From contig NZ_KB889669.1 of NCBI RefSeq assembly GCF_000372745.1, forward strand, positions 62,001 to 126,000: DNA of 64,000 nucleotides, written 5' to 3'. A model generated the notes under the pieces. That model ran no database searches and had not been told where the DNA came from. It saw nothing but the letters and a program-made list of their open reading frames with translations. The position numbers were made by a program, and so were the translations under genes. The stretch comes from Embleya scabrispora DSM 41855 (GTDB lineage: Bacteria > Actinomycetota > Actinomycetes > Streptomycetales > Streptomycetaceae). Shown here one piece after another: positions 1 through 64,000 of this stretch (position 1 is the stretch's first letter; the number at the start of each line of letters is the position of its first letter).

Positions 1-1
1 C

Positions 2-790
2 CCCGGCGGGAACGCGCCCACCGGCACCGCCTTCGACAGCGTCTACGCACGGCAGGAAGCCGTCCTGGGAAGCACCGTCTACCAGGTGCCCACTCCCGTG
101 GTGTCCGGCCAGGAAACCGCGATTTCGGTCACCGGTACCGGGCCGTACCGCTTGGCTCCGCGCGAGTCGGGAACGACGCTCACCTTCACCGCGAAATGCA
201 CGCCGGGCAACGGTGTCTACTGGTACAGCCCGACCCTGTACGGCCCGGTGAACCAGAACGGCGCGGAGGCCCTGAGCGAAGGCAGCACCGGCGACGCCCA
301 GGCCGGTGTCGTCCCGGTGGGCACGGTGCCCGCTTCGGGCATCGTCGAGGTCAAGGTGTCGACCACGGCCGACGCCGACATCCCGGCTCGCCCGATCGGC
401 TGTCTCGACCCCGGACTGCTGGCGAAGTCGGTGCGACAGCTCACCACGACAGGCGCGACGGCGGTGTCCGTCGGCGGGCATTCGATCGAAGCCCGATTGC
501 CCGCGGGCAGCACCGGTACCGCGGTGATCGCCACGACCGCCACCGACGGCTGGGTGTGCTCGCGACAGGGTGGCGCGATGAAGAAGCCCGACAACCGGTA
601 CGGCCTGATCGCCATTCCGGTGGAACCGGGGACCACTCGCATCGCGTGTTCCTTCACCCCGCCCGGGCTGCGTGCCGGACTCGCGGGCGGCGGTGCGGCA
701 CTCCTGGCCGTCCTCGCCGTACCCGCCACCGTATGGTTGCGACAACGCAGGAACAGGAAGACCCCGGCAGGGGTGGACACGATTGGGTGA
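2..790 (+). CDS. C-terminal part of a YfhO-like membrane glycosyltransferase (5' end outside window)
   Basis: The frame is open from base 2, so this is the 3' end of a larger gene. The visible 262 residues match, almost segment by segment, the C-terminal domain of the YfhO-like protein encoded at 2468-5122: both carry VY-x-VP, a CTPG motif, PIGCLD, a W-x-C motif and a final CS-x-TPPG before the last membrane helix. Four cysteines are shared, which suggests two disulfides in an extracellular domain. One hydrophobic helix (about the last 40 residues) is followed by an Arg/Lys-rich cytoplasmic tail. The stop lies 3 bases before the next gene, so the two are probably co-transcribed. By family it would transfer a lipid-linked sugar to a surface polymer; the catalytic half is not visible. 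Confidence 0.8.
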   Translation, partial: PGGNAPTGTAFDSVYARQEAVLGSTVYQVPTPVVSGQETAISVTGTGPYRLAPRESGTTLTFTAKCTPGNGVYWYSPTLYGPVNQNGAEALSEGSTGDAQAGVVPVGTVPASGIVEVKVSTTADADIPARPIGCLDPGLLAKSVRQLTTTGATAVSVGGHSIEARLPAGSTGTAVIATTATDGWVCSRQGGAMKKPDNRYGLIAIPVEPGTTRIACSFTPPGLRAGLAGGGAALLAVLAVPATVWLRQRRNRKTPAGVDTIG

Positions 791-793
791 GGG

Positions 794-2392
794 ATGGCAG
801 CGAAGGACGCAGTGAGCGTCGTCGTCATCACGTACAACGACGCCGTGCACCTACCGGATGCCATCGAGTCGGCACTGGCCCAAGGCGAGATCGTGCACGA
901 GGTCGTCGTGGTCGACGACGCCTCGACCGACGACACTCCCCAGGTCCTCGGACGCTGGCCCCGCGATCGGGTGCGCGTGGTGCGACGGACCGTGAACAGC
1001 GGTGGGTGTGGGGCGCCCCGCAACGACGGAACCGCGTTCGCGCGGGCCCCGTGGGTGCTCTACCTGGACAGCGATGACGTGTTGCCCCCCGGGGCGGTGC
1101 AGAAGTTGCTGGCCGCGGCCGAGGCCGCCGACGCGGACTTCGCCGTCGGCGCGTGCGTGCGGCACGAACTCCCGGAGAATCGCGATGTACCGTGGCAGCG
1201 CGAACTGTTCACGAACCGGGGCGTGTATTCGCTGGCCCTCCGCCCGGAGACGCTCTGGGACACGTTGGCGGTCAACAAGCTCTACCGGCGCTCGTTCCTG
1301 ACCGCGAACAAGATCCAGTTCCCGGACGGCGACGAGCACTACGAGGACTTCGTCTTCACCGCCGACGTGTACGCGGCGGCGACCCGCTTCGCGGTGATCC
1401 CGGATCACGTCTACACCTGGAACGTGCGGCGTCGCTCGGCCGCGCCGTCGATCTCGTTGCGCCGGGATCAGCTGAAGAACTGGCAGGACCGGCTCAAGGC
1501 GCATACCCACGTCCTGAAGACGATGCGCGCCACCGGCGAGACCCGGCTCGTGGACGCCGCCGAACGCAAGTTCGTCGAGCACGATCTGGCGCTGTACCTG
1601 CGCGACCTGCACACCAAGGACGCCGATTACCAGCAGCAGTGGTGGGACGCCACGCGCGCACATCTGGACACGTTCGGTTACCGCGGGATCGAGACGGCCA
1701 ACGCGCCGATGCGCTGGATCTCGGCACTGATCGCGCTGCGCGGGCAACCGACCGCCCTGCCTCGGCTGGCCGAGTTGGCCGCCGAGCCCGCGCGACTCGT
1801 CCCGCCGTACGCCGGCACGCCGAACCGTCCCCTGTGGGACGACGAGGAGCCGTCGGTGCCACTGACCGGGCTGACCACCGAGTCGCCCGATCGGCTGCCC
1901 ATCAACATCGAGGCCGCGGTGACGATGAGCGGGCCCCGGCTCGCGTTGGTGTTGCGGGTGGCCGACCTGTACGGGTTGCTTTCGAGGGCCGGTGCGGTCG
2001 GTGCGGACATCATCCTGCGGGATCGGCACGGTCGTGCCGAGCGGCGCCGGGCCGCGCAGTTGGAGACGGTGGCCCGAGACGGGTTCCTGCACGGCAAGGC
2101 GACTCTGGAGGGCGGCACGCTGCGCGGCCTGGAGGCGTTCGCGACGTGGGACATCTGGGCCCGGATCTCGTTCCGGGACGGCACGTTCCGCGAGGTGCGG
2201 GTGCGCGCCGGCGGCGGTTCCGGACTCGGTCGACACCTGGTGCCCGACCTGCGCCGCGGCGTGCTGCTGGTCCAGCCGTACCGCACGTCGAGCCATTCGC
2301 TGGGCGTGCGCGTGGCGGACGGCCCGCGGGGTGCGGCGGCGGTGGCATCGGCCCGGATGAAGCGACGGAAGGCTCCGGGCAAGAAGAGCTGA
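794..2392 (+). CDS. GT2 family glycosyltransferase
   Basis: 532 residues. The N-terminal 230 residues are a GT-A fold glycosyltransferase: SVVVITYN near the start, VVVDDAS around residue 40, and a DSDD metal-binding motif near residue 90. The remaining 300 residues form a distinct accessory domain ending in a Lys/Arg-rich tail, as in teichoic-acid type GT2 enzymes with a polymer-binding tail. No membrane helices, so it acts in the cytoplasm on a nucleotide sugar, probably building or decorating a wall polymer. ATG 794 follows a GAGGG ribosome site that overlaps the upstream stop, implying translational coupling with the YfhO-like gene before it. Substrate unknown. Confidence 0.88.
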   Translation: MAAKDAVSVVVITYNDAVHLPDAIESALAQGEIVHEVVVVDDASTDDTPQVLGRWPRDRVRVVRRTVNSGGCGAPRNDGTAFARAPWVLYLDSDDVLPPGAVQKLLAAAEAADADFAVGACVRHELPENRDVPWQRELFTNRGVYSLALRPETLWDTLAVNKLYRRSFLTANKIQFPDGDEHYEDFVFTADVYAAATRFAVIPDHVYTWNVRRRSAAPSISLRRDQLKNWQDRLKAHTHVLKTMRATGETRLVDAAERKFVEHDLALYLRDLHTKDADYQQQWWDATRAHLDTFGYRGIETANAPMRWISALIALRGQPTALPRLAELAAEPARLVPPYAGTPNRPLWDDEEPSVPLTGLTTESPDRLPINIEAAVTMSGPRLALVLRVADLYGLLSRAGAVGADIILRDRHGRAERRRAAQLETVARDGFLHGKATLEGGTLRGLEAFATWDIWARISFRDGTFREVRVRAGGGSGLGRHLVPDLRRGVLLVQPYRTSSHSLGVRVADGPRGAAAVASARMKRRKAPGKKS

Positions 2393-2402
2393 GCAAACCC
2401 GA

Positions 2403-2449
2403 CACGAAGGCGGCGGCCACCCGGTTTCCGGGCGGCCGCCGCCTTCGTG
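2403..2449. terminator. Bidirectional hairpin between convergent genes
   Basis: Perfect 16-bp inverted repeat (2403-2418 with 2434-2449, core GGCGGCGGCC) between the stops of the GT2 gene (+) and the YfhO-like gene (-). There is no T tract, as is usual in high-GC actinobacteria. Confidence 0.8.
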
Positions 2450-2467
2450 GCAAGGCGATGTGTCGGC

Positions 2468-5122
2468 CTACGGCAGGTTGGCTGCGGACGTCTCGGCCCG
2501 GCGCCGCATCCAGCGGCCGATCAGCGGAATCGCCAGCAACGCCACGAAGCCCACACCGCCCGCGACGGCACCCTTCGCCAAGCCCGGCGGGGTGTACGAG
2601 CAGGAGATCTCCGAGGCCCCGGATCCGAGCGGCACCGCAAGCAGTCCGTAGCGGTTCGTCGCCTTGACCGAGGATCCGTCGCGCTCACAGGTCCAGCCCT
2701 TGTTGGCGGGCGTGGCCACCACCGCGGTACCGGTGCTGCCCTTGGGCAGCTTCGCCTTGACGTCGTGTCCGCCCACGGACAACGACCGGGCACCGGTGGC
2801 CTTGAGTCCGGCCACCGCCTGGTTCAGGCGGGCGTTGTCCAGGCAGCCGATCGGCTCACGCGGGACGTTGCCGGTCTCGCTCGGCTTCAGCACGACCGAG
2901 ACGGCGCCCGACGTCGGGACCGTGCCCAGCGGGATCACCGGGGCACTCGTGCCCGGCGCCCGCCCGGAGATCTTGGACTCGTTGTCGAACGCGGACACGG
3001 TCGCCGACAACCACGGTGCGTAGAGGTAGGCGGTCGAACCCGGCGTGCACTGGGCGTCCAGGCGCACGTTGGTCTTGCCCTTGACCGGCACGACCCGGAC
3101 CGGATCGGTCCCGCTGTGCGACTTCGCGGTCTCCAGGCCGGACACGCGCACCTGCGGCACGGTGTACACGTCCGTGCCCAGCGCGGCGTTCTGCCAGGCG
3201 AACGCGCTGCCGCGCACCGAGGTCGCGGTTTTGGGCTGCACCGTGACCAGAGGCGGCGCCGAGTAGCGGTCGACGCGGGAGACCGACGTCCCCTTCTCCG
3301 GCGCCAGCACCCGGGCGCCAACACTGAAGATCGCGTCGGTGACCGGGTTCTCGACCGAGTCCAGGTACCGTCCGTTGATCCACCACGGGTAGCCGAAGCG
3401 CTGAAGGACCGTCGCCGAGCGGGACGTCACGTAGCTGCTGTAGTACTGCGCGTTCTGGCCGTCCATCAACAACACGTCGTTGTTGACGGAGGAGTTCGGC
3501 GCGGTGTCGGTGCGATAGGCCGGCCAGCCGTCCGCCTCGCGTGTCGCCGCGTACTTGGCGGCGTAGGACGAGTTCCATTCGGGCTTGGGCTCGAAGAAGT
3601 CCAGGCGATTGCGGTAGTCGTCGACCGCGACCGCGGAAATCGTGGCCTCCGTGGCGAATCCGCCGACCAGGAGTACCGCGAGCCCGGCTCCGAGTGCGCG
3701 GCCGGCTCCGCCGCCGATCCGACCCACCGACAGGTTGGGCACGATCAGCACCACCAGCGCCACGAGGCCACCGATCAGCAGCGCCCACCACGTGTACTCC
3801 ATCTGCACGTCCTTGACGCCGCTCGCGTACAACGCGACCGCCAGCACGACAGCGCCCGCGCCGAGCACGGCGAACAGACCGGGGCGATGCGACAACGACA
3901 ACCAGGCGGCGATCACGATCAACCCGCTGAGCACGAACATCGCTCGATAGGGGCTGCCGTTCGGGATGTCCATCCCGTGCCAGAGCTTCTGCGTGGGCTC
4001 CCATACGTAGGAGGCGCCCACCAGGACCAGGGCGATGCTCCAGCTCGCCCGCACCCGCTTCGCCAGCGCCTTGTTGAACGGCATGGTCAGCACCAGGAGC
4101 AACGCGAACGTGCCGACGAAGAACTTGGGCGCGGTCACCAGCGGACGGGTGGCCGGCAACATCTGGGTGACGTAGACGTCGCCCGGGATCGCCTTGAACA
4201 TCGACATCGGCGCCGGCTGGGCATCCTTGCTGGCGAGATACGACGGCACGAGCAGAGGCAGGGTCAGCAACACCCCGACGCCGACCGAGGACATCGCCCG
4301 GACCGCGCGCTCCGCACGGTGTCGCCAGGTCACGTCCTCGGCCATGGCGCGGACGGTGAAGAGCACGCCCGCACCGATCGTCGCCATTATCGCGGTGTAG
4401 AAGTTGCCACCCCACGAGAACGCGACGAACAGCGTCGCCCAGACCCATCGGCGCCCCTGCAGGCTCCACTCGACGGCGATGCACATCAACGGGAACGAGG
4501 CCAGGCCCCACATCCACATCGGGTCCGGCGAGGCGTCGTCCAGCGCCCACGCGCACATCCCGAAAGCGGCGCCGAGCACGGCGCGCTGCCACCACGGTCC
4601 GTTCGAGATCATGCCGAGGTAGCGCGTCATCAGCGCGGCCCCGAGCGCCATGCTCAAGGGGGTGATCAGGAATACCGCCAAGTCGATCTGGTCCCGCGGG
4701 AACAGCGCGACCAGCCACGAGAACGGGTTCATCAGGTAGGTGTAGAAGTCCGGCAGGTAACCGGTCCCGTACGCGCTGTCCCAGTTGAAGAACAGGTCTC
4801 CGGAGGTGCGGCCGTGCACCAGGTCCCAAAAGTGCGCGTGAAACGGGACGAACTGGTTCGCCAAGTCGTTGATCGCCCGGGAGCGGGATCCGAAGGGGGA
4901 CGTGCCGCGCACCGCGCAGGCCGCACAGTAGGACGCGAAGGCGAGAAACGCCGCCAGGAGCGGTCCTCGCCCGGCGTTCGCGAACCGGCGCAGCCGCGGA
5001 CCCGGGAATCGGCCGTCATTGCCGGAGGCGGTGTCGACGAGATCCTCTCCGCTTCCGGCCGCTTGGCCGTCCTGATCGACTTCTGCGGTGTGCGTCAAAG
5101 CCTCTGTTCCCTTTTCAGACAT
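2468..5122 (-). CDS. YfhO-like polytopic membrane glycosyltransferase (GT-C type)
   Basis: About 884 residues. After a charged cytoplasmic N-terminus come roughly a dozen hydrophobic helices, typical of the YfhO/GtlB family. The first loop has the acidic-aromatic region expected of GT-C enzymes (NDLANQ, GYLPDFYTY). A soluble outer domain of about 300 residues follows, with four cysteines shared with the partial gene at 2-790, then a last helix and RRR tail. YfhO proteins take a sugar from polyprenyl phosphate outside the cell and attach it to a wall polymer. The GtrB/GtrA pair at 7645-9089 could supply that lipid-linked sugar. Start: ATG 5122 (MSEKG) is preferred because upstream codons look non-coding, but an in-frame ATG at 5194 exists and neither has a clear ribosome site. 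Confidence 0.85.
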   Translation of the reverse strand: MSEKGTEALTHTAEVDQDGQAAGSGEDLVDTASGNDGRFPGPRLRRFANAGRGPLLAAFLAFASYCAACAVRGTSPFGSRSRAINDLANQFVPFHAHFWDLVHGRTSGDLFFNWDSAYGTGYLPDFYTYLMNPFSWLVALFPRDQIDLAVFLITPLSMALGAALMTRYLGMISNGPWWQRAVLGAAFGMCAWALDDASPDPMWMWGLASFPLMCIAVEWSLQGRRWVWATLFVAFSWGGNFYTAIMATIGAGVLFTVRAMAEDVTWRHRAERAVRAMSSVGVGVLLTLPLLVPSYLASKDAQPAPMSMFKAIPGDVYVTQMLPATRPLVTAPKFFVGTFALLLVLTMPFNKALAKRVRASWSIALVLVGASYVWEPTQKLWHGMDIPNGSPYRAMFVLSGLIVIAAWLSLSHRPGLFAVLGAGAVVLAVALYASGVKDVQMEYTWWALLIGGLVALVVLIVPNLSVGRIGGGAGRALGAGLAVLLVGGFATEATISAVAVDDYRNRLDFFEPKPEWNSSYAAKYAATREADGWPAYRTDTAPNSSVNNDVLLMDGQNAQYYSSYVTSRSATVLQRFGYPWWINGRYLDSVENPVTDAIFSVGARVLAPEKGTSVSRVDRYSAPPLVTVQPKTATSVRGSAFAWQNAALGTDVYTVPQVRVSGLETAKSHSGTDPVRVVPVKGKTNVRLDAQCTPGSTAYLYAPWLSATVSAFDNESKISGRAPGTSAPVIPLGTVPTSGAVSVVLKPSETGNVPREPIGCLDNARLNQAVAGLKATGARSLSVGGHDVKAKLPKGSTGTAVVATPANKGWTCERDGSSVKATNRYGLLAVPLGSGASEISCSYTPPGLAKGAVAGGVGFVALLAIPLIGRWMRRRAETSAANLP

Positions 5123-5354
5123 GTCGCGTACCGGTGGAACCTCGCGTGACCACACCGCCGGGGGCGGGCCGGCGCCCCGTGCCGGAGCCACCATTCTCCA
5201 AGGTCATACTGTAGAGCCCCGGCGCATCGACGGTTTCGGTCGCCGCAGCCCCGCGCGGACATGGCCGATCGCCCGGCGCCGCGTACCGCGCGCAACCGAT
5301 GGGGTTGTTCCGCGCGTGTGATGACACGAGTTCCCGGAAGGAAGGGTGCCACCC

Positions 5355-7478
5355 ATGCCGATGCCGTCGCCGACTCGACGGGGGCTGCTTGTGACCGCCG
5401 GTGGCGTGCTCGCCGCCGCGGTGGCACCGCTGACCTGGTGGGGACTGGACCGGCGGGACGAACCCCGGCGCAACCGCCGGGCGCAGGACATCGCGACGAA
5501 GACACCCGCACCCGCGAAGGTCCCCGCCTCGGTGATGCACGTGATCGCGCACGCCGACGACGACCTCTACTTCATGAACCCGGACGTGCTGGCCACGTTG
5601 GGCCCCGACGCGCGCAGCGTGACAGTGGTACTCACCGCCGGCGAGTCGGACGGGCGCAATTTCGGACGAGACGACCCCAGACGTACCAAAGGAGCTCCGG
5701 ACCGGGCCGGTTTCACCGGCGCCCGGCAGAACGGGGCGCGGGGCGCCTACGCCCTGATGGCGCTGGGCGACCGCACGGCGCGTTGGAAACGCGAGCGACT
5801 GGACACCCGCGGCGCCGTCGCCGAATTGAACACCCTGATCGACGCACCCGGCGTGCAACTCGTCTTCCTGAGCATGCACGAGGCGGGAATGATCACGGCC
5901 TTCAGCCGGAACAGCCTGCGTGCGCTCTGGGAGAACACGTTGCCCCGCCTCGGTACGCTCCCCGCCAAGGGCGGCCTGGTGACCACCGCGTCCTCGTTCA
6001 CGCGCGATTCGCTGCTGGAGACCCTCACCGATCTGATGGGCCACTTCCGGCCGACCCTGCTGCGCACCCTGGACCCGGATCCGGAGACGAGCCCGCAGGG
6101 CCCCGATCACGTGCCGACCCCCGACGACCATCAGGACCACACCGCTGCGGCTCTGTTCGCGTTGGAGGCGCTGCGCCGCTATCAGGAGGGCGGCGCGCCG
6201 GGCCGTCCGCCCACCGTCGTCGAGTCCTACCGGGCGTACTGCAACGCGCACTGGCCGCACAACCTCGGCTCCGAAGGCTTCGGCCGCAAGAAGAAGGTGC
6301 TGGAGACCTACGGCTGGGTGGACGCGTGGGACTGCGGTGATCCGATCGGGTGCGGCGACCGCAAGGTCGGTTCGAACGTCGCCGTCTACAACTGGGCGGA
6401 AAGCACCTACCCGCGTTACCCCGGAACGGCGAACTGGACGCAGGCCGGCCCCAATGGGGCGCTCTACTCGTTCGCGGTGCTGGACGGGCAGGCCGTCGTC
6501 TGGGCGACCGGCGCCGACGGATCATGGCAAAAGGCCGCCACCCTCGGCGGCGGCCTGCTCGCGCCCCGACTGGAGGTGCTCAAGCGGGGAGACGGTCGAC
6601 TCCAGCTGTTCTCGTTGCGGATGAACCTCGCGGCGGACCCGGCCGCGCAGCGCCGGGAAATCGTCACGTGCGTGCAGAACGCGGGCGGTTCGTTCGGCTC
6701 GTGGACCTCGCTGGGTGCACCGGACGAGGCGGATCCGGTCGCCGTCCGCGAGACCGGGTCGCCCACGGTGATCGCCGACGGAGCGGGCCGGCTGCATCTG
6801 TTCGCCCGCAACAAGGTCCGCAGCCTGAGCGAGCGGGTACAGAATACGGACGGGACCTGGCAGCCCTGGCGGTCGCTGGGCGGGACGGAGATCCAGGACG
6901 GCGTGTCCGCGGTGGCCCTCAAGGACGGTCGAATCGAGGTCTACGCCTCGACTCGGACCGGGATCGCCCGCTGGAGCCAGTCGCGCGGCGGCGACCCGCT
7001 CACCCTGGACTCGTCGATGCCCTACCCCGCACCGGGCGGACCGTTGACGGCGTACGCCGAGGCCGACGGTCGCGTCGCGCTACTGACCCGTCAGGTCGAC
7101 TCCGGGCGCATCCTGCTGTACCGGCAGAGTGCTCCCGGAGCGTCGTGGGCCAAGACCGATCCGATCGATCTGGGCGGGCAGGGCGGTACCGGCGCACCGG
7201 CCGCGCTGCGCGTACAGGGCGTCGAGGGCGTGCTGCTGGCGCACCGCAACGACGGTCTGGGGGTCAGCGTGGCCCGCCTGCCGTCCACCCCGACCGGGGC
7301 GCCGACCTGGACCGATCTCGGCGGCAAGTCCGTGCATCTGCCCGCCGTGACCGCCGACGCCGCCGGCCGGGTGTTGATCACCGTGCTCGGCCCCGACGGG
7401 AGGATGTCCTCCGCCCGCCAGGAACGAGCGGGCGCGGCAGCAGCGTTCGGTGCCTGGACCCAGGCGCCGATCGGCTGA
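5355..7478 (+). CDS. Secreted PIG-L family deacetylase with C-terminal beta-propeller-like repeats
   Basis: 707 residues. A twin-arginine-like signal (TRRG then LLVTAGGVLAAAVAPL) precedes the catalytic domain. PIG-L motifs are AHADDD near residue 66 (zinc and catalytic Asp) and DDHQDH near residue 257. PIG-L enzymes remove N-acetyl groups from GlcNAc-containing substrates; export implies a surface glycan target here. The last 300 residues contain repeated blades with SW or W-x-SLGG patterns, like the sialidase/fucose-lectin propellers found behind some actinobacterial PIG-L domains, perhaps for glycan binding. ATG 5355 is chosen over GTG 5346 because GGAAGGAAGG ends 8-9 bases before it. A paralogue lies at 12250-14283 on the other strand. 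Confidence 0.87.
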   Translation: MPMPSPTRRGLLVTAGGVLAAAVAPLTWWGLDRRDEPRRNRRAQDIATKTPAPAKVPASVMHVIAHADDDLYFMNPDVLATLGPDARSVTVVLTAGESDGRNFGRDDPRRTKGAPDRAGFTGARQNGARGAYALMALGDRTARWKRERLDTRGAVAELNTLIDAPGVQLVFLSMHEAGMITAFSRNSLRALWENTLPRLGTLPAKGGLVTTASSFTRDSLLETLTDLMGHFRPTLLRTLDPDPETSPQGPDHVPTPDDHQDHTAAALFALEALRRYQEGGAPGRPPTVVESYRAYCNAHWPHNLGSEGFGRKKKVLETYGWVDAWDCGDPIGCGDRKVGSNVAVYNWAESTYPRYPGTANWTQAGPNGALYSFAVLDGQAVVWATGADGSWQKAATLGGGLLAPRLEVLKRGDGRLQLFSLRMNLAADPAAQRREIVTCVQNAGGSFGSWTSLGAPDEADPVAVRETGSPTVIADGAGRLHLFARNKVRSLSERVQNTDGTWQPWRSLGGTEIQDGVSAVALKDGRIEVYASTRTGIARWSQSRGGDPLTLDSSMPYPAPGGPLTAYAEADGRVALLTRQVDSGRILLYRQSAPGASWAKTDPIDLGGQGGTGAPAALRVQGVEGVLLAHRNDGLGVSVARLPSTPTGAPTWTDLGGKSVHLPAVTADAAGRVLITVLGPDGRMSSARQERAGAAAAFGAWTQAPIG

Positions 7479-7644
7479 TGAGCGGGTTTTCAGGCGGTCT
7501 TCCCAGACCCGGATCGCGGCCGAATCATGCAACAATGATCGACGCTCGGGCAGGCGCGCGTCTCGAACATCGTCGCCTCCTCCCGAGGTCACCCCGGGGG
7601 TGGGTAGGCTCCCCGACCATATGGTTGCGACCAGGGCGCGGCCT

Positions 7645-8679
7645 GTGTCTTCAGACGAGAAACCGGTGAAGTCGATGCTCTTGTCTCTCGTGGTGCCGTG
7701 CTTCAACGAAGAAGCCGTCCTCTCCACATTCCACGAGACGATCCGCGAGGAACTGAAGGACATCGGTGCCGACGTCGAGATCTGCTACGTGGACGACGGC
7801 AGCTCGGACGGCACCCTTCGTATCCTGCGCGAGTTGGCCGCGAAGGACCCGGCCGCCAAGTACGTGTCGTTCAGCCGCAACTTCGGCAAGGAAGCGGCCA
7901 TGCTCGCCGGCCTCGAACAGGCTACCGGCGACGCGGTCGTGATCATGGACGCGGACCTCCAGCACCCCCCGGAGCTGATTCCGCGCATGCTCGACCTGCA
8001 CCTCAAGGGTCACGATCAGGTGATCGCGCGGCGCAGCCGTGAGGGCGACAAGCGCTTCCGCAGCTTCCTGAGCAGCTCCTACTACAAGCTCGTCAACCGC
8101 TGGGTCGACGTCGAACTCGTGGACGGCGTCGGCGACTTCCGATTGCTGTCGCGCAAGGCGCTGGACGCGCTGTTGTCGATGCGCGAGTACAACCGCTTCT
8201 CCAAGGGGCTCTACTCCTGGATCGGGTACGACTCGGTCCTGTTCGAGTACAAGAACGTCACGCGCGAACTCGGACAGACCAAGTGGAGCTTCGGCAAGCT
8301 CCTCAACTACGCGCTCGACGGTCTGATCTCGTTCAACAACCGCCCGCTGCGCGTGGCCATCTACTTCGGTCTGATGCTCTCGGCGCTGTCACTCGTCTAC
8401 ACCATGGTCCTGGTCGGCATGGCCATCGTCCAAGGTGTCCAGACGCCCGGTTACATCACGATCATCGCGGCCGTGACCGGTCTCGGCGGGTTGCAGATGA
8501 CCATGCTGGGGCTGATCGGCGAGTACATCGGCCGTATCTACTACGAGACCAAGAACCGGCCGCACTACCTGGTTCGCGAGAGCGCCGAGGACCACCGCGT
8601 CCCGGTGCCGCAGACCGCCGCGACCGTCTCGATCCGGGAGACGTCCGCGGACATGTCCGCGCGGGGGGCTGGTCGCTGA
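7645..8679 (+). CDS. GtrB/DPM1-like polyprenyl-phosphate glycosyltransferase
   Basis: 344 residues. The GT2 domain has SLVVPCFNEE, CYVDDGSSDGT and the MDADLQHPPE metal site, exactly the GtrB/CsbB/DPM1 pattern, followed by two C-terminal helices (SALSLVYTMVL and the region around TMLGLIGEY) that hold it to the inner face of the membrane. It would load a sugar onto undecaprenyl phosphate. GTG 7645 is chosen because AGGG lies 8 bases upstream; ATG 7621 and GTG 7666 are in frame too. A TAGGCT -10-like element at 7605-7610 would give a short leader, but no good -35 is seen. The stop overlaps the GtrA start (TGATG), so the two are translationally coupled. Confidence 0.9.
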   Translation: MSSDEKPVKSMLLSLVVPCFNEEAVLSTFHETIREELKDIGADVEICYVDDGSSDGTLRILRELAAKDPAAKYVSFSRNFGKEAAMLAGLEQATGDAVVIMDADLQHPPELIPRMLDLHLKGHDQVIARRSREGDKRFRSFLSSSYYKLVNRWVDVELVDGVGDFRLLSRKALDALLSMREYNRFSKGLYSWIGYDSVLFEYKNVTRELGQTKWSFGKLLNYALDGLISFNNRPLRVAIYFGLMLSALSLVYTMVLVGMAIVQGVQTPGYITIIAAVTGLGGLQMTMLGLIGEYIGRIYYETKNRPHYLVRESAEDHRVPVPQTAATVSIRETSADMSARGAGR

Positions 8680-9089
8680 TGCTGCGCCAGGCCATCCGGT
8701 TCGCGCTGGTGGGTGTCGTCAACACCGGCACCTACTACCTGCTCTACCTCGGGTTGCGTCATGTGGTGCCGTATCTGGTGGCTCACATCACCGCCTTCAT
8801 CCTGAGCATGATCGGCTCGTTCTTCATGAACACGTACTTCACCTACAAGGTGAAGCCCACGTGGAAGAAGTTCCTGCTGTTCCCGCTGACCAACGTGACG
8901 AACTTCGTGATCACCACGGTCGGCGTGTACGCGCTGGTGTCGTGGGTGTCGATGGACGAGCGGATCGCGCCGCTCGTCGCCGCCGCCGCGGCGATCCCGG
9001 TGACGTTCGTGGTCTCGCGCAAGGTGATGATCCCCGGCACGGAACCGCAGCCCCGCGTCTCCGAGTCCCGTTCGACACCTGTGTCCTGA
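8679..9089 (+). CDS. GtrA family membrane protein (lipid-linked sugar flippase)
   Basis: 136 residues, four predicted helices, with the GtrA/GtcA signature FALVGVVNTGTYYLLY at the start, then NTYFTYK and a final SRKVMIPG. GtrA proteins move polyprenyl-phosphate sugars across the membrane for use by outer-face glycosyltransferases. The start ATG 8679 overlaps the stop of the GtrB-like gene, the usual arrangement for this pair. The C-terminal 20 residues are charged and probably disordered. Confidence 0.9.
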   Translation: MLRQAIRFALVGVVNTGTYYLLYLGLRHVVPYLVAHITAFILSMIGSFFMNTYFTYKVKPTWKKFLLFPLTNVTNFVITTVGVYALVSWVSMDERIAPLVAAAAAIPVTFVVSRKVMIPGTEPQPRVSESRSTPVS

Positions 9090-9138
9090 TCGGCCCGGCC
9101 TCGTCCCGGGAGGCGGGCTCGGCGGATACGCTGAATCC

Positions 9139-10107
9139 ATGAAGTGGCTTGTCACCGGCGGTGCCGGATACATCGGGACGCATGTCGTGCGGGCGCTGCT
9201 CGCGGTCGGCGAGGACGTGGTCGTGGTCGACGACCTGTCCTCGGGCTCGCGCGAGCGGGTTCCCGAAGGGGTGCCGCTGGTGGTCGGCTCGGTGCTGGAT
9301 CGGGCGCTGCTCGACGAGGTCTTCCGGGCGCACGCCGTGGACGGGGTGGTGCACATCGCGGGCCGCAAGCAGGTGCCCGAATCGGTCGCGCGCCCCCTCT
9401 TCTACTACGAGGAGAACGTCGAGGGTCTGCGCACCCTGCTCGCGGCCGTGGTGGCGGCCGACGTCACCCGCATCGTGTTCTCCTCCAGCGCCGCCGTGTA
9501 CGGCATGCCCGACGTCGACCTCGTCGACGAGGACACCCCGTGTCTGCCGATCAACCCGTACGGCGAGAGCAAGCTCGTCGGCGAGTGGATGATCAAGGCC
9601 ACGGCGCGCGCGCACGGGATCTCGTACGCCTCGTTGCGCTACTTCAACGTCGCGGGCGCGGGCGCGCCGGAGCTCGCGGACAAGGGCGTGTTCAACCTCG
9701 TGCCGATGGTGCTGGAGAAATTGACGGCCAATCAGGCGCCGGTGATCTTCGGGGACGACTACGACACCCCGGACGGCACGTGCGTGCGCGACTTCATCCA
9801 CGTGGTGGATCTGGCCGAGGCGCACGTGGCCGCCACCCGTCGGCTCGCGACCGACCCGGACGCGCGCCTGGTGTTGAATGTGGGGCGCGGCGAGGGCACG
9901 TCGGTGCGCGAGATGGTGGAACTCATCGGCGAGGTCACCGGTTTGCCCGACGCCGCGCCGGAGCACCACCCGCGGCGCGCGGGCGACCCGGCCCGGGTGG
10001 TCGCGAGCGCCGACCTGATCACCACCGAGTTGGGCTGGAAGGCCCGGTACGGCACGTCGGACATGGTGCAGAGCGCATGGGCCGGCTGGCAGGCGCTGCG
10101 CGGCTGA
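9139..10107 (+). CDS. galE: UDP-glucose 4-epimerase
   Basis: 322 residues, standard length for GalE. TGGAGYIGTH (residues 6-15) is the NAD-binding loop. S116/S117 and Y141-x3-K145 form the short-chain dehydrogenase catalytic set, followed by RYFNVAGA as in GalE. The enzyme interconverts UDP-glucose and UDP-galactose. It sits 49 bases after GtrA, so it may supply the sugar nucleotide for the neighbouring glycan pathway. A relative with a different UDP-sugar specificity cannot be excluded. Confidence 0.9.
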   Translation: MKWLVTGGAGYIGTHVVRALLAVGEDVVVVDDLSSGSRERVPEGVPLVVGSVLDRALLDEVFRAHAVDGVVHIAGRKQVPESVARPLFYYEENVEGLRTLLAAVVAADVTRIVFSSSAAVYGMPDVDLVDEDTPCLPINPYGESKLVGEWMIKATARAHGISYASLRYFNVAGAGAPELADKGVFNLVPMVLEKLTANQAPVIFGDDYDTPDGTCVRDFIHVVDLAEAHVAATRRLATDPDARLVLNVGRGEGTSVREMVELIGEVTGLPDAAPEHHPRRAGDPARVVASADLITTELGWKARYGTSDMVQSAWAGWQALRG

Positions 10108-10582
10108 GGCGAGTGCGGCGCGCCGCGCCGGTGGGTCGTCGGCCGTCGGCGCGGCGGACCGGGGTTTCTCGAGCCGCCGGGGCCGCTCGGGCCGAGGTCG
10201 GCGGGCACGAAGTCGCCTGGGACGAATCGGACATGCGGCATTTCATGTGTGGGGTAGATCACGCCGGCCGCGAGTGCGGATGCCCGCCCGGCTGGGCATG
10301 AGCGCCCCCGCGCGACGCTACGCGCGATGCCGATGTGACAAGCGGGGCGTAGGTGTTCGTTTCCGGACGATCCGCCTGCACGGCAACCGGGAGCCCCTGT
10401 CACGCATTTCCGACGCATCCACCACGGAACGCCAACTACGGTCCTTTCCGTAAGGGATCATCTACATTGCGCTCATCCGCAAATCGGATATTCGACGTCT
10501 ATCCGACACGGACTTGTGATCTACGTCCGGGCCTGCTTAGCGTTCGATCCGTCCGTATCCCACACGGACCCCGATCGCCGGT
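10108..10582. other. Intergenic region upstream of the c-di-AMP riboswitch
   Basis: No convincing gene. Two short dyads lie in the leader region: CGGATA (10485-10490) with TATCCG (10500-10505), and GTCCGT (10551-10556) with ACGGAC (10564-10569). TGTGA at 10515-10519 followed six bases later by TC is half of a Crp-type site; Crp is known to activate an rpf gene in Streptomyces coelicolor, but the right half here is poor. Confidence 0.4.
10514..10543 (+). promoter_or_regulatory. Candidate promoter for the riboswitch-rpf transcript
   Basis: TTGTGA (10514-10519) and TAGCGT (10538-10543) are separated by 18 bases, which would start transcription near 10550, about 35 bases before the riboswitch aptamer. 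The match to a housekeeping promoter is partial, so this is a suggestion. Confidence 0.35.
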
Positions 10583-12119
<1,537 letters not shown>

Positions 12120-12141
12120 TCCACCGCACTCCCGCGCCGTC

Positions 12142-12173
12142 CGGCGGGCGTTCCCTTCGGGGAGCGCCCGCCG
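12142..12173 (+). terminator. Hairpin terminator of the rpf transcript
   Basis: A 14-bp stem (one G-U pair) with a TTCG loop, left arm from 12142 and right arm to 12173, 22 bases after the rpf stop and before the convergent PIG-L gene. Confidence 0.8.
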
Positions 12174-12249
12174 TTCGCGTGTCCGGGCGGGTGCCCGCGC
12201 GGCCGGCCGGATCGTGTCGTCGACACGGCGTGCGGTGCGCGGCGCGTCG

Positions 12250-14283
12250 TCAGGACGAAGGTGCGGTGCGCAGCGCGCCGTCCGGCCCGAGCCACAGGGC
12301 GACCGGCCGCCCGGCGCCGTCCGTCGCACCGGTGGGCCCGACCGCGACCGCGTGCTCGTCCAGCACGATCGGCGGGCCGGCCGCGCCGACCACGACCGGG
12401 CGGCCCACGGCGTCCCGGGTACAGACGGCCGTCGTGCCGTCCGGGCGGGGCAGCGGGAACAGCGCCTCGTAGCCCTCCCCCGCGCCGCGTGTGCCCCCCG
12501 ACGCCCAGGCGCCGGGCCCGACTTCGACCGCACTCGCGATCTCCGCCGTGCCGGCCCGCCGGTAGGCGACGCTCACCCGGCCGTCGGCGCCCACCGCCGC
12601 CGCGGGTGGTCCCACCGGCCGTTCGGCCGCGATGGTGCCGGGCGGCCCCGTCCGGTCGCCGGCGAAGTCCCAGTACCGGATGCCCTCGCGGGCCGTGCCG
12701 AACACGGTCACCCGGCCGTCCGGTCGGGTCACCGCGCTCGGCCCCTCGACGATCTCGCCGCCGCCGAGGTCCTGCCAGGCCGACCACACCTCGCTGCCGG
12801 CCGGCCGAAAGCGGGTGCTGAGCCCCTTGTCCCGATTGCGCACGAACAGGTGCAGTCCGCCCGCCCCGTCGGCCTGGACCACCGGTGTGCCCGGCCCACG
12901 CCCGCCGTCGTCGGGGCCGCCCAGCCCCCGCCACGGGCCCAAGGCGCCGCCGGGCGTCGCCTCGGTCGCGGTGACGATCTCGAACCGGTCCCGATCGGAG
13001 CGCCGGGCGCCGCCGATCCGCAGCGCGAACACCGCGATCCGGCCGTCCGCCGTGCGCACCGCGGCCGGCCCCGGGGCGAGTTCGCCGTCGCCGGGACCGG
13101 GCATCGACTGCGCCGGGGACCAGGTCCGGGTGCCGACGCCCTCCTGGGTCCACCGGGTGACCCGGCCGCCGAGCACGGCCCACGCGGTCAGCCGGCCGTC
13201 CGCGCCGAGCACCGGCCGGGGCCCGGCGTCCGGAAAGCGATACGTGGTGCTCTGTGGCCAGTTGGTCCGCGCGGCGGTGTCGCGCACCTTGAGGTCGCCG
13301 CAATCCACCCGTCCCGGGCAGTGGTGCACCCGGTCGGTCCAGCCGTACACCCGGGTGATCTCGTCCTTGCGCTCGCGGGCCGCCGGCGCGAGATTGTGCG
13401 GCCAACGCTCGTTGTAATAGCCCCGGTAGGCGATCGCCGCCGCGCTCGCGGCCGGCCGCGCGGCGTTGTACCGGCGCAGCGCCTCCCAGGTGAATCGCGC
13501 GGCGGCGGTGTGGTCCTGGTGGTCCGAGACGCCGCCGTTGTCCGCGTGCACGGGGTGCGCCCCGTCGTGCCGCTGTCGATCCGGGTCCGGGTCGAGTGTG
13601 CGCACCACGCTCGGCGCTTGGGCCCGCATCAGGTCCGCGAGCGAGTCGATCAGGCCGTCCCGGGTGTACGAGTAGGGCCCGCCGGCCGGCTCGTCTCGGG
13701 CCGCCAGCGTGTCGAGTTCGCGTTCGCTGCCGTTCCACAACGTGCGCAGCCGCCCGTGCGCGCCGATGCCCTCCTCCTTGCGCGTGTTGAGGAACACGAG
13801 CTTGATGTTCGGGGCGTCCACCAGGTGGTCGAGCTCGGCGTGCGCGCCGTCGCGCAACCGCACGCTGTGCCGCTCCCATCGGGCCGCGCGGTCGCCCAGC
13901 GCCATGAACGCGTACGCGGCGCGCGAGCCGTTGTTGCGCGCGGCCGCGTACGCCTGCGGATCCGGGCGCCCGCCGGGGCCGTTGCGTCCGTCCGCCTCGC
14001 CGGCGGTGAGGAAGACCGTCACGCTGTCCGTGCCGGTGCGCACCGCCCGGTCGACGTCGGGGTTCATGAAGTAGAGGTCGTCGTCCTGATGCGCGACCAC
14101 CTGCATCACCGCACCGGTCGTGCCGGGCCGCGGCGCCAGGGTCTCGATCCCGATCGGCGACGTCGGAGCGTGATACGGGGGCGACCCGTAGGGCCCGGTC
14201 ACCTTCACCACCGCGAGCGCGAAGCCGAGCGCCAGGACGCCGACCACCATGGTGAACCTGCCGGTGCCGGGGATCATCGCCAT
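12250..14283 (-). CDS. Secreted or membrane-anchored PIG-L family deacetylase (second paralogue)
   Basis: 677 residues. One N-terminal helix (VVGVLALGFALAVV) anchors or exports it. The catalytic domain carries AHQDDDLYFMNPD and SDHQDHTAA, aligning closely with the paralogue at 5355-7478, and the C-terminal 350 residues have the same repeated propeller-like pattern (L-x-GLGGPDD, W-x-DLGGG). Family role: zinc-dependent removal of N-acetyl groups from an extracellular glycan. ATG 14283 is preceded by AAAGG; ATG 14277 is also possible. It lies between two wall hydrolase genes, consistent with action at the cell wall. Confidence 0.86.
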   Translation of the reverse strand: MAMIPGTGRFTMVVGVLALGFALAVVKVTGPYGSPPYHAPTSPIGIETLAPRPGTTGAVMQVVAHQDDDLYFMNPDVDRAVRTGTDSVTVFLTAGEADGRNGPGGRPDPQAYAAARNNGSRAAYAFMALGDRAARWERHSVRLRDGAHAELDHLVDAPNIKLVFLNTRKEEGIGAHGRLRTLWNGSERELDTLAARDEPAGGPYSYTRDGLIDSLADLMRAQAPSVVRTLDPDPDRQRHDGAHPVHADNGGVSDHQDHTAAARFTWEALRRYNAARPAASAAAIAYRGYYNERWPHNLAPAARERKDEITRVYGWTDRVHHCPGRVDCGDLKVRDTAARTNWPQSTTYRFPDAGPRPVLGADGRLTAWAVLGGRVTRWTQEGVGTRTWSPAQSMPGPGDGELAPGPAAVRTADGRIAVFALRIGGARRSDRDRFEIVTATEATPGGALGPWRGLGGPDDGGRGPGTPVVQADGAGGLHLFVRNRDKGLSTRFRPAGSEVWSAWQDLGGGEIVEGPSAVTRPDGRVTVFGTAREGIRYWDFAGDRTGPPGTIAAERPVGPPAAAVGADGRVSVAYRRAGTAEIASAVEVGPGAWASGGTRGAGEGYEALFPLPRPDGTTAVCTRDAVGRPVVVGAAGPPIVLDEHAVAVGPTGATDGAGRPVALWLGPDGALRTAPSS

Positions 14284-14406
14284 GTGGCGGGGCCTTTCTG
14301 CCGTCGCGGGCGAACCGGCCCCATCATCGCCGGTCGGCGACCGCGACCCGCACCCGGCGCACCCGACGCGGTCCGCCCCGGCACACGTGCCCGAGCGCGC
14401 CGGCGG

Positions 14407-15555
14407 TCAGCGCCCCCGCGCGCCGCCCGTCCTCGCGGCGCGCGGTTCGGCCGCGGCGGGCAGTCGGGCCGGCACCTTCGCGCCCGCGGCGGTGGACCGA
14501 CCGGGGTCGGCGGCCGGACTGCCCGCCCCCGAGTCGTTGTTGGCCGAACCGGGGCTGCGATCCGGCAGCGACTTCGCCCCCTCGGGGGTGACCCGGGTCG
14601 CGCCGATGTAGTCCGGCTTGTCGATCGGGCCGAACTTGATCACCGTGCCGGTGTACGGCGCGTGGATCATCTGGCCGTTGCCGACGTACATCCCCACGTG
14701 GTGGATGCTGCGCGGGTCGCGCAGGTCGGTGGCGAAGAACACCAGGTCACCCGGCAGCAGTTGGTCGCGCGAGGGATGCCGGCCGGCGTTCCACTGGTCG
14801 TTGGCCACCCGGGGCAACTTGATGCCCACGGTGTCGTAGGCGGCCTGGGTCAGCCCCGAACAGTCGAACCGACCGCCGTCGGCCGCGGTGCCCTCACCGC
14901 CCCACAGGTATTCGGTACCGAGCTTGGTCTGCGCCCAGTTGACCGCCCCCGCCGCGAGCGCCATCGGCTGCAGCGGGGTCTGCACCACGCCGAAGCTCTG
15001 CTCCAGCGAGCGGATCGACTTCACGTAATCCTGGGTCTGCGTGTACGGCGGAATGCCCTTGTACTGCATCACCCGGTACGCGCCCGCGTTGTACGCGGCG
15101 AGCATGTTGTTGGTCCGGTCGCCGGGCACCGAGGCGACATATTTGGCCAACGAGCAGTCGTAGCGCGCCGCGGCCGGGATCGCGTCGGCGGGATCCCACG
15201 GACTCGCCTTGCCGTCCCCGTTGCCGTCGGTGGCCCACTCGGGCCACGTGGTGGGCATGAACTGGGCGATGCCCTGGGCCCCGACGTTGCTCACCGCGTT
15301 CGGGTCGAATCCACTCTCCTGGTAGAGCTGCGCGGCCAACAGCGCCGGCGAGATCTCCGGGCAGAGCCGACCCCACTTGTCTATCGCAGCCGCGTACGCG
15401 GCCGGCACGGTGCCGGGCGCGAGTGCCATCGTGCCGCCGAGGCCGGTCTGGCTGCCGGACGCGGACTGCATCGCGCCGACGCCTACAGTGAGCAGACCCA
15501 CCAGACCGAAGGGGATCGCGAATGCGATGCCACCGGCCACCCAGGCTTTGCGCAT
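14407..15555 (-). CDS. SLT-NlpC/P60 bifunctional wall hydrolase (VirB1-like)
   Basis: 382 residues. N-terminal membrane helix (AFAIPFGLVGLLTVGVGAM), then a lytic transglycosylase domain (about 60-200) with catalytic Glu in LYQESGF, and GIAQFMPTTW, AAYNAG motifs. Then an NlpC/P60 domain (about 215-330) with Cys in FDCSGL and His in IHHVGMYVG. A Ser/Pro/Ala-rich tail ends the protein. ATG 15555 is chosen because the signal-like helix starts there. SLT-NlpC/P60 fusions are characteristic of Gram-positive type IV secretion loci (VirB1, TcpG, CwlT), where they open the wall for the channel. It is divergent from, and 226 bases away from, the secretion-like operon that starts at 15781. Confidence 0.9.
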   Translation of the reverse strand: MRKAWVAGGIAFAIPFGLVGLLTVGVGAMQSASGSQTGLGGTMALAPGTVPAAYAAAIDKWGRLCPEISPALLAAQLYQESGFDPNAVSNVGAQGIAQFMPTTWPEWATDGNGDGKASPWDPADAIPAAARYDCSLAKYVASVPGDRTNNMLAAYNAGAYRVMQYKGIPPYTQTQDYVKSIRSLEQSFGVVQTPLQPMALAAGAVNWAQTKLGTEYLWGGEGTAADGGRFDCSGLTQAAYDTVGIKLPRVANDQWNAGRHPSRDQLLPGDLVFFATDLRDPRSIHHVGMYVGNGQMIHAPYTGTVIKFGPIDKPDYIGATRVTPEGAKSLPDRSPGSANNDSGAGSPAADPGRSTAAGAKVPARLPAAAEPRAARTGGARGR

Positions 15556-15780
15556 CGCAGGCACCCCCGTTTCTCCGCGACCGGGACGGGTCGCGACGGA
15601 CACTCCGAGCACATTGTGCGCGCCACGATTGCTCAGCGCAATCACCCGTGATACACACAGTGAGCAGACACACTTGCCGAGGTGGTAGCCCGATCGGCTT
15701 CCCCACAGCACAATAAACGAACGACCCACTCCTCCTGTCGAATGTGACCGGAGGCAACCAAAAGCCCGACCTCGGGGGCG
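15556..15780. promoter_or_regulatory. Divergent regulatory region between the SLT-NlpC/P60 gene and the secretion-like operon
   Basis: 225 bases hold both promoters. GATTGC (15628-15633) pairs with GCAATC (15639-15644), and GTGATACACACAGTGAG near 15648 carries several TGTG/CACA steps that could be protein-binding sites. No clean -35/-10 pair is seen. Confidence 0.35.
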
Positions 15781-16110
15781 GTGAACAACGTGTTTCTTGG
15801 CGAAGGCAACGGCAACGGCAACGGCGACATCAATACGATCATCGGCGGCATAGCTCCGAACTGGGGCCCGTTCGCAAGGCTGGGCGGCGAAGCCCGGATC
15901 ATGGTCGAGGTGATCATGGCCGTGGCCCTGCTGCTCTGCCTGGCCATTGCGATCTGGGGTGCGGCGAAGCAGCGCATAGGCGCCACCGCGATGCGCGACA
16001 CGTTCAGCGCGGAGCAGGGCAAGGGCCTCATCATCGCCGGCCTGACCGGCGTCTTCATCATCGGATCGCTCGGGACGCTGTTCACGATTGTGTACGGAAT
16101 GGCGATCTAG
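15781..16110 (+). CDS. Small two-helix membrane protein, VirB2-like
   Basis: 109 residues: a Gly/Asn-rich N-terminus, one long helix (VEVIMAVALLLCLAIAIW), a short polar loop, and a second helix (IIAGLTGVFIIGSLGTLF). Size, two-helix layout and place at the head of a VirB6/VirB4-containing operon are those of type IV secretion pilin-like (VirB2/TrbC-like) subunits, though no cleavable leader is seen. GTG 15781 is used; GTG 15790 is possible, and the GGGGGCG just upstream is close for a ribosome site. No enzyme motif. Function is inferred from context. Confidence 0.7.
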   Translation: MNNVFLGEGNGNGNGDINTIIGGIAPNWGPFARLGGEARIMVEVIMAVALLLCLAIAIWGAAKQRIGATAMRDTFSAEQGKGLIIAGLTGVFIIGSLGTLFTIVYGMAI

Positions 16111-16425
16111 ACCGATTCGCACCCTGCCGTCCCCAAGGTGGCGAATCCCGTGGTGTTTTGTCCCGGGCGCGGCGCACTTCGGTGCGCCGTGCGCCCCGAA
16201 AGCGGAATGCCCCATTCCGCATGCGAGGCAAAGCAGCAATTCCGGCACCTTTACCGGACAATCGAGCCTGTGTTCACACAACAGCGCCGTGCCACCGGAA
16301 TGACTTCCCGTCTGGGAAGATCGTTCCGGCTGCAACCGAACCCGGCGGCGCTCCGCCCCCGGGAACAGTGTTGTGCGCGCAGGTCGTCCGTATCTTCCGG
16401 CCTGCCGCGGTAAGGGGGACAGGCC
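16111..16425 (+). other. Intra-operon spacer with a TTCG hairpin
   Basis: 315 bases without a gene. An 8-bp stem with TTCG loop lies at 16170-16189; it may terminate part of the transcripts or protect the 3' end of the small-protein mRNA so that more of that subunit is made. The stretch just before the next gene ends with GTAAGGGGGACA, a good ribosome site. Confidence 0.5.
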
Positions 16426-17232
16426 ATGAGCGACGAGGAACCCGCCACGCGTACCCGCCTGCCCAGACCCACCTCCTCACCGGAGAGTCCGGAGCCCAGG
16501 CGCAACCCCATACTGTCCGGGATCGGCGTCGTCGTGGTGATCGCCGTGGTCATCGTGTCCCTGTTGTTCGCCGCGAACCGCTCCGACGACGGCGGCTCGC
16601 CTGCCAAGGACGCCGGACAGACCTCCGCGGCCGGCACCGGAACACCCGGTGGACCGCCGCTGTCCGCCGCGCAGTTGCCCGAACGCACCGAGTCGGGCGT
16701 GCCGGTGGGCTACCCGCAGACCGCCGAGGGCGCCCAGTCGGCCGCGGCCAACTTCGTCGTCGCGTACGGCTCGGACCGGATGTTCCAGGCCCAGCCGCGG
16801 GCCGCGATCATCACCGCGATCACCGACCCGGCGATCCGCGACGGTCTGCTCGCGCGCGTCGACCAGGCGTTCCGCGCGCAGACCACGACATTCGGCCTAC
16901 AGCCCGACGGGAACCCGCCCAAGGGGCAGACCTTCGTTTGTCGGGCCGTGCCGATGGGCACCAAATCTGTTGCCTTCACGCCTACTTCGGCAACCGTGGA
17001 GGTCTGGAGCGTGGGCGTGGTGGGCCTCGCCGGGACCGGCTCCACCAAGCCGGTTGCCGAGGCGTGGAACACCACCACGATGAAACTGTCGTGGGTGGCC
17101 GGCGACTGGAAGCTGGTCGAGTTCAGCCAGAAGGAGGGCCCGACTCCGATCTCCGGGCTGCAGGATCCGTCCAGCGCCAACGACATCGCCAAGGCCGACG
17201 GAGAGTTCGGGGAATTGCGCCATGCACGCTGA
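16426..17232 (+). CDS. Single-helix membrane protein, VirB8/TcpC-like
   Basis: 268 residues: a Pro/Arg-rich cytoplasmic start, one helix (residues about 30-46, SGIGVVVVIAVVIVSLLF), a Gly/Ser/Ala spacer, and an extracellular domain of about 180 residues. This bitopic plan with an NTF2-sized outer domain is that of VirB8/TcpC assembly factors. The motif GYPQTAEGAQSAAANFV begins the outer domain. Only two possible metal or disulfide residues are seen, so it is not obviously an enzyme. ATG 16426 follows GGGGGAC. The 3' end overlaps the next gene by 11 bases. The VirB8 assignment is structural inference, not motif identity. Confidence 0.72.
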   Translation: MSDEEPATRTRLPRPTSSPESPEPRRNPILSGIGVVVVIAVVIVSLLFAANRSDDGGSPAKDAGQTSAAGTGTPGGPPLSAAQLPERTESGVPVGYPQTAEGAQSAAANFVVAYGSDRMFQAQPRAAIITAITDPAIRDGLLARVDQAFRAQTTTFGLQPDGNPPKGQTFVCRAVPMGTKSVAFTPTSATVEVWSVGVVGLAGTGSTKPVAEAWNTTTMKLSWVAGDWKLVEFSQKEGPTPISGLQDPSSANDIAKADGEFGELRHAR

Positions 17233-18535
17233 CCGGGAACGCCGCAGCCTTCGCAACCGATTCCTGACCCTCGGCGGGGCACTGACCGCGGTTCAGGCCG
17301 TCGTCGTGCTCGGTGCCACACGCGTATGGGCCGAGCCCACACCCGGTGCCACGACACCGCCCGCCACCACGCCCAGCGCGACCGCACCCGCGAACAAGCC
17401 GGAGTGCGAACTGCTCACCGGCCCGGCGAAGGACATCTGCAACAACGGCGGCCCCGGCGCCCCGGGCACCGGCACACTGGGCACCGTCACCGACCCGCTC
17501 GGCTCGATCGCCAAGGGTTGTGCCGACGCGGCGACCTGGATCATCGACAAGCTGGCCGGCGCGGTCAACGACACCACCCAGGTGGACTTCACCAACCCCG
17601 GCTTCCTGCGCCAGTACGCGGTGGTGTTCGCCGCGTCCACGTTCCTGACCCTGATCCTGTGGATATTGGCCGTCACCAAACGCGCCGTGCGCGGGGTCCC
17701 GATCGGCACCGCGATCAGCGAGGCGATCGGCTACCTGTGGCTCGCGGTGATCGCGTCCGCGTTCACCCCGCTGATCCTGTATTTGGCCGTCTCGATGACC
17801 GACGCGATCACCGCGGCCATCGCGACCGGCACCCAGCAGGACACCAACAAGTTCCTCGGCGGCTTCTCCAAGGCGCTCGATCCCGCCGGCGACCTCGGCG
17901 GCGGGCCGGTGATGCTCATCTTCGTGTCGCTGCTCTCGATGGCCGCCGCGGCCGTGCTGTGGGTCGAACTCCTGGTCCGCGCGGCGATGTTGTACGTCGG
18001 CGCGATCCTGGGCACGGCGGTGTACTCGGGCCTGGTGGACAAGGCGATGTGGCACCACGTCCGGCGCTGGGCCGGGCTCATGATCGCGGTGCTGCTCGCC
18101 AAGCCGGTGATCGTGATCGTGCTCGGGCTGGCCACGGCGGTCACCTCCGGCGGCAAGAACGACGCGTTCTCCTCGGTGCTCTCCGGGCTGGCGATCCTGT
18201 TCCTGTCCATCTTCGCCAGCGTGCTCATCTACCGATTCGTGCCCAGCATCGGCGACGACATGGCCGCGCTGCACAGCAGTCGCAAGGCGATGCAGTCGGC
18301 CGGTCCGGCCTCGATGGTCAACGGTCCGGCCACGTATATGAAGCAGGGCATCCAGGCACACGCCTCGCGGGGATCGACCGGTTCCGGCTCTGCCCCGGTG
18401 ACCGCGAACGCCGTATCGTCGGGCATTGCGGCCCATGGCACCAGGGGCGGAGGTTCGGGCGGCGCCCCGACGCCGGCACCATCGCCTCCGGCCAATCCCG
18501 CGGCAACGCCTCACGCGAGGAACGGTAAAGAGTAA
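17222..18535 (+). CDS. Polytopic membrane protein, VirB6/TrbL-like
   Basis: 437 residues. A signal-like first helix is followed by a Pro/Thr-rich spacer with CELLTGPAKDICNN, an amphipathic stretch, then about six helices (for example LTLILWILAV, LWLAVIASAFTPLILYLAV, VMLIFVSLLSMAAAAVLWV, LAILFLSIFASVLIY) and a Gly/Pro/Ala-rich cytoplasmic tail. This resembles VirB6/TrbL channel proteins: the WVELLVRAAMLYVGAI segment is a typical TrbL-like core. The gene overlaps its upstream neighbour by 11 bases and its stop overlaps the next start (TAATG), so the operon is tightly coupled. Confidence 0.78.
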   Translation: MHADRERRSLRNRFLTLGGALTAVQAVVVLGATRVWAEPTPGATTPPATTPSATAPANKPECELLTGPAKDICNNGGPGAPGTGTLGTVTDPLGSIAKGCADAATWIIDKLAGAVNDTTQVDFTNPGFLRQYAVVFAASTFLTLILWILAVTKRAVRGVPIGTAISEAIGYLWLAVIASAFTPLILYLAVSMTDAITAAIATGTQQDTNKFLGGFSKALDPAGDLGGGPVMLIFVSLLSMAAAAVLWVELLVRAAMLYVGAILGTAVYSGLVDKAMWHHVRRWAGLMIAVLLAKPVIVIVLGLATAVTSGGKNDAFSSVLSGLAILFLSIFASVLIYRFVPSIGDDMAALHSSRKAMQSAGPASMVNGPATYMKQGIQAHASRGSTGSGSAPVTANAVSSGIAAHGTRGGGSGGAPTPAPSPPANPAATPHARNGKE

Positions 18536-20046
18536 TGACTACGCAACCGGTCGCCCGACGCCGAACCTTCCTGATCGGCAAGGCCAAACCCACGGCGGTC
18601 ATCGGCAAGAACCGCGAGCCCGGCGAGATCTTCCTGATCATCGCGGCCGGCGGACTCGCCCTGCTGTGGGGCCTGTTGATGCCGATCCTGGTGATCCGCA
18701 TCGCCGGCCTGGTCGGCTTCCCGCTGCTCGCGTTCGCCGCCGTGTACCTGCCGTACAAAAAGCGCACGTTCTACAAGTGGTGGGAGATCAACCGCACCTA
18801 CAAGCGCACCATCAAGCGCGGCGCCACGTACCGATCGGCGGTCACCGAGGCGGGCACCAAACTGACCGGGCAGGGTGTCGCGGTCGGCGCGCCGCCCGGG
18901 GTCGGTCGGGTGGCCTGGTCGAGCGTGCCGTTCGGCCCGGACGAGCTGACCGTGCTGCTGCACCTGGAACGGCGCACGGTCACCGCCGCGATCGAGATCG
19001 AGGGCCCGGGCGTGGGGCTGCGCGACTCGGAGGACCAGGAGGCGCTGGTCGAGCGGTTCGGCACGCTGCTCAAGCACGTGGCCAACGGCGACGGCTTCGT
19101 CACCCGGCTCCAGGTGCTGGCCCGGACGCTGCCCGCCGATCCGGACGCACACGCCAAGGACGTGGCCCGGCGCGGCAACCACAAGGCGCCGATGTGGGTC
19201 CAGGACTCGTACGAGCAGCTCCAGTCGATGGTGTCCACCTCGTCGGAGCAGCACCGCGCCTATCTGATCGCGTGCATGCACTACACCCGTGAACTGGCCG
19301 CCGAGGCCATTGTGATGGGCAAGGGCGACAAGGGCATCGGCGTGGTGATGGCGCGTGAACTCACCGACGTATGCGCCCGGTTGACCGAGGCGGACATCCG
19401 GGTCCGGCAGCCGCTGAACGAGGCGCGGCTGGCCTCGCTGATCCACTCGATGTACGACCCCGAGCATCAGATCGACGCGTTCGAGGGCATGCAGGCGCGC
19501 TACGCGTGGCCCGCCGAGTTGGACGCGACGCACCCCAACTACCTGGAGGCCAAGACCCGCGAGTCGGACTCGGCCGAGCCGTGGTGCCACGCCACCGCGT
19601 GGATCAAGGAGTGGCCGCTGACCCCGGTCGGCGTCAACTTCCTGGCCCCGCTCCTGGTGCACACCCCGGACGTGATCCGCACCGTCGCGGTGACGATGGA
19701 CCTGGAGCCCACCGACATCGCGATCGAGCGCATGCTCACCGAGAAGACCAACGACGACGCGGACGCGGCCCGCGCGGCCAAGATGAACCGCGTGGTCGAC
19801 CCGCGCGACATGGCCCACACCGGCCGGGTCGACCAGCGCGGCGAGGACCTGGCGGGCGGCGCGGCGGGGGTGAACATCGTCGGCTACATCACGGTCTCCT
19901 CGCGCAATCCCGACCAACTCTCCCGGGACAAGCGCACCATCCGCGCCTCGGCGGGCAAGTGTTTCCTCAAGCTGGAGTGGTGCGACCGCGAGCAACACCG
20001 CGCGTTCGTCAACACGCTGCCGTTCGCGACGGGTATTCGAAAGTGA
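18535..20046 (+). CDS. SCO6880-type protein: PrgI/VirB3-like membrane part plus VirB4 N-domain-like part
   Basis: 503 residues. Two closely spaced helices near the N-terminus (about 31-70, IFLIIAAGGLALLWG and LPILVIRIAGLVGFPLL) are followed by YLPYKKRTFYKWWEIN, the layout of VirB3/PrgI proteins. The remaining 420 residues are cytoplasmic, have no P-loop, and resemble in size and place the N-terminal domain that normally precedes the ATPase in VirB4 (for example LTVLLHLERRTVTAAIEIEG). I recognise it as the conserved actinobacterial family named for S. coelicolor SCO6880. Its role is probably to link the membrane channel to the ATPase encoded next. Confidence 0.75.
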   Translation: MTTQPVARRRTFLIGKAKPTAVIGKNREPGEIFLIIAAGGLALLWGLLMPILVIRIAGLVGFPLLAFAAVYLPYKKRTFYKWWEINRTYKRTIKRGATYRSAVTEAGTKLTGQGVAVGAPPGVGRVAWSSVPFGPDELTVLLHLERRTVTAAIEIEGPGVGLRDSEDQEALVERFGTLLKHVANGDGFVTRLQVLARTLPADPDAHAKDVARRGNHKAPMWVQDSYEQLQSMVSTSSEQHRAYLIACMHYTRELAAEAIVMGKGDKGIGVVMARELTDVCARLTEADIRVRQPLNEARLASLIHSMYDPEHQIDAFEGMQARYAWPAELDATHPNYLEAKTRESDSAEPWCHATAWIKEWPLTPVGVNFLAPLLVHTPDVIRTVAVTMDLEPTDIAIERMLTEKTNDDADAARAAKMNRVVDPRDMAHTGRVDQRGEDLAGGAAGVNIVGYITVSSRNPDQLSRDKRTIRASAGKCFLKLEWCDREQHRAFVNTLPFATGIRK

Positions 20047-20092
20047 GCGTCGGCGGTGTCACCGCCGCGGACGGGACGGATGAGGTGATCAC

Positions 20093-21448
20093 GTGTCGGG
20101 TCTGATGTCCACGTTGACCCAGGGCTTCTCCGGCATCATCTTCGGCCGGGGCGAGACCCAGCGGCTGCCGGTGCGCACATCCACCGGACAGGCCCAGGCG
20201 ATCTATCTGCCCACGGCCGCGCCCGGGCTCGGCGACTCGGGCGTGATCATCGGCCGCGAGGTGTACTCCGGCAAGGGCTACATCTACGACCCCTTCCAGC
20301 TGTACGGCCAGCAACTGCCCGCGCCGCACTGGCTGGTCCTGGGCGAGTCCGGGAACGGCAAGTCGGCGCTGGAGAAGACCTACGTACTGCGCCAATTGCG
20401 CTTTCGCGACCGCCAGGTGGTGGTTCTGGACGCGCAGGGCGAGGACGGCGTCGGCGAGTGGAACCTGATCGCCGAGGCGCTGGGCGTCAAGCCGGTCCGG
20501 CTGGACCCCAACGACCTCTCCGGCGACGCGGTGCGACTCAACCCGCTGGACCCGGCGATCGCGGTCACCGGCCAACTGGCGCTGCTGCGCACCATCATCG
20601 AGGTGGCGATGGGCCACTCGCTCCAGGAGCGGGCCGGCTACGCGCTCAAGGCCGCGCACACGCACGTGATGCGCACCGTGCACGGCAGGCAGCCGATCCT
20701 CCCGGACATCGTCGAGGCGCTGCGCAATCCGACCCCCGAGTCGTGTGAACTGCTCAGTCTGGATGTCAAGGACGTCCGGGTCTGGGGCTTGGACGTCGCA
20801 CTGGTCCTGGACCGGCTCACCGACGGTGACCTCCAGGGCATGTTCGAGGGGCCGACCACGGACGGCATCGACCTGGACTCGCCGCTGATCATCTTCGACC
20901 TGTCGCATATCGACCGGAACTCGATCGCGATGCCGATCCTGATGGCGATCGTCGGCGTGTGGCTGGAGCACACCTGGATCAGGCCGGACCGGGTCAAGCG
21001 GATCTTCCTGGTCGAAGAGGCGTGGCACATCATCAACAGCCCGTTCGTGGCCCAGTTGTTCCAGCGCCTGCTCAAGTTCGGCCGGCGTCTGGGTCTGTCC
21101 TTCGTCGCGGTGGTCCACCACCTCTCCGACGTGGTGGACGGCGCGGCGGCCAAGGAGGCGTCGGCGATCCTGAAGATGGCCTCGACCAGAACCGTGTACA
21201 TGCAGAAGGCGGACGAGGCACGCGCGACCGGAAAGGTGCTCGGTCTGCCCCGGTGGGCGGTGGAGATCATCCCGACCCTGACCCCGGGCATCGCGGTCTG
21301 GGACGTCAACGGCAACGTGCAGGTGGTCAAGCACCTGATCACCGACACCGAGCGGCCGATGGTCTACACCGACCGCGCGATGACCGAGGACGCGGTGGAG
21401 GAACGAGTGCGTGCCGAGGCGGCGTTGGCCGACGATCCGGCGGCATAG
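20093..21448 (+). CDS. VirB4/TraE-like secretion ATPase
   Basis: 451 residues, soluble. Walker A is GESGNGKS (about residues 84-91), Walker B is IFLVEEAWH (about 304-312), and the FGRRLGLSFVAVVHHLSD stretch with following arginines matches the VirB4/TrwB RecA-fold core. The long N-terminal domain of normal VirB4 is missing; the preceding gene seems to provide it. It would power assembly or transport at the inner membrane. GTG 20093 follows GAGGTGATC. The stop TAG is directly followed by the next ATG. Confidence 0.88.
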   Translation: MSGLMSTLTQGFSGIIFGRGETQRLPVRTSTGQAQAIYLPTAAPGLGDSGVIIGREVYSGKGYIYDPFQLYGQQLPAPHWLVLGESGNGKSALEKTYVLRQLRFRDRQVVVLDAQGEDGVGEWNLIAEALGVKPVRLDPNDLSGDAVRLNPLDPAIAVTGQLALLRTIIEVAMGHSLQERAGYALKAAHTHVMRTVHGRQPILPDIVEALRNPTPESCELLSLDVKDVRVWGLDVALVLDRLTDGDLQGMFEGPTTDGIDLDSPLIIFDLSHIDRNSIAMPILMAIVGVWLEHTWIRPDRVKRIFLVEEAWHIINSPFVAQLFQRLLKFGRRLGLSFVAVVHHLSDVVDGAAAKEASAILKMASTRTVYMQKADEARATGKVLGLPRWAVEIIPTLTPGIAVWDVNGNVQVVKHLITDTERPMVYTDRAMTEDAVEERVRAEAALADDPAA

Positions 21449-21907
21449 ATGGGGTCCTACGGACGCCCGCCGCAGCCGCGCGAGCCCACGCCGGGCCGGG
21501 CGCCCTCGGAGGGCGTCCCGGACGGCCTGCTGATCGCGGGCCTGGTGCTGCTGATAGCGGGCACGGCGGTGATCTGGCTCGCCACCGGGCTGGCCGCGCT
21601 GGCGAGCGGCAAGGACTGGCCCGACGAGGTCACCTACCACCACTCGGCCCTGGCGATGCGCTCGATGCTGGGCGACCCCGACGATCTGCCGCACGCGTGG
21701 CCGGACACCCCGCCGGGACAGTTGCCCTCCCCCACCGCGTTCTGGGTGTCGTTCGGTTTCGTGGTGATGATCCTGCTGGTCGCGGTGGGATGGGTGTTCT
21801 GGTGGTGGTTGCGCCGGGCCGCGGCGAAGGCCGCGCGGGCGGCCGGCGCCGAATCACCCGATTCACCTGCCCCGAAGCGGAATCAGCGGCTCCCGGACGG
21901 GGAATGA
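21449..21907 (+). CDS. Two-helix membrane protein, probably the N-terminal membrane domain of a VirD4-like coupling protein
   Basis: 152 residues: short Pro-rich start, helix 1 (PDGLLIAGLVLLIAGTAVIWLA, about 26-45), an outer loop containing WPDEVTYHHS and PDDLPHAWPDTPPGQLPS, helix 2 (FVVMILLVAVGWVFWWWL, about 104-122), and a basic tail. The layout is that of the membrane anchor of VirD4/TraG coupling proteins, and the outer-loop wording resembles the start of the coupling protein I know from Streptomyces versions of this cluster. Here the frame stops after the second helix; no Walker motif or ATPase domain follows in any frame downstream. Either a truncated gene or a separate anchor subunit. 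Confidence 0.7.
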   Translation: MGSYGRPPQPREPTPGRAPSEGVPDGLLIAGLVLLIAGTAVIWLATGLAALASGKDWPDEVTYHHSALAMRSMLGDPDDLPHAWPDTPPGQLPSPTAFWVSFGFVVMILLVAVGWVFWWWLRRAAAKAARAAGAESPDSPAPKRNQRLPDGE

Positions 21908-22045
21908 TGTGCGTGCGCACCTTCGTCGAGGGCGCCCCTTGATCGTGGCCGGGCCTGGTCGCCGCGTGGCCGTACGGTGACCCGGCGATCGGCCCGACCC
22001 ACCATGTGCGGGGCGGCATGGCCCTGTTGATGCCGTTCGCATCGA

Positions 22046-22312
22046 TCAGTCCGTCCACGTCATGCATTCTTCGCAACGGTAGGCGCGCGGACCGGACTTG
22101 TATTCCACCTTGTCGGACTTGCGGTAGTACCTGCACGCGCGGTTCTTGCAGACGATCGGGTGGCCGTCGACCGCCTCGATCGGTAGGGGCACCGTGTCGT
22201 AGGTGCACGGCGTGGGCGGCAGCTTCTTGTAGTAGCCCCCGGTCGCCGGTAGCGCGGTCGGGTCGAACGGCGAATACGCGGCCCCGTCGAAGATCCCCTC
22301 GGACACGCTCAT
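22046..22312 (-). CDS. Small zinc-ribbon-like protein of unknown function
   Basis: 88 residues. The C-terminal half has VCKNRACRYY and YRCEECM, giving C-x4-C and C-x2-C pairs about 23 residues apart that could bind one zinc ion. The N-terminus has no known motif. ATG 22312 is preceded by a perfect AGGAGGT seven bases upstream, so the gene is real and probably well translated. No operon partner; the gene upstream on this strand is a transporter 120 bases away. I do not recognise the family. Confidence 0.75.
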   Translation of the reverse strand: MSVSEGIFDGAAYSPFDPTALPATGGYYKKLPPTPCTYDTVPLPIEAVDGHPIVCKNRACRYYRKSDKVEYKSGPRAYRCEECMTWTD

Positions 22313-22431
22313 GCGCACCTCCTCTGTCTGCCGGCCATGTGCCGCTGTGCGCCGCACGCTAGCCGAGATTCGCGGTCGGAACGGGTGGTTCGGGACGGTT
22401 TCCGCCCGAAGGGCCGACGGGGCCGCGGGGT

Positions 22432-23352
22432 TCAGCCGCGCGCGGGCGTGCCGGCCGCGCGGTGGTGCACGGCGATCGAGGTGAGCACCAAGACCCCGCC
22501 GAGCAGCCGTTCCGGGCCCGGCCGCTCACCCTGAAGGAACGCGGCGAGCACGGTCGCGGTCAGCGGTTCGAGCAGCACCGCCACGATGCCGCCGCCCGCG
22601 TGCCCTCGGCCGAGCGCGCTGAAGTAGGCGACGTACGCGCCCGCGGTGGGCACCACACCGAGGAAGAGCACCGCGCCCAGGATGTCGGTGCGCATCGGCA
22701 CGGCCATCCCGACCATGAGCCCGGCGGGCAGCAACATGCACCCGCCGCACAGGAATCCGAGCCCGGTGACGGCGACTCGGTCGAGCGTGGGCAGAGTCGG
22801 CCGGGTGTCCAGGGTCAACACGGCGAACCCGCCGGCCGCCACCAGCGCGAAGCAGATGCCGACGAGTGCGCCGCGCGTGCCGCCGGCGGGTGAGCCGAGC
22901 AGCAGGGCCAGGCCCAGGGCGGCCACGACCAGGCTCGCGATCGCGGTCGGCCCGGGTCGGCGCCGCTCCTGCACGGCCGAGCCGGTGGTGACCAGGATGT
23001 GTACCGCGACCATGGTGGTGAGCGTGGCCAGGCTCACCGAAGTGGCGGCCACGGCGGCGAAATAGGCCGCCTGGAACACCGTGAACAGCGCCCCGGTGCC
23101 TGCGATCCGGGCAAGTTCGGCCCGACTCGGGCGGCGCACCCGCAGCCGCCCGGAGGCGAGCGCGTAGGCGGTGACGAACAGACCGCCGGCGAGCAGCCGA
23201 TAGGCCGCGACGGCCACCGGGTGCAACCCGGCCCGGGTGGCCAGGACCGAACCGGCGATCCCGCCGGTCCCCCACAGGACGCCGGCGAGAACGAACAGAT
23301 CGAGCCCGGATCGGGTGTTCCGGGCAGCGTGCAGAAAGGTACGAACAGACAT
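22432..23352 (-). CDS. EamA/DMT family membrane transporter
   Basis: 306 residues with ten hydrophobic helices in two repeats, the EamA layout. Recognisable segments are LFVLAGVLWGTGGIAGSVLAT at the start, LATLTTMVAVHILV in the middle, and GGIVAVLLEPLTATVLAAFLQGE near the end, which is the EPL signature of EamA domain 2. Members export metabolites such as amino acids or drugs; the substrate cannot be told. ATG 23352 is preferred, as CGGAGC lies 8 bases upstream. Confidence 0.87.
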   Translation of the reverse strand: MSVRTFLHAARNTRSGLDLFVLAGVLWGTGGIAGSVLATRAGLHPVAVAAYRLLAGGLFVTAYALASGRLRVRRPSRAELARIAGTGALFTVFQAAYFAAVAATSVSLATLTTMVAVHILVTTGSAVQERRRPGPTAIASLVVAALGLALLLGSPAGGTRGALVGICFALVAAGGFAVLTLDTRPTLPTLDRVAVTGLGFLCGGCMLLPAGLMVGMAVPMRTDILGAVLFLGVVPTAGAYVAYFSALGRGHAGGGIVAVLLEPLTATVLAAFLQGERPGPERLLGGVLVLTSIAVHHRAAGTPARG

Positions 23353-23745
23353 GCGAAAGCTCCGACTTCGACGCCTACAGGACAACGTCGGAGCGGGGCG
23401 GCACCCGGTTCGGGCCAGGCCGATCAGGGGTCGCGACCCGGGCTTACCGGATCGGACCCGGGGGCACCCCGCTCAGTGGCGGGGCGGCGGGCAGACGGCC
23501 CAGGTGTGGTGCATGGGCGACACCCTAGTCGGGGCTCGGTGCCACGGCCTCGGATTTTCGCCCCGCCGCACCACGAGGCGCCTTGGGCCCGGAAGCTCGG
23601 CCGCTCCCCCGGCGGGGCCCTCGTGCACCCCATGCCGGGGACGTCTCAGGCCGGCGCTCCCCAGCCGCGGGCTCGGCCGCCCCCGGCGGCGTCCCCACGC
23701 GCCCCCACTCGGGGTCGTTTCGGCCGTGCGCTCCGCGACCGGGGC

Positions 23746-23774
23746 TTGATCCCCTTTCCGTGCGGACCTAGCAT
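23746..23774 (+). promoter_or_regulatory. Candidate promoter of the acyl-CoA dehydrogenase operon
   Basis: TTGATC (23746-23751) and TAGCAT (23769-23774) are separated by exactly 17 bases, a good match to a housekeeping actinobacterial promoter. Transcription would begin near 23781, with an 85-base leader. Confidence 0.55.
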
Positions 23775-23788
23775 GCGAGCACGTGGAA

Positions 23789-23804
23789 CCTACCGACCGG
23801 TAGG
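23789..23804. promoter_or_regulatory. Dyad operator downstream of the acyl-CoA dehydrogenase promoter
   Basis: CCTACCG-AC-CGGTAGG is a perfect 7-bp inverted repeat with a 2-base centre, the form of a TetR-family operator (TACCGACCGGTA-like). It begins a few bases after the predicted transcription start, an ideal place for repression. The repressor is not identified; the TetR gene at 26803-27546 is a candidate only by nearness. Confidence 0.55.
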
Positions 23805-23866
23805 AATGTCCGATCCGGCTCGATCCACCGTCCACCGCGACACCGCTGACCGCAGGGGGAGCACAC

Positions 23867-25012
23867 ATGAGGGACCGGCACCTCGAACCCGAGCACATCG
23901 CCTTTCGCGAATCCGCGCGTGAGTTTTTTCAGCGTGAGGTGGTCCCGTTCCACGATCAGTGGGAGAAGGACGGCATCGTCGATCGCTCGGTCTGGCTCAA
24001 GGCCGGCAAGCAGGGGCTGCTGGGCATCGACGTGGACGAGCGCTACGGCGGCGGCGGGGTGTCCGACTTCCGCTACTTCGCGACGTTGTCCGAGGAACTG
24101 ATCCGGGTGGCCGCGTCCGGGGTGGGGTTCGGGCTGCACAACGAGGTGGTCGCGCCGTACCTCAACGACCTGGCCACGGACGAGCAGAAGCAGCGTTGGC
24201 TGCCCGGCTTCTGCTCCGGCGAGATCATCACCGCGATCGCGATGACCGAACCCGGCGCGGGCAGCGACCTCCAGGGGGTGCGAACGACCGCTATCCGGGA
24301 CGGTGACCACTACGTGCTCAACGGCGCGAAGACCTTCATCACCAACGGCATCAACGCCGACCTGGTGGTCGTGGTGGCCAAGACCGACCCCGCGGCCAAG
24401 GGCAGCAAGGGGATCAGCCTGATCGTGGTCGAGCGGGACATGCCGGGCTTCGAGCGTGGTCGCAACCTGGACAAGATCGGGATGAAGGCGCAGGACACCG
24501 CCGAGTTGTTCTTCTCCGACGTCCGGGTGCCGGTGAACAATCTGCTCGGTGAGGAGAATCGCGGCTTCTACCACCTGATGAACAACCTGCCGCAGGAACG
24601 CCTGGGCATCGCGTGTGCGGCGGTCGCCGGCGCCGAGACGGTGTTCGCGCACACGCTGGAGTACGTCAAGACGCGTACCGCGTTCGGCCGTCCGATCGGC
24701 TCGTTCCAGAACACCAGGTTCGAACTCGCCGAGATGGACACCGAGTTGGACATCGCTCGTACCTACGTCGACGACTGCGTCATGAAGCACATCGCGGGCG
24801 AGTTGGACGCGGTCGCCGCCTCGAAGGCCAAGTGGTGGACCACCGACCTGCAAAAGCGCGTGGTCGACCGCTGTCTGCAACTGCACGGCGGATACGGCTA
24901 CATGCTCGAATACCCGGTGGCCAAGGCGTTCATCGACACGCGGGTGCAATCGATCTACGGGGGGACGAACGAGATCATGAAGGAAATCATCGGCCGCTCC
25001 CTCGGCATCTGA
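23867..25012 (+). CDS. Acyl-CoA dehydrogenase
   Basis: 381 residues, normal length. The FAD/substrate motifs are AMTEPGAGSDLQG and FITNG in the middle, AFGRPIGSFQ later, LHGGYGY, and the C-terminal YGGTNEIMKEIIGRS; the Glu there is the position of the catalytic base in many acyl-CoA dehydrogenases. It oxidises an acyl-CoA to the 2,3-enoyl-CoA, passing electrons to ETF. GGGGGAG precedes ATG 23867. The next gene is the phosphotransferase often found beside such dehydrogenases, and both probably share the promoter at 23746. Confidence 0.93.
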   Translation: MRDRHLEPEHIAFRESAREFFQREVVPFHDQWEKDGIVDRSVWLKAGKQGLLGIDVDERYGGGGVSDFRYFATLSEELIRVAASGVGFGLHNEVVAPYLNDLATDEQKQRWLPGFCSGEIITAIAMTEPGAGSDLQGVRTTAIRDGDHYVLNGAKTFITNGINADLVVVVAKTDPAAKGSKGISLIVVERDMPGFERGRNLDKIGMKAQDTAELFFSDVRVPVNNLLGEENRGFYHLMNNLPQERLGIACAAVAGAETVFAHTLEYVKTRTAFGRPIGSFQNTRFELAEMDTELDIARTYVDDCVMKHIAGELDAVAASKAKWWTTDLQKRVVDRCLQLHGGYGYMLEYPVAKAFIDTRVQSIYGGTNEIMKEIIGRSLGI

Positions 25013-25059
25013 ATGTCGGCATCCGAACCCAGGCATCCGAACCTCGGCATCCGAAGCGG
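25004..25059 (+). repeat. Four 14-bp tandem repeats
   Basis: GGCATCTGAA or GGCATCCGAA recurs at 25004, 25018, 25032 and 25046, an exact 14-base period with four variable bases between. The first copy contains the stop codon of the acyl-CoA dehydrogenase gene, and the array ends 9 bases before the next start, overlapping its ribosome-site region. Confidence 0.85.
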
Positions 25060-25068
25060 AGCGCGAAC

Positions 25069-26109
25069 ATGACGGAGAGTCCCATGGCCGAGGCGTTGCG
25101 GCCCGAAGCGATCACGAAGTGGCTGGCCGAGCGGACCGCGGTGCACCCGCCGCTGCGTTTCGACCTCGTGCTCGGCGGGCGTTCGAACCTCACCTATGTG
25201 GTCTCGGACGCCGACGCGCGCCGCTGGGTACTGCGCCGGCCCCCGCTCGGACACGTGCTCGCGACCGCGCACGACATGGGGCGCGAGCACCGGATCCTGG
25301 CGGCGCTGGGCTCCGGGCGGACCGACGTGCCGGTGCCGCCGGTGCTCGGCCTGTGCACGGACGAGGCGGTCAACGGTGCGCCGTTCTTCGTGATGGACTT
25401 CGTCGACGGGCATGTGCTCCGCTCCGCCGAGGACGCCGGCGCGCTGCTCACGCCGCAGGCCCGCAAGAGGGCCGGCGAGCAGCTCGCGGACGTGCTCGCG
25501 GCGATTCACGCGGTGGACGTGGACGCGGTGGGCCTGGGTGAGCTCGGCCGACGCGAGGACTACATCGGGCGCCAGTTGCGCCGCTGGCACCGCCAGTGGG
25601 AGGCCACCCGAGTGCCCGGAATCGACGCGATCGACGACGTGCACGACGCACTCGCGGCATCAATCCCGGCGCAGCAGGGTGCCACGATCGTGCACGGCGA
25701 CTTCCGCCTGGACAACGTCATCCTGGGCCCGGACGGCTCCGTGCGCGCGGTACTGGACTGGGAGCTGTGCACGCTCGGCGACCCGCTCGCCGACGTGGGC
25801 ACCACGCTCATGTACTGGGTCGAGGCGGGCGAGGACGGCGCGCTGTTGCCCGCCGACGGCACCGCGAGCGAGGGCTTCATCGACCGGGCCGCGTTCGCCG
25901 CGCGCTACGCGGCGGCCACCGGTCGGGACCTGTCGCAGATCCGCTGGTACCAGGCGTTCGCGTGCTGGCGGCTCGCCTGCATCCTGGCCGGCGTGCTCGA
26001 TCGCTACACCGCGGGAGCGATGGGCGAACAGGACGCGGCCGGGCGGTTCACCGGTGACGGTCTGCGTGCGCTGGCCGATCGCGCGCAGGAGATCCTCGCG
26101 CACGCCTGA
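25069..26109 (+). CDS. Phosphotransferase family protein (APH/ACAD10-like kinase)
   Basis: 346 residues. The aminoglycoside-phosphotransferase fold is marked by GGRSNLTYVV (nucleotide loop), VHGDFRLDNVI (the catalytic HGD-x4-N motif, about residues 205-215) and VLDWELCTLGDPLADVG (metal-binding DWE). It is of the type that accompanies acyl-CoA dehydrogenases (as in the ACAD10/11 fusions), where it may phosphorylate hydroxy-acyl substrates. ATG 25069 follows GCGGAGC; ATG 25084 is also in frame. It is 56 bases after the dehydrogenase. Confidence 0.9.
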   Translation: MTESPMAEALRPEAITKWLAERTAVHPPLRFDLVLGGRSNLTYVVSDADARRWVLRRPPLGHVLATAHDMGREHRILAALGSGRTDVPVPPVLGLCTDEAVNGAPFFVMDFVDGHVLRSAEDAGALLTPQARKRAGEQLADVLAAIHAVDVDAVGLGELGRREDYIGRQLRRWHRQWEATRVPGIDAIDDVHDALAASIPAQQGATIVHGDFRLDNVILGPDGSVRAVLDWELCTLGDPLADVGTTLMYWVEAGEDGALLPADGTASEGFIDRAAFAARYAAATGRDLSQIRWYQAFACWRLACILAGVLDRYTAGAMGEQDAAGRFTGDGLRALADRAQEILAHA

Positions 26110-26127
26110 CCGCCGTCCGGGTGGCGT

Positions 26128-26151
26128 TCCCGCGCGGAGGTGAGCGCGGGA
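26128..26151 (+). terminator. Candidate terminator after the phosphotransferase gene
   Basis: TCCCGCGC (26128-26135) pairs with GCGCGGGA (26144-26151) across an 8-base loop, 18 bases after the stop. No T tract. Confidence 0.5.
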
Positions 26152-26204
26152 CATCCGGGTGGTATGGGGCCCTCCACATCCGGATTCGGTGACGAGGAGG
26201 GCCC

Positions 26205-26657
26205 ATGGCCGACACTGAGCCGAAGGGCGTCGTGGTCGGCGTGGACGGGTCGGAGCCGGCCCGGCGGGCGTTGGGCTGGGCGATGACCGAGGCCGAGCTG
26301 CGCGGGCTGCCGCTGTACGTGGTGACCGCGCAACCCGCGACCCCCGGATACGCGGTGCTCGCACCCGGCCCGCACTACCAGGAGGACCTGGAACGGGTGC
26401 TCGCCGAATTGCGGATCCGGACCGAGACCATGGTGACCGAGGTGAACGGCGAACGCGAGCGGCCGTTCGGCGGGCATGCCGTGGTCCAGGTGTATTCGGG
26501 GACGGCGACGGAGGTGCTGCTCGGAATGTCCGAGCGGCACGAGATGGTCGTGGTGGGCTCGCGTGGCTCCGGCGGTTTCTCCCGGCTGCTGCTCGGCTCG
26601 GTCAGCACGGCGGTGGTGCACCACGCGGCCTGTCCGGTGCTCGTGGTGCGCGGCTGA
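26205..26657 (+). CDS. Universal stress protein (UspA family)
   Basis: 150 residues, one Usp domain. It begins VVVGVDGSEPARRALGWA and carries the ATP-binding signature GSRGSGGFSRLLLGSVS followed by CPVLVVR, so it is an ATP-binding member. Cytoplasmic; role in stress adaptation by family only. Strong GAGGAGGG ribosome site. Confidence 0.92.
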   Translation: MADTEPKGVVVGVDGSEPARRALGWAMTEAELRGLPLYVVTAQPATPGYAVLAPGPHYQEDLERVLAELRIRTETMVTEVNGERERPFGGHAVVQVYSGTATEVLLGMSERHEMVVVGSRGSGGFSRLLLGSVSTAVVHHAACPVLVVRG

Positions 26658-26685
26658 ATCGGTGCCGGTCGCCTGCGGCCGGCGC

Positions 26686-26809
26686 GGTTCGGCTCCGGGC
26701 TTCGGTCGGCTCGGGCTGTGGTCGACTCGGGCTGGGGCGAGCCCGGGCCCGGTTCGACTCGGGCTTCGGTCCGCTCGGAGCCCGGTTCGGCCTCGGCCCG
26801 GTTCAACTG
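26686..26809. repeat. Degenerate 16-17-bp GC-rich repeats
   Basis: Six or so variants of GGTTCGACTCGGGCT are strung head to tail between the UspA and TetR genes, with the last copy covering the TetR stop codon. They are imperfect (GGTCGGCTCGGGCT, GGTCGACTCGGGCT, GGTTCGGCCTCGGCC). No coding or hairpin role is evident. Confidence 0.55.
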
Positions 26810-27546
26810 AGGAAAAGCGTGTCCAACTCGTCCTGCGTGAACGGCTTCCCGGGCAGCGGGGACGAGTGTCCCGCGTGCAGGCCGTCGAGCAGGATCTCCA
26901 GATATCGACCGGCGATGGTCAGTCGTTGTGGGTGCGGAAGTCCGGACGGGGGCAGCAGGCACGACATCATCAGCGATATGTCGGCGTCCGAGACGTCCGC
27001 CCTGAGCAGCCCGCACGCCTTGGCCCGATCGACCAGCACGCCCACCGCGTCGTTGAGTTCGGCGCGCGAGGAACTCATCTCCTCGGTCACCGGGACCCGC
27101 CCGCTGAGCGCGGGGAACAATCGGCCGGCACCCGAGCCGACCGCGCGGCGTAAGTACCTGGCGAGCGCGGACCACGCGTCCGGTTCCTCGTCCAGCGCGT
27201 TGACCGCCTCGGCGGTCAGTCGGTTGGTCTCGGCGATCATGATGCGTTGGACCAGTGCCTCCTTGCCGGTGAAGCGGCGGTAGATGGTGCCCACCCCCAC
27301 GCCGGCGCGGCGGGCTATCTCCTCCATCGGAGCGTCGTAACCCAGCTCGCCGAACACCTCGCGGGCCGCCCGGAGCACCTGCTCCAGATTGCGCCTGGCA
27401 TCGGTGCGCAACTGCGGCGACGGCTCGGCCGGCCTGCTCCGTTGCGGCTTGCGAGCCGGCGGAATCGTCGTCGCGTGTCGACCTCCGACGCCGTCGCCGC
27501 CGGTGTCCTGCGTCTTCGTGGTTCGCGTACGCGAAGCGCCGCTCAT
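26803..27546 (-). CDS. TetR/AcrR family transcriptional regulator
   Basis: 247 residues. After a 45-residue disordered, basic N-terminal extension, the TetR DNA-binding domain (about 47-100) reads RRNLEQVLRAAREVFGELG and ARRAGVGVGTIYRRFTGKEALV. The C-terminal ligand domain is helical. ATG 27546 follows GGGGGAG. The gene is divergent from the NADH dehydrogenase gene 219 bases away and may control it or itself; target and ligand unknown. Confidence 0.9.
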   Translation of the reverse strand: MSGASRTRTTKTQDTGGDGVGGRHATTIPPARKPQRSRPAEPSPQLRTDARRNLEQVLRAAREVFGELGYDAPMEEIARRAGVGVGTIYRRFTGKEALVQRIMIAETNRLTAEAVNALDEEPDAWSALARYLRRAVGSGAGRLFPALSGRVPVTEEMSSSRAELNDAVGVLVDRAKACGLLRADVSDADISLMMSCLLPPSGLPHPQRLTIAGRYLEILLDGLHAGHSSPLPGKPFTQDELDTLFLS

Positions 27547-27765
27547 AGCGTCTCCCCCGGAAGGCAAGTGTGTCGATTCCCCCACCAGACCCCGCTTTGC
27601 CCAGGGCGTCGAGACTACCCGAACCGACCCCACCCCAGAAGCGGAATCCGACAGCACGGTTGTGAAGATATCGCTGACCGCTGACCTCTCGTCACCACCC
27701 GTGCGGGGCACGCAAACCCGCCGAACATCTGTATGTGGCGGCCGGAAAGGGGCAGAGTGGGACGC

Positions 27766-29097
27766 ATGACGACCTCGACTCGGCCCGAGCGCATCCTGAT
27801 CGTCGGCGGCGGCTACGTCGGCATGTACACGGCCCTTCGCCTGCAACGGAAACTCAAGGCGGGGGAGGCGACCGTGACCGTCGTCGAACCGCAGTCGTAC
27901 ATGACCTACCAGCCGTTCCTCCCGGAGGCCGCGGCCGGCGCCATCTCGCCGCGCCACGTGGTCGTCCCGCTCCGCTCGGTACTGCCCAAGTGCCGCATCG
28001 TCACCGGGACGGTGGAGCACGTGAACCACGCGAAGAAGACCGCGACCATCGAGCTGCTCGGCGGCGAGACCTACGACGCCCCCTACGACCTGCTCGTGGT
28101 CGCGCCCGGCTCGGTCGCGCGGACCCTGCCGATACCCGGGCTCGCCGAGTGGGGCATCGGCTTCAAGACCGTCGAGGAGGCCATCGCGCTGCGCAACCAC
28201 GTGCTCGAACAGATGGACACCGCCTCCTCGACCCGCGACCCCTCGATCCGCGACCACGCGCTGACCTTCGTCTTCGTCGGCGGCGGCTACGCGGGTGTGG
28301 AGGCGCTCGCGGAGCTGGAGGACATGGCCCGCTACGCGTGCCGGTACTACCACAACATCACTCCGGCGGACATGCGCTGGATCCTGGTCGAGGCATCGCC
28401 GCGGATCCTGCCCGAGGTGGGCGAGGACATGGGCCGGTACACGGTCGCCGAGTTGCGCCGACGCGGCATCGACGTACGCCTGAACACCCGGCTGGAGTCG
28501 GCCCGCGACCGGCACGTGGTGCTTTCCGACGGCACCGAGGTCGACGCGAGCACGCTGGTGTGGACGGCGGGCGTCAAGCCCAGCCCGATGTTGATGTCCA
28601 CCGATCTGCCGCTGGACGACAAGGGCCGGCTCAAGGCGCGCGCGACGCTGGAGGTGGAGGGGGTCCCGGGGGTGTGGACCGCGGGCGACTGCGCGGCGGT
28701 GCCCGATCTGACCAAGCAGGGCGAGGAGTTCACCGGTCCCAGCGCGCAACACGCGGTGCGCCAGGCGCGGGTGCTCGCCGACAACATCATCGCCGGTCTG
28801 CGCCACCGGCCGCAGCAGCAGTACCGGCACAAGTACGCGGGCTCGGTGGCCTCGCTCGGTCTGCACAAGGGCGTCGCCCAGGTCTACGGGATCAAGACCA
28901 AGGGCTTTCCGGCCTGGTTCATGCACCGCACGTATCACCTCAGCCGAGTGCCCACGATGAACCGCAAGATGCGCATCATGGCGGAGTGGACCCTGGCCCT
29001 GATGTTCCGGCGCGAGATCGTCTCGCTCGGTTCGATCGAACACCCGCGCGCCGAGTTCGAGTACGCCACCCGAGGCGCCCGCAAGCCCACCGGGTAG
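27766..29097 (+). CDS. Type II NADH dehydrogenase (NAD(P)/FAD-dependent oxidoreductase)
   Basis: 443 residues. FAD-binding RILIVGGGYVGMYTALRLQ at the N-terminus, NAD-binding FVFVGGGYAGVEALAEL in the middle, and GVWTAGDCAAVPD with the quinone-side motif PSAQHAVRQA near residue 325. This is the NDH-2 pattern: single-subunit, non-proton-pumping NADH:quinone oxidoreductase on the inner membrane face. The C-terminal region with an LALMF stretch and basic residues probably sits on the membrane. ATG 27766 is favoured as the FAD motif begins nine residues later. Confidence 0.92.
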   Translation: MTTSTRPERILIVGGGYVGMYTALRLQRKLKAGEATVTVVEPQSYMTYQPFLPEAAAGAISPRHVVVPLRSVLPKCRIVTGTVEHVNHAKKTATIELLGGETYDAPYDLLVVAPGSVARTLPIPGLAEWGIGFKTVEEAIALRNHVLEQMDTASSTRDPSIRDHALTFVFVGGGYAGVEALAELEDMARYACRYYHNITPADMRWILVEASPRILPEVGEDMGRYTVAELRRRGIDVRLNTRLESARDRHVVLSDGTEVDASTLVWTAGVKPSPMLMSTDLPLDDKGRLKARATLEVEGVPGVWTAGDCAAVPDLTKQGEEFTGPSAQHAVRQARVLADNIIAGLRHRPQQQYRHKYAGSVASLGLHKGVAQVYGIKTKGFPAWFMHRTYHLSRVPTMNRKMRIMAEWTLALMFRREIVSLGSIEHPRAEFEYATRGARKPTG

Positions 29098-29320
29098 TCA
29101 CGATCCGCCTGGGGGCTCGTAGGCTGAAGCGTTGCCCGAGGGTCGAGTGGGTCGCGACCGGGTCCCGTACATTGCCACAGCGCACTCCTGTGGTACCCCG
29201 AACGGGGGCCCGGTCACGGGACGTGATTCCCTCATGGCCGACTTTCGCCCACACTGGTGATGTCACCTGCGGTAAACCTCCATGCGCTTTGCGTGAACGA
29301 ACTCTCCAGGAAGCGAGCGG

Positions 29321-30937
29321 TTGAACATCACTCGGTGGGGCGCCCGGCTGGCCGGTGACCGGCGGCGCTCGGTGCCGGCGGCACGCAGCCAGGAATCGAA
29401 CGACACCTTCCCGTTGCGCGACGTGCTCGCCCACGCGCCCGCGCTGATCGCGGTCACCCGAGGGTCGAACCACGAGCTGTGTTACGTCAACGACGCCTAC
29501 CGGGCGGTCTTCGGCGCGCGCACGTCGGGTGTTCCGGCCCGGGACGCGCTGCCCGAACTCGCCGAGCACGGGTTGCTGACGCTGATGGATCAGGTCTATC
29601 GGACCGGACGGGGGCGAACCGTGCGGGCCCGCCGGGTCGACCATCGCGGCGAGACCTACCCCGGCATGCCGGAGAGCGAGCGCAGGCACGGCTACTACAC
29701 GTTCGTCTGCACGCCGGTCCGCCCCGAGGCGGCCGGCCGCGGCGGCGACACCCGAGGCGTCCTGGTCTTCGCGGTCGACGTCACCGACCAGGTCCAGGCC
29801 ACCGACCGGCTGCGGGAGAGCGAGCGGCGGCACCGGCAGGCCGCGGTCACCCTGCAACGCAGCCTGCTGCCGCAGCGGTTGGAGAACCCCGACGACCTGA
29901 TCGTGGCCGCCAAGTACCTGCCCGGCGGCACGGACGCCGCGGTCGGCGGCGACTGGTACGACGTGATCACCCTGGGCGCGGGGCGGACCGCGCTGGTGAT
30001 CGGCGACGTGATGGGCCGGGGTGTGCGCGCTGCGGCGGTGATGGGTCAACTGCGCACGGCGGTAAGGGCGTACGCGCGCCTGGACCTGCCGCCGCACGAG
30101 ATTCTGCAACTGCTCGACGAGACCGCGATGGAGATCGACGCGACCCAGATCGCCACGTGCGCCTACGCGGTCTACGACCCGGGCGAGGGCGTGCTGACCT
30201 ACTCGACGGCCGGCCATCTGCCACCGCTGGTCCGCGACGGCGAGGACGTGATCCACAAGCTCGACGACGCGAACGGGCCGCCGCTGGGCACCGGCGCGAG
30301 CTGGCCGCACACCTCCGGTCGGATCACCCTGGAGCCGGGCTCGACCGTGGTGCTGTACACGGACGGCCTGGTCGAACGCCGCGGCGAGGACCTGGACGAG
30401 GGCATCGACACGCTGGGCGCCGCGCTGCTGTCGTCGGTGGGCGAACCCGAGGCGGTCCGCGACCACCTCATCGCGCACATGCAGTTGCCCGAGGAACACG
30501 ACGACGACATGGCGATGCTGGTGCTGCAACTGCCGCGCCGCGACGGTGCCCAGGCCCGGCTGTTCCGGACCGCGTCGCTGGACCTGCTGGGCGGCAGCGA
30601 GGTGGCCGCGCGCGGGCGGGCGTTCACCTCGGGGGTGCTGGCCAGTTGGCAGGTCGGTGAGGAGCTGCGGGAGATGGGCGTGCTCGCGGTCAGCGAGTTC
30701 GTGGCGAACGCGCTCACGCATGGCGCCGCGCCGATGCGGTTGCGCCTTCGGCGCACCGACAAGCGGCTGATCGTGGAGGTGTCCGACGCGGACGACCACG
30801 TCCCGCGTCGGCGGCGGGCGGCGGCCGACGACGAGAGCGGGCGCGGCGTGGCGATCGTGGCGACGATTGCCAAGTCGTGGGGGAGTCGGCTCACCGACGA
30901 GGGCAAGACGGTCTGGTGCGAGTTCCCGTTGGGATGA
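29321..30937 (+). CDS. PAS-SpoIIE phosphatase-HATPase regulator
   Basis: 538 residues. A PAS domain (about 25-160, with SNHELCYVNDAYRAVFG) is followed by a SpoIIE/PP2C phosphatase domain (about 185-400: GGDWYDVI, VIGDVMGRG, STAGHLPP, DDDMAMLVLQ hold the metal aspartates) and an anti-sigma-type HATPase domain (about 420-535, VSEFVANALTHG and GRGVAIVATIAK). Streptomyces proteins of this plan act in partner-switching control of sigma factors or in stress sensing. Start TTG 29321 is behind AGGAAG; no better in-frame start is near. A dyad GGTGA-TG-TCACC at 29256-29267 may be an operator. Confidence 0.88.
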   Translation: MNITRWGARLAGDRRRSVPAARSQESNDTFPLRDVLAHAPALIAVTRGSNHELCYVNDAYRAVFGARTSGVPARDALPELAEHGLLTLMDQVYRTGRGRTVRARRVDHRGETYPGMPESERRHGYYTFVCTPVRPEAAGRGGDTRGVLVFAVDVTDQVQATDRLRESERRHRQAAVTLQRSLLPQRLENPDDLIVAAKYLPGGTDAAVGGDWYDVITLGAGRTALVIGDVMGRGVRAAAVMGQLRTAVRAYARLDLPPHEILQLLDETAMEIDATQIATCAYAVYDPGEGVLTYSTAGHLPPLVRDGEDVIHKLDDANGPPLGTGASWPHTSGRITLEPGSTVVLYTDGLVERRGEDLDEGIDTLGAALLSSVGEPEAVRDHLIAHMQLPEEHDDDMAMLVLQLPRRDGAQARLFRTASLDLLGGSEVAARGRAFTSGVLASWQVGEELREMGVLAVSEFVANALTHGAAPMRLRLRRTDKRLIVEVSDADDHVPRRRRAAADDESGRGVAIVATIAKSWGSRLTDEGKTVWCEFPLG

Positions 30938-30951
30938 CGGGGGGTTTGGCC

Positions 30952-31032
30952 TCGAGCGCCGGCCGGGCCGACTCGGTGTTGTTCGACCCCGGGTACGGCT
31001 CGGCTCGGGTGACGTCGAGCGCCGGCCGGGCC
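30952..31032 (+). repeat. 18-bp direct repeat pair in a convergent intergenic region
   Basis: TCGAGCGCCGGCCGGGCC occurs at 30952-30969 and again at 31015-31032. The second copy forms the left part of the palindrome listed next. Confidence 0.7.
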
Positions 31033-31047
31033 CGGGGCCCGGCCGGC
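31021..31047. terminator. 27-bp palindrome between convergent genes
   Basis: GCCGGCCGGGCCC (31021-31033), one base, then its perfect complement. It lies between the SpoIIE-protein stop (30937) and the MFS stop (31054) and probably ends transcription from both sides. Confidence 0.6.
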
Positions 31048-31053
31048 GGAGGG

Positions 31054-32319
31054 TCAGGCTGTCAGGGCCTGGGGGGTTGGCCGGCGGGGCGGGGTCGACT
31101 CGGCGATGACGACTCCGTTTTGGGTCGGGTTCAGGGTGTGGCGCATGCGTAGGCCGAGGACGGTGATCAGTACCGAGCAGGCCATCAGGACCGCCAGGTA
31201 CGGGCCGTACAGGCCGGCGCCGACCATGACACCGGCGAAGGCCGGTCCCGCTGCCATGGCGAGTTGCTTCACCAGCGACAGGGCCGCGTTGTACTGCCCG
31301 AGCAGGTGCGCGGGCGCCAGGTCCGCGACCATCGGCCCCAGGGTCGGCGCGAGCAGCGACTCGCCCACGCCGAGCAGCGCGAACGTGGTGATGATGGTGA
31401 CCGCCGCCGCGGCCTTGTCGTCGTGCAGCAGACCGGACAGCGCGGTCACGATCCAGGCGAGCAGCCAGACCAGGCCGGTGGCCGCGATCACCGTGCTGCG
31501 CCGACGGCGCTGGGTGATCCGCAGCACGGTGAGCTGACCGAGCACGATCACCGCGGTGTTGGCCGCGAGCGCGACGCCCAGCATGCTCGGCGAGATCCGG
31601 CTGACCTCGGTCGCGAACGCGGCCAGGCCCGACTCGAACTGGCCGTAGCAGGTGAAGAAGATGACCGCGCTGACCACACACAGCCGGACCATCGCGCGGT
31701 TCTTCAGCAGATGCCGGAAACCCGCGCCCGGCACCGCCCCGCCCGCAGCGGCCGGCACCGCCGGCAGCCGGACCGTGCCGCACACCGCGCCGAGCACCAG
31801 GAACATCGCGGTCTCGACGGCGAACAGCAGGGTGAAGCTGGCCGGCCGGGACGGGTCGACGATCATGCCGCCGATCAGCCCGCCGATGCCCAGGCCCAGG
31901 TTGTTGAAGGTGAACTGGAGCGCGAACGCGCGAGCGCGGGTGAGCGCCGTCGTACACCGCACGATCATCGTCGCCAGCGCGGGCTGGATCGCGGCCACAC
32001 CGGCCCCGAGCAGCGCGGCGCCCACCATGACCAGCGCCTCGCCGCGGGCCAGGCCCAGGGTCAGCGCGCCGAGTGCGGCCACCACCGAACCGACCGCGAC
32101 CACCGGGCGCGGACCGCGCCGGTCGATCGCCGGACCGACCATCGGGAGTGCGCACAGCGCGGCGATGGCGAGCACGCTGAACATCAGGCCGGCCTGACCG
32201 GCCGACAGGTTTCGCACCCGCGTCACGTATACGAACAGGAACGGCACCGTGAATCCACTGCCGAACGCACTGAGCGCGTTACCGAGCTGGATCCGACGCA
32301 GAGCGCCTTGGGTCGCCAC
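31054..32319 (-). CDS. MFS transporter
   Basis: 421 residues with twelve hydrophobic helices. The loop 2-3 region reads GPAIDRRGPRPVV, close to the MFS consensus. Drug or metabolite exporter by family; substrate unknown. GTG 32319 is preferred over GTG 32322 as GGAGG lies six bases upstream of it. A MarR gene is divergently placed at 32712, with a 13-bp palindrome between them, the classic arrangement of a regulator and its exporter. Confidence 0.87.
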   Translation of the reverse strand: MATQGALRRIQLGNALSAFGSGFTVPFLFVYVTRVRNLSAGQAGLMFSVLAIAALCALPMVGPAIDRRGPRPVVAVGSVVAALGALTLGLARGEALVMVGAALLGAGVAAIQPALATMIVRCTTALTRARAFALQFTFNNLGLGIGGLIGGMIVDPSRPASFTLLFAVETAMFLVLGAVCGTVRLPAVPAAAGGAVPGAGFRHLLKNRAMVRLCVVSAVIFFTCYGQFESGLAAFATEVSRISPSMLGVALAANTAVIVLGQLTVLRITQRRRRSTVIAATGLVWLLAWIVTALSGLLHDDKAAAAVTIITTFALLGVGESLLAPTLGPMVADLAPAHLLGQYNAALSLVKQLAMAAGPAFAGVMVGAGLYGPYLAVLMACSVLITVLGLRMRHTLNPTQNGVVIAESTPPRRPTPQALTA

Positions 32320-32711
32320 CACACACCTCCCGACTACCGGTCGCGCGGGCCGGCGTTCCGGCCCGCGGGGATCGGTCCGCAGGCCGGGCTCGGGCATCCG
32401 AAGGCGCGCGAAAGCGGCCGACCCGACCCGTACCGGCGCCCTGGCATGCCGGGGTCCGGCGAGGTGATCGCCTGTATCCGCGTCGAGGCGGGCGCGCCGG
32501 GGGCGGCCGGGCATGTGCCCGGGCCCACGCCGGCGTCGTTGCCGTGCCTGATCCGATGAGTCCGAGTCCTCAAGCCTGAAGACTTCAGAGCTAAACTATA
32601 CGGATCTATAGCGTCGCCGTCCAATGCTTAACGGCGTGCGTCCCACGGCGTCGGCGGGGCAAGGACACAAGGGCGACGATCGGGCGGGTGCGAGGTGCGA
32701 TACTTCCCGGC
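32320..32711. other. Divergent MFS/MarR intergenic region
   Basis: 392 bases without a gene. The AT-rich part (32565-32615) has the palindrome at 32576-32588 and ACTATACGGATCTATAG, in which CTATA and TATAG are paired and could be promoter and operator together. The rest is GC-rich leader of the MFS transcript. Confidence 0.5.
32576..32588. promoter_or_regulatory. Candidate MarR operator
   Basis: CTGAAG-A-CTTCAG is a perfect 13-bp palindrome beside the most AT-rich stretch of the MFS/MarR spacer. Confidence 0.5.
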
Positions 32712-33266
32712 ATGACAGAGGGGGCCGAGCAGGCAACAGCGGACGAAGGCGACATCGAGGAGTACCTCGCCGTCTTCCAGCGCGAATTCCCCGAGGTGGA
32801 CCCGCAGGTCGAGACGATCGTGGCGGCGCTGTCCAAGCTCAACCGCCGGATGAGCGTCGCGTACGGCCGCCAACTCACCGCGCTGGGCATCACCAACGCC
32901 GAGTGGGAGGTGCTCAAGGCCCTGGTGCTGGTCGGCCGTCCCTACCGGCTCAGCCCCGGCGACCTGGCCCGCCGGCTGGGCCTGACGCCCGCGGCGATGA
33001 CCCACCGGCTGGACCGCATGGTCGCCGAGGAACTGGTCACCCGGACCCGGGACGAGCAGAACCGGGTGCGGGTGATCGTCGAATTGACCGGCACCGGTCG
33101 GGACGTGTGGCTGCGCGTGGTCCGCGAGGCCGCGGTCTTCGAGGCCGGCCTGCTCCAGGACCTGGGTCCGGCCGAACGGCAGGCGCTCGCGGCCGGCCTG
33201 CGCGGCATGCTGGCACGGGTCGAGGAATCCCAGCCGGACGCGGGCGGGCGCCTGGACACGGAGTGA
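32712..33266 (+). CDS. MarR family transcriptional regulator
   Basis: 184 residues. The winged-helix domain (about 60-140) shows ITNAEWEVLKALVLVG, LSPGDLARRLGLTPAAMTHRLDRM and the wing RVRVIVELT. The N-terminal 40 residues are acidic. GATACT at 32699-32704 sits so close to ATG 32712 that the mRNA could be leaderless; no ribosome site is seen. Likely local repressor of the divergent MFS exporter. Confidence 0.9.
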   Translation: MTEGAEQATADEGDIEEYLAVFQREFPEVDPQVETIVAALSKLNRRMSVAYGRQLTALGITNAEWEVLKALVLVGRPYRLSPGDLARRLGLTPAAMTHRLDRMVAEELVTRTRDEQNRVRVIVELTGTGRDVWLRVVREAAVFEAGLLQDLGPAERQALAAGLRGMLARVEESQPDAGGRLDTE

Positions 33267-33342
33267 ACCGGCGGGCCCCGAGCGCTGCCACGCTCGGGTG
33301 CACCGCCACGGCGGGACACCGGACGAGAAGGGGACCGGACAC

Positions 33343-33612
33343 ATGCGAGTGCGCATTCCGAGGCAACGCGCGGACATCGAGCGGCTGGACCGACCGCTGC
33401 CCGCGGGCCTGTCCAGGCCGGCCCCGCGCGTCCTGCGCGCGCCGCGCCCGAGGGGCCCGCGCCCGGTCGAGGAATCGCTGCTCGACTACCGCATGGTCGT
33501 CACCCGCACGCTGATCCGACACCGGCCGCTCGACACCGGCGGGTGCGACTGCGGCGTGCCCGGACCGTGCCCGGTGCGGGCACACGCGGCCCGGCTCCTG
33601 GAATGGGTCTGA
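33343..33612 (+). CDS. Small basic protein of unknown function
   Basis: 89 residues, very Arg/Pro-rich. The C-terminal part is the more distinctive: LLDYRMVVTRTLIRHRPLD then CDCGVPGPCPVRAHAARLLEWV, with three cysteines that could bind metal. AGAAGGGGA lies about nine bases before ATG 33343. Function unknown. Follows the MarR gene by 76 bases. Confidence 0.6.
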   Translation: MRVRIPRQRADIERLDRPLPAGLSRPAPRVLRAPRPRGPRPVEESLLDYRMVVTRTLIRHRPLDTGGCDCGVPGPCPVRAHAARLLEWV

Positions 33613-33976
33613 CCCGAACCGGCGAAGCGGGCGCCGGTCCTGCCGGCCCCGAGGCGCAGGTGAGTCGTGGTGCGGCGGGTCGCACATCCGCTCCGCGGCC
33701 GGGGTTTCAGCCCGGTGCTTCGCATCCGTGTCGACCGTCCGCCACGCGGTCGGCCCGGCCGTGCTCGACTCGACCGACTCGGACCCGGTGGCCGATCCGG
33801 CCCGCCGCGCCCGCGCCCGCCGCCGGGCCGCGCCCGGGCGGCGGTTCGGCTCCCCCCGACCCCCTCCGACTCCCCTCCCGACGTGCCTGCGCCGCCGCCC
33901 GCCCGCCGCGGAGAACCGGGCGAGCCGCGTGGCCGCGGGGCTTGCCCGGTTCGGGGTGTCGGTCCGTGCCCGCGGC
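33613..33976. other. GC-rich intergenic region
   Basis: 364 bases of extremely GC-rich sequence between convergent genes. No believable gene, promoter or long hairpin is seen; one pyrimidine-rich stretch lies around 33850-33900. Confidence 0.4.
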
Positions 33977-35908
33977 CTACGCGACCGCCGCGATCCGGAC
34001 GCCCGGGGCCGAGCTCGGAGTCGCGTCCCAGCGCATCACCCGGCCCTCCCAGACGCCGCGCAGCCATAGTTCGGCCGAGACGATGTCGGCGAGCGCGCCC
34101 AGGGGAAGATCGGGGCGGGGGGCGGTCGGTTCGCCCTTGCCGAGGTTCGGGCCGCCGATCGCGTGGTCGAGGGTGCTGCGTACCTCGACCGGGTCGAGCA
34201 CGCCCAACTCGGCCAGCAGCGGGTCGGCGAACAGGTCGCGCAGCACGCGGGCGTTCAGGCGCAGCCCGCGTCGCTCGGCCTCGGTGTAGTCGGCCCGGTG
34301 CACCGTGCCGAGGGTGTGTCGCGGGATCAGACCCTGCACGGCCGCGGTGAGCAGTGCCCTGGGCCCGTCGTCCCGGTCCCGCGCCCACGCCGGCAGGGAC
34401 AGTCCGGCACGCACCACGGCGGTGTCCAGATAGGGCGCCTGGATCCGTACGCCGATGCGCTCGGCGAGTTGTTGGCACGCGCGTTGGCGTTCCGCCGCCC
34501 GGCGGACCGCGACCCATGCGGCGCGGTCCCCCGGACGACCATGGACCGCCGGGTCCGCGGCGACGACGGATCCGGCGGAGACCACCGACTCGCCCGCGAG
34601 GCGGCGCAGCAACACGGCGAGCCGGCGGCGCATGTCCGGCGTCGTCCAGACCGCCGTGGGGGCCGCGGTGCACCACGCGATCGCGGCGGCCGGGCCCGCG
34701 TCCACCCGGCCGGATCCCGCGAAGACCTCCGCGAGTTGGTCGAGCGCCTGGGGGAAGGTGGTGCGGGCGACCCGGTTGGCGGTGCCGGCCAGGTCGTGGC
34801 CGCGGATGCCCAGATTGCGCGCCCAGGTGCGGGCGTGCCGGGCGGTGGTCATCCGGCGACGGTCCATGGCCAGGTCGGCGAGGTAGGCGAGCGGGGTGCC
34901 CAGCACCGCGTCACCGCCGTAGCCGGTGATGTGCATGTCGATACCGGCGTCGCGAATGGCGTTGAACGTACGGGTGGTTCGAGCCATGCCGATCAGTGAG
35001 AAGCCCGGTTCGTCGGGCATCACCCCGCCGCTGAGCACGTCCTCCAGGCCGGTGTAGGGCAGGTGGTCGACGTCGCCGGGGACGACCAGGTGGCGCAGCC
35101 GCGCCGAACGGGCCACGATGTCGGCCGCGGACTCCGGGTCGCCGGGGGCGCACGGCTCGGCCCACGTGACCGCGATCAGGTCGCGCGACTTGGCCATCGA
35201 CACCGAGCGGGCACCCAGCAGCGCGAGCACCGCCGAGTCGCGTCCGCCGGACAGATCCGCGCCGGGGCGCTTGGATCCGGCCACTCGTCGGCCGACCGCG
35301 TCGGACAGCGCCCGGCCCAGCGCGTCGGCCGCGCCGGGGAAGTCGAGCGGGGGGCGGTGCTGTTCGTAGAGCCGCACCCGGGCCACGCCGTGCGCCACGT
35401 CCAGGGCGTGGCCGGGTTCGAGCCGGTGTACCCCCGCGAACATCGAGCGACCGGACACCAGTTCGGGCACATCGGGGCAGGCGAGACGGGCCGCGAATGC
35501 CTCGGTGTCCAGGCCGGCCCGGGTCAGGTCGGCGAGCGGGAGCGCGTGCGAGGCGTAGACCACTCCGTCGGCCGGCTCGGTGTGGAACACCTGGCGCACG
35601 CCCGCGAGATCACCGAGCACCACCGTGCGCAGGCCGGTACGCAGCACCACGTGGTAGCTGCCGGCCCACCCGGTCAGGTGTCGCAGCGCGCCGCCTCGGG
35701 CGATCGCCAGGCCCACCTCCAGCTCGGCGTCGGTGGCGCCGCAGACTCCCAGCACCGCCATCCGCATCCCGCCCCGGCTGACCACCCGGACCTCGTCCGC
35801 AGGCCAATTCCCCACCAGCCACAGCGGATCCGAGCCGTCCCACAGCGTCCTGGCCCCGGTCGGCCGGGCCACGCTCCGGCTCTCGGACGTCCCTGCGAAC
35901 CAGCGCAT
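33977..35908 (-). CDS. Asparagine synthetase-like enzyme (lasso-peptide cyclase type)
   Basis: 643 residues. The N-terminal 190 residues are a glutaminase-like fold that starts MRWFAG, without the Cys2 nucleophile, so it cannot use glutamine. The synthetase domain has the pyrophosphate loop DLSGGRDSAV (about residue 220) and later YGGDAVLGTPL, as in lasso-cyclases (McjC/LarC) and beta-lactam synthetases, which adenylate a carboxylate and join it to an amine. No precursor, RRE or leader-peptidase gene is seen nearby. ATG 35908 follows AAGGGG. An iron-box-like site lies about 80 bases upstream. Confidence 0.82.
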   Translation of the reverse strand: MRWFAGTSESRSVARPTGARTLWDGSDPLWLVGNWPADEVRVVSRGGMRMAVLGVCGATDAELEVGLAIARGGALRHLTGWAGSYHVVLRTGLRTVVLGDLAGVRQVFHTEPADGVVYASHALPLADLTRAGLDTEAFAARLACPDVPELVSGRSMFAGVHRLEPGHALDVAHGVARVRLYEQHRPPLDFPGAADALGRALSDAVGRRVAGSKRPGADLSGGRDSAVLALLGARSVSMAKSRDLIAVTWAEPCAPGDPESAADIVARSARLRHLVVPGDVDHLPYTGLEDVLSGGVMPDEPGFSLIGMARTTRTFNAIRDAGIDMHITGYGGDAVLGTPLAYLADLAMDRRRMTTARHARTWARNLGIRGHDLAGTANRVARTTFPQALDQLAEVFAGSGRVDAGPAAAIAWCTAAPTAVWTTPDMRRRLAVLLRRLAGESVVSAGSVVAADPAVHGRPGDRAAWVAVRRAAERQRACQQLAERIGVRIQAPYLDTAVVRAGLSLPAWARDRDDGPRALLTAAVQGLIPRHTLGTVHRADYTEAERRGLRLNARVLRDLFADPLLAELGVLDPVEVRSTLDHAIGGPNLGKGEPTAPRPDLPLGALADIVSAELWLRGVWEGRVMRWDATPSSAPGVRIAAVA

Positions 35909-36281
35909 CTCGACCCCCTTCGGGTTACGGTCTCGCGCAAACCACCATGGATATCGGCCGTACGTGCTCCGACGTTTCCATGGAACCAAGGTTAGGCAAG
36001 CCTGAGTAGAGCGCATCCGACGGCGCACGGGGACACACACCCGGCGCATGGTTCCTTTTGACCGTGCCTGCGTACTGACGCGGCGTCAAGTACGTTCTGT
36101 CAATGATTGCGAGCCGGCCTTGGCGATGGCTTGGCCAAGGGTTGCCCCGGCGACGGCTCGGCCGGGAACGACCCGTGAAATCGGGTCGCCCGAGACCCCG
36201 GATTGGCGAATATCTCCCTTACCGCGGATGGCCGGTCCGGTTACGCTGAGGCGGACGGAGGGTTGCCTTTGGGGGCAAACT
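35909..36281. other. Divergent region between the Asn-synthetase-like gene and the TPR regulator
   Basis: 373 bases. Contains the iron-box-like site (35987-36005), the palindrome TTCCATGGAA (35976-35985), and a 13-bp palindrome TGACGC-G-GCGTCA (36076-36088). TTGACC at 36058-36063 is a possible -35 toward the regulator without a good -10. Confidence 0.5.
35987..36005. promoter_or_regulatory. Iron-box-like site (DtxR/IdeR/DmdR type)
   Basis: The 19 bases from 35987 match 14 positions of the consensus TTAGGTTAGGCTAACCTAA, with the core GGTTAGGC and the right arm CCTGA. In Streptomyces such sites bind the iron regulator DmdR1 and repress siderophore genes. Position fits control of the minus-strand gene starting at 35908. 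Confidence 0.5.
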
Positions 36282-37892
36282 ATGCGCGGCAGTCCCAAGA
36301 AGGATCAGTCGGGGCGTTCGAGTCCCGATGACGGGGACCGGGAGGTCCCGGATCCGGGGGTGGTGAGCGGAGGCGTCGGCGCCGGGTCCGACGGCTCCTT
36401 CGGCGATTTCCCGGCCGGCGCCGAGCAGGCGCCCCACGAGCGCCCCACCGCCCTCCACACCTTTGCCGACCATCCGGCCCCGGAGCCCGCCGACCCCCGC
36501 CCCCGGTCCCCGCGCGAGCGCGGACCCAACGGCCGGCTCGGCGAGTTGCTCGGCGTCGCCGGGGTCAGCAATGCCGGGCTCGCCCGCCGGGTCAACGACC
36601 TGGGCGCCCGGCGCGGTCTCTCCCTCCGCTACGACAAGACCTCCGTGGCCCGCTGGGTCGGCAAGGGGATGACTCCACAGGGCCCCGTGCCGCACCTGAT
36701 CGCGGCCGTGCTCGCGGAACGCCTCGGGCGTCCGGTGCCGCTGGAGGAGATCGGCCTTGACGACAGTCAGCCGGTGGATCCCGATCTCGGCCTGGCCTTC
36801 CCACGCGATGTCGGGGAGGCAGTTCGCACCGCCACCGACCTGTGGAGGCACGACCACGTGAATCGACGCGAGTTGCTCGCCGGGACGTTCGCCGTCACCG
36901 CCTACGGCACCCCGATGGCCCGCTGGTTGATCACCCCCGCGGATGCCCGCGCCGAGCATCGCGGCGCCGGGCCGCACGTGGGACACAGCGATGTGACCAA
37001 GCTGCGCGAGGCGGCCGAGGAGGCCCGGCGCTGGGACAGCAAGTACGGCGGCGGCGACTGGCGGGCGTCGATGGTGCCGGAGTGTCTGCGCTGCGACGCG
37101 ACCCCGCTGCTGCGGGGCAGCTACCACGACGACGTGGGCCGCAGGCTGTTCGGCGCCACCGCCGAACTCTCCCGGCTGGCCGGGTGGATGGCCTTCGACA
37201 CCGGCCGACACGAGGTCGCGCAGCGCTACTACATCCAGGCACTGCGGCTGGCCCGCGCGGCGGCGGACGTACCGCTCGGCGGCTACGTGCTCGCGTCGAT
37301 GAGCCTGCAGGCGACCTACCGCGGCAACCCCGACATCGCGGTCGACCTGGCCCAGGCCGCCATCGAGCGGAACAGGGGCATCGCGACCTCCCGGGTGACC
37401 GGCTTCCTGCACCTGGTCGAGGCCCGCGCCCAGGCCCGCGCCGGCGACGCGGCGGGCTGCGGGCGCGCGCTCAACGCGGCCGAGGCGCACCTGGAGCGGG
37501 CCCGCCCGGGCGACGCCGACCCGGAGTGGATCGACTTCTTCACCTGGGACCGGCTGTGCGCGGACGGCGCCGAGTGCTACCGCGACCTGGGCGTGCCCGA
37601 GCGCACCCGCTACTTCACCGTGCAGGCGCTCGCGGGCCTGCGCGGCGAGGCGTACCAGCGCTCGCACGGACTGCGACTGGCCGTGGGGGCGCAGGCCGAG
37701 CTGCGTGCGGGCGAGATCGAGGCGGCGTGCGCGAGCGGCAGGCAGGCGCTGGAGATCGCCGACCGGGTGCACTCGTCGCGCAACGCGGCCTACCTGAACG
37801 ACCTGATGATCGGCCTCAAGCCGTACGCCGACGTGCGCGCGGTCAAGGACTTCACCGAACGGGCCAGGCTGGTCGGCGGAATCACCGCCTGA
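36282..37892 (+). CDS. NsdA-like regulator with N-terminal HTH and TPR-like repeats
   Basis: 536 residues. A disordered first 80 residues precede an HTH-like region ([29 protein letters not shown] and [13 protein letters not shown], about 85-135) and an alpha-helical TPR-like half with repeated A-x8-A patterns ([30 protein letters not shown]). This plan is typical of NsdA-type Streptomyces regulators of development and antibiotic production. ATG 36282 follows GGGGGC. The assignment to NsdA itself is not certain because several related genes exist per genome. Confidence 0.75.
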
Positions 37893-37925
37893 GCCGCACC
37901 GGACCCGCGGCCCGCGAAAAACCTC

Positions 37926-37967
37926 GGAAAAACGCCACAGGCCCGACATTTTCATGTCGGGCCTGTG
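37926..37967 (-). terminator. Intrinsic terminator of the initiator tRNA
   Basis: A 14-bp perfect stem (arms 37936-37949 and 37954-37967, core AGGCCCGACAT) with a four-base loop; on the minus strand it is followed by a run of five T (37928-37932). It also serves the plus-strand regulator that ends at 37892. Confidence 0.92.
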
Positions 37968-37974
37968 ATCCAAG

Positions 37975-38048
37975 TAGCGGGGACAGGATTTGAACCTGCG
38001 ACCTCTGGGTTATGAGCCCAGCGAGCTACCGAGCTGCTCCACCCCGCG
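37975..38048 (-). tRNA. Initiator tRNA-Met (CAT)
   Basis: Cloverleaf on the minus strand: acceptor CGCGGGG with CCCCGCT, leaving the first base unpaired as in initiator tRNAs, D-loop with AGCTCGGTAGCT, anticodon arm CTGGGCTCATAACCCAG containing CAT and the three G-C pairs (GGG/CCC) of formyl-methionine tRNAs, and the TTCAAAT T-loop. CCA is not encoded. Confidence 0.95.
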
Positions 38049-38320
38049 TCGGTAGACACAACTGTACGCCATCGCGGCCGTGCCCACGACCAATTACCGC
38101 GAGGGGCGGCCGAACCCGAGCGCGCACCCTTGGCCGAGGCACTCGGGCCGTGGATCGATTTCCCTACGGGAAAAGGCCGTTCGTGTCCGATTCGAACCGG
38201 TGGCAGACGGCCGCGGGCACGATATGGTTCCGGGCCGTAGAGGGGGCGGGCCGCCCACCGGGGTGGGCCGATGTGCGCCGGCGACAGCCGTGGCAGCGGC
38301 AGAGCGGGATGTGTCCTGAG

Positions 38321-39718
38321 ATGACCGAGAGATCCGGCTGTCCGTTCGCGGTCCTGTCCGGCCCGCGCTTCGAGAGCGACCCGGCCGGGGTGTACCGCGA
38401 GCTGCGCGAACGTCACGGTGCGGTGGCACCAGTCGTGCTGGACGGCGGCGTGCGGGCGTGGCTGGTCCTGGGGTACGCCGAACTGCTGGCCGTGCTGCGC
38501 GATCCGGACCGGTTCTCGCACGACTCGCGGTTGTGGCGCGACCGGATCGAGGGTCTGGTCCCGGCCGACTGGCCGTTGTCACCGATGGTCGAGTATCGCC
38601 CGTCGATCCTGTGCGCCGACGGCCCCGAGCACCGACGGCGCAGCGCGGCCGTCGCGCACAGCCTGGGTCGGGTCGATCGGCGGGCTCTGCGCGGCGAGAT
38701 CGAGCACATGGCGGACTCGCTGATCGACACGTTCGTCACCCGGGGCGAGGCGGACCTGCTCACCGAGTACGCGCAGCGGTTGCCGCTGTTGGCGATGGGT
38801 CGGATGGTCGGCATGCCCGCCCCGGACGGACCGCACCTGGTCCGGGCGATCAACGGGATGTTCGACGGTGGCCCGGACGCTCTCGCGCATCAGGCGGTCT
38901 TCCACCGGATGATGACCGACCTGGTCGCGGCCAAGCGGAGCACGCCGGGCGCGGACGTCACATCCTGGATGATCGCGCACCCCGCCGAGCTGACCGACGC
39001 CGAGGTGATCGAGGACCTGCTCGTGATCACCCCGACCGAGCCCACCGCCAACTGGATCGGCAACTCGCTGCGCATCCTGCTGACCGACCACACCCTGCAC
39101 GCGTCCCTCACCGGCGGCCGTCGCACCACCGACGAGGCGCTCGACGAGGTGCTGTGGCAGGACCCACCGATGCAGAACGCGGCCGGCCGCTGGGCCACCG
39201 AGGACGCCCTGCTCGGCGGCACCCTGATTCGCCGCGGCGACTTCCTGCTGCTGGGCATCGCAGCCGCCAACGCCGATCCCTCGGTCCGTACGGCCGATAC
39301 CGAACTGGCGGGCAACCGAGCCCACTTGGCCTGGGGCGGCGGCCCGCACATGTGCCCCGCCCAGGACCACGCACGACTGATCGCCAAGACCGCCGTGGAC
39401 ACGCTGCTCGACCGGCTGCCCGACCTGCACCTGGCCGTCCCCCCGGAGGCGCTCACGTGGCGCCCGTCCCCATGGATCCGCGCCCTCGCCACACTGCCGG
39501 TCGCCTTCAGCCCCGACGACCCGATCCACGGCGGCGCCCCCTGGCCCGCTCCCGCCCCGCCACCGCCGCCGAGTCCGGAGCCGGCTCCCGCACCGCCGAC
39601 ACCGACGCCCGAACCCGCGCCCGCTTCGCCCGAACCCGCACCGTCCGTGGACCCGACCCCGCCCCCGGCCGCGTCCACCGCGTGGTGGTCCCCGGCACGG
39701 TGGCGTCGCGGCCGGTGA
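38321..39718 (+). CDS. Cytochrome P450 lacking the ExxR motif (CYP157-like)
   Basis: 465 residues. Heme-binding region is WGGGPHMCPAQ with Cys345, so heme can be bound. But the K-helix, where ExxR should stand, reads DEVLW: Glu276 is kept and the Arg is Trp279. The I-helix reads LLVITPTEPTANW without the usual A/G-G-x-D/E-T. These features are those of the CYP157 family of Streptomyces, known to lack ExxR. CYP157 genes usually sit next to conservon (cvn) operons; none is visible here. A Pro/Ala-rich tail of about 75 residues follows the fold. ATG 38321 used; ATG 38309 is in frame. Confidence 0.85.
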   Translation: MTERSGCPFAVLSGPRFESDPAGVYRELRERHGAVAPVVLDGGVRAWLVLGYAELLAVLRDPDRFSHDSRLWRDRIEGLVPADWPLSPMVEYRPSILCADGPEHRRRSAAVAHSLGRVDRRALRGEIEHMADSLIDTFVTRGEADLLTEYAQRLPLLAMGRMVGMPAPDGPHLVRAINGMFDGGPDALAHQAVFHRMMTDLVAAKRSTPGADVTSWMIAHPAELTDAEVIEDLLVITPTEPTANWIGNSLRILLTDHTLHASLTGGRRTTDEALDEVLWQDPPMQNAAGRWATEDALLGGTLIRRGDFLLLGIAAANADPSVRTADTELAGNRAHLAWGGGPHMCPAQDHARLIAKTAVDTLLDRLPDLHLAVPPEALTWRPSPWIRALATLPVAFSPDDPIHGGAPWPAPAPPPPPSPEPAPAPPTPTPEPAPASPEPAPSVDPTPPPAASTAWWSPARWRRGR

Positions 39719-39788
39719 CGGCGCACGCGCAACCCGTCCGGGCCCGGGTCGCACGCCCTAGGGTGGGTTCGAGGCCGGAGGTGTGCTC

Positions 39789-41006
39789 ATGACGTTGACC
39801 TACGACGTGGTGGTGATCGGTGGCGGGATCGTCGGTCTGGCCACCGCGTACGCGCTCACCGAACGCGACCCCGGATGCACCGTGGCCGTGGTCGAGAAGG
39901 AGACCTCGTGGGCGGTCCACCAGACCGGCCGCAACTCGGGGGTGATCCACTCCGGCCTGTACTACCGACCGGGCAGCCTCAAGGCCCGCTTCGCCGTCGA
40001 GGGCGCCCGCCGGATGACGGACTTCTGCGCCCGGCACGACATCGCGCACGATGTCACCGGGAAGCTCGTGGTCGCCACCAGCGTGCATGAACTCCCGCGG
40101 CTGCGCACGTTGTTCGAGCGCGGGCGGGCGAACGGCGTGCCGGTCACCGAGCTGACCACCGAGCAGGTCCGCGAACGCGAGCCGCACGTGTTGTCCGTCG
40201 GCGGTCTGCACGTGGCCTCCACCGGCATCGTCGACTACGCCCAGGTGTGCCGCACCCTGGTCGACCTGCTGCACGAGCGCGGCGTCGCGCTGCGCACCGG
40301 TGCGGGTGTGGTCGACCTCGCCGTGCACCCGGACGAGGTGGTCGTGCAGACCCGGCTCGGCGAGTTGCGCGGGCGGGTCCTGGTCAACTGCGCGGGGCTG
40401 TACAGCGACCGGATCGCCGCGCTGGCGGGCGATCCGCCGCCGGTGCGGATCGTGCCGTTCCGCGGCGAGTACCACGAGCTGGTGCCCTCGCGACGCGGAC
40501 TGGTGCGCGGGCTGGTCTACCCGGTGCCCGATCCGGCCTTCCCGTTCCTGGGCGTACATCTGACCCGGGGCATCCACGGCGACGTGCACGTGGGGCCGAA
40601 CGCGGTCCTGGCGCTGCGTCGCGAGGGCTACTCGTGGTCGCGGATCGCACCGCGCGAGCTGGCCGCGACTCTGGCCTACCCGGGGATGTGGCACATCGCG
40701 CGCCGGCACTGGCGCTACGGCGCGGGCGAGTTGCTGCGCTCGGTGGCCAAGCCCGCGATGGTGCGCGAGGTGCAGCGGCTGCTGCCCGAGGTCACCGCGA
40801 ACGACCTGGTCCGGGCGCCGGCGGGAGTGCGCGCGCAGGCGGTCCGACCGGACGGCGAACTGGTCGACGACTTCCTGATCACCGGCGGCCCGCGCACGAT
40901 CCACGTACTGAACGCGCCCTCGCCCGCCGCGACCGCGGCGCTGCCGATCGGCGACGAGATCGCCGCTCGGGTCGCGGACCGGCTGGGTACCCTCGCCGGC
41001 CGCTGA
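39789..41006 (+). CDS. lhgO: L-2-hydroxyglutarate oxidase
   Basis: 405 residues, FAD-dependent oxidoreductase of the DAO family. FAD motif VVIGGGIVGLATAYAL is followed by TGRNSGVIHSGLYY, the pattern of LhgO, then TGKLVVAT and the late PSPAATAALPIGDEI. LhgO oxidises L-2-hydroxyglutarate to 2-oxoglutarate and feeds electrons to the respiratory chain. ATG 39789 is eight bases after GGAGG. Confidence 0.87.
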   Translation: MTLTYDVVVIGGGIVGLATAYALTERDPGCTVAVVEKETSWAVHQTGRNSGVIHSGLYYRPGSLKARFAVEGARRMTDFCARHDIAHDVTGKLVVATSVHELPRLRTLFERGRANGVPVTELTTEQVREREPHVLSVGGLHVASTGIVDYAQVCRTLVDLLHERGVALRTGAGVVDLAVHPDEVVVQTRLGELRGRVLVNCAGLYSDRIAALAGDPPPVRIVPFRGEYHELVPSRRGLVRGLVYPVPDPAFPFLGVHLTRGIHGDVHVGPNAVLALRREGYSWSRIAPRELAATLAYPGMWHIARRHWRYGAGELLRSVAKPAMVREVQRLLPEVTANDLVRAPAGVRAQAVRPDGELVDDFLITGGPRTIHVLNAPSPAATAALPIGDEIAARVADRLGTLAGR

Positions 41007-41052
41007 CCCGGCACGCGATCATGGTCGCCGGCCGGTCGATCGGGGGACTGCA

Positions 41053-43269
41053 GTGGCCATGAAATCCGTCGTACCGCGGGTCCTGCTCGTGGGCGCCGTA
41101 GTCGTACTGTGCGCGCTGCTCGGCGGGATCGCGCCCGCCCGCGCCGACACCCCGGGCGCCCGGCTGGTGATCTCGCCGAGCGGGCCGCTGCGTCCCGGCG
41201 ACGTGGTCACGCTCCGGGCAACCGGGCACACCGGGTGTCCCACCGGTCGGGTCGACGTGATCGCATACGACGCGCGACTGCGCACGAACGTGATGGGCAC
41301 CGACCGGATGATCGCGGCGGACGTACCGATCGACCCCGCGCGCGACCACGGCTTCACCGTGCGCTTCACCCTGGACCCGCCCGTCTTCGTCGGCGTTCAG
41401 GGCTTCCGCACGGTGTGCACGAACCGGGGCAGAGAGGTGTTCCCGGAGCCGATGGCCCAGACCACGTTCGACTATCCGTCGACCGAACCCGGCAACCCCA
41501 ACGGCTTCCCGGCCCCGGGTCCGCCGCCGGCGAACCTGGCGAGCCGGCGACTGGTGCTCGAACCGGCCCGGACCACACCCGACGGCATCGTCACCGTCTG
41601 GACGGACCTGCGCTGCGGGCCGGCCACCGCGACGCACAACGGCGGGCTCTTCTGGGACGGCCGCTTCGTCACCACGTTCTACGCCCCGGCCGAGCCGAAC
41701 GGGCCGCAGGCGCTGGTCGAGTACCAGCCGCTGCGCCTGCGCGTCCCGCAGACACCCACCCGCGGCACACACCGGATCACCGTGTCCTGCCTGGCCGATT
41801 CCGGTGGGTTCGGCGTGGTGGACGCCGGCGTCGTCCTCGACGCCGACCTCACGCTTGCGCCCGTCGGGTTCGGCCTGTCCACCGCGCGGGCCGGCGGCGG
41901 CGACCGGATCCGCGCGACCGGGTCCGGCTTCATCGGTTGCGCCGGCGCGACCGGCGCCACGCCGGCCGAGCTGGCGATCCGCCGCGGCGACCGGGAGTTG
42001 GCCCGGGTGCCGGTCGGCCCGGACGGTCGCGTCGACGCCGAGCTGACCGTGCCCGACGGCCTGCCCGAGGGGCCGGCCGACCTGATCGCGGCGTGCGCCG
42101 ACGACCGCCTGGACGGCGAGGTGCGGCTCGCGTTCACCGTGTTGCCCACCCGGCATCCGACTTCGGCCCTGGCGAGCCGGCCCGGCGACCGCGCCGACTC
42201 CGCGCTCGACCTGCCCTCCCCCGGCGACCTGCTCGACCACCCCGCACCACTCGCCGGAGCCGGCGTCGGTGCCGTGCTCTCGCTCCCGCTGGTGGGCTTC
42301 GCGGCCGAACTGTTCAACAAAACCGTGGAGGAGAACCGCCTGCGCATCCGTCGCCGGCTGCGACCGGGCGCGGCCCGACCCCGCTCGCTGCCCCGGGCGC
42401 CGCGGCTGCAGGTGCTCGCCTTCGTCGTGCTGTCCACACTGGGTACCGTCGCGGTCGAGCCGAACGTGGCCCTGGACACGAGCACGTCCGCGCTCGCGCT
42501 GTCCCTGCTGATCGCCATCCCGCTCACCGTGCTCGCCTACGCGGGTGTGTCCGAGGCGTATCGCCGACACGTCTCGCGGATCCGCGCCTTCCCGCATCTG
42601 GTCCCCGGGGCCCTGGTGGTCGCCCTGCTCCTGGGCATCGGATCCCGGCTCGCGCACCTGGTGCCGGGCTACGTCTACGGCCTGTTCCTCGCCTTCACCC
42701 ACGCCGGCCTGCGCCGGTTGTCCGCCCGCGAGGACGGGCGGGCCACCGCGCTGGGCGCGTGGGCGCTGGCCGGGTTGGGCGTGAGCGCCTGGGTGTGGCG
42801 GATCCCGGTCGAACACGTGACGGCCGGCGACGACACGCCGGCCTTCGGCTGGGTACTGGTCGAGAACGTGCTCACCCAGACCTATGTCGCCGCGGTGATC
42901 GGTCTGGTCTTCGGCCTGTTGCCGCTCCGCTTCCTGGACGGGCACCTGCTGTGGCGGTGGAGCAGGTGGGGCTGGGCGGCGGTGTACGCGGTCGCGGTGT
43001 TCCTGTTCCTGCTCACGCTGCTCGACCCGACCGGGGTGACCACCGGTGCCACACGCGAGATGTGGCTGCGCGCGGTGTGGCTGTTCGGCGCCTTCCTGAT
43101 GGCTTCGGTGCTGTTCTGGACGGTGTTCCGGCTGCGCCCGGCAACGCCGACGGGCCCGCCGGGAGCGCCGCCCGTGCCCGCCGGATCGACGCTGCCCGGG
43201 CCGTCGGGCCCGCCGCCGGCGATGCCGACTGTTCCCCCGACGATCGGCCGGCCCCGGGATTCGCCGTAA
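41053..43269 (+). CDS. FGLLP-motif membrane protein with secreted Ig-like region
   Basis: 738 residues. Sec signal (first 30 residues, ending ARADTPG), then about 360 residues of beta-rich outer domains, with paired cysteines and repeated segments on the pattern SPSGPLRPGD and T-ARAGGGDRIRATGSGF (Ig-like). The C-terminal half has about nine helices and the motif FGLLPLRFLDG that names this actinobacterial family, then a Pro-rich tail. Role unknown; its placement suggests anchoring or sensing at the cell surface. GTG 41053 or ATG 41059. Confidence 0.82.
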   Translation: MAMKSVVPRVLLVGAVVVLCALLGGIAPARADTPGARLVISPSGPLRPGDVVTLRATGHTGCPTGRVDVIAYDARLRTNVMGTDRMIAADVPIDPARDHGFTVRFTLDPPVFVGVQGFRTVCTNRGREVFPEPMAQTTFDYPSTEPGNPNGFPAPGPPPANLASRRLVLEPARTTPDGIVTVWTDLRCGPATATHNGGLFWDGRFVTTFYAPAEPNGPQALVEYQPLRLRVPQTPTRGTHRITVSCLADSGGFGVVDAGVVLDADLTLAPVGFGLSTARAGGGDRIRATGSGFIGCAGATGATPAELAIRRGDRELARVPVGPDGRVDAELTVPDGLPEGPADLIAACADDRLDGEVRLAFTVLPTRHPTSALASRPGDRADSALDLPSPGDLLDHPAPLAGAGVGAVLSLPLVGFAAELFNKTVEENRLRIRRRLRPGAARPRSLPRAPRLQVLAFVVLSTLGTVAVEPNVALDTSTSALALSLLIAIPLTVLAYAGVSEAYRRHVSRIRAFPHLVPGALVVALLLGIGSRLAHLVPGYVYGLFLAFTHAGLRRLSAREDGRATALGAWALAGLGVSAWVWRIPVEHVTAGDDTPAFGWVLVENVLTQTYVAAVIGLVFGLLPLRFLDGHLLWRWSRWGWAAVYAVAVFLFLLTLLDPTGVTTGATREMWLRAVWLFGAFLMASVLFWTVFRLRPATPTGPPGAPPVPAGSTLPGPSGPPPAMPTVPPTIGRPRDSP

Positions 43270-43281
43270 AATCCTTGTCTT

Positions 43282-44010
43282 ATGTCCCCTCTTCCCGGCG
43301 CCTCGACCGCCTCCGGCGTCTCGACCACCGATCGCCCGATCCGTCATCTCGCGACCGTGCGCAGCTTCACCCCGCGGCGGGGCCGGGTCACGCTCGCCCA
43401 GCGCGACGCGCTGGATCGGCTGTGGGAGCGGTGGGGGTTCGACGTCGCGGACCGTCGGCTCGACCTCGGCGAGCTGTTCGGCGACGACCGCCCGGTGGTG
43501 CTGGAGATCGGCTTCGGCATGGGCGAGGCGACCGCGGCGATGGCCGAGGCCGACCCGGGCACCAACGTGCTCGCCATCGACGTGCACACCCCGGGTCAGG
43601 GCAGCCTGCTGCACGACGCCGAGCGCCGGGGCCTGACGAACATACGGGTGGCCAACGGCGACGCGATCGAGTTGCTTCGGGACATGTTGCCGCCGGCCTG
43701 CCTCGCCGGCATCCGGGTCTTCTTCTCCGACCCGTGGCCCAAGACCCGCCACCACAAGCGCCGGCTGATCCAGCCCGCGTTCGCCGCGCTGGCCGCGTCG
43801 CGACTGGTGCCGGGCGGAATTCTGCACTGCGCGACCGACTGGGCGCACTACGCGCAATGGATGCTCGAAGTGCTCTCCGACGAGCCCGAACTGATCAACA
43901 CGGTCGAGGGCTACGCGCCCCGGCCGAGCTGGCGACCGGTCACCCGCTTCGAACGGCAGGGACTGGACAAGGGCCACGAGGTCGCGGATCTGCTCTTCCG
44001 GCGCCGCTGA
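43282..44010 (+). CDS. trmB: tRNA (guanine-N7-)-methyltransferase
   Basis: 242 residues. SAM-binding VLEIGFGMGEATAAMA and the TrmB signature VFFSDPWPKTRHHKRRL are both present, with FERQGLDKGHEVADL near the end. The enzyme makes m7G46 in tRNA variable loops. TAAAAT at 43267-43272 lies 9 bases upstream of ATG 43282 and no ribosome site is visible, so the mRNA may be leaderless. Confidence 0.96.
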   Translation: MSPLPGASTASGVSTTDRPIRHLATVRSFTPRRGRVTLAQRDALDRLWERWGFDVADRRLDLGELFGDDRPVVLEIGFGMGEATAAMAEADPGTNVLAIDVHTPGQGSLLHDAERRGLTNIRVANGDAIELLRDMLPPACLAGIRVFFSDPWPKTRHHKRRLIQPAFAALAASRLVPGGILHCATDWAHYAQWMLEVLSDEPELINTVEGYAPRPSWRPVTRFERQGLDKGHEVADLLFRRR

Positions 44011-44148
44011 GCCGGGCGGCGGCCCGAACCCGGTCTCCCCCCACCGGGGCAGCCCGCCGCGACCCCGTCGGACAGCCGGTACCGACCACGTCACAGCCGA
44101 CCCGAGAGAGGGGCACCGCGCCACCGCGCGGCGTTATCGTCACCCCAT

Positions 44149-45834
44149 ATGGACGCATCGCAAGGACCCGACGCGCCGGCCGGTCCCGTCCCCCCGGACC
44201 GGGCCGCGTACGAGTTCGCCCTGTACCAGCCCGGGCCGGTCGAGAAGTCGCGGGTGCGCACGCTCGCGGCGAACCAGACCACGCGAATAACCGTGCTCGT
44301 CACCGCACTGCTGGGCTGTGCGGTCGCCGTCGCGGTCATGCTCGGCGACACCATCGGGATACAGGGACTGCTCGTCGGGGCGTTGTTGGCGCTGGTGCCC
44401 GCCCCGCTGGTGGTGAGCGCGATCGTGTGGCTGGGCCGGGTCCGGCCGTTGCCGTGGAAGAGCCTGCTCTTCGCGTTCGCGTGGGGTTCGTGTGCGGGCG
44501 CGCTGGTGGCGCTGCTCGCGAACAGTTGGTCCTTCGACAAGCTGATGGATCTCAAGGGGGAAGAGGACGCCGAGCTGCTCGGCCTGACCATCGTGGCGCC
44601 GGTGGTCGAGGAGTGCGTCAAGGGGCTCGCGGTCCTGCTCCTGTTCCTGACCATCCGACAGAGCTTCCGCGGCGTCCTGGACGGACTGATTCCGGCGGCG
44701 GTCAGCGCGGCGGGTTTCGCGTTCACCGAGAACATCCTGTACTTCGGGCGCGAGTTCGCCGCGAGCGAGGACAGTGGCAACGGTCTGGGCACCACGTGGG
44801 GCACCTTCATCGCCCGCGGCATCATGTCGCCGTTCGCCCATCCGCTGTTCACCTCGATGATCGGTCTCGGCTTCGGCCTCTCGTTGGCGGTCCGCTCCCG
44901 ACCTGCGCGGATCCTGCTCCCGCTCGGCGGCTATGTGTGTGCGGTCGGCCTGCACGCGGCCTGGAACGGCTCGGCCACCCAGGGTCTGGCCTTCCTGGGG
45001 GTGTACTTCCTGGTCATGATGCCGATCCTGGGCGGGCTCGTCTGGTACGTGGTGATCGTGCGGCGCGACCAGTTGCGCGCGGTCGAGGACGAGTTGCCGG
45101 GCTATGTCGCGGCGGGCTGGTTCCGACCGCACGAGCCGCTGCTGCTGTCCTCGATGGCCGACCGCTCCCGCGCGTTGCGAACCGCGAAGGCCATGCTCGG
45201 CCCGACCGGGGCGGCGCGACTGCGCGCGTATCAGGCGGACGCCACGCTGCTCGCCGAACTGCGCCGGCGGGCGAGCCGCTCGCGCAGGGGTCCGGCGCCG
45301 GAGTACCCGGAGCAGGAGCGCGAGTTGCTGGACCGGGTGTGGGCCGCGAAGCCGATCCTGGCCCGGGTCATCGACCACACGATGCCGTCGCCGAGGTGGC
45401 GCTACATCAAACCGCCGCCCGGATGGGCGCCGGGGATGATGCCGTTCGGCCCGCCGGGCACGGCGCCGTACGGGACCGCGCCGTACGGAGCACCGGCCGG
45501 CTGGGGACCGCCGCCGGGCCCGGGCCCGTTCGGCCCGCCGCCGCCCGGGTGGACGCCGCCGGGTCGGCATCCGGACGCGCATCCCGCCTGGGGGCCCGCG
45601 CTGCCGTACGGCGCACCCACGGCGTGGGAGCCGCCTCGGCACGCGGCAAACGGTCCGTGGAGCGACCCGTCAGCGCGGCCCGGCGCACCGTGGGGTCCGC
45701 CGCCGGCGTCGGCCGCCGGCGCGGTGCCCGCGCAGGCCGGCCCGCTGGGCCCGCCCACGTGGTACGCCCGCCCCGGCGACACCCCGCAACCACCACCGCC
45801 CGAGGCGACGCCCACCGAACCCCGGGAGTCCTAG
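44149..45834 (+). CDS. PrsW family intramembrane metalloprotease
   Basis: 561 residues. Eight or so helices carry the PrsW motifs: VVEECVKGLAV (EExxK), FTENILYFGREF, HPLFTSMIG, and LHAAWN. PrsW proteases cut anti-sigma factors in the membrane to start a sigma response. Unusual is the last 150 residues, a Pro/Gly-rich chain (PPPGWAPGMMP, PYGTAPYGAPAGWGP) resembling low-complexity interaction tails. Substrate unknown. Confidence 0.88.
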   Translation: MDASQGPDAPAGPVPPDRAAYEFALYQPGPVEKSRVRTLAANQTTRITVLVTALLGCAVAVAVMLGDTIGIQGLLVGALLALVPAPLVVSAIVWLGRVRPLPWKSLLFAFAWGSCAGALVALLANSWSFDKLMDLKGEEDAELLGLTIVAPVVEECVKGLAVLLLFLTIRQSFRGVLDGLIPAAVSAAGFAFTENILYFGREFAASEDSGNGLGTTWGTFIARGIMSPFAHPLFTSMIGLGFGLSLAVRSRPARILLPLGGYVCAVGLHAAWNGSATQGLAFLGVYFLVMMPILGGLVWYVVIVRRDQLRAVEDELPGYVAAGWFRPHEPLLLSSMADRSRALRTAKAMLGPTGAARLRAYQADATLLAELRRRASRSRRGPAPEYPEQERELLDRVWAAKPILARVIDHTMPSPRWRYIKPPPGWAPGMMPFGPPGTAPYGTAPYGAPAGWGPPPGPGPFGPPPPGWTPPGRHPDAHPAWGPALPYGAPTAWEPPRHAANGPWSDPSARPGAPWGPPPASAAGAVPAQAGPLGPPTWYARPGDTPQPPPPEATPTEPRES

Positions 45835-45875
45835 CCGTAGCCGGCCCCGGCCGGCCCGCATGCGACCATGGCCGG

Positions 45876-46364
45876 GTGCATATCTCGACCACCTACGTCC
45901 CCACCGAGGCCGATATCGCGGAAGGCGTGCTCGCCTTTCGGCGCGGCCTCTTCCGGGGCCTGTTCGGGGCCGGGGCGGTGCTCTCGGTGTTGGGCGTCGT
46001 CCTGGTGACGAAGGCGCTGCTGTCCGGTACGACCGTGTTGTGGCCGCTCGCGTTCGTCGGTTTCGGTGTGGCGATGCTCGCGCTGCGATTCTGGGCGCCG
46101 ATCCAGGCGGCTCGGCAGAACAAGCACATGCACGGAGTTCCGTGTGAGGTCACGCTGACCGACGAGGAGTTCGTGACCACGCTCGGCGGCAGCCGCAGCG
46201 CGACCCCGTGGGACACCTTCCGCAAGGTGCGCCGCGTGGACACCCAGTGGATCTTCGAGTTCGGCCCCACCCAGGCGGTGACCGTTCCCCGCCGAGCCTT
46301 TTCGGACGCCGAAAACCTCGAGCTGGAGGCGTTTATCCACAGCCGGAGCCGGGCAGCGCGCTGA
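45876..46364 (+). CDS. YcxB-like small membrane protein
   Basis: 162 residues. Two helices (about 29-70, GAVLSVLGVVLVT and LAFVGFGVAMLALRF) are followed by a cytoplasmic domain with TLTDEEFVTTLGGSRSATPWDTFRKV, typical of YcxB proteins. Starts GTG 45876, with no ribosome site; a leaderless start is possible. Function unknown. Confidence 0.8.
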   Translation: MHISTTYVPTEADIAEGVLAFRRGLFRGLFGAGAVLSVLGVVLVTKALLSGTTVLWPLAFVGFGVAMLALRFWAPIQAARQNKHMHGVPCEVTLTDEEFVTTLGGSRSATPWDTFRKVRRVDTQWIFEFGPTQAVTVPRRAFSDAENLELEAFIHSRSRAAR

Positions 46365-46409
46365 TCTTCCACAAGGAAGATCCACATCCTGTGGAAAACT
46401 TGTGGGCAA
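46333..46409. other. Cluster of five DnaA-box-like motifs
   Basis: TTATCCACA (46333-46341, exact consensus) overlaps the end of the YcxB-like gene. Four more near-matches follow: TCTTCCACA (46365-46373), AGATCCACA (46378-46386), and on the other strand TTTTCCACA (46390-46398) and TTGCCCACA (46401-46409). Part of the same DNA forms hairpins: GATCTTCC/GGAAGATC (46363-46382) and CCACA/TGTGG (46382-46394), so the motifs could also be a transcript-end structure. No dnaA or dnaN is nearby, so it is not an ordinary oriC. Confidence 0.5.
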
Positions 46410-46538
46410 AGAGCTTTCGGCGTAACGCGCCGCCCGAAATGGTGAGAATCAATGCTGATTCGACCTGATCGGACGCGTTTATCCGTTTGCCCGCACACCC
46501 ATTCGCTTTCCGCCCGATGCCATTTCCCGCATTCACCA

Positions 46539-46568
46539 CGAAGGCGACCCCTGACGGGGTCGCCTTCG
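46539..46568. terminator. Bidirectional hairpin terminator
   Basis: CGAAGGCGACCCC pairs with GGGGTCGCCTTCG across TGAC, a 13-bp perfect stem between the convergent YcxB-like and DHA2 transporter genes. Confidence 0.85.
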
Positions 46569-46612
46569 GGTGTCGCCCGCCTCCACCACGGGCGGTGTGG
46601 ATGGACGCCTGG

Positions 46613-48253
46613 TCAGCGCGTCGGGACCGGCTCGACCTCGACCGGGACGGCGAGCCCGGCGGCCTGCGCCCGTACCCGCGCGTCCGTCTCCGGCTCCGCC
46701 GCCGCCTCCCCTTCCGTCTCCGCCCGCGTCTCCGCGTCGGCGGCGATGGGCACCCCGCGCAGTACCACGGTGGCGACGACCGCGGCCAGCGTCAGCAGGA
46801 CCGCGCCGCCCAGGGTGGCGTACTGCATGCCGTGCGTGAAGGCGTGCCGCGCGGTGTCCAGGAGTTGGTCGCCGGCCCGGCCCGAGAGTCGCTCGGCGGT
46901 CGCACTCGCCGCCGCCAGCGTGTCGTTCGCCGCGTTCGCCGCGTCGGTGGGCACTCCGTCCAGGGTCGCGTCCCGCATGTCCCGCCCGTACACCGCGTCC
47001 GCGATGCTGCCCAGGATCGCGATGCCCAGCGCCCCACCCAGTTCGCTGCCGGTCTCCGAGGTGGCCCCCGCCGCACCGGCCCGCTCGGGCGGGGCGGCGG
47101 TCAGGACCATCTCGGCGGTCAGCGTGGTCGCGATCAGCACCCCGGCGGCCACCAGACCCGCGCCCGCCAGCACCAGAACCAGCGGCGAGCCCGGCCGGGC
47201 CGAGCTCATCACCAGGAAACCGGCCACCGAGAGCAGCAGTCCCGCACCGATCAGGAATCCGGGTCGCACCCGCTTGGCCAGGATGCCGGACACGGTGAGC
47301 GCGACCATGATCACCGGCATCACCGTCAGCGACCACAGGGCGGCTTCCAACGGCCGCATGCCGAGCACGAGTTGCATGTACTGCGTGTTGAACAGCGCGG
47401 AGCCCAGCAACGCGATGCTCGCGATCACGTTGACCGCGATCGAGGCGCTGTAGGCCCGATTGCGGAACAGTTCGAGGTCGATCAACGGGTTGGCGATGGT
47501 GCGCTGGCGGCGGACGAAGAGGAAGCCCACGACCAGGCCGACCGCGATGCTGATCACGTGGAGCGGCGCGACGCCCTCGGCCGCGATCTCCTTGATCCCG
47601 TAGATCACGGTGAGCACCGCCACCAGCGAGAGTCCGGCGCTGATCAGGTCCAGCCGACCGGCGGCGGGGTCCTTGAACTCCGGGAGCAGGAACGGACCGA
47701 CCGCGAGCAGCAGCACCATCGCGGGCACGTTGAGCAGGAACGCCGAGCCCCACCAGAAGTGGTCGAGCAGCAGGCCGCCCGCCACCGGGCCGAGGGTGGC
47801 GCCCGCGGTCAGTGCGGCGGTCCACACCCCGATCGCGGTCCGCCGCTGGGCGGGGTCGTGGAACATGTTCCGGATCAGCGCCAGCGTCGAGGGCATCAGC
47901 GTGGCACCGGCCACGCCGAGCAGCGCGCGAGTGGCGATCAGCATCTCGGCGCTGTTCGCGAAGGACGCGGCCACCGAGGTGGCCCCGAAGGCCGCCGCAC
48001 CGATGAGCAACAGCCTGCGCCGCCCGATCCGGTCGCCGAGCGCGCCCATCGTGATCAGCAGGCCCGCGAGCAGGAAGCCGTAGACGTCCATCATCCACAG
48101 CTGCTGCGGAGCCGTGGGCTCCAGGTCCTCGCTGATGAAGGGAAGCGCGAAGTAGAGCACGCCCATGTCCATCGACACGAGCAGGAGCGGGAGGAGCAGG
48201 ACCGTCAGGGCGATCCATTCCTTGCGGCCGGCCTTGGCTGTGGGGGAGGTCAT
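46613..48253 (-). CDS. DHA2-type MFS multidrug exporter (EmrB/QacA family)
   Basis: 546 residues with about fourteen helices. The signature LVSMDMGVLYFALPFI starts helix 1, GDRIGRRRLLLIG is the loop 2-3 motif, and LLGVAGATLMPSTLALIRNMF and TAALTAGATLGPVAGGLLLDHFWW are motifs B and C of drug/H+ antiporters. The tail is acidic. ATG 48253 lies only 12 bases downstream of the dyad at 48265-48300, so a repressor bound there would block transcription. Confidence 0.92.
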   Translation of the reverse strand: MTSPTAKAGRKEWIALTVLLLPLLLVSMDMGVLYFALPFISEDLEPTAPQQLWMMDVYGFLLAGLLITMGALGDRIGRRRLLLIGAAAFGATSVAASFANSAEMLIATRALLGVAGATLMPSTLALIRNMFHDPAQRRTAIGVWTAALTAGATLGPVAGGLLLDHFWWGSAFLLNVPAMVLLLAVGPFLLPEFKDPAAGRLDLISAGLSLVAVLTVIYGIKEIAAEGVAPLHVISIAVGLVVGFLFVRRQRTIANPLIDLELFRNRAYSASIAVNVIASIALLGSALFNTQYMQLVLGMRPLEAALWSLTVMPVIMVALTVSGILAKRVRPGFLIGAGLLLSVAGFLVMSSARPGSPLVLVLAGAGLVAAGVLIATTLTAEMVLTAAPPERAGAAGATSETGSELGGALGIAILGSIADAVYGRDMRDATLDGVPTDAANAANDTLAAASATAERLSGRAGDQLLDTARHAFTHGMQYATLGGAVLLTLAAVVATVVLRGVPIAADAETRAETEGEAAAEPETDARVRAQAAGLAVPVEVEPVPTR

Positions 48254-48264
48254 GACAGGAACTG

Positions 48265-48300
48265 TACGAGCGTATAAGACACATGTCTAGGACGCTCGTA
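48265..48300. promoter_or_regulatory. Nested dyad operator of the DHA2 exporter
   Basis: Two inverted repeats share one centre: outer TACGAGCGT (48265-48273)/ACGCTCGTA (48292-48300) and inner AGACA (48277-48281)/TGTCT (48284-48288). This 36-bp symmetric site is in the promoter region of the exporter and fits a TetR-type dimer pair. No regulator gene is adjacent. Confidence 0.75.
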
Positions 48301-48321
48301 TAAAAAGTTTGCCGCGGGATT

Positions 48322-48430
48322 CCCCCTCCCGGCGCGGGTGGTCGGGTGCGCTGCCGGGCGCGAGTCGATGTTGGCCGTGGCCGGCGCGTTCCCGCTCCCG
48401 GCGCAGCGGGTAGTCGGGTGCGGTGCGGGG
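48322..48430 (+). repeat. Imperfect direct repeat upstream of a small protein gene
   Basis: CTCCCGGCGCGGG followed by GTCGGGTGCG at 48326-48350 recurs, with small changes, at 48395-48422. Probably an old local duplication; effect unknown. Confidence 0.5.
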
Positions 48431-48464
48431 GCACCGACCCCACTCCCGAACGAAGGACGGCGAG

Positions 48465-48668
48465 ATGAGTGACGAGCGGATTCCCGTGAACGAGATCCCC
48501 GAGGGCGACCGGCCGCGGATGGACCTGCGAAGTGGCGCCGAAACCCCCGTCGACCCCGAGGACCTGGTGCTCGCGGAGGGCAAGGACCTGACCGAGAAGA
48601 ACATCGAGGACGCCCGCCGCAGGCTGGCCGAACTGGGGCCGGCCGCGGTCGAACGCATCGTCCCCTGA
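48465..48668 (+). CDS. Small acidic protein of unknown function
   Basis: 67 residues, acidic, with MDLRSGAETPVDPEDLVLAEG followed by KNIEDARRRLAELGPAAVERIVP, the second part likely a helix. AAGGA precedes ATG 48465 by eight bases and codon use matches neighbours. No known motif. Confidence 0.68.
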   Translation: MSDERIPVNEIPEGDRPRMDLRSGAETPVDPEDLVLAEGKDLTEKNIEDARRRLAELGPAAVERIVP

Positions 48669-48683
48669 CCACGGGCACCCCAC

Positions 48684-48715
48684 GGGGCGCGGCGCCGACC
48701 CCGGTGCCGCGCCCC
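48684..48715. terminator. Hairpin between convergent genes
   Basis: GGGGCGCGGCGCC pairs (one G-U) with GGTGCCGCGCCCC across six bases, between the small acidic gene and the membrane gene ending at 48745. Confidence 0.7.
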
Positions 48716-48744
48716 GACTGCGCCCGCCCGGGGCCGGGGCCCGA

Positions 48745-49035
48745 TCAGCGGCCGGTGCGCCGCCGAGGACGCATTTCGACCGGCCGGACCTGATAGACAC
48801 CCCGGTCCCGGTCCTGCTGCTCCTCGGCCACCTGGAGCGCGATCAGGATCTCCAGCGCGCTCCACGCCATGCCGAGCATGCCCAGGCCGACGAAGAGCAT
48901 CGCCCACACCCAGAACCAGGTGTGCGCCCACACGCCGAGCAGCGCGACCATCGCCGCGACAATGGTCAGCGCCAGGAGCACGCCGGTACGCGCCGCCGCG
49001 TTCCTCGCGCCGTCCGGAAGCCTGTCGCGCGCCAT
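48745..49035 (-). CDS. Small two-helix membrane protein
   Basis: 96 residues. Two helices (VLLALTIVAAMVALLGVWAH and VWAMLFVGLGMLGMAWSALEI), a charged end with EEQQDRDRGVYQVRPVEMRPRRR. ATG 49035 follows AGGAGGG. Unknown function; no motif recognised. Confidence 0.75.
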   Translation of the reverse strand: MARDRLPDGARNAAARTGVLLALTIVAAMVALLGVWAHTWFWVWAMLFVGLGMLGMAWSALEILIALQVAEEQQDRDRGVYQVRPVEMRPRRRTGR

Positions 49036-49121
49036 GGCCGACCCTCCTGCCTCCGCCCGAGCAGCCTGCCGCGGAACAGGCAGTCTGCCGCCGAGTAACC
49101 GGTTGCTCCTCGCCTGCCCCG

Positions 49122-49661
49122 TCATGCCTCGACGGAACCCGATCCGCCCGTCTCGTCCGGGGATCGATGGAACTCGCGCCACGTCTCCCAGATCTCGGGC
49201 ACCGTGCCCGAGCCGAAGGAGCGCTCCGGCCAGTTCGCCGGCGGCAGCCCCGCGGGGTTCGCGCCGACGTTCGCGCCGTACCACAGGTCGTGCCGACGAC
49301 GCGCGAAGTACCACACGCCGTCCCGTCGTTCGTACACGTCGCGGTACAGGATCGCCTGGTGCAACCAGCGCGGTCCCTCCTGGATCTCGGCCTTGCAATA
49401 CACGTGTCCGGTCGCGTGCTCCGCGTCCAACAGGTCGATCACGTGCGTGCCGACATTGAGGATGGTCACCCCCAGCGGAGCCAGTTGGGCCGCGAACGCG
49501 GCCCGCAGCGCGGCGCGTCCGCGCTCCTCGCGACTCACCCGCACGTCGGGCACGAACAGCCCGCACAGCGTGTCCAGGTCCCGGCTGTCCAGGGCCAGCG
49601 CGTAGCGCGCGGCGAGTTGACGGATCTGTTCATGGGCCGGCAGCCGCTGTACGTCGTTCAT
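49122..49661 (-). CDS. SnoaL-like (NTF2-fold) protein
   Basis: 179 residues. The fold is shown by QIRQLAARYALALDSRDLDTLCGLFVPDVRV at the start and the HDLWYGANVG-type end; this is SnoaL-like family wording, with members acting as dehydratases, cyclases or small ligand-binding proteins. It is 14 bases downstream of another gene of the same kind (49676-50416), so the two are one operon. Confidence 0.78.
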   Translation of the reverse strand: MNDVQRLPAHEQIRQLAARYALALDSRDLDTLCGLFVPDVRVSREERGRAALRAAFAAQLAPLGVTILNVGTHVIDLLDAEHATGHVYCKAEIQEGPRWLHQAILYRDVYERRDGVWYFARRRHDLWYGANVGANPAGLPPANWPERSFGSGTVPEIWETWREFHRSPDETGGSGSVEA

Positions 49662-49675
49662 GAACCGACACCCTG

Positions 49676-50416
49676 TCAGGCCCCGGGGCGAACGATCTCC
49701 TGCGGGTTGTACACGATCTCCACATACGACCAGCGACGCCCGCCCGCGTAGTGCAGCACCACGTTGACGTCCAGGCCACCGGATGGTCCCTCGGCGCGCA
49801 GCACCGTCGAGACCCGGTTGCCGTCGATGATCCGCAGCCGGACCCGGTAGCGCCTGAACGGCGAACGCCGAACGCCGTCCCGGATGTACGCGCTCAACGC
49901 GTGCCTGCCCTCGACGAAGCCGACCGCGTGGTCGCGCACGCGCACCTTGTCGGTGAACACCGCGGCGACCGGCGCCCACTCGCCGCCGGCCGAGGCCGAG
50001 GCCACGCGCGCCGCGAAGTCGCCGAAGGCCCGCTCGATCTCCTCCCGTGGGATCGGCACCGGCAGTGGTTCCGGCGCCCAGCCGACGATGCCGCGCAGTT
50101 CCGCGCCGTCGTACCCGGCGACCGGGCCGCCCGCCGCCCGCCAACGCGCGATCATCGCGTCCGCTTCGTCGCCGTTGCGGAACTCGCCCACCGTCTCGAC
50201 GCGATCACCCTCGCCGAGCCGGCGCACGATCTCGGTGCCGGGCACCGTGTAGCGCACGGCGCCACCGGTGGGGTCCGGCAGGTTGAACCAGACGTACCGA
50301 CAGATCAGATCGCCGTCCACCATCGTCCACTCGGTGAATCGGCGCACCCAGGCGCCCACATCGTCGCCGATCGGTCCGCTCCGTGCGAGTGCCGCCTCGT
50401 CCCGGGTGCCGCCCAT
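49676..50416 (-). CDS. SnoaL-like domain protein (uncertain)
   Basis: 246 residues. The N-terminal half (VGAWVRRFTEWTMVDGDLICRYVWF) is unfamiliar; the C-terminal half has FGDFAARVASASAGGEWAPVAAVFTDKVRVRD and YAGGRRWSYVEIVYNPQEIV, an NTF2-like pattern. Good GGGGAGG ribosome site before ATG 50416. Likely paired with the next gene to act on a common small molecule. Confidence 0.65.
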   Translation of the reverse strand: MGGTRDEAALARSGPIGDDVGAWVRRFTEWTMVDGDLICRYVWFNLPDPTGGAVRYTVPGTEIVRRLGEGDRVETVGEFRNGDEADAMIARWRAAGGPVAGYDGAELRGIVGWAPEPLPVPIPREEIERAFGDFAARVASASAGGEWAPVAAVFTDKVRVRDHAVGFVEGRHALSAYIRDGVRRSPFRRYRVRLRIIDGNRVSTVLRAEGPSGGLDVNVVLHYAGGRRWSYVEIVYNPQEIVRPGA

Positions 50417-50640
50417 CGTGCCTCCCCGCGTCGTCCCGGCGAGCGTGGGCGCACGGAGAGATCCGGGCGCTGCCTGCCGCCTCCGGTGCGCGTGATCCTG
50501 CCCGCGCCCCGTCGGGAAGTCCAGCCCCCACACGATCGTGGGAACGGAACCATCGCCGGCTGGTATACGTATTACCGATCGCAACAAGCCGGCCGGGCTC
50601 GATGCGGGCACGACACGAAGTGGAAGCGGAGGGGACGCGA

Positions 50641-51063
50641 GTGATCCGGTACAGGGTCCGGGTGGACTTCTACCAGGACGTCCCACCGGACCGTCCCCCG
50701 ACGGGGTACGTGGGCTCGTTGCTCTCGGGCGACTTCGCCGGACCGGCGCTGCCGCGCGGCGGCGACTCGATCTCGGCGATCCCGCTGGGCGGCGCGCACA
50801 TAGGGCCGTGGACCGGCGGTCCGTACATGATGGTCCACCGGGTCGAGCACCACCCGGTCCCCGTGGACGGCGAGGGCCACATAGTCCAGTGGTGGGAGCA
50901 GTATCCCCAGCCCTCGGTACACGTGGTCGTCAACGCCGAGTGGCCGGACACCGAGGAGTCCGAGCACGAGTTGATGAACCTGTACGAGGAGCAGAGCTGG
51001 AGTTCGTTCCCGGCCGGACCGGAGAACCCGTTCCTGCCGGTCGCCGCGGCGGCCGACTTCTAG
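50641..51063 (+). CDS. Conserved hypothetical protein
   Basis: 140 residues, soluble, acidic. Distinct parts are VIRYRVRVDFYQDVPPDRPP and GHIVQWWEQYPQPSVHVVVNAEWPDTEESEHE. GTG 50641 follows GGAGGGGAC; an in-frame ATG at 50602 is possible. Function unknown. Confidence 0.68.
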   Translation: MIRYRVRVDFYQDVPPDRPPTGYVGSLLSGDFAGPALPRGGDSISAIPLGGAHIGPWTGGPYMMVHRVEHHPVPVDGEGHIVQWWEQYPQPSVHVVVNAEWPDTEESEHELMNLYEEQSWSSFPAGPENPFLPVAAAADF

Positions 51064-51101
51064 GCGCCGGCCGGCCTCTCCTTCCGGCTCGGCGTGGCGG
51101 G

Positions 51102-53156
51102 TTACGCGGCAGGCTTCTTGTAACCCGCCACGTTCACCGACGCCAGGATCTTGTTCAGGTCCGCGTCGTACTCGCGGGACAGCCCCGCCGTGGAGAACGA
51201 GATCATCGACTGCGGCAACCACCACAGCTGGGGCTGGAACGAGTCGCCGCTCTTGCAGGTCACGCTGTAGGACGCGTACTCGAACGTCAGGCTGCCCTTG
51301 CCCGGTGCGGGGTACTTCTTCCCGTCGCTCTTGCTGGTCGCCACCGCGTCGTCGGTCCGGGGCACACAGGTCGGTGTCGCACCGAGGGTCCAGCCCGCCT
51401 GATCCTTGAAGTCGACCTTGCGCTCGCTGTTCTTGCCGACCCAGATCCGCAGACCCGCGCGCTCGCACGTGGTGCGCTGCGCGGCCGGCGTCGCGCTCGG
51501 GAGCACGCACACCTCGGTGTCGCTGACCTGCTTGAGCTCCCACGTGGCCGGCACGGCGAACTTCATCCCCTTGAGGTCCTGGGTGAAGGGGCCGGCCTTG
51601 CCGGAGAGCCTGGGCGTCTCGGCGGTCGGACTCTTCTTCGTCTCCGGCTTCTTCTTGTCCTCGTCGCCGCCGCCGCGCAGCGCGAGCACGGCGCCGGCCC
51701 CGATCGCCAGGACCGCCACCACGCCGCCGACCACGACGAGCAGCCGCTTGCGGCCGGCGCCGCCACCGGGCCCGCTTTGCCGAGCCGCCGCCCGACCGGT
51801 GGGCGGCGGGGTGTGGGCACCGTGGGCGGTGGGCGCCTGGTGCTGATTCGTCGGGTGACCCTGTCCGGCGGTGCCGTACTGACCGGAGGGCGCGCCGTAC
51901 TGGCCCGAGGGCGCCCCGTATTGACCGGACGGTGCGCCGTACTGGCCCGAGGGCGCGCCGTACTGGCCCGAGGGCGCCCCGTACTGCCCGGAGGACTGCG
52001 GCGGGACGCCGTGCGCGCCCGAGGTCGGCGTGTCGCGGTACAGCGGCGGTTGGGTCGGGGACGCGCCGTAGGGGTCGTGCGAGGGTCGGCCCGGGCCCGG
52101 CGGCGGCGGTACGGCCGGTGCGCCGAACGCGGCGGTGCCGCCCGAGCGCGCGGGACCGCGCGGCGGCTCGTACACCCGCGGCTGCGGGGGCTGCGGCGCC
52201 TGTTGTTGGTTCTGCTGCACCTGCCAGGGGCCGCCGCCGGACGCCGGCGTGGTCCACAACTGCCCGATCAGCGACGTGGCATCGGCGACCGGGTCGAGTG
52301 AGGGCGCCGCCGCGTTGCCGAGCGCGCCGCGCCACACGTGGGTGACCGAAGCCAGCAACTCGCGGGCGTGCGGCCGGTAGTGCGGTTCCTTGTCGGAGGC
52401 CCGCTTGACGATCAGCCGCAGTACGTCCGGCACGCCGGACAGGTCCGCCTCCTCCTGGAGCACGCGCAGCGCGACCACCTCGGGTGCGCCGGTACCGAAC
52501 GGGATCACCCCGGTGGCGGCGTAGGTGATCAGCATGGCCCACGCGTACACGTCTGCGGCGGGCGTGCTGTCGTGGCCCTTGAAACGTTCCGGGCTCATCC
52601 ACGCCGGGGAGCCGATCATCATGCCGGTGCGGGTCAGCCCGCTGTCCTCCATGGACCGGGCGATGCCCAGGTCGAGCACGCGCGGTCCGGCGGGCGAGCA
52701 GATGATGTTCTGCGGTTTGAGGTCGCGGTGGATCACGTCCGCGTCGTGCAGCGCGACGAGCGCCTCGGCGAGCCCGGCCGCGAGGCCCAGCAGCTCGTCG
52801 CCGTGCATCGGGCCGCCCTGGTTGACCCGCACGTCCAGGGTGGGCCCCGGAACGTACTCGGTCGCGAACCAGGGTGTCTCGGCGTCGACATCGGCGTCGA
52901 GCACCGGTGTCGTACACGTGCCCTTGATCGCGCGCAGCAGGTTGACCTCGCGCGTGAAGCGGGCCCGGAATTCGGGGTCGTCGGCGTATTGCGCGTGCAC
53001 CACCTTGACCGCGACCCGGCGTTCGTAGCCGTCGAGGCCCGCGTACACCGCGCCCATTCCGCCCGCGCCGAGTCTGCCGGTGATCCGGAAGGGTCCGATG
53101 TGCTGCGGATCGCCCGGACGCAGCGAACGTATCTCGGCGCCGCCATCGGCCGTCAT
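51102..53156 (-). CDS. Membrane Ser/Thr protein kinase (PknB-like)
   Basis: 684 residues. Kinase domain (about 20-275): glycine loop GRLGAGGMGAVY, VAVKVVHA lysine, HRDLKPQN catalytic loop, and DLGIARSM in place of the usual DFG. Then a Pro/Gln/Gly-rich linker (280-470) with five SGQYGAP heptads, one helix (KRLLVVVGGVVAVLAIGAGAVLAL), and an outer domain of about 185 residues with four cysteines. It senses something outside the cell and phosphorylates inner partners. ATG 53156 follows GGGAGG. Confidence 0.93.
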   Translation of the reverse strand: MTADGGAEIRSLRPGDPQHIGPFRITGRLGAGGMGAVYAGLDGYERRVAVKVVHAQYADDPEFRARFTREVNLLRAIKGTCTTPVLDADVDAETPWFATEYVPGPTLDVRVNQGGPMHGDELLGLAAGLAEALVALHDADVIHRDLKPQNIICSPAGPRVLDLGIARSMEDSGLTRTGMMIGSPAWMSPERFKGHDSTPAADVYAWAMLITYAATGVIPFGTGAPEVVALRVLQEEADLSGVPDVLRLIVKRASDKEPHYRPHARELLASVTHVWRGALGNAAAPSLDPVADATSLIGQLWTTPASGGGPWQVQQNQQQAPQPPQPRVYEPPRGPARSGGTAAFGAPAVPPPPGPGRPSHDPYGASPTQPPLYRDTPTSGAHGVPPQSSGQYGAPSGQYGAPSGQYGAPSGQYGAPSGQYGAPSGQYGTAGQGHPTNQHQAPTAHGAHTPPPTGRAAARQSGPGGGAGRKRLLVVVGGVVAVLAIGAGAVLALRGGGDEDKKKPETKKSPTAETPRLSGKAGPFTQDLKGMKFAVPATWELKQVSDTEVCVLPSATPAAQRTTCERAGLRIWVGKNSERKVDFKDQAGWTLGATPTCVPRTDDAVATSKSDGKKYPAPGKGSLTFEYASYSVTCKSGDSFQPQLWWLPQSMISFSTAGLSREYDADLNKILASVNVAGYKKPAA
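51870..51996 (-). repeat. 21-bp coding repeat (SGQYGAP heptads)
   Basis: About six copies of a 21-base unit, encoding SGQYGAP five times and a final variant SGQYGTA, within the kinase linker. Copies differ only at third positions and a few bases, so it is a recent expansion. Confidence 0.9.
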
Positions 53157-53464
53157 GGACGTGCCTCCCGTGTTGGTTCGCCGGCCCGCGGCTGCGGCCG
53201 TACCGGGATGGAATCCTCTCATCCGGTCTTGTGACCTCCCCAGGGCACCGGCTGGTTCCCCGTTCGGGCGAAAAGGCTCGCCTTACCCGAGGGGGTGCGT
53301 GATAGGCCAGCGGTTGCGCCGGGGCCGGCAACGCCTCGGCGTGGGACGTCGATTCGCGGGCCGGCCGGTACGACCAGCGGGTCGCACCGGCGCGAACCGC
53401 CGTCGTTCCGCACCGCTTCGAGGTATCGCCGCATCGCACCGCTTCCACGACCGAAGGGCCGAAC
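53157..53464. other. Divergent kinase/ferredoxin intergenic region
   Basis: 308 bases with no gene. No good promoter pair is seen. Confidence 0.4.
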
Positions 53465-53656
53465 GTGAAGATCGTCGTCGACTTCGACAAGTGCAAGAGC
53501 AACGCACTCTGCATGGCCGAGGCACCCGAGGTGTTCGAGGTTCGGGATGACAACTTCCTCTACATCCTGAACGAGAACCCGGGCGAGGAGTTGCGGTCGC
53601 AGGTGGAGGAGGCGGCCCGGGTCTGTCCGACCCGAGCCATCTCGATCCAGGAGTGA
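53465..53656 (+). CDS. [3Fe-4S] ferredoxin
   Basis: 63 residues. Cysteines 10, 16 and 54 (C-x5-C and CPTRAI) bind a three-iron cluster; the fourth cysteine of the [4Fe-4S] type is missing. Such small ferredoxins usually pass electrons to P450s, yet the only P450 here is 14 kb away. GTG 53465, ribosome site GAAGGG. Confidence 0.93.
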   Translation: MKIVVDFDKCKSNALCMAEAPEVFEVRDDNFLYILNENPGEELRSQVEEAARVCPTRAISIQE

Positions 53657-53681
53657 CACGGAGCCGGGCCGGGGCGGGGCG

Positions 53682-54680
53682 TCACCCCTCCCCGGGCCGG
53701 TTCGGGTCCTGGGGCCGGGCCCCGGTGGTTCGGCTCGACTGCCACCGGTCGCGCGCCCCGCGGGCGCCCTGGGCCACCACGCCGGACGCGCCGCGCGCCC
53801 CCTGGACCACCGCCGCGGACGCGTTGCGGGTGGCCGACCAACCCCGGGCGAGCAGCTTGACGTTCACCACGACGGTGCCCGCGGTCCGGTCGTGCCACGT
53901 GCGTCGACGCGGGCCGAGCACGGCCAGCGGGTCCAGGAAGCCGATCAGGGTCAGCAACGCGAACAGGCCCGCCGTACCCCACTGGCGCAGCGCGACCTCG
54001 TACCAGGTGAGCAACAGCGCGGCCCACGGCACCACCACGGCCACCAGGGTGCGCCGGCCCGCCCGCCACGCGCCGACCGGCACCCGGCCGCGGACCGCCT
54101 GCGCCGACGTGCCCACCGGGACCACCTTCGCGCCGATCATGATCTTGCCCAGCGTGCGGCCGAACCGGGCGTGCATGAACCAGTCGTAGAGGGCGGGCAC
54201 CAGCAGGTGCGCGAGGATCAGCAGGAGCAGCAGCGTCTTGGTGGTGCCCCACAGGCCGTCCACCGCCTCCAGCGGCGCCCGTTGGGCCTCGCCGGCCCGG
54301 CCGAACACGACGTCGAGGAACGCGGTGCGGACCACCGTGGTGGGCAGATCCGCGGCTTTGGTCTGGATGTAGTGATAGGCCAGGAACCACAGCGGCAGGA
54401 CGAGCGCGGTGGTGAGCAGGTAGTCCACGGTGCGGGCGACCAGCCGCATGGTCCGTGACGCGAGCGGGAGTTCGTCGGAGCCGGCCGACATCGGCGTCGG
54501 GTACGACGAAACGCCGGGCTGCGGGTACCCCGGCCGCAGAGCGGGCGGTTGCCCCTGACCCGGGATCAGGGACGGTGCGGCCACGGGTGGTTGGTGCCAG
54601 GACAGGTGTGGATCACCGTCGACGGATGGTTGGTCCCCGTACGGCGACCCGGGCCCGCGTGGGGGCTGGGGGTTCGTCAT
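53682..54680 (-). CDS. RDD family membrane protein
   Basis: 332 residues. A Pro/Gly-rich cytoplasmic N-terminus (about 70 residues) is followed by the RDD domain: RLVARTVDYLLTTALVLPLWF, GRTLGKIMIGAKVV and RRRTWHDRTAGTVVV are the three conserved blocks. The C-terminal tail repeats GARGA. Function of RDD proteins is unsettled (transport or membrane stress). Confidence 0.88.
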   Translation of the reverse strand: MTNPQPPRGPGSPYGDQPSVDGDPHLSWHQPPVAAPSLIPGQGQPPALRPGYPQPGVSSYPTPMSAGSDELPLASRTMRLVARTVDYLLTTALVLPLWFLAYHYIQTKAADLPTTVVRTAFLDVVFGRAGEAQRAPLEAVDGLWGTTKTLLLLLILAHLLVPALYDWFMHARFGRTLGKIMIGAKVVPVGTSAQAVRGRVPVGAWRAGRRTLVAVVVPWAALLLTWYEVALRQWGTAGLFALLTLIGFLDPLAVLGPRRRTWHDRTAGTVVVNVKLLARGWSATRNASAAVVQGARGASGVVAQGARGARDRWQSSRTTGARPQDPNRPGEG

Positions 54681-54770
54681 GAGCGGGACGTTATCGCGCA
54701 GATCATCCCTTCCGTCGCATCGACGGAGGAATTCGGGACGTGTTTCGGGAGGTGATTCGAAGCGGTGCGG

Positions 54771-55877
54771 TCAGCTCTTGAGCTCGCCCAGGGTCACGTC
54801 CACGGTGGCCTTGCCGCCGTCGCCGGCGCGGACCAGGCTCACCTTGACCCTGTCGCCGGGCTGCTTGCCGCCCAGCACCTCGGACAGGGCCGCGACGTCG
54901 GTGATCGGCTGGTCGTCGATGGAGGTGATCACGTCGCCCCGTTGGATGCCCGCGGCCTTGGCGGCGCCGCCGTCCTGCACGGAGACCACGCCGACGCCTG
55001 CGGTCCGGCCGCTCGAACCGGCCACGGTGCGCACCGTGACGCCCAGCGCGGCCTTGCCGGAGTTGTCCACCTTGCCGTTCTTGATGATCTGGTCGGCGAT
55101 CGACTTGACGGTGTTGGCCGGGATGGCGAAGCCGATGCCCGCGGCCGCGCCGCCCTGGGTCTCCGGGTCGGTCGCGGCCAGGGTCGGGATGCCGATCACC
55201 TGGCTGTCCAGGTCGACCAGCGCACCGCCGCTGTTGCCCGGGTTGATCGCGGCCGAGGTCTGGATCGCGCTGGAGATGGTCGCACCCGATGAGCCGGAGT
55301 TCTCCGGTTCGCTGACGGTGCGACCGATGGCCGAGACGATGCCCTCGGTGACGCTGGAGTCCAGACCCAGCGGGTTGCCCATGGCCATGGTGATCTGGCC
55401 GACCTGAAGCTTGCTCGAATCGGCGAACCGGGCCGGCTTGAGGTCGGGGGGCGGGTTGTCCAGGCGGATCACCGCGAGGTCGTCCGGGTCGAAGGTGGCG
55501 ACGAGTTTGGCGGGGACCGGCTTGCTCGCGTTCGGGAGGGTGACCTCGAACGTGGTGGCCTGGCCGACCACGTGCGCGTTCGTGACGATGTTGCCCTTGT
55601 CGTCGTAGACGACGCCGGAGCCCAGACCGTTCGGCGTGGTGATCTGCACGACCGAGGGCAGCACGTTGCGCACCACCTGCTGGTACTTCGCCTGGAGGTC
55701 GTTCGCGGGGGCGCTGCTCGGGGCGGTCGAGCCGGACGCCGCGTTGCCGTTGGCACTGCCGCTGCTCGGGCTCGGACCCTTCTTCGAGCCGTTGCCGTCG
55801 CTGCACGCGCTCGATCCGCCCAGCATCAGCACAGCGGCCGTCAGCGCACCCGTGACCCGCCGCGTCTTCCTGCCCAC
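54771..55877 (-). CDS. Secreted HtrA/DegP-like serine protease lipoprotein
   Basis: 368 residues. A signal with Cys25 (GGSSAC) suggests a lipoprotein, although the -3 residue is not the usual Leu. A Ser/Gly/Asn spacer is followed by the S1C protease domain with His102 (TNAHVVG), Asp133 (DDLAVIRL) and Ser216 (NPGNSGGAL), and one PDZ domain (about 270-365). It works outside the membrane in degrading misfolded or regulatory proteins. GTG 55877 follows GAGGGAG. Confidence 0.92.
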   Translation of the reverse strand: MGRKTRRVTGALTAAVLMLGGSSACSDGNGSKKGPSPSSGSANGNAASGSTAPSSAPANDLQAKYQQVVRNVLPSVVQITTPNGLGSGVVYDDKGNIVTNAHVVGQATTFEVTLPNASKPVPAKLVATFDPDDLAVIRLDNPPPDLKPARFADSSKLQVGQITMAMGNPLGLDSSVTEGIVSAIGRTVSEPENSGSSGATISSAIQTSAAINPGNSGGALVDLDSQVIGIPTLAATDPETQGGAAAGIGFAIPANTVKSIADQIIKNGKVDNSGKAALGVTVRTVAGSSGRTAGVGVVSVQDGGAAKAAGIQRGDVITSIDDQPITDVAALSEVLGGKQPGDRVKVSLVRAGDGGKATVDVTLGELKS

Positions 55878-56099
55878 GATGTCTCCCTCGGGTTCGGCTG
55901 CTGCCGTCGGCGACGGCCCGGTTGCCGATACCGGGGCGGGTCCCCCGAGCATTCTTCGTACTAACCCCGGGATCGGACTTTTCACCGTCGCGCCGAGGTC
56001 ATGCCTCTTTCGCCATGTGCTTGTTCGTGTCAAGTTGGCTCCTCACGTCGTCCGCGTGCACGGAACGACGCCGCAGCGCCGGAAAGGGCGGGCACACAT

Positions 56100-56540
56100 A
56101 TGCTGACGCTTCAGGAGATCTCGGACCGAATGGAGATACAGGACCTGATGGTCCGGTACTCGCACGCGGTGGACACGGGCGACTGGGACGCGCTGGACGC
56201 GGTCTTCACCGCCGACGCGCACATCGACTACTCGGCGATGGGCGGCTCCAAGGGCGGCCTGAAGGAGACCAAGGAGTTCCTGGCCTCGGTGATGCCCGGC
56301 TTCGGCGCCTATCAGCACCTGATCTCGAACTCGTCGATCACCGTCGACGGGGACACCGCCACGGGCCGCACCATGTGCCACAACCCGATGGTCTTCAAGG
56401 GCGAGGACGAGGAGACGCCGGGCCCGGTGATGTTCTGCGGCCTGTGGTACCTCGACACCTTCACACGCGTGGACGGCGAGTGGCGGATCTCCTCGCGCAG
56501 CGAGGAGAAGTCCTACATGTACGTGGCTCCGACGGCATAG
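56100..56540 (+). CDS. SnoaL-like (NTF2-fold) protein
   Basis: 146 residues. RMEIQDLMVRYSHAVDTGDWDALDAVF and YLDTFTRVDGEWRISSR are hallmark SnoaL-like/scytalone dehydratase-like segments. The substrate is unknown; the third SnoaL-like protein of the window. Confidence 0.85.
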   Translation: MLTLQEISDRMEIQDLMVRYSHAVDTGDWDALDAVFTADAHIDYSAMGGSKGGLKETKEFLASVMPGFGAYQHLISNSSITVDGDTATGRTMCHNPMVFKGEDEETPGPVMFCGLWYLDTFTRVDGEWRISSRSEEKSYMYVAPTA

Positions 56541-56595
56541 GCCCCGGGCCCGAAAACTCCCGGAACGAAGGGCGGGGCCGAGGTAGCTTCGGGTC

Positions 56596-57072
56596 ATGAT
56601 CCGCGAAGCCACCGAAGCCGACATCCCCGCCGTCCACGCCCTCGTCCGCGAACTCGCCGCCTACGAGAAGTTGCTGCACGAGGTCAAGGCCACCGAGGCC
56701 CAGTTGCACACGGCCCTGTTCGGCCCGAACCCGGCGGCCTTCGCCCTGATCGCCGAGGACGACACGAGCGGCGAGGCGGTCGGCTTCGCCGTGTACTTCC
56801 TGAATTTCTCCACCTGGGAGGGTGTGCACGGGATTTACCTCGAAGACCTGTTCGTCCGCCCGGAAGCCCGAGGCGGCGGCCACGGCAAGGCTCTTCTGAA
56901 GCATTTGGCCGGAATCTGCACCGCCCGAGGCTACGCCCGCCTCCAATGGGCCGTCCTGGACTGGAACGAGCCCGGCATCGGCTTCTACGACTCGCTGGGC
57001 GCCGTCCCCGAACGCGAATGGATCGGCTACCGCCTCACCGGCGACCCCTTGGCCCGGCTGGCCGGCGCCTGA
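56596..57072 (+). CDS. GNAT family N-acetyltransferase
   Basis: 158 residues. The acetyl-CoA pyrophosphate loop is RPEARGGGHGKALLK. YFLNFSTWEGVHGIYLEDLFV and LDWNEPGIGFYDSLGA are typical of the spermidine/thialysine acetyltransferase group of GNATs. It probably acetylates a small amine. ATG 56596 is 55 bases after the SnoaL-like stop. Confidence 0.9.
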   Translation: MIREATEADIPAVHALVRELAAYEKLLHEVKATEAQLHTALFGPNPAAFALIAEDDTSGEAVGFAVYFLNFSTWEGVHGIYLEDLFVRPEARGGGHGKALLKHLAGICTARGYARLQWAVLDWNEPGIGFYDSLGAVPEREWIGYRLTGDPLARLAGA

Positions 57073-57120
57073 CCCCGACGCTGCGACGAGCGCCGGCTCC
57101 AGGGCGTCGCGGCCGCACCG

Positions 57121-58410
57121 TCACGAGGTGACCGTCGGGGCCTTCCCCGCCGCGGCCGCCGGACCGGGCGGGCGCGGCGCTCTCCCGGGCCGGATGCCCG
57201 TGCTCGCGGCGGCCGCCAGGGCCGGTAGGCCGGCTGCCGCGAAGACCAGGGGGAGCGGCGCCCGATCGATCAGCAGGCCGGTGGCCGCCGTGCCGCCCGA
57301 GGCGCCGGCGTTGAGCGCGGTGTTGACCCACGCGCCGACCCTGGTCCGGGTGTTCGCGGTGGCACACGCGTCGGCGAGCAGGTACGCCGTGGTGATCGCC
57401 GGCGCCACGAACAGGCCGGTGACCGCGGCCGCCGCGGCCAGGACGTAGAGGTTCGGCGACAGGCCGGCGGCGGCCAGGGACAGGCCCAGGCCGAGCGCGA
57501 GCAGCGGCAGTCGGCGGTCGGCCGGGATCCGCCAGGACACCGCGCCGTGCGCCAGGCCACCGACCGCGCTGCCGATCGAGAGCGCGGCCAGGATCCAGGC
57601 CACCACCGCGGACCGCCCCCGCTCGTCGGCGAACGCGACCGCGAGCAAGTCGACCGCGCCCAACGCCAGGCCCACCCCGGCAGCGGCAACCACCGCTCGC
57701 CACAGGCCGGTTCGGGGCGGCTCCGGCGCCGCCGCGGCTTCGTGCGCGACGGGCCGCGCGGCCCGCGCCGCCGATCGGCCCACCGCCGGCGACGACACCA
57801 GCGCGAGCGTCCCGACCGTGATCAGTCCCGCGCTCACCGCCACCCCGGCCGCCGCGGGCGCCACGCCCACGAGCACACCCACCAGCAACGGCCCGAACGC
57901 GAACAGGATCTCCTCGGCCACCCCGTCCAGGCTGTACGCCCGCTGCAACAGCTCGCGGTCGACGGCCAGTTCGCTCCACAACGCACGCATCACCGGCCCG
58001 ACCGGCGGCGTGCAGGCCCCGGCCGCCGCGACCGCGATCCCCAGCCACGGCCCGGAGACCCCCGGCCGCCAGGTGGCCACCGCGATGGTGACCAGCAACG
58101 TCGCGTACACCGCGACCATCGGCGGCAACGCCCGCCGCGGCCCGTACCGGTCGACCAGCGCGGCCCGGGCCGGGGACAGGAACACGCTGGTCGCCCCGAA
58201 CAGCGCCATCACCGTGCCCGCCACGGCGTACGACCCGGTGCCGGCCTTGACCGCGAGCAACAAGGACAGCGCGACCATCCCGTAGGACAGTCGTCCCACC
58301 AACGCGGCCCCGAACGCCCGTCGGGCGCCGGGGATCCGCAGCACGGCGGCGTAGGAGGGAGCCGGCGCGGAACGCGCGACGGCGGGAACGGAAGAGGGCT
58401 CGGCGGCCAC
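57121..58410 (-). CDS. MFS transporter
   Basis: 429 residues, twelve helices, with a proline-rich start and RAALVDRYGPRRALPP as loop 2-3. Typical drug or sugar efflux carrier; substrate unknown. The GNAT gene is convergent and close (48 bases). Confidence 0.85.
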   Translation of the reverse strand: MAAEPSSVPAVARSAPAPSYAAVLRIPGARRAFGAALVGRLSYGMVALSLLLAVKAGTGSYAVAGTVMALFGATSVFLSPARAALVDRYGPRRALPPMVAVYATLLVTIAVATWRPGVSGPWLGIAVAAAGACTPPVGPVMRALWSELAVDRELLQRAYSLDGVAEEILFAFGPLLVGVLVGVAPAAAGVAVSAGLITVGTLALVSSPAVGRSAARAARPVAHEAAAAPEPPRTGLWRAVVAAAGVGLALGAVDLLAVAFADERGRSAVVAWILAALSIGSAVGGLAHGAVSWRIPADRRLPLLALGLGLSLAAAGLSPNLYVLAAAAAVTGLFVAPAITTAYLLADACATANTRTRVGAWVNTALNAGASGGTAATGLLIDRAPLPLVFAAAGLPALAAAASTGIRPGRAPRPPGPAAAAGKAPTVTS

Positions 58411-58629
58411 AGGGGGAATTCCTCCGCGAAGTCGGCGCGGCCGGGCCGCACCGAAAAGCCTGCGTGGACGTCCAAACGACCGGCCCCGTAGACGGGGGCC
58501 AGGTCGGGGCGGTCCTACGCACAGAGGAGGAGCATGGCCGCCAACCTACCAAGCGCGCCCCGGTCCCGGCCGGCGCGTTCCCGGCCGTGCGAACGACCCG
58601 GACCCGCTTCGCCGGTCGGCCCGCGCGGG

Positions 58630-59778
58630 CTATTTCTTCGGCGCCGCGGCCAATCCGGTGCACGGACGCAGCGTCTCCCGGCGGTCCAGGATGCGCTTGG
58701 ACTCGGCGCCGGTCACCGGCATCGGCACCCCGCGCTTGTCGATCGAGGCCGGCGTGAACTTCTCGCCGACGACCTTGCCGTCCTTGATGGTCAGCGTCGC
58801 CACGCCGGTGTCGTTCGAGTTCGGGTACGGGGACGTGCCGTACCAGAGGAAGTTGCCGTAGCCGTAGCCCACGTAGGTGTCGCCCAGCCAGCCGGCGCCC
58901 TGCATGACGTGCGCATGGGTGCCCAGGATCGCCGCCGCGCCCGCGTCCGCGAGCTTGCGGGTCACGCTCTTCTGGTCCGCGCTCGGGCACTTGTCGCCCT
59001 CTATGCCCCAGTGCATGTACACGATCACCACGTCGGCCTGCTTCTTCGCGTCCCGCACGGCCTGCACCAGCCGGTCGGTCTGCAGCGCGGTGGCTATCCC
59101 GGGCTTGTTCGGCCCGGCCTGGTAGAGCTGGTTGGTGATGTCCTGCACCTGGCTGGCGGCCAGGAACGCGACCTTGACGCCCTTTGCCTCCCGGATCACC
59201 GGGCGGTACGCCTCCGCCGCGTCCTTGCCGATGCCGGCCACGCCGATCGGCGGGTTCCGAACGGCGGCGACCGAGTCCTCCAAGCCGACCTTGCCGTAGT
59301 CCACGGCATGGTTGTTGGCCATGCTGACCGCGTCTATCCCGACCGCCTTCAGCTCGGTCAGCGCCTTCGCCGGGGCCCGGAAGTGGTACGTCTTGTTCTC
59401 CGGCGTGCCGCGCTCGGTGATCGCACTCTCCAGGTTGACCATCGCCAGATCGGCCGCCTCCAGCGTCTTGCCGATCGGGCCGAGCGCACCCTCGGCGCCC
59501 GCGTTCAGGCGTGGCACGGTGCGCTCGAAGAAGTGCACGTCACCCGCGAACGCGACGGAGATCTCGGTGCCCGGTGCGGCCGGGGCCGAGGGCGGGGCGG
59601 ACCCCGCGCCCGGCGTCGCCGAGGAGCCGCCCGTACCGACCACCGGATTCGCGTCCGCGGCGTTCTTGGTCTTGCCCGACGAGTCCTCGGAGTCGGACAG
59701 CAGCCCGCACGAGGCGAGACCGGCGATCAGCAGCGGAGCGAGGCCGAGCGCGACGGTCCGGCGACGGGGTATAGGCAC
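58630..59778 (-). CDS. CapA-like metallophosphatase lipoprotein
   Basis: 382 residues. Lipobox LASC with Cys24, then a low-complexity spacer. Catalytic blocks are FAGDVHFF, MVNLESAIT, SMANNHAVDYG, VYMHWG and GTHAHVMQG, the CapA/PgsA family metallophosphatase set. CapA proteins take part in making or exporting poly-gamma-glutamate or surface polymers. Confidence 0.92.
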   Translation of the reverse strand: MPIPRRRTVALGLAPLLIAGLASCGLLSDSEDSSGKTKNAADANPVVGTGGSSATPGAGSAPPSAPAAPGTEISVAFAGDVHFFERTVPRLNAGAEGALGPIGKTLEAADLAMVNLESAITERGTPENKTYHFRAPAKALTELKAVGIDAVSMANNHAVDYGKVGLEDSVAAVRNPPIGVAGIGKDAAEAYRPVIREAKGVKVAFLAASQVQDITNQLYQAGPNKPGIATALQTDRLVQAVRDAKKQADVVIVYMHWGIEGDKCPSADQKSVTRKLADAGAAAILGTHAHVMQGAGWLGDTYVGYGYGNFLWYGTSPYPNSNDTGVATLTIKDGKVVGEKFTPASIDKRGVPMPVTGAESKRILDRRETLRPCTGLAAAPKK

Positions 59779-59859
59779 GCGGACAAGGTAGCCCAGCGAC
59801 CTACGCCCCCGTATGTACGAGGGAACGTGACGTGAATTACCTCACCCGCGTGCAACGTT

Positions 59860-60396
59860 TCAGCCGTTCAGCGCCTCGTAGACCCGGTCGCAGAGCTCGG
59901 GATGCATGTCGAAGTAGCCCTCCTCGTCCACCTCGAACGCTCCGGTCCGGAAGCTTTCGGTGACCGTGCGCAACATCAGCGGGATCGACGCGTACACCAT
60001 CGGCTCGTCCGCGCCCTGCACATAGCTCGCCACCTGGACGTCCGAGCCGTCCCAGACCGCCGCGTAGAAGTCGGCGGCGGGCGACACCAGCAGCGGCATC
60101 CACTGCACGCCCTCCGGCTGGTCCATCTCGACCTCGTCCCGGAACTCCAGCGCCTCCGCCAGGCTGACCAGGACGTAACCGGGTATGAACGATGCCTCGT
60201 CCACCAGTTGGTCCGGCTCCTCGCGGGTGCCGTCCGCCCAGCCGAACCAGGAGACCAGCTCGGCGGGCACCGCGGCGCCCACCCGGGTGCGCACCGCCTC
60301 GGCCGGCAGGCCCGGCTCCAGTAGGCGGACCACGGGGCGATCGAGGCCGACCAGCTCCGCCCGCACGGCGTCCAGACCTTCGTGAACGGCGTCCAT
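59860..60396 (-). CDS. SMI1/KNR4 (SUKH)-like protein
   Basis: 178 residues. VPAELVSWFGWADGTREEPDQLVDEASFIPGYVLVSLAEALE and PLLVSPAADFYAAVWDG are SUKH-type patterns (segments quoted in part). SUKH proteins often serve as immunity proteins to toxins, but no toxin gene is adjacent. ATG 60396 follows GAGGGA. Confidence 0.72.
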   Translation of the reverse strand: MDAVHEGLDAVRAELVGLDRPVVRLLEPGLPAEAVRTRVGAAVPAELVSWFGWADGTREEPDQLVDEASFIPGYVLVSLAEALEFRDEVEMDQPEGVQWMPLLVSPAADFYAAVWDGSDVQVASYVQGADEPMVYASIPLMLRTVTESFRTGAFEVDEEGYFDMHPELCDRVYEALNG

Positions 60397-60608
60397 GCCA
60401 CGTCCCTCGCGTTGTTCGTGTGCGTCGAATGATCCGTCTCGAATTAGGGGTCGAGTCGAAGGGATCAAGCCTGACAGACGTTCGACCGATCGGCGCACGG
60501 TGCCTTGTTTGTGCTCCCGGTGGGTAGCCGCCGAAACAGGCGGCCGCACCGAACAATCGTCCGAGTCGGCCGCGGACCGGTCGGGGACACCTGCGAGGGA
60601 GCGTGACC

Positions 60609-61289
60609 GTGGACGCGTGGTTCGACCCGATCATGTCCTTCGCGGACTCCCCGTGGGCCTACCTGATCGTCTTCCTCACCGCGCTCCTGGACGCGATGTT
60701 GCCGATCCTGCCGAGCGAGAGCTCACTGATCGCGTGCGGCGTGTTCGCCACCGTGAGCGGCTTCTCGCCCAATCTCTTCCTGCTCATACTGGCCGGCGCG
60801 CTCGGCGCGTTCCTGGGCGACAACATCACCTACGCCATCGGCCGTTGGGCCGAACCCTTCGCGAACCGGCACATGCTCAGCGGCGAGCGCGGCCGGCGGG
60901 CCCGGGAGCGGGCGGAGCGCTGGCTGGCCGACCACGGCGGCGTGATGATCATCGCCGGCAGGTACATCCCCGGCGGTCGGACCGCGATCTCGTTGGTCGC
61001 CGGCATGGTCGAGTACCCGATCGCACGCTTCCGGGCATTCACCGCCGTCGCGGGTCTGACCTGGGCGATGTACGGCGTACTGCTCGGGTTCTGGGGCGGG
61101 AGCGTGTTCGAGGGCAGCCCGATCAAGGGCATCGGCGCGGGGCTGGCGACCGCCGCGGTGATCACCGTCCTGATCGAGGTCACCCGCCGCGTGCTCGCGG
61201 CCCGCCGCCGGCGCGGGCGCGGTGGCGACGACGGTGACGGGCCGCCCGGCGACGCGGAGCACGAGGAGGTCGCACCTCACGCGACGTGA
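60609..61289 (+). CDS. DedA family membrane protein
   Basis: 226 residues. LIVFLTALLDAMLPILPSES, LLILAGALGAFLGDNITYAIG and GRYIPGGRTAISLVAGM are DedA/SNARE-associated signatures; family members act in lipid flipping and membrane homeostasis. GTG 60609 is preferred because AGGGAG ends seven bases before it, while GTG 60603 has only two bases of spacing. Confidence 0.9.
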   Translation: MDAWFDPIMSFADSPWAYLIVFLTALLDAMLPILPSESSLIACGVFATVSGFSPNLFLLILAGALGAFLGDNITYAIGRWAEPFANRHMLSGERGRRARERAERWLADHGGVMIIAGRYIPGGRTAISLVAGMVEYPIARFRAFTAVAGLTWAMYGVLLGFWGGSVFEGSPIKGIGAGLATAAVITVLIEVTRRVLAARRRRGRGGDDGDGPPGDAEHEEVAPHAT

Positions 61290-61410
61290 GGGCGCACCGG
61301 ACCGGGTCGACCACTCGACGATCGACCGCCGACGGGCCGACCGCTCGTCGAAACGCGCGAGGCCACCGGGATCTCCCCGATGGCCTCGACCTGTTCGCAG
61401 CCCGCCCGGA

Positions 61411-62637
61411 TTACGCCGAGGGGTACGGGAGCGGCAGCACCGCGCTCGTCGGGAGCACCTCGACCTTGAGGTCGGGGTCCGGGCCCGCGCCCTGGAAGCG
61501 GCCGTACTTCGGCACCGCGTTGCGGCGGTACTTGGTGGTCGAGTGCTCCGGGTCCTTGTCGAACTCCGGGATGACCTGGTTGCCGAAGAGCTCGAGCATC
61601 TCGAGGTTCTCCTCGTGCGTCATACCGTCGTTGATGCCGAAGACGAGCTGGTCACAGCCCACCTCCTGGTACGCCTTGACCTGCTCGCACACCTCGTCCG
61701 GGGTGCCGACGAGCATGAAGCCGCCCTCGATCAGCTGGTCCAGCAGCTCGTCCCCGCCCATCGAGAGGTCGAAGGTGGGCGACGGCCAGGTGATCGCGTC
61801 CGCCGACTTCGGCATGGTGTCGTGGTACAGGTTCACCAGGGTGACCAGGTAGCCGCGGCCCTTGCTGAGCGCGATCTCGCGAGCGCGCTTGCGGTCGGAC
61901 AGACAGATGACGGCGTTCGTCATCATCACGTTGTTGTTCTGGTAGTCGCCGACGATCTCGACCGGGTTCTCGGCGGCTTCCTTGTAGGCCTCGATCCGGC
62001 CCTTGAGGTTGTAGACCGGTTCGAAGTTGAACGCGATCGCGCCGATGCCCATCGAGCCGGCCTTGCCGAAGGTGGCCGGGTTGCCACAGGCGACCCAGAT
62101 CGGCGGGTGCGACTCGCCGTACGGCTTCGGGTGGATGTCGTGCGGGGTCGGCACCGTGAAGTGGTCGCCCTCGAACGTGTAGTCCGTCTGCGCCCACATC
62201 CGGGGGATCTCGCGAATGACCTCGTCCCACTCGGTCTTCGTCGAGTTCTTGTCCATGATGTTGAACGAGGCCATCTCGTGGCTGCCCGCGCCGCGGCCGG
62301 TGCCCCACTCGAAGCGACCCTCGGTGATGTGGTCCATCATCGCGGCGCGCTCGGCGTAGCGGACCGGGTGCTCCTTGCGCGGCGACAGGCTGTTGATGCC
62401 GGTCGCCAGGTGGATGCGCTCGGTCTTGGCCGCGACGTAACCGATGGCGACCTCGGGAGCCGACATGTGGCTGTACTCGACCAGACCGTGGTGCTCGCCG
62501 AACCAGGCGTACTTCCAGTTGTGCTTGTCGGCCTTGATGGCCAATTCCAACTCGCGCATGAGCACGAGGTGCTCGCTCGCGCGATCGTGAGCGGCCGGAC
62601 CGGGGGTGTACCCGTTCAGGAAGATGCCGAACTCCAC
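61411..62637 (-). CDS. LLM-class (luciferase-like) flavin-dependent monooxygenase
   Basis: 408 residues. KYAWFGEHHGLVEYSHMSAPEV, ATGINSLSPRKEHPVRYAERAAMMDHITEGRFEWGTGRG (given in part) and GTPDEVCEQVKAYQEVG are LLM-class motifs, with the flavin (FMN or F420) binding implied. Start GTG 62637 sits six bases after GGGAGG. Substrate unknown. Confidence 0.9.
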   Translation of the reverse strand: MEFGIFLNGYTPGPAAHDRASEHLVLMRELELAIKADKHNWKYAWFGEHHGLVEYSHMSAPEVAIGYVAAKTERIHLATGINSLSPRKEHPVRYAERAAMMDHITEGRFEWGTGRGAGSHEMASFNIMDKNSTKTEWDEVIREIPRMWAQTDYTFEGDHFTVPTPHDIHPKPYGESHPPIWVACGNPATFGKAGSMGIGAIAFNFEPVYNLKGRIEAYKEAAENPVEIVGDYQNNNVMMTNAVICLSDRKRAREIALSKGRGYLVTLVNLYHDTMPKSADAITWPSPTFDLSMGGDELLDQLIEGGFMLVGTPDEVCEQVKAYQEVGCDQLVFGINDGMTHEENLEMLELFGNQVIPEFDKDPEHSTTKYRRNAVPKYGRFQGAGPDPDLKVEVLPTSAVLPLPYPSA

Positions 62638-62992
62638 GTGGAGCCTCCCAAAATCGCCTGGTTCAACCAGCGCTGCATACGCCTGTATGAGGTCTGCGTA
62701 CGGGACAGTATGCGAGCGTCGGCCGGAACTTTGTTTACACGTGGCTAACGTCACGTCAGATGCCAGGCGCCGCCCGGGACATCGAGCTGACGCATAGTCA
62801 GATCCTCTCGCGCCAAAGGCGGAAGTTCCAGGGGAACGGCCCTTTGTGGCCCGCGACACCTCGGTCTGCTCCGATGCGGTGGAACCGGCACCGAAAACGC
62901 GTGGGAAAACACCGGTCGGCCCGAAATCGAAGGGCGATCGACAATCGCCGCCCTTTACCCGCGATCGTTGCGACGCGAGAAATGCGGCGCGG
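62638..62992. promoter_or_regulatory. Intergenic region upstream of the LLM monooxygenase
   Basis: 355 bases without a gene. GCATAC (62675-62680) with GTATGC (62708-62713), and an overlapping CATAC/GTATG dyad (62676-62689), lie 40-75 bases upstream of the start and may be an operator. AACGTCACGTCA near 62745 is another symmetric stretch. No clean promoter pair is seen. Confidence 0.45.
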
Positions 62993-63985
62993 TCAACCCG
63001 CCTTCGTCCGCGCCAGCAACATCGTCACGTCGTCCCGGTGACCGGTCAGGTCGGCGAGTTTGAACAAGCGTTCCGCGGTCGCCTCCAGGTCCAGACCCCG
63101 GCTGCGCCGGAAGCGGTGCGCGAGCCGTTCCATGCCCTGGTCCAGCGCCAGCTGCGGACCCTCGACCAGTCCGTCGGTGACCAGGACCAGGGTCTCCCCG
63201 GGAGCCACCGTGAGCGTCGTGCACGGATAGCCCTGATCGGCCAGCATGCCCAGCGGCAGCCCGCCCTCGACGTCCTCGATCCGCGGCGTCCCGGCGGGGT
63301 CGGCGAGCAGCAGTGGCGGATGCGCGGCCCGCGCGACCCGCAGACTGCCGGCCGTCGGATCCAGGTAGGCCAGCGTGCAGGTGGCGTGGGCCGGACCGGG
63401 AAAGCGGTCCAGGAAGTCGTTCACCAGCCCGAGCGTCCGGCCGGGATCGGGAGTGACCACCGCGTACGCGTGCAGCAGGGTGCGGATCCTGGCCATGATC
63501 GGCGCGGTGCTCGCGCCGTGGCCCTGGACGTCGCCGACCACCAGCGCGACCTGGCCGTCGTTCAGCGTGAAGACGTCGTACCAGTCGCCGCCCACGCCGA
63601 ACTCGTCCTGTGCGGGTCGGTGCCGAACAGCCAACTCCAGGCCCGGGACCGGCTCCGGAGGAGTCGGCGTGACGCCCGCGCGAAACGCCTCGGCGAAGTC
63701 GCGGTACGGAGGCGGCGGAAGCGGCTCGGCGCCCAAGGCGCGGGTGACCCGGCCGGCCACGTCCGGCGGCATCCCGCCCGCCGCCGAGGCCGCCGCGGCG
63801 TCGGCGTACCAGTCGGTGCGGATCGCCATCAGCGTGTGCGACTCCTCCTGCCACGCGTCCGTGCTGACCGTGAGGCTGCCGTCCTCGCCCTGGTACACCC
63901 GCCAGGCGGTCGCGGGGTCGTAGCGGTGGTCACGCGTCCCCGAAGAAACCAACAGCCGCCCGGGCCCCGCACCGGCCACGCCCAT
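62993..63985 (-). CDS. SpoIIE-type PP2C phosphatase
   Basis: 330 residues. The N-terminal 100 residues contain no clear sensor. The SpoIIE domain (about 120-325) has FGVGGDWYDVFTL, LVVGDVQGHG, AAHPPLLLAD and HRDDVTMLLAR, the metal-binding aspartate set. Streptomyces genomes hold dozens of these, acting on anti-sigma antagonists. ATG 63985 follows GAGGAGGAG, so the gene is complete at the window end. Confidence 0.88.
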   Translation of the reverse strand: MGVAGAGPGRLLVSSGTRDHRYDPATAWRVYQGEDGSLTVSTDAWQEESHTLMAIRTDWYADAAAASAAGGMPPDVAGRVTRALGAEPLPPPPYRDFAEAFRAGVTPTPPEPVPGLELAVRHRPAQDEFGVGGDWYDVFTLNDGQVALVVGDVQGHGASTAPIMARIRTLLHAYAVVTPDPGRTLGLVNDFLDRFPGPAHATCTLAYLDPTAGSLRVARAAHPPLLLADPAGTPRIEDVEGGLPLGMLADQGYPCTTLTVAPGETLVLVTDGLVEGPQLALDQGMERLAHRFRRSRGLDLEATAERLFKLADLTGHRDDVTMLLARTKAG

Positions 63986-64000
63986 GCGCCACTCCTCCTC

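Follow-up and report, generated by a model that had tools for sequence, protein, structure and literature searches.

The seven genes at positions 14407–21907 of the window (the whole 64-kb stretch of Embleya scabrispora DSM 41855 DNA analyzed here) are orthologous to tgdA (SCO4132) and the chromosomal cmdFEDCBA operon (SCO4131–4126) of Streptomyces coelicolor. They encode a divergent VirB1-like wall hydrolase, VirB2-, VirB8-, VirB6-, SCO6880- and VirB4-like proteins, and a coupling-protein-like membrane protein. New here is the sequence-based reading of cmd as a tamed conjugation machine of the type IV secretion system (T4SS) kind, in which the motor CmdB stays unchanged and the coupling motor is decayed or lost in every lineage examined. 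We give a probability of about 0.7 to the proposal that cmd is a domesticated, coupling-protein-independent T4SS-type envelope machine for development.

Identity of the cluster with cmd and tgdA

The identity was established through primer-encoded peptides, the Walker A lysine K90 and gene order. CmdB of the window contains the peptides ESGNG-SALE and VQVV-HLIT, encoded by published S. coelicolor mutagenic primers, and both species have the same gene order, the same divergent transglycosylase and a VirB4-like ATPase with K90, the six genes F-E-D-C-B-A being co-directed and tgdA divergent. Orthologues of each gene, in the same order, were found in about 50–80 of the 80 named genomes. All seven reading frames are real, with no internal stops, GC3 of 0.87–0.94 and the expected order of GC1 over GC2. 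An earlier note on this DNA had the genes overlapping or abutting, which held for cmdE/cmdD (11 bp overlap), cmdD/cmdC (1 bp overlap) and cmdB/cmdA (abutting) and failed for cmdF–cmdE and cmdC–cmdB, separated by 315 and 46 bp, respectively.

The same note took the system to be undescribed, a view that must be given up, as cmdA-F and tgdA have been under genetic study since 2009. The first paper noted the similarity to VirB4 and proposed a type IV-like channel (PMC2782261). S. coelicolor strains deleted for cmd or tgdA are impaired in aerial growth, sporulation and chromosome segregation (PMC2782261, PMC6585502), the tgdA phenotype being known from the second of these studies (PMC6585502). The cmd genes are co-transcribed, cmdB-F and the Walker A lysine of CmdB are required for normal development, a cmdA null mutant has no visible phenotype, and transfer of an SLP2-derived plasmid is unaffected by cmd deletion (PMC2782261). 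A requirement for aerial growth and sporulation has been published for S. coelicolor, S. lividans and S. avermitilis.

Components of the machine

The wall hydrolase TgdA (14407–15555, reverse strand) is a membrane-anchored or secreted protein that combines an SLT lytic transglycosylase with an NlpC/P60 endopeptidase, as had been claimed from the sequence; both domains scored above the Pfam cut-off (64 bits for SLT, 91 bits for NLPC_P60). A start at the ATG at 15555, giving 382 amino acids, is more likely than one at a far-upstream TTG. Among 64 homologues, the SLT motif QESG[FW] could be read in 54 and the NlpC motif FDCSGL in 59.

All six cmd genes lie on the forward strand. The product of cmdF (15781–16110; 109 aa, two transmembrane segments) occupies the VirB2/pilin position; aligned orthologues share 77–95% identity, and identity to the small gene in the corresponding position of plasmid T4SS loci is 36–38%. 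No Pfam family was matched, and its assignment as VirB2-like follows from position and topology. CmdE (16426–17232) has one transmembrane segment and an NTF2-like domain, modeled by AlphaFold at residues 90–240 mostly with pLDDT above 90. Foldseek placed an IcmL-like protein, the VirB8 protein PrgL and the VirB8 protein CagV among its best matches, beside other NTF2 folds including ARC6 and CaMKII hubs, so that the fold is not specific to VirB8; CmdE is assigned as the VirB8-type NTF2-like protein of a T4SS. CmdD (17222–18535), a polytopic membrane protein, is VirB6/TrbL-like by its synteny with plasmid T4SS loci and by weak TrbL_4 matches in 6 of 26 orthologues (best E value 2e-4).

CmdC (18535–20046), with two transmembrane segments and an alpha/beta domain, belongs to the SCO6880 family, as the earlier note had proposed (NF042935, score 186 bits, cut-off 60), and is probably a fusion of VirB3 with a VirB4 N-terminal-type domain. 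Its structural model has a pLDDT of 44, mostly below 50, and was built on a too uniform alignment, most rows being 73–79% identical. The best Foldseek matches include chains of the R388 T4SS/TrwK (VirB4) at E values of 0.09–0.6, which are not significant and give only a hint about the fold. The assignments of VirB2, VirB3 and VirB6 in cmd thus remain putative, drawn from position, topology and weak matches.

CmdB (20093–21448) is a VirB4-type ATPase, in agreement with the previous assignment, matching AAA_10 (44.9 bits) and P-loop_TraG (33.1 bits) above their Pfam cut-offs and the VirB4 C-terminal domain structure 4ag5 in the PDB (3e-5). It carries the Walker A motif GESGNGKS (K90) and the Walker B motif FLVEEAW, and the Walker A is identical in all 93 orthologues. 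In the ATPase tree, the cmd proteins form one branch against the plasmid types, with support of only 80/68.

Decay of CmdA and distribution of the cluster

The last gene, cmdA (21449–21907), is by its sequence a decayed VirD4-type coupling protein, a finding that is new here. CmdA is homologous to T4CPs (hhalign probability 100%, E value 1.2e-51), and the Embleya product is a 152-aa stub corresponding to the two-transmembrane N-terminal anchor. It aligned only with the N-terminal 90–110 or so amino acids of full-length CmdA (E value about 1e-20) and matched the N-terminus of a T4CP of its own genome at 5e-5; the rest of CmdA, sought downstream of the stub in the window, left no trace. Of the coupling-protein-like gene described earlier, therefore, the membrane anchor stands and the coupling protein itself does not, the window holding the anchor stub and no intact coupling ATPase.

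The Streptomyces species examined differ from Embleya in having a full-length CmdA, which its motifs indicate to be catalytically dead. The Walker A lysine is gone in 55 of 56 proteins, a count that includes a 607-aa ORF after cmdB in L060 that is a wrong-frame artefact, and the catalytic Walker B glutamate is kept in none of the 48 readable ones. Four annotated or domain-checked T4CPs (L118, L119, L176, L177) served as controls for the Walker A comparison, from which mis-extracted ORFs (T_L125, L127, L131, L133, L137, L147) were left out. The dead domain retains conserved columns in Streptomyces and may therefore still do something. The short, two-transmembrane anchor form is common to Embleya and Yinghuangia, and cmdA is gone in Kitasatospora and in one other family. 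No T4CP domain was matched anywhere in 32 of 61 Kitasatospora genomes. Stub or absence requires three changes on the tree, that is, three separate losses. A coupling motor that is dead, cut to its anchor or lost would explain why cmdA is dispensable and fits the lack of phenotype of the published mutant.

One close cmd copy per genome was present in all 76 searched genomes of the order, with CmdC identities of 68–97%, and no copy was found on plasmids at an identity of at least 60%. The six flanking genes scanned are all housekeeping genes; the conserved flanks of Embleya and Yinghuangia are not common to other genera, making synteny beyond the cluster uninformative. A mobile element was rejected on the distribution. 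When the MOBF relaxases and T4CPs of the same genome were used as tblastn queries, no match appeared anywhere in the 64-kb window, and the MOBF genes sit on another contig. The earlier view of a chromosomal T4SS-type machine without a relaxase, kept by the host, is borne out by these results.

The closest conjugative relatives are T4SS loci of large Streptomyces plasmids (NZ_CP109145, NZ_CP108308, pMDJK44.2), which encode a wall hydrolase, VirB2-, VirB8- and VirB6-like proteins, an SCO6880-family protein, VirB4 and T4CP in identical order, with VirB4 identities to cmd of 40–48%. Those loci are plasmid-borne and have an intact coupling protein, one of them also a MOBF relaxase, whereas cmd is chromosomal and host-wide. 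SLP2 transfer genes were likened to cmd in the 2009 paper (PMC2782261). The SCO6871–6884 cluster of S. coelicolor contains paralogues of cmdB, cmdC and cmdD, but SCO6878 or SCO6881 null mutants have no sporulation phenotype (PMC2782261).

A proposed developmental machine and its alternatives

The gene set of a T4SS, the conserved ATPase, the missing relaxase (tested for MOBF) and the dead, anchor-only or lost coupling protein are the sequence grounds of our proposal. Early in the order, the chromosome would have acquired a conjugative T4SS like those of Streptomyces plasmids, which was then put to developmental use. CmdC, CmdD, CmdE and CmdF would form a membrane complex across the envelope, with TgdA opening the peptidoglycan for it and CmdB driving its assembly or action. 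Such a machine would pump no DNA; while aerial hyphae grow and septate, it may export or install an envelope component or serve as a conduit, and the segregation defect of the mutants would be secondary to bad septation.

The published alternative, that the cluster acts on DNA as a channel (PMC2782261), draws on the 6–8% anucleate spores of the mutants against 0.1% in the wild type, on their uneven DNA and on the common P-loop superfamily of VirB4, FtsK and T4CPs. We regard it as unlikely, since cmd has only a dead VirD4 coupling ATPase or none, this being the part of T4SSs that moves DNA, no MOBF relaxase accompanies it, SLP2 transfer and the cmdA null phenotype argue the other way, and defects in branching and aerial growth precede septation. 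A coupling ATPase encoded elsewhere could make cmd a one-step, substrate-translocating T4SS, and SCO5677, an ATPase-like membrane protein, could supply this function: Tn5 insertions in it cause the same overproduction as is seen in tgdA and cmdBCDEF mutants, it is a predicted membrane protein with a P-loop GxxGxGKT in two Streptomyces, and an orthologue is present in Embleya, located through adjacency to gabT, which we take to be its neighbor. Profile comparison, however, gave a probability of only 4% against T4CPs and 0.3% against CmdA, neither Pfam nor NCBIfam detected a T4CP domain, and in the Embleya copy the Walker A lysine is missing (GAARAGEP). Despite the shared phenotype, SCO5677 was rejected as a coupling protein in trans, and this reading appears quite improbable. 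A further alternative sees in cmd the decaying remains of an integrated conjugative element that has little function left. This would account for the loss of relaxase and coupling ATPase, given that the plasmid relatives have a coupling protein and one of them also a relaxase; it is nevertheless very hard to sustain, being already refuted by mutant phenotypes in three Streptomyces species and by conservation, with cmd universal in the order at the CmdC identities given above and the Walker A of CmdB invariant.

The domesticated, coupling-protein-independent machine has counterparts in T4SSs without VirD4, namely Bordetella pertussis Ptl, Brucella VirB, Helicobacter pylori ComB and Bartonella Trw, which are likewise driven by VirB4 (PMC12857230). 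These operate in diderm bacteria, whereas the hosts of cmd are monoderm hyphal actinobacteria, in which it serves development; a 2025 review lists only Gram-negative VirD4-less systems and does not mention sporulation (PMC12857230). In a more specific and doubtful version, Cmd would sit between compartments of the sporulating hypha as a conduit or assembly machine derived from a T4SS, with VirB4 as its only source of power. It would then be an actinobacterial counterpart of the Bacillus SpoIIIA-SpoIIQ channel, and no VirD4-independent T4SS would have been known in a monoderm before it.

On the reading of cmd as a domesticated machine, a sporulation operon that had lacked an explanation since 2009 gains a molecular identity: a conjugation machine that its host has tamed and deprived of the motor for DNA coupling. 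The apparent decay of CmdA argues against the published DNA-channel idea, and cmd may offer a universal, single-copy model of what a T4SS core can do in a Gram-positive envelope when relaxase and coupling protein are absent.

Identity and conservation of the cluster

The cluster at 14407-21907, carried by an 11.4-Mb Embleya genome, consists of an SLT-NlpC/P60 hydrolase gene (14407-15555, minus strand) and, divergent from it, six genes in one direction, cmdF to cmdA, ending at 21907. All seven frames are uninterrupted and strongly biased in codon usage. Curated families in Pfam and NCBIfam took in three of the seven proteins (hydrolase, VirB4-like ATPase, SCO6880 family); the remaining four had none of their own. 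The earlier note had put the system forward as a candidate for an undescribed one; it is instead the arrangement of a known operon, cmdA-F (SCO4126-4131) with tgdA (SCO4132) of S. coelicolor. Orthology was based on gene order, universal single copy, the Walker A lysine at residue 90 of the window CmdB, the same lysine mutated in S. coelicolor (K90), and two peptides encoded by the published cmdB mutagenic primers of S. coelicolor, ESGNG(x)SALE and VQVV(x)HLIT, both present in the window CmdB.

In S. coelicolor, the cmd genes are co-transcribed, cmdB transcription increases with aerial growth, and every cmd null mutant but that of cmdA sporulates poorly (PMC2782261). Abnormal branching and 6–8% anucleate spores were reported for cmdB and whole-cluster mutants, complementation failed with a K90 variant of CmdB, and transfer of an SLP2-derived plasmid was independent of the cluster (PMC2782261). 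In a Tn5 screen, mutants in tgdA, cmdBCDEF and SCO5677 shared actinorhodin overproduction (PMC6585502). SCO5677 is still a lead. Its apparent orthologues (L179:8088-10253, +; L180:9547-11616, +; L181:1492-3888, -; all in fetched loci) are membrane P-loop proteins with no Pfam or NCBIfam match over cut-off. The two from Streptomyces adjoin gabT and have an intact Walker A, which is degenerate (GAARAGEP) in Embleya.

Judged by its distribution, the cluster is host-wide and not mobile, as had been supposed from the window. One close CmdC (68–97% identity) was found in each of the 76 genomes searched within the order, the scanned neighbours are housekeeping genes (GalE-like epimerase, EamA, acyl-CoA dehydrogenase, APH, Usp, TetR), and none of 261 plasmid records having a CmdB relative held a copy at 60% identity or above. 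The suggested comparison of gene order showed it to be maintained across 80 named genomes, with tgdA sometimes relocated or beyond the fetched stretch. MOBF relaxases and coupling proteins of the same genome, used as queries, had no match within the 64-kb window, in agreement with the earlier reading that no relaxase is visible. The window CmdB and its Embleya hyalina counterpart share 98% identity. Outside the order, within the same class, a close CmdC occurred in 1 of 24 genomes, in an assembly with 6% contamination; this cluster (L156, G082:C878:1-8000; CmdB/CmdC 68–75% identical) reflects either horizontal transfer or that contamination. Near tgdA, a gene at 10731-12119 encodes a fusion of a resuscitation-promoting-factor-like transglycosylase, LysM and M23 peptidase, kept alongside cmd only in Embleya and Yinghuangia.

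A conserved motor and a decayed coupling protein

In most Streptomycetaceae, a CmdA of ~490–680 aa is encoded downstream of cmdB and combines two TM helices with a domain at its C-terminus. By hhalign, this domain is homologous to the coupling ATPases of the mobile loci (probability 100%, E 1.2e-51, 317 columns). Walker A is missing from 55 of 56 full-length proteins. In Walker B, none of the 48 proteins with a readable motif has the catalytic glutamate in place (LDD in 37, the order ED in 7, LDN in 2 and LDH in 2), while the DE pair is kept in 4/4 control VirD4-type coupling proteins (T4CPs). Both L159, the sole CmdA whose Walker A is intact, and L150, a deep-branching one that keeps the lysine, read LDD, so the glutamate seems to have been lost before Walker A. 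In Embleya and Yinghuangia, CmdA is reduced to an anchor of 134–154 aa; no trace of the remainder was detected downstream of the stub in the window. Kitasatospora and another family of the order (f3) have no CmdA remnant, and 32 of 61 Kitasatospora genomes lack a T4CP domain match anywhere. On the tree, stub and absence amount to three changes. Judged by these sequences, CmdA is a coupling protein that has decayed. In contrast, the CmdB Walker A, GESGNGKS, is identical in 93/93 orthologues. Taken together, this is the pattern that genetics would predict, as cmdB-cmdF are needed and cmdA is not.

Remaining components and plasmid relatives

CmdE carries a single TM helix and an NTF2-like domain that was modelled with confidence. 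In a structure search of the kind proposed in the earlier note, the neighbours of this domain include IcmL-like lpg0120, the PrgL VirB8 domain and CagV; as ARC6 and CaMKII hubs match likewise, the assignment of CmdE to VirB8 relies on its fold together with its context. CmdC was poorly modelled, and R388 type IV secretion system (T4SS) and VirB4 (TrwK) chains, which are among its best matches, were not significant; we infer that CmdC is VirB3 joined to the VirB4 N-terminal module and CmdB the bare VirB4 motor. CmdD gave weak TrbL_4 matches. CmdF shares position and 36–38% identity with a plasmid gene, and its conservation is very high for a pilin.

The nearest plasmid loci share the cmd layout (wall hydrolase, small membrane protein, VirB8-like, VirB6-like, SCO6880, VirB4), with VirB4 followed by an annotated TraM-recognition (VirD4-type) protein, and one of these plasmids carries a MOBF relaxase. 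In the ATPase tree, cmd forms a single branch opposite the plasmid types, with modest support (80/68). The Embleya genome also holds a second T4SS-type cluster (L118, G000:C125:78000-94000) with TrbL-like, SCO6880-like and VirB4-like proteins, an intact T4CP, DUF4913, SLT-NlpC/P60 and a VirB8-like lipoprotein; on casual inspection, none of its genes stood out as a relaxase. Relatives of its T4CP at 55–66% identity form an amplified family of about 7 in genome G020. A mobile-type cmd paralogue (L119, G000:C134:30000-49000) has an intact T4CP, a VirB4-like protein and an SLT/NlpC/M23 fusion, with a transposase-like gene downstream; no relaxase was traced to it.

Proposed role of the cmd machine

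The 2009 authors remarked on the VirB4 similarity and proposed a type IV-like DNA channel (PMC2782261). As no MOBF relaxase was matched in the window and the coupling protein is dead or absent, regulated DNA export by the cmd machine seems unlikely. Systems devoid of VirD4 are known, in which substrates arrive by another route or the machine serves as a surface structure (PMC12857230). In the working proposed here, TgdA would cut peptidoglycan, CmdC-F would form a membrane complex, and CmdB would hydrolyse ATP for its assembly or action. The favoured role is envelope remodelling, or a conduit, at aerial hyphae and septa, and the segregation defect of the mutants may be a consequence of it.
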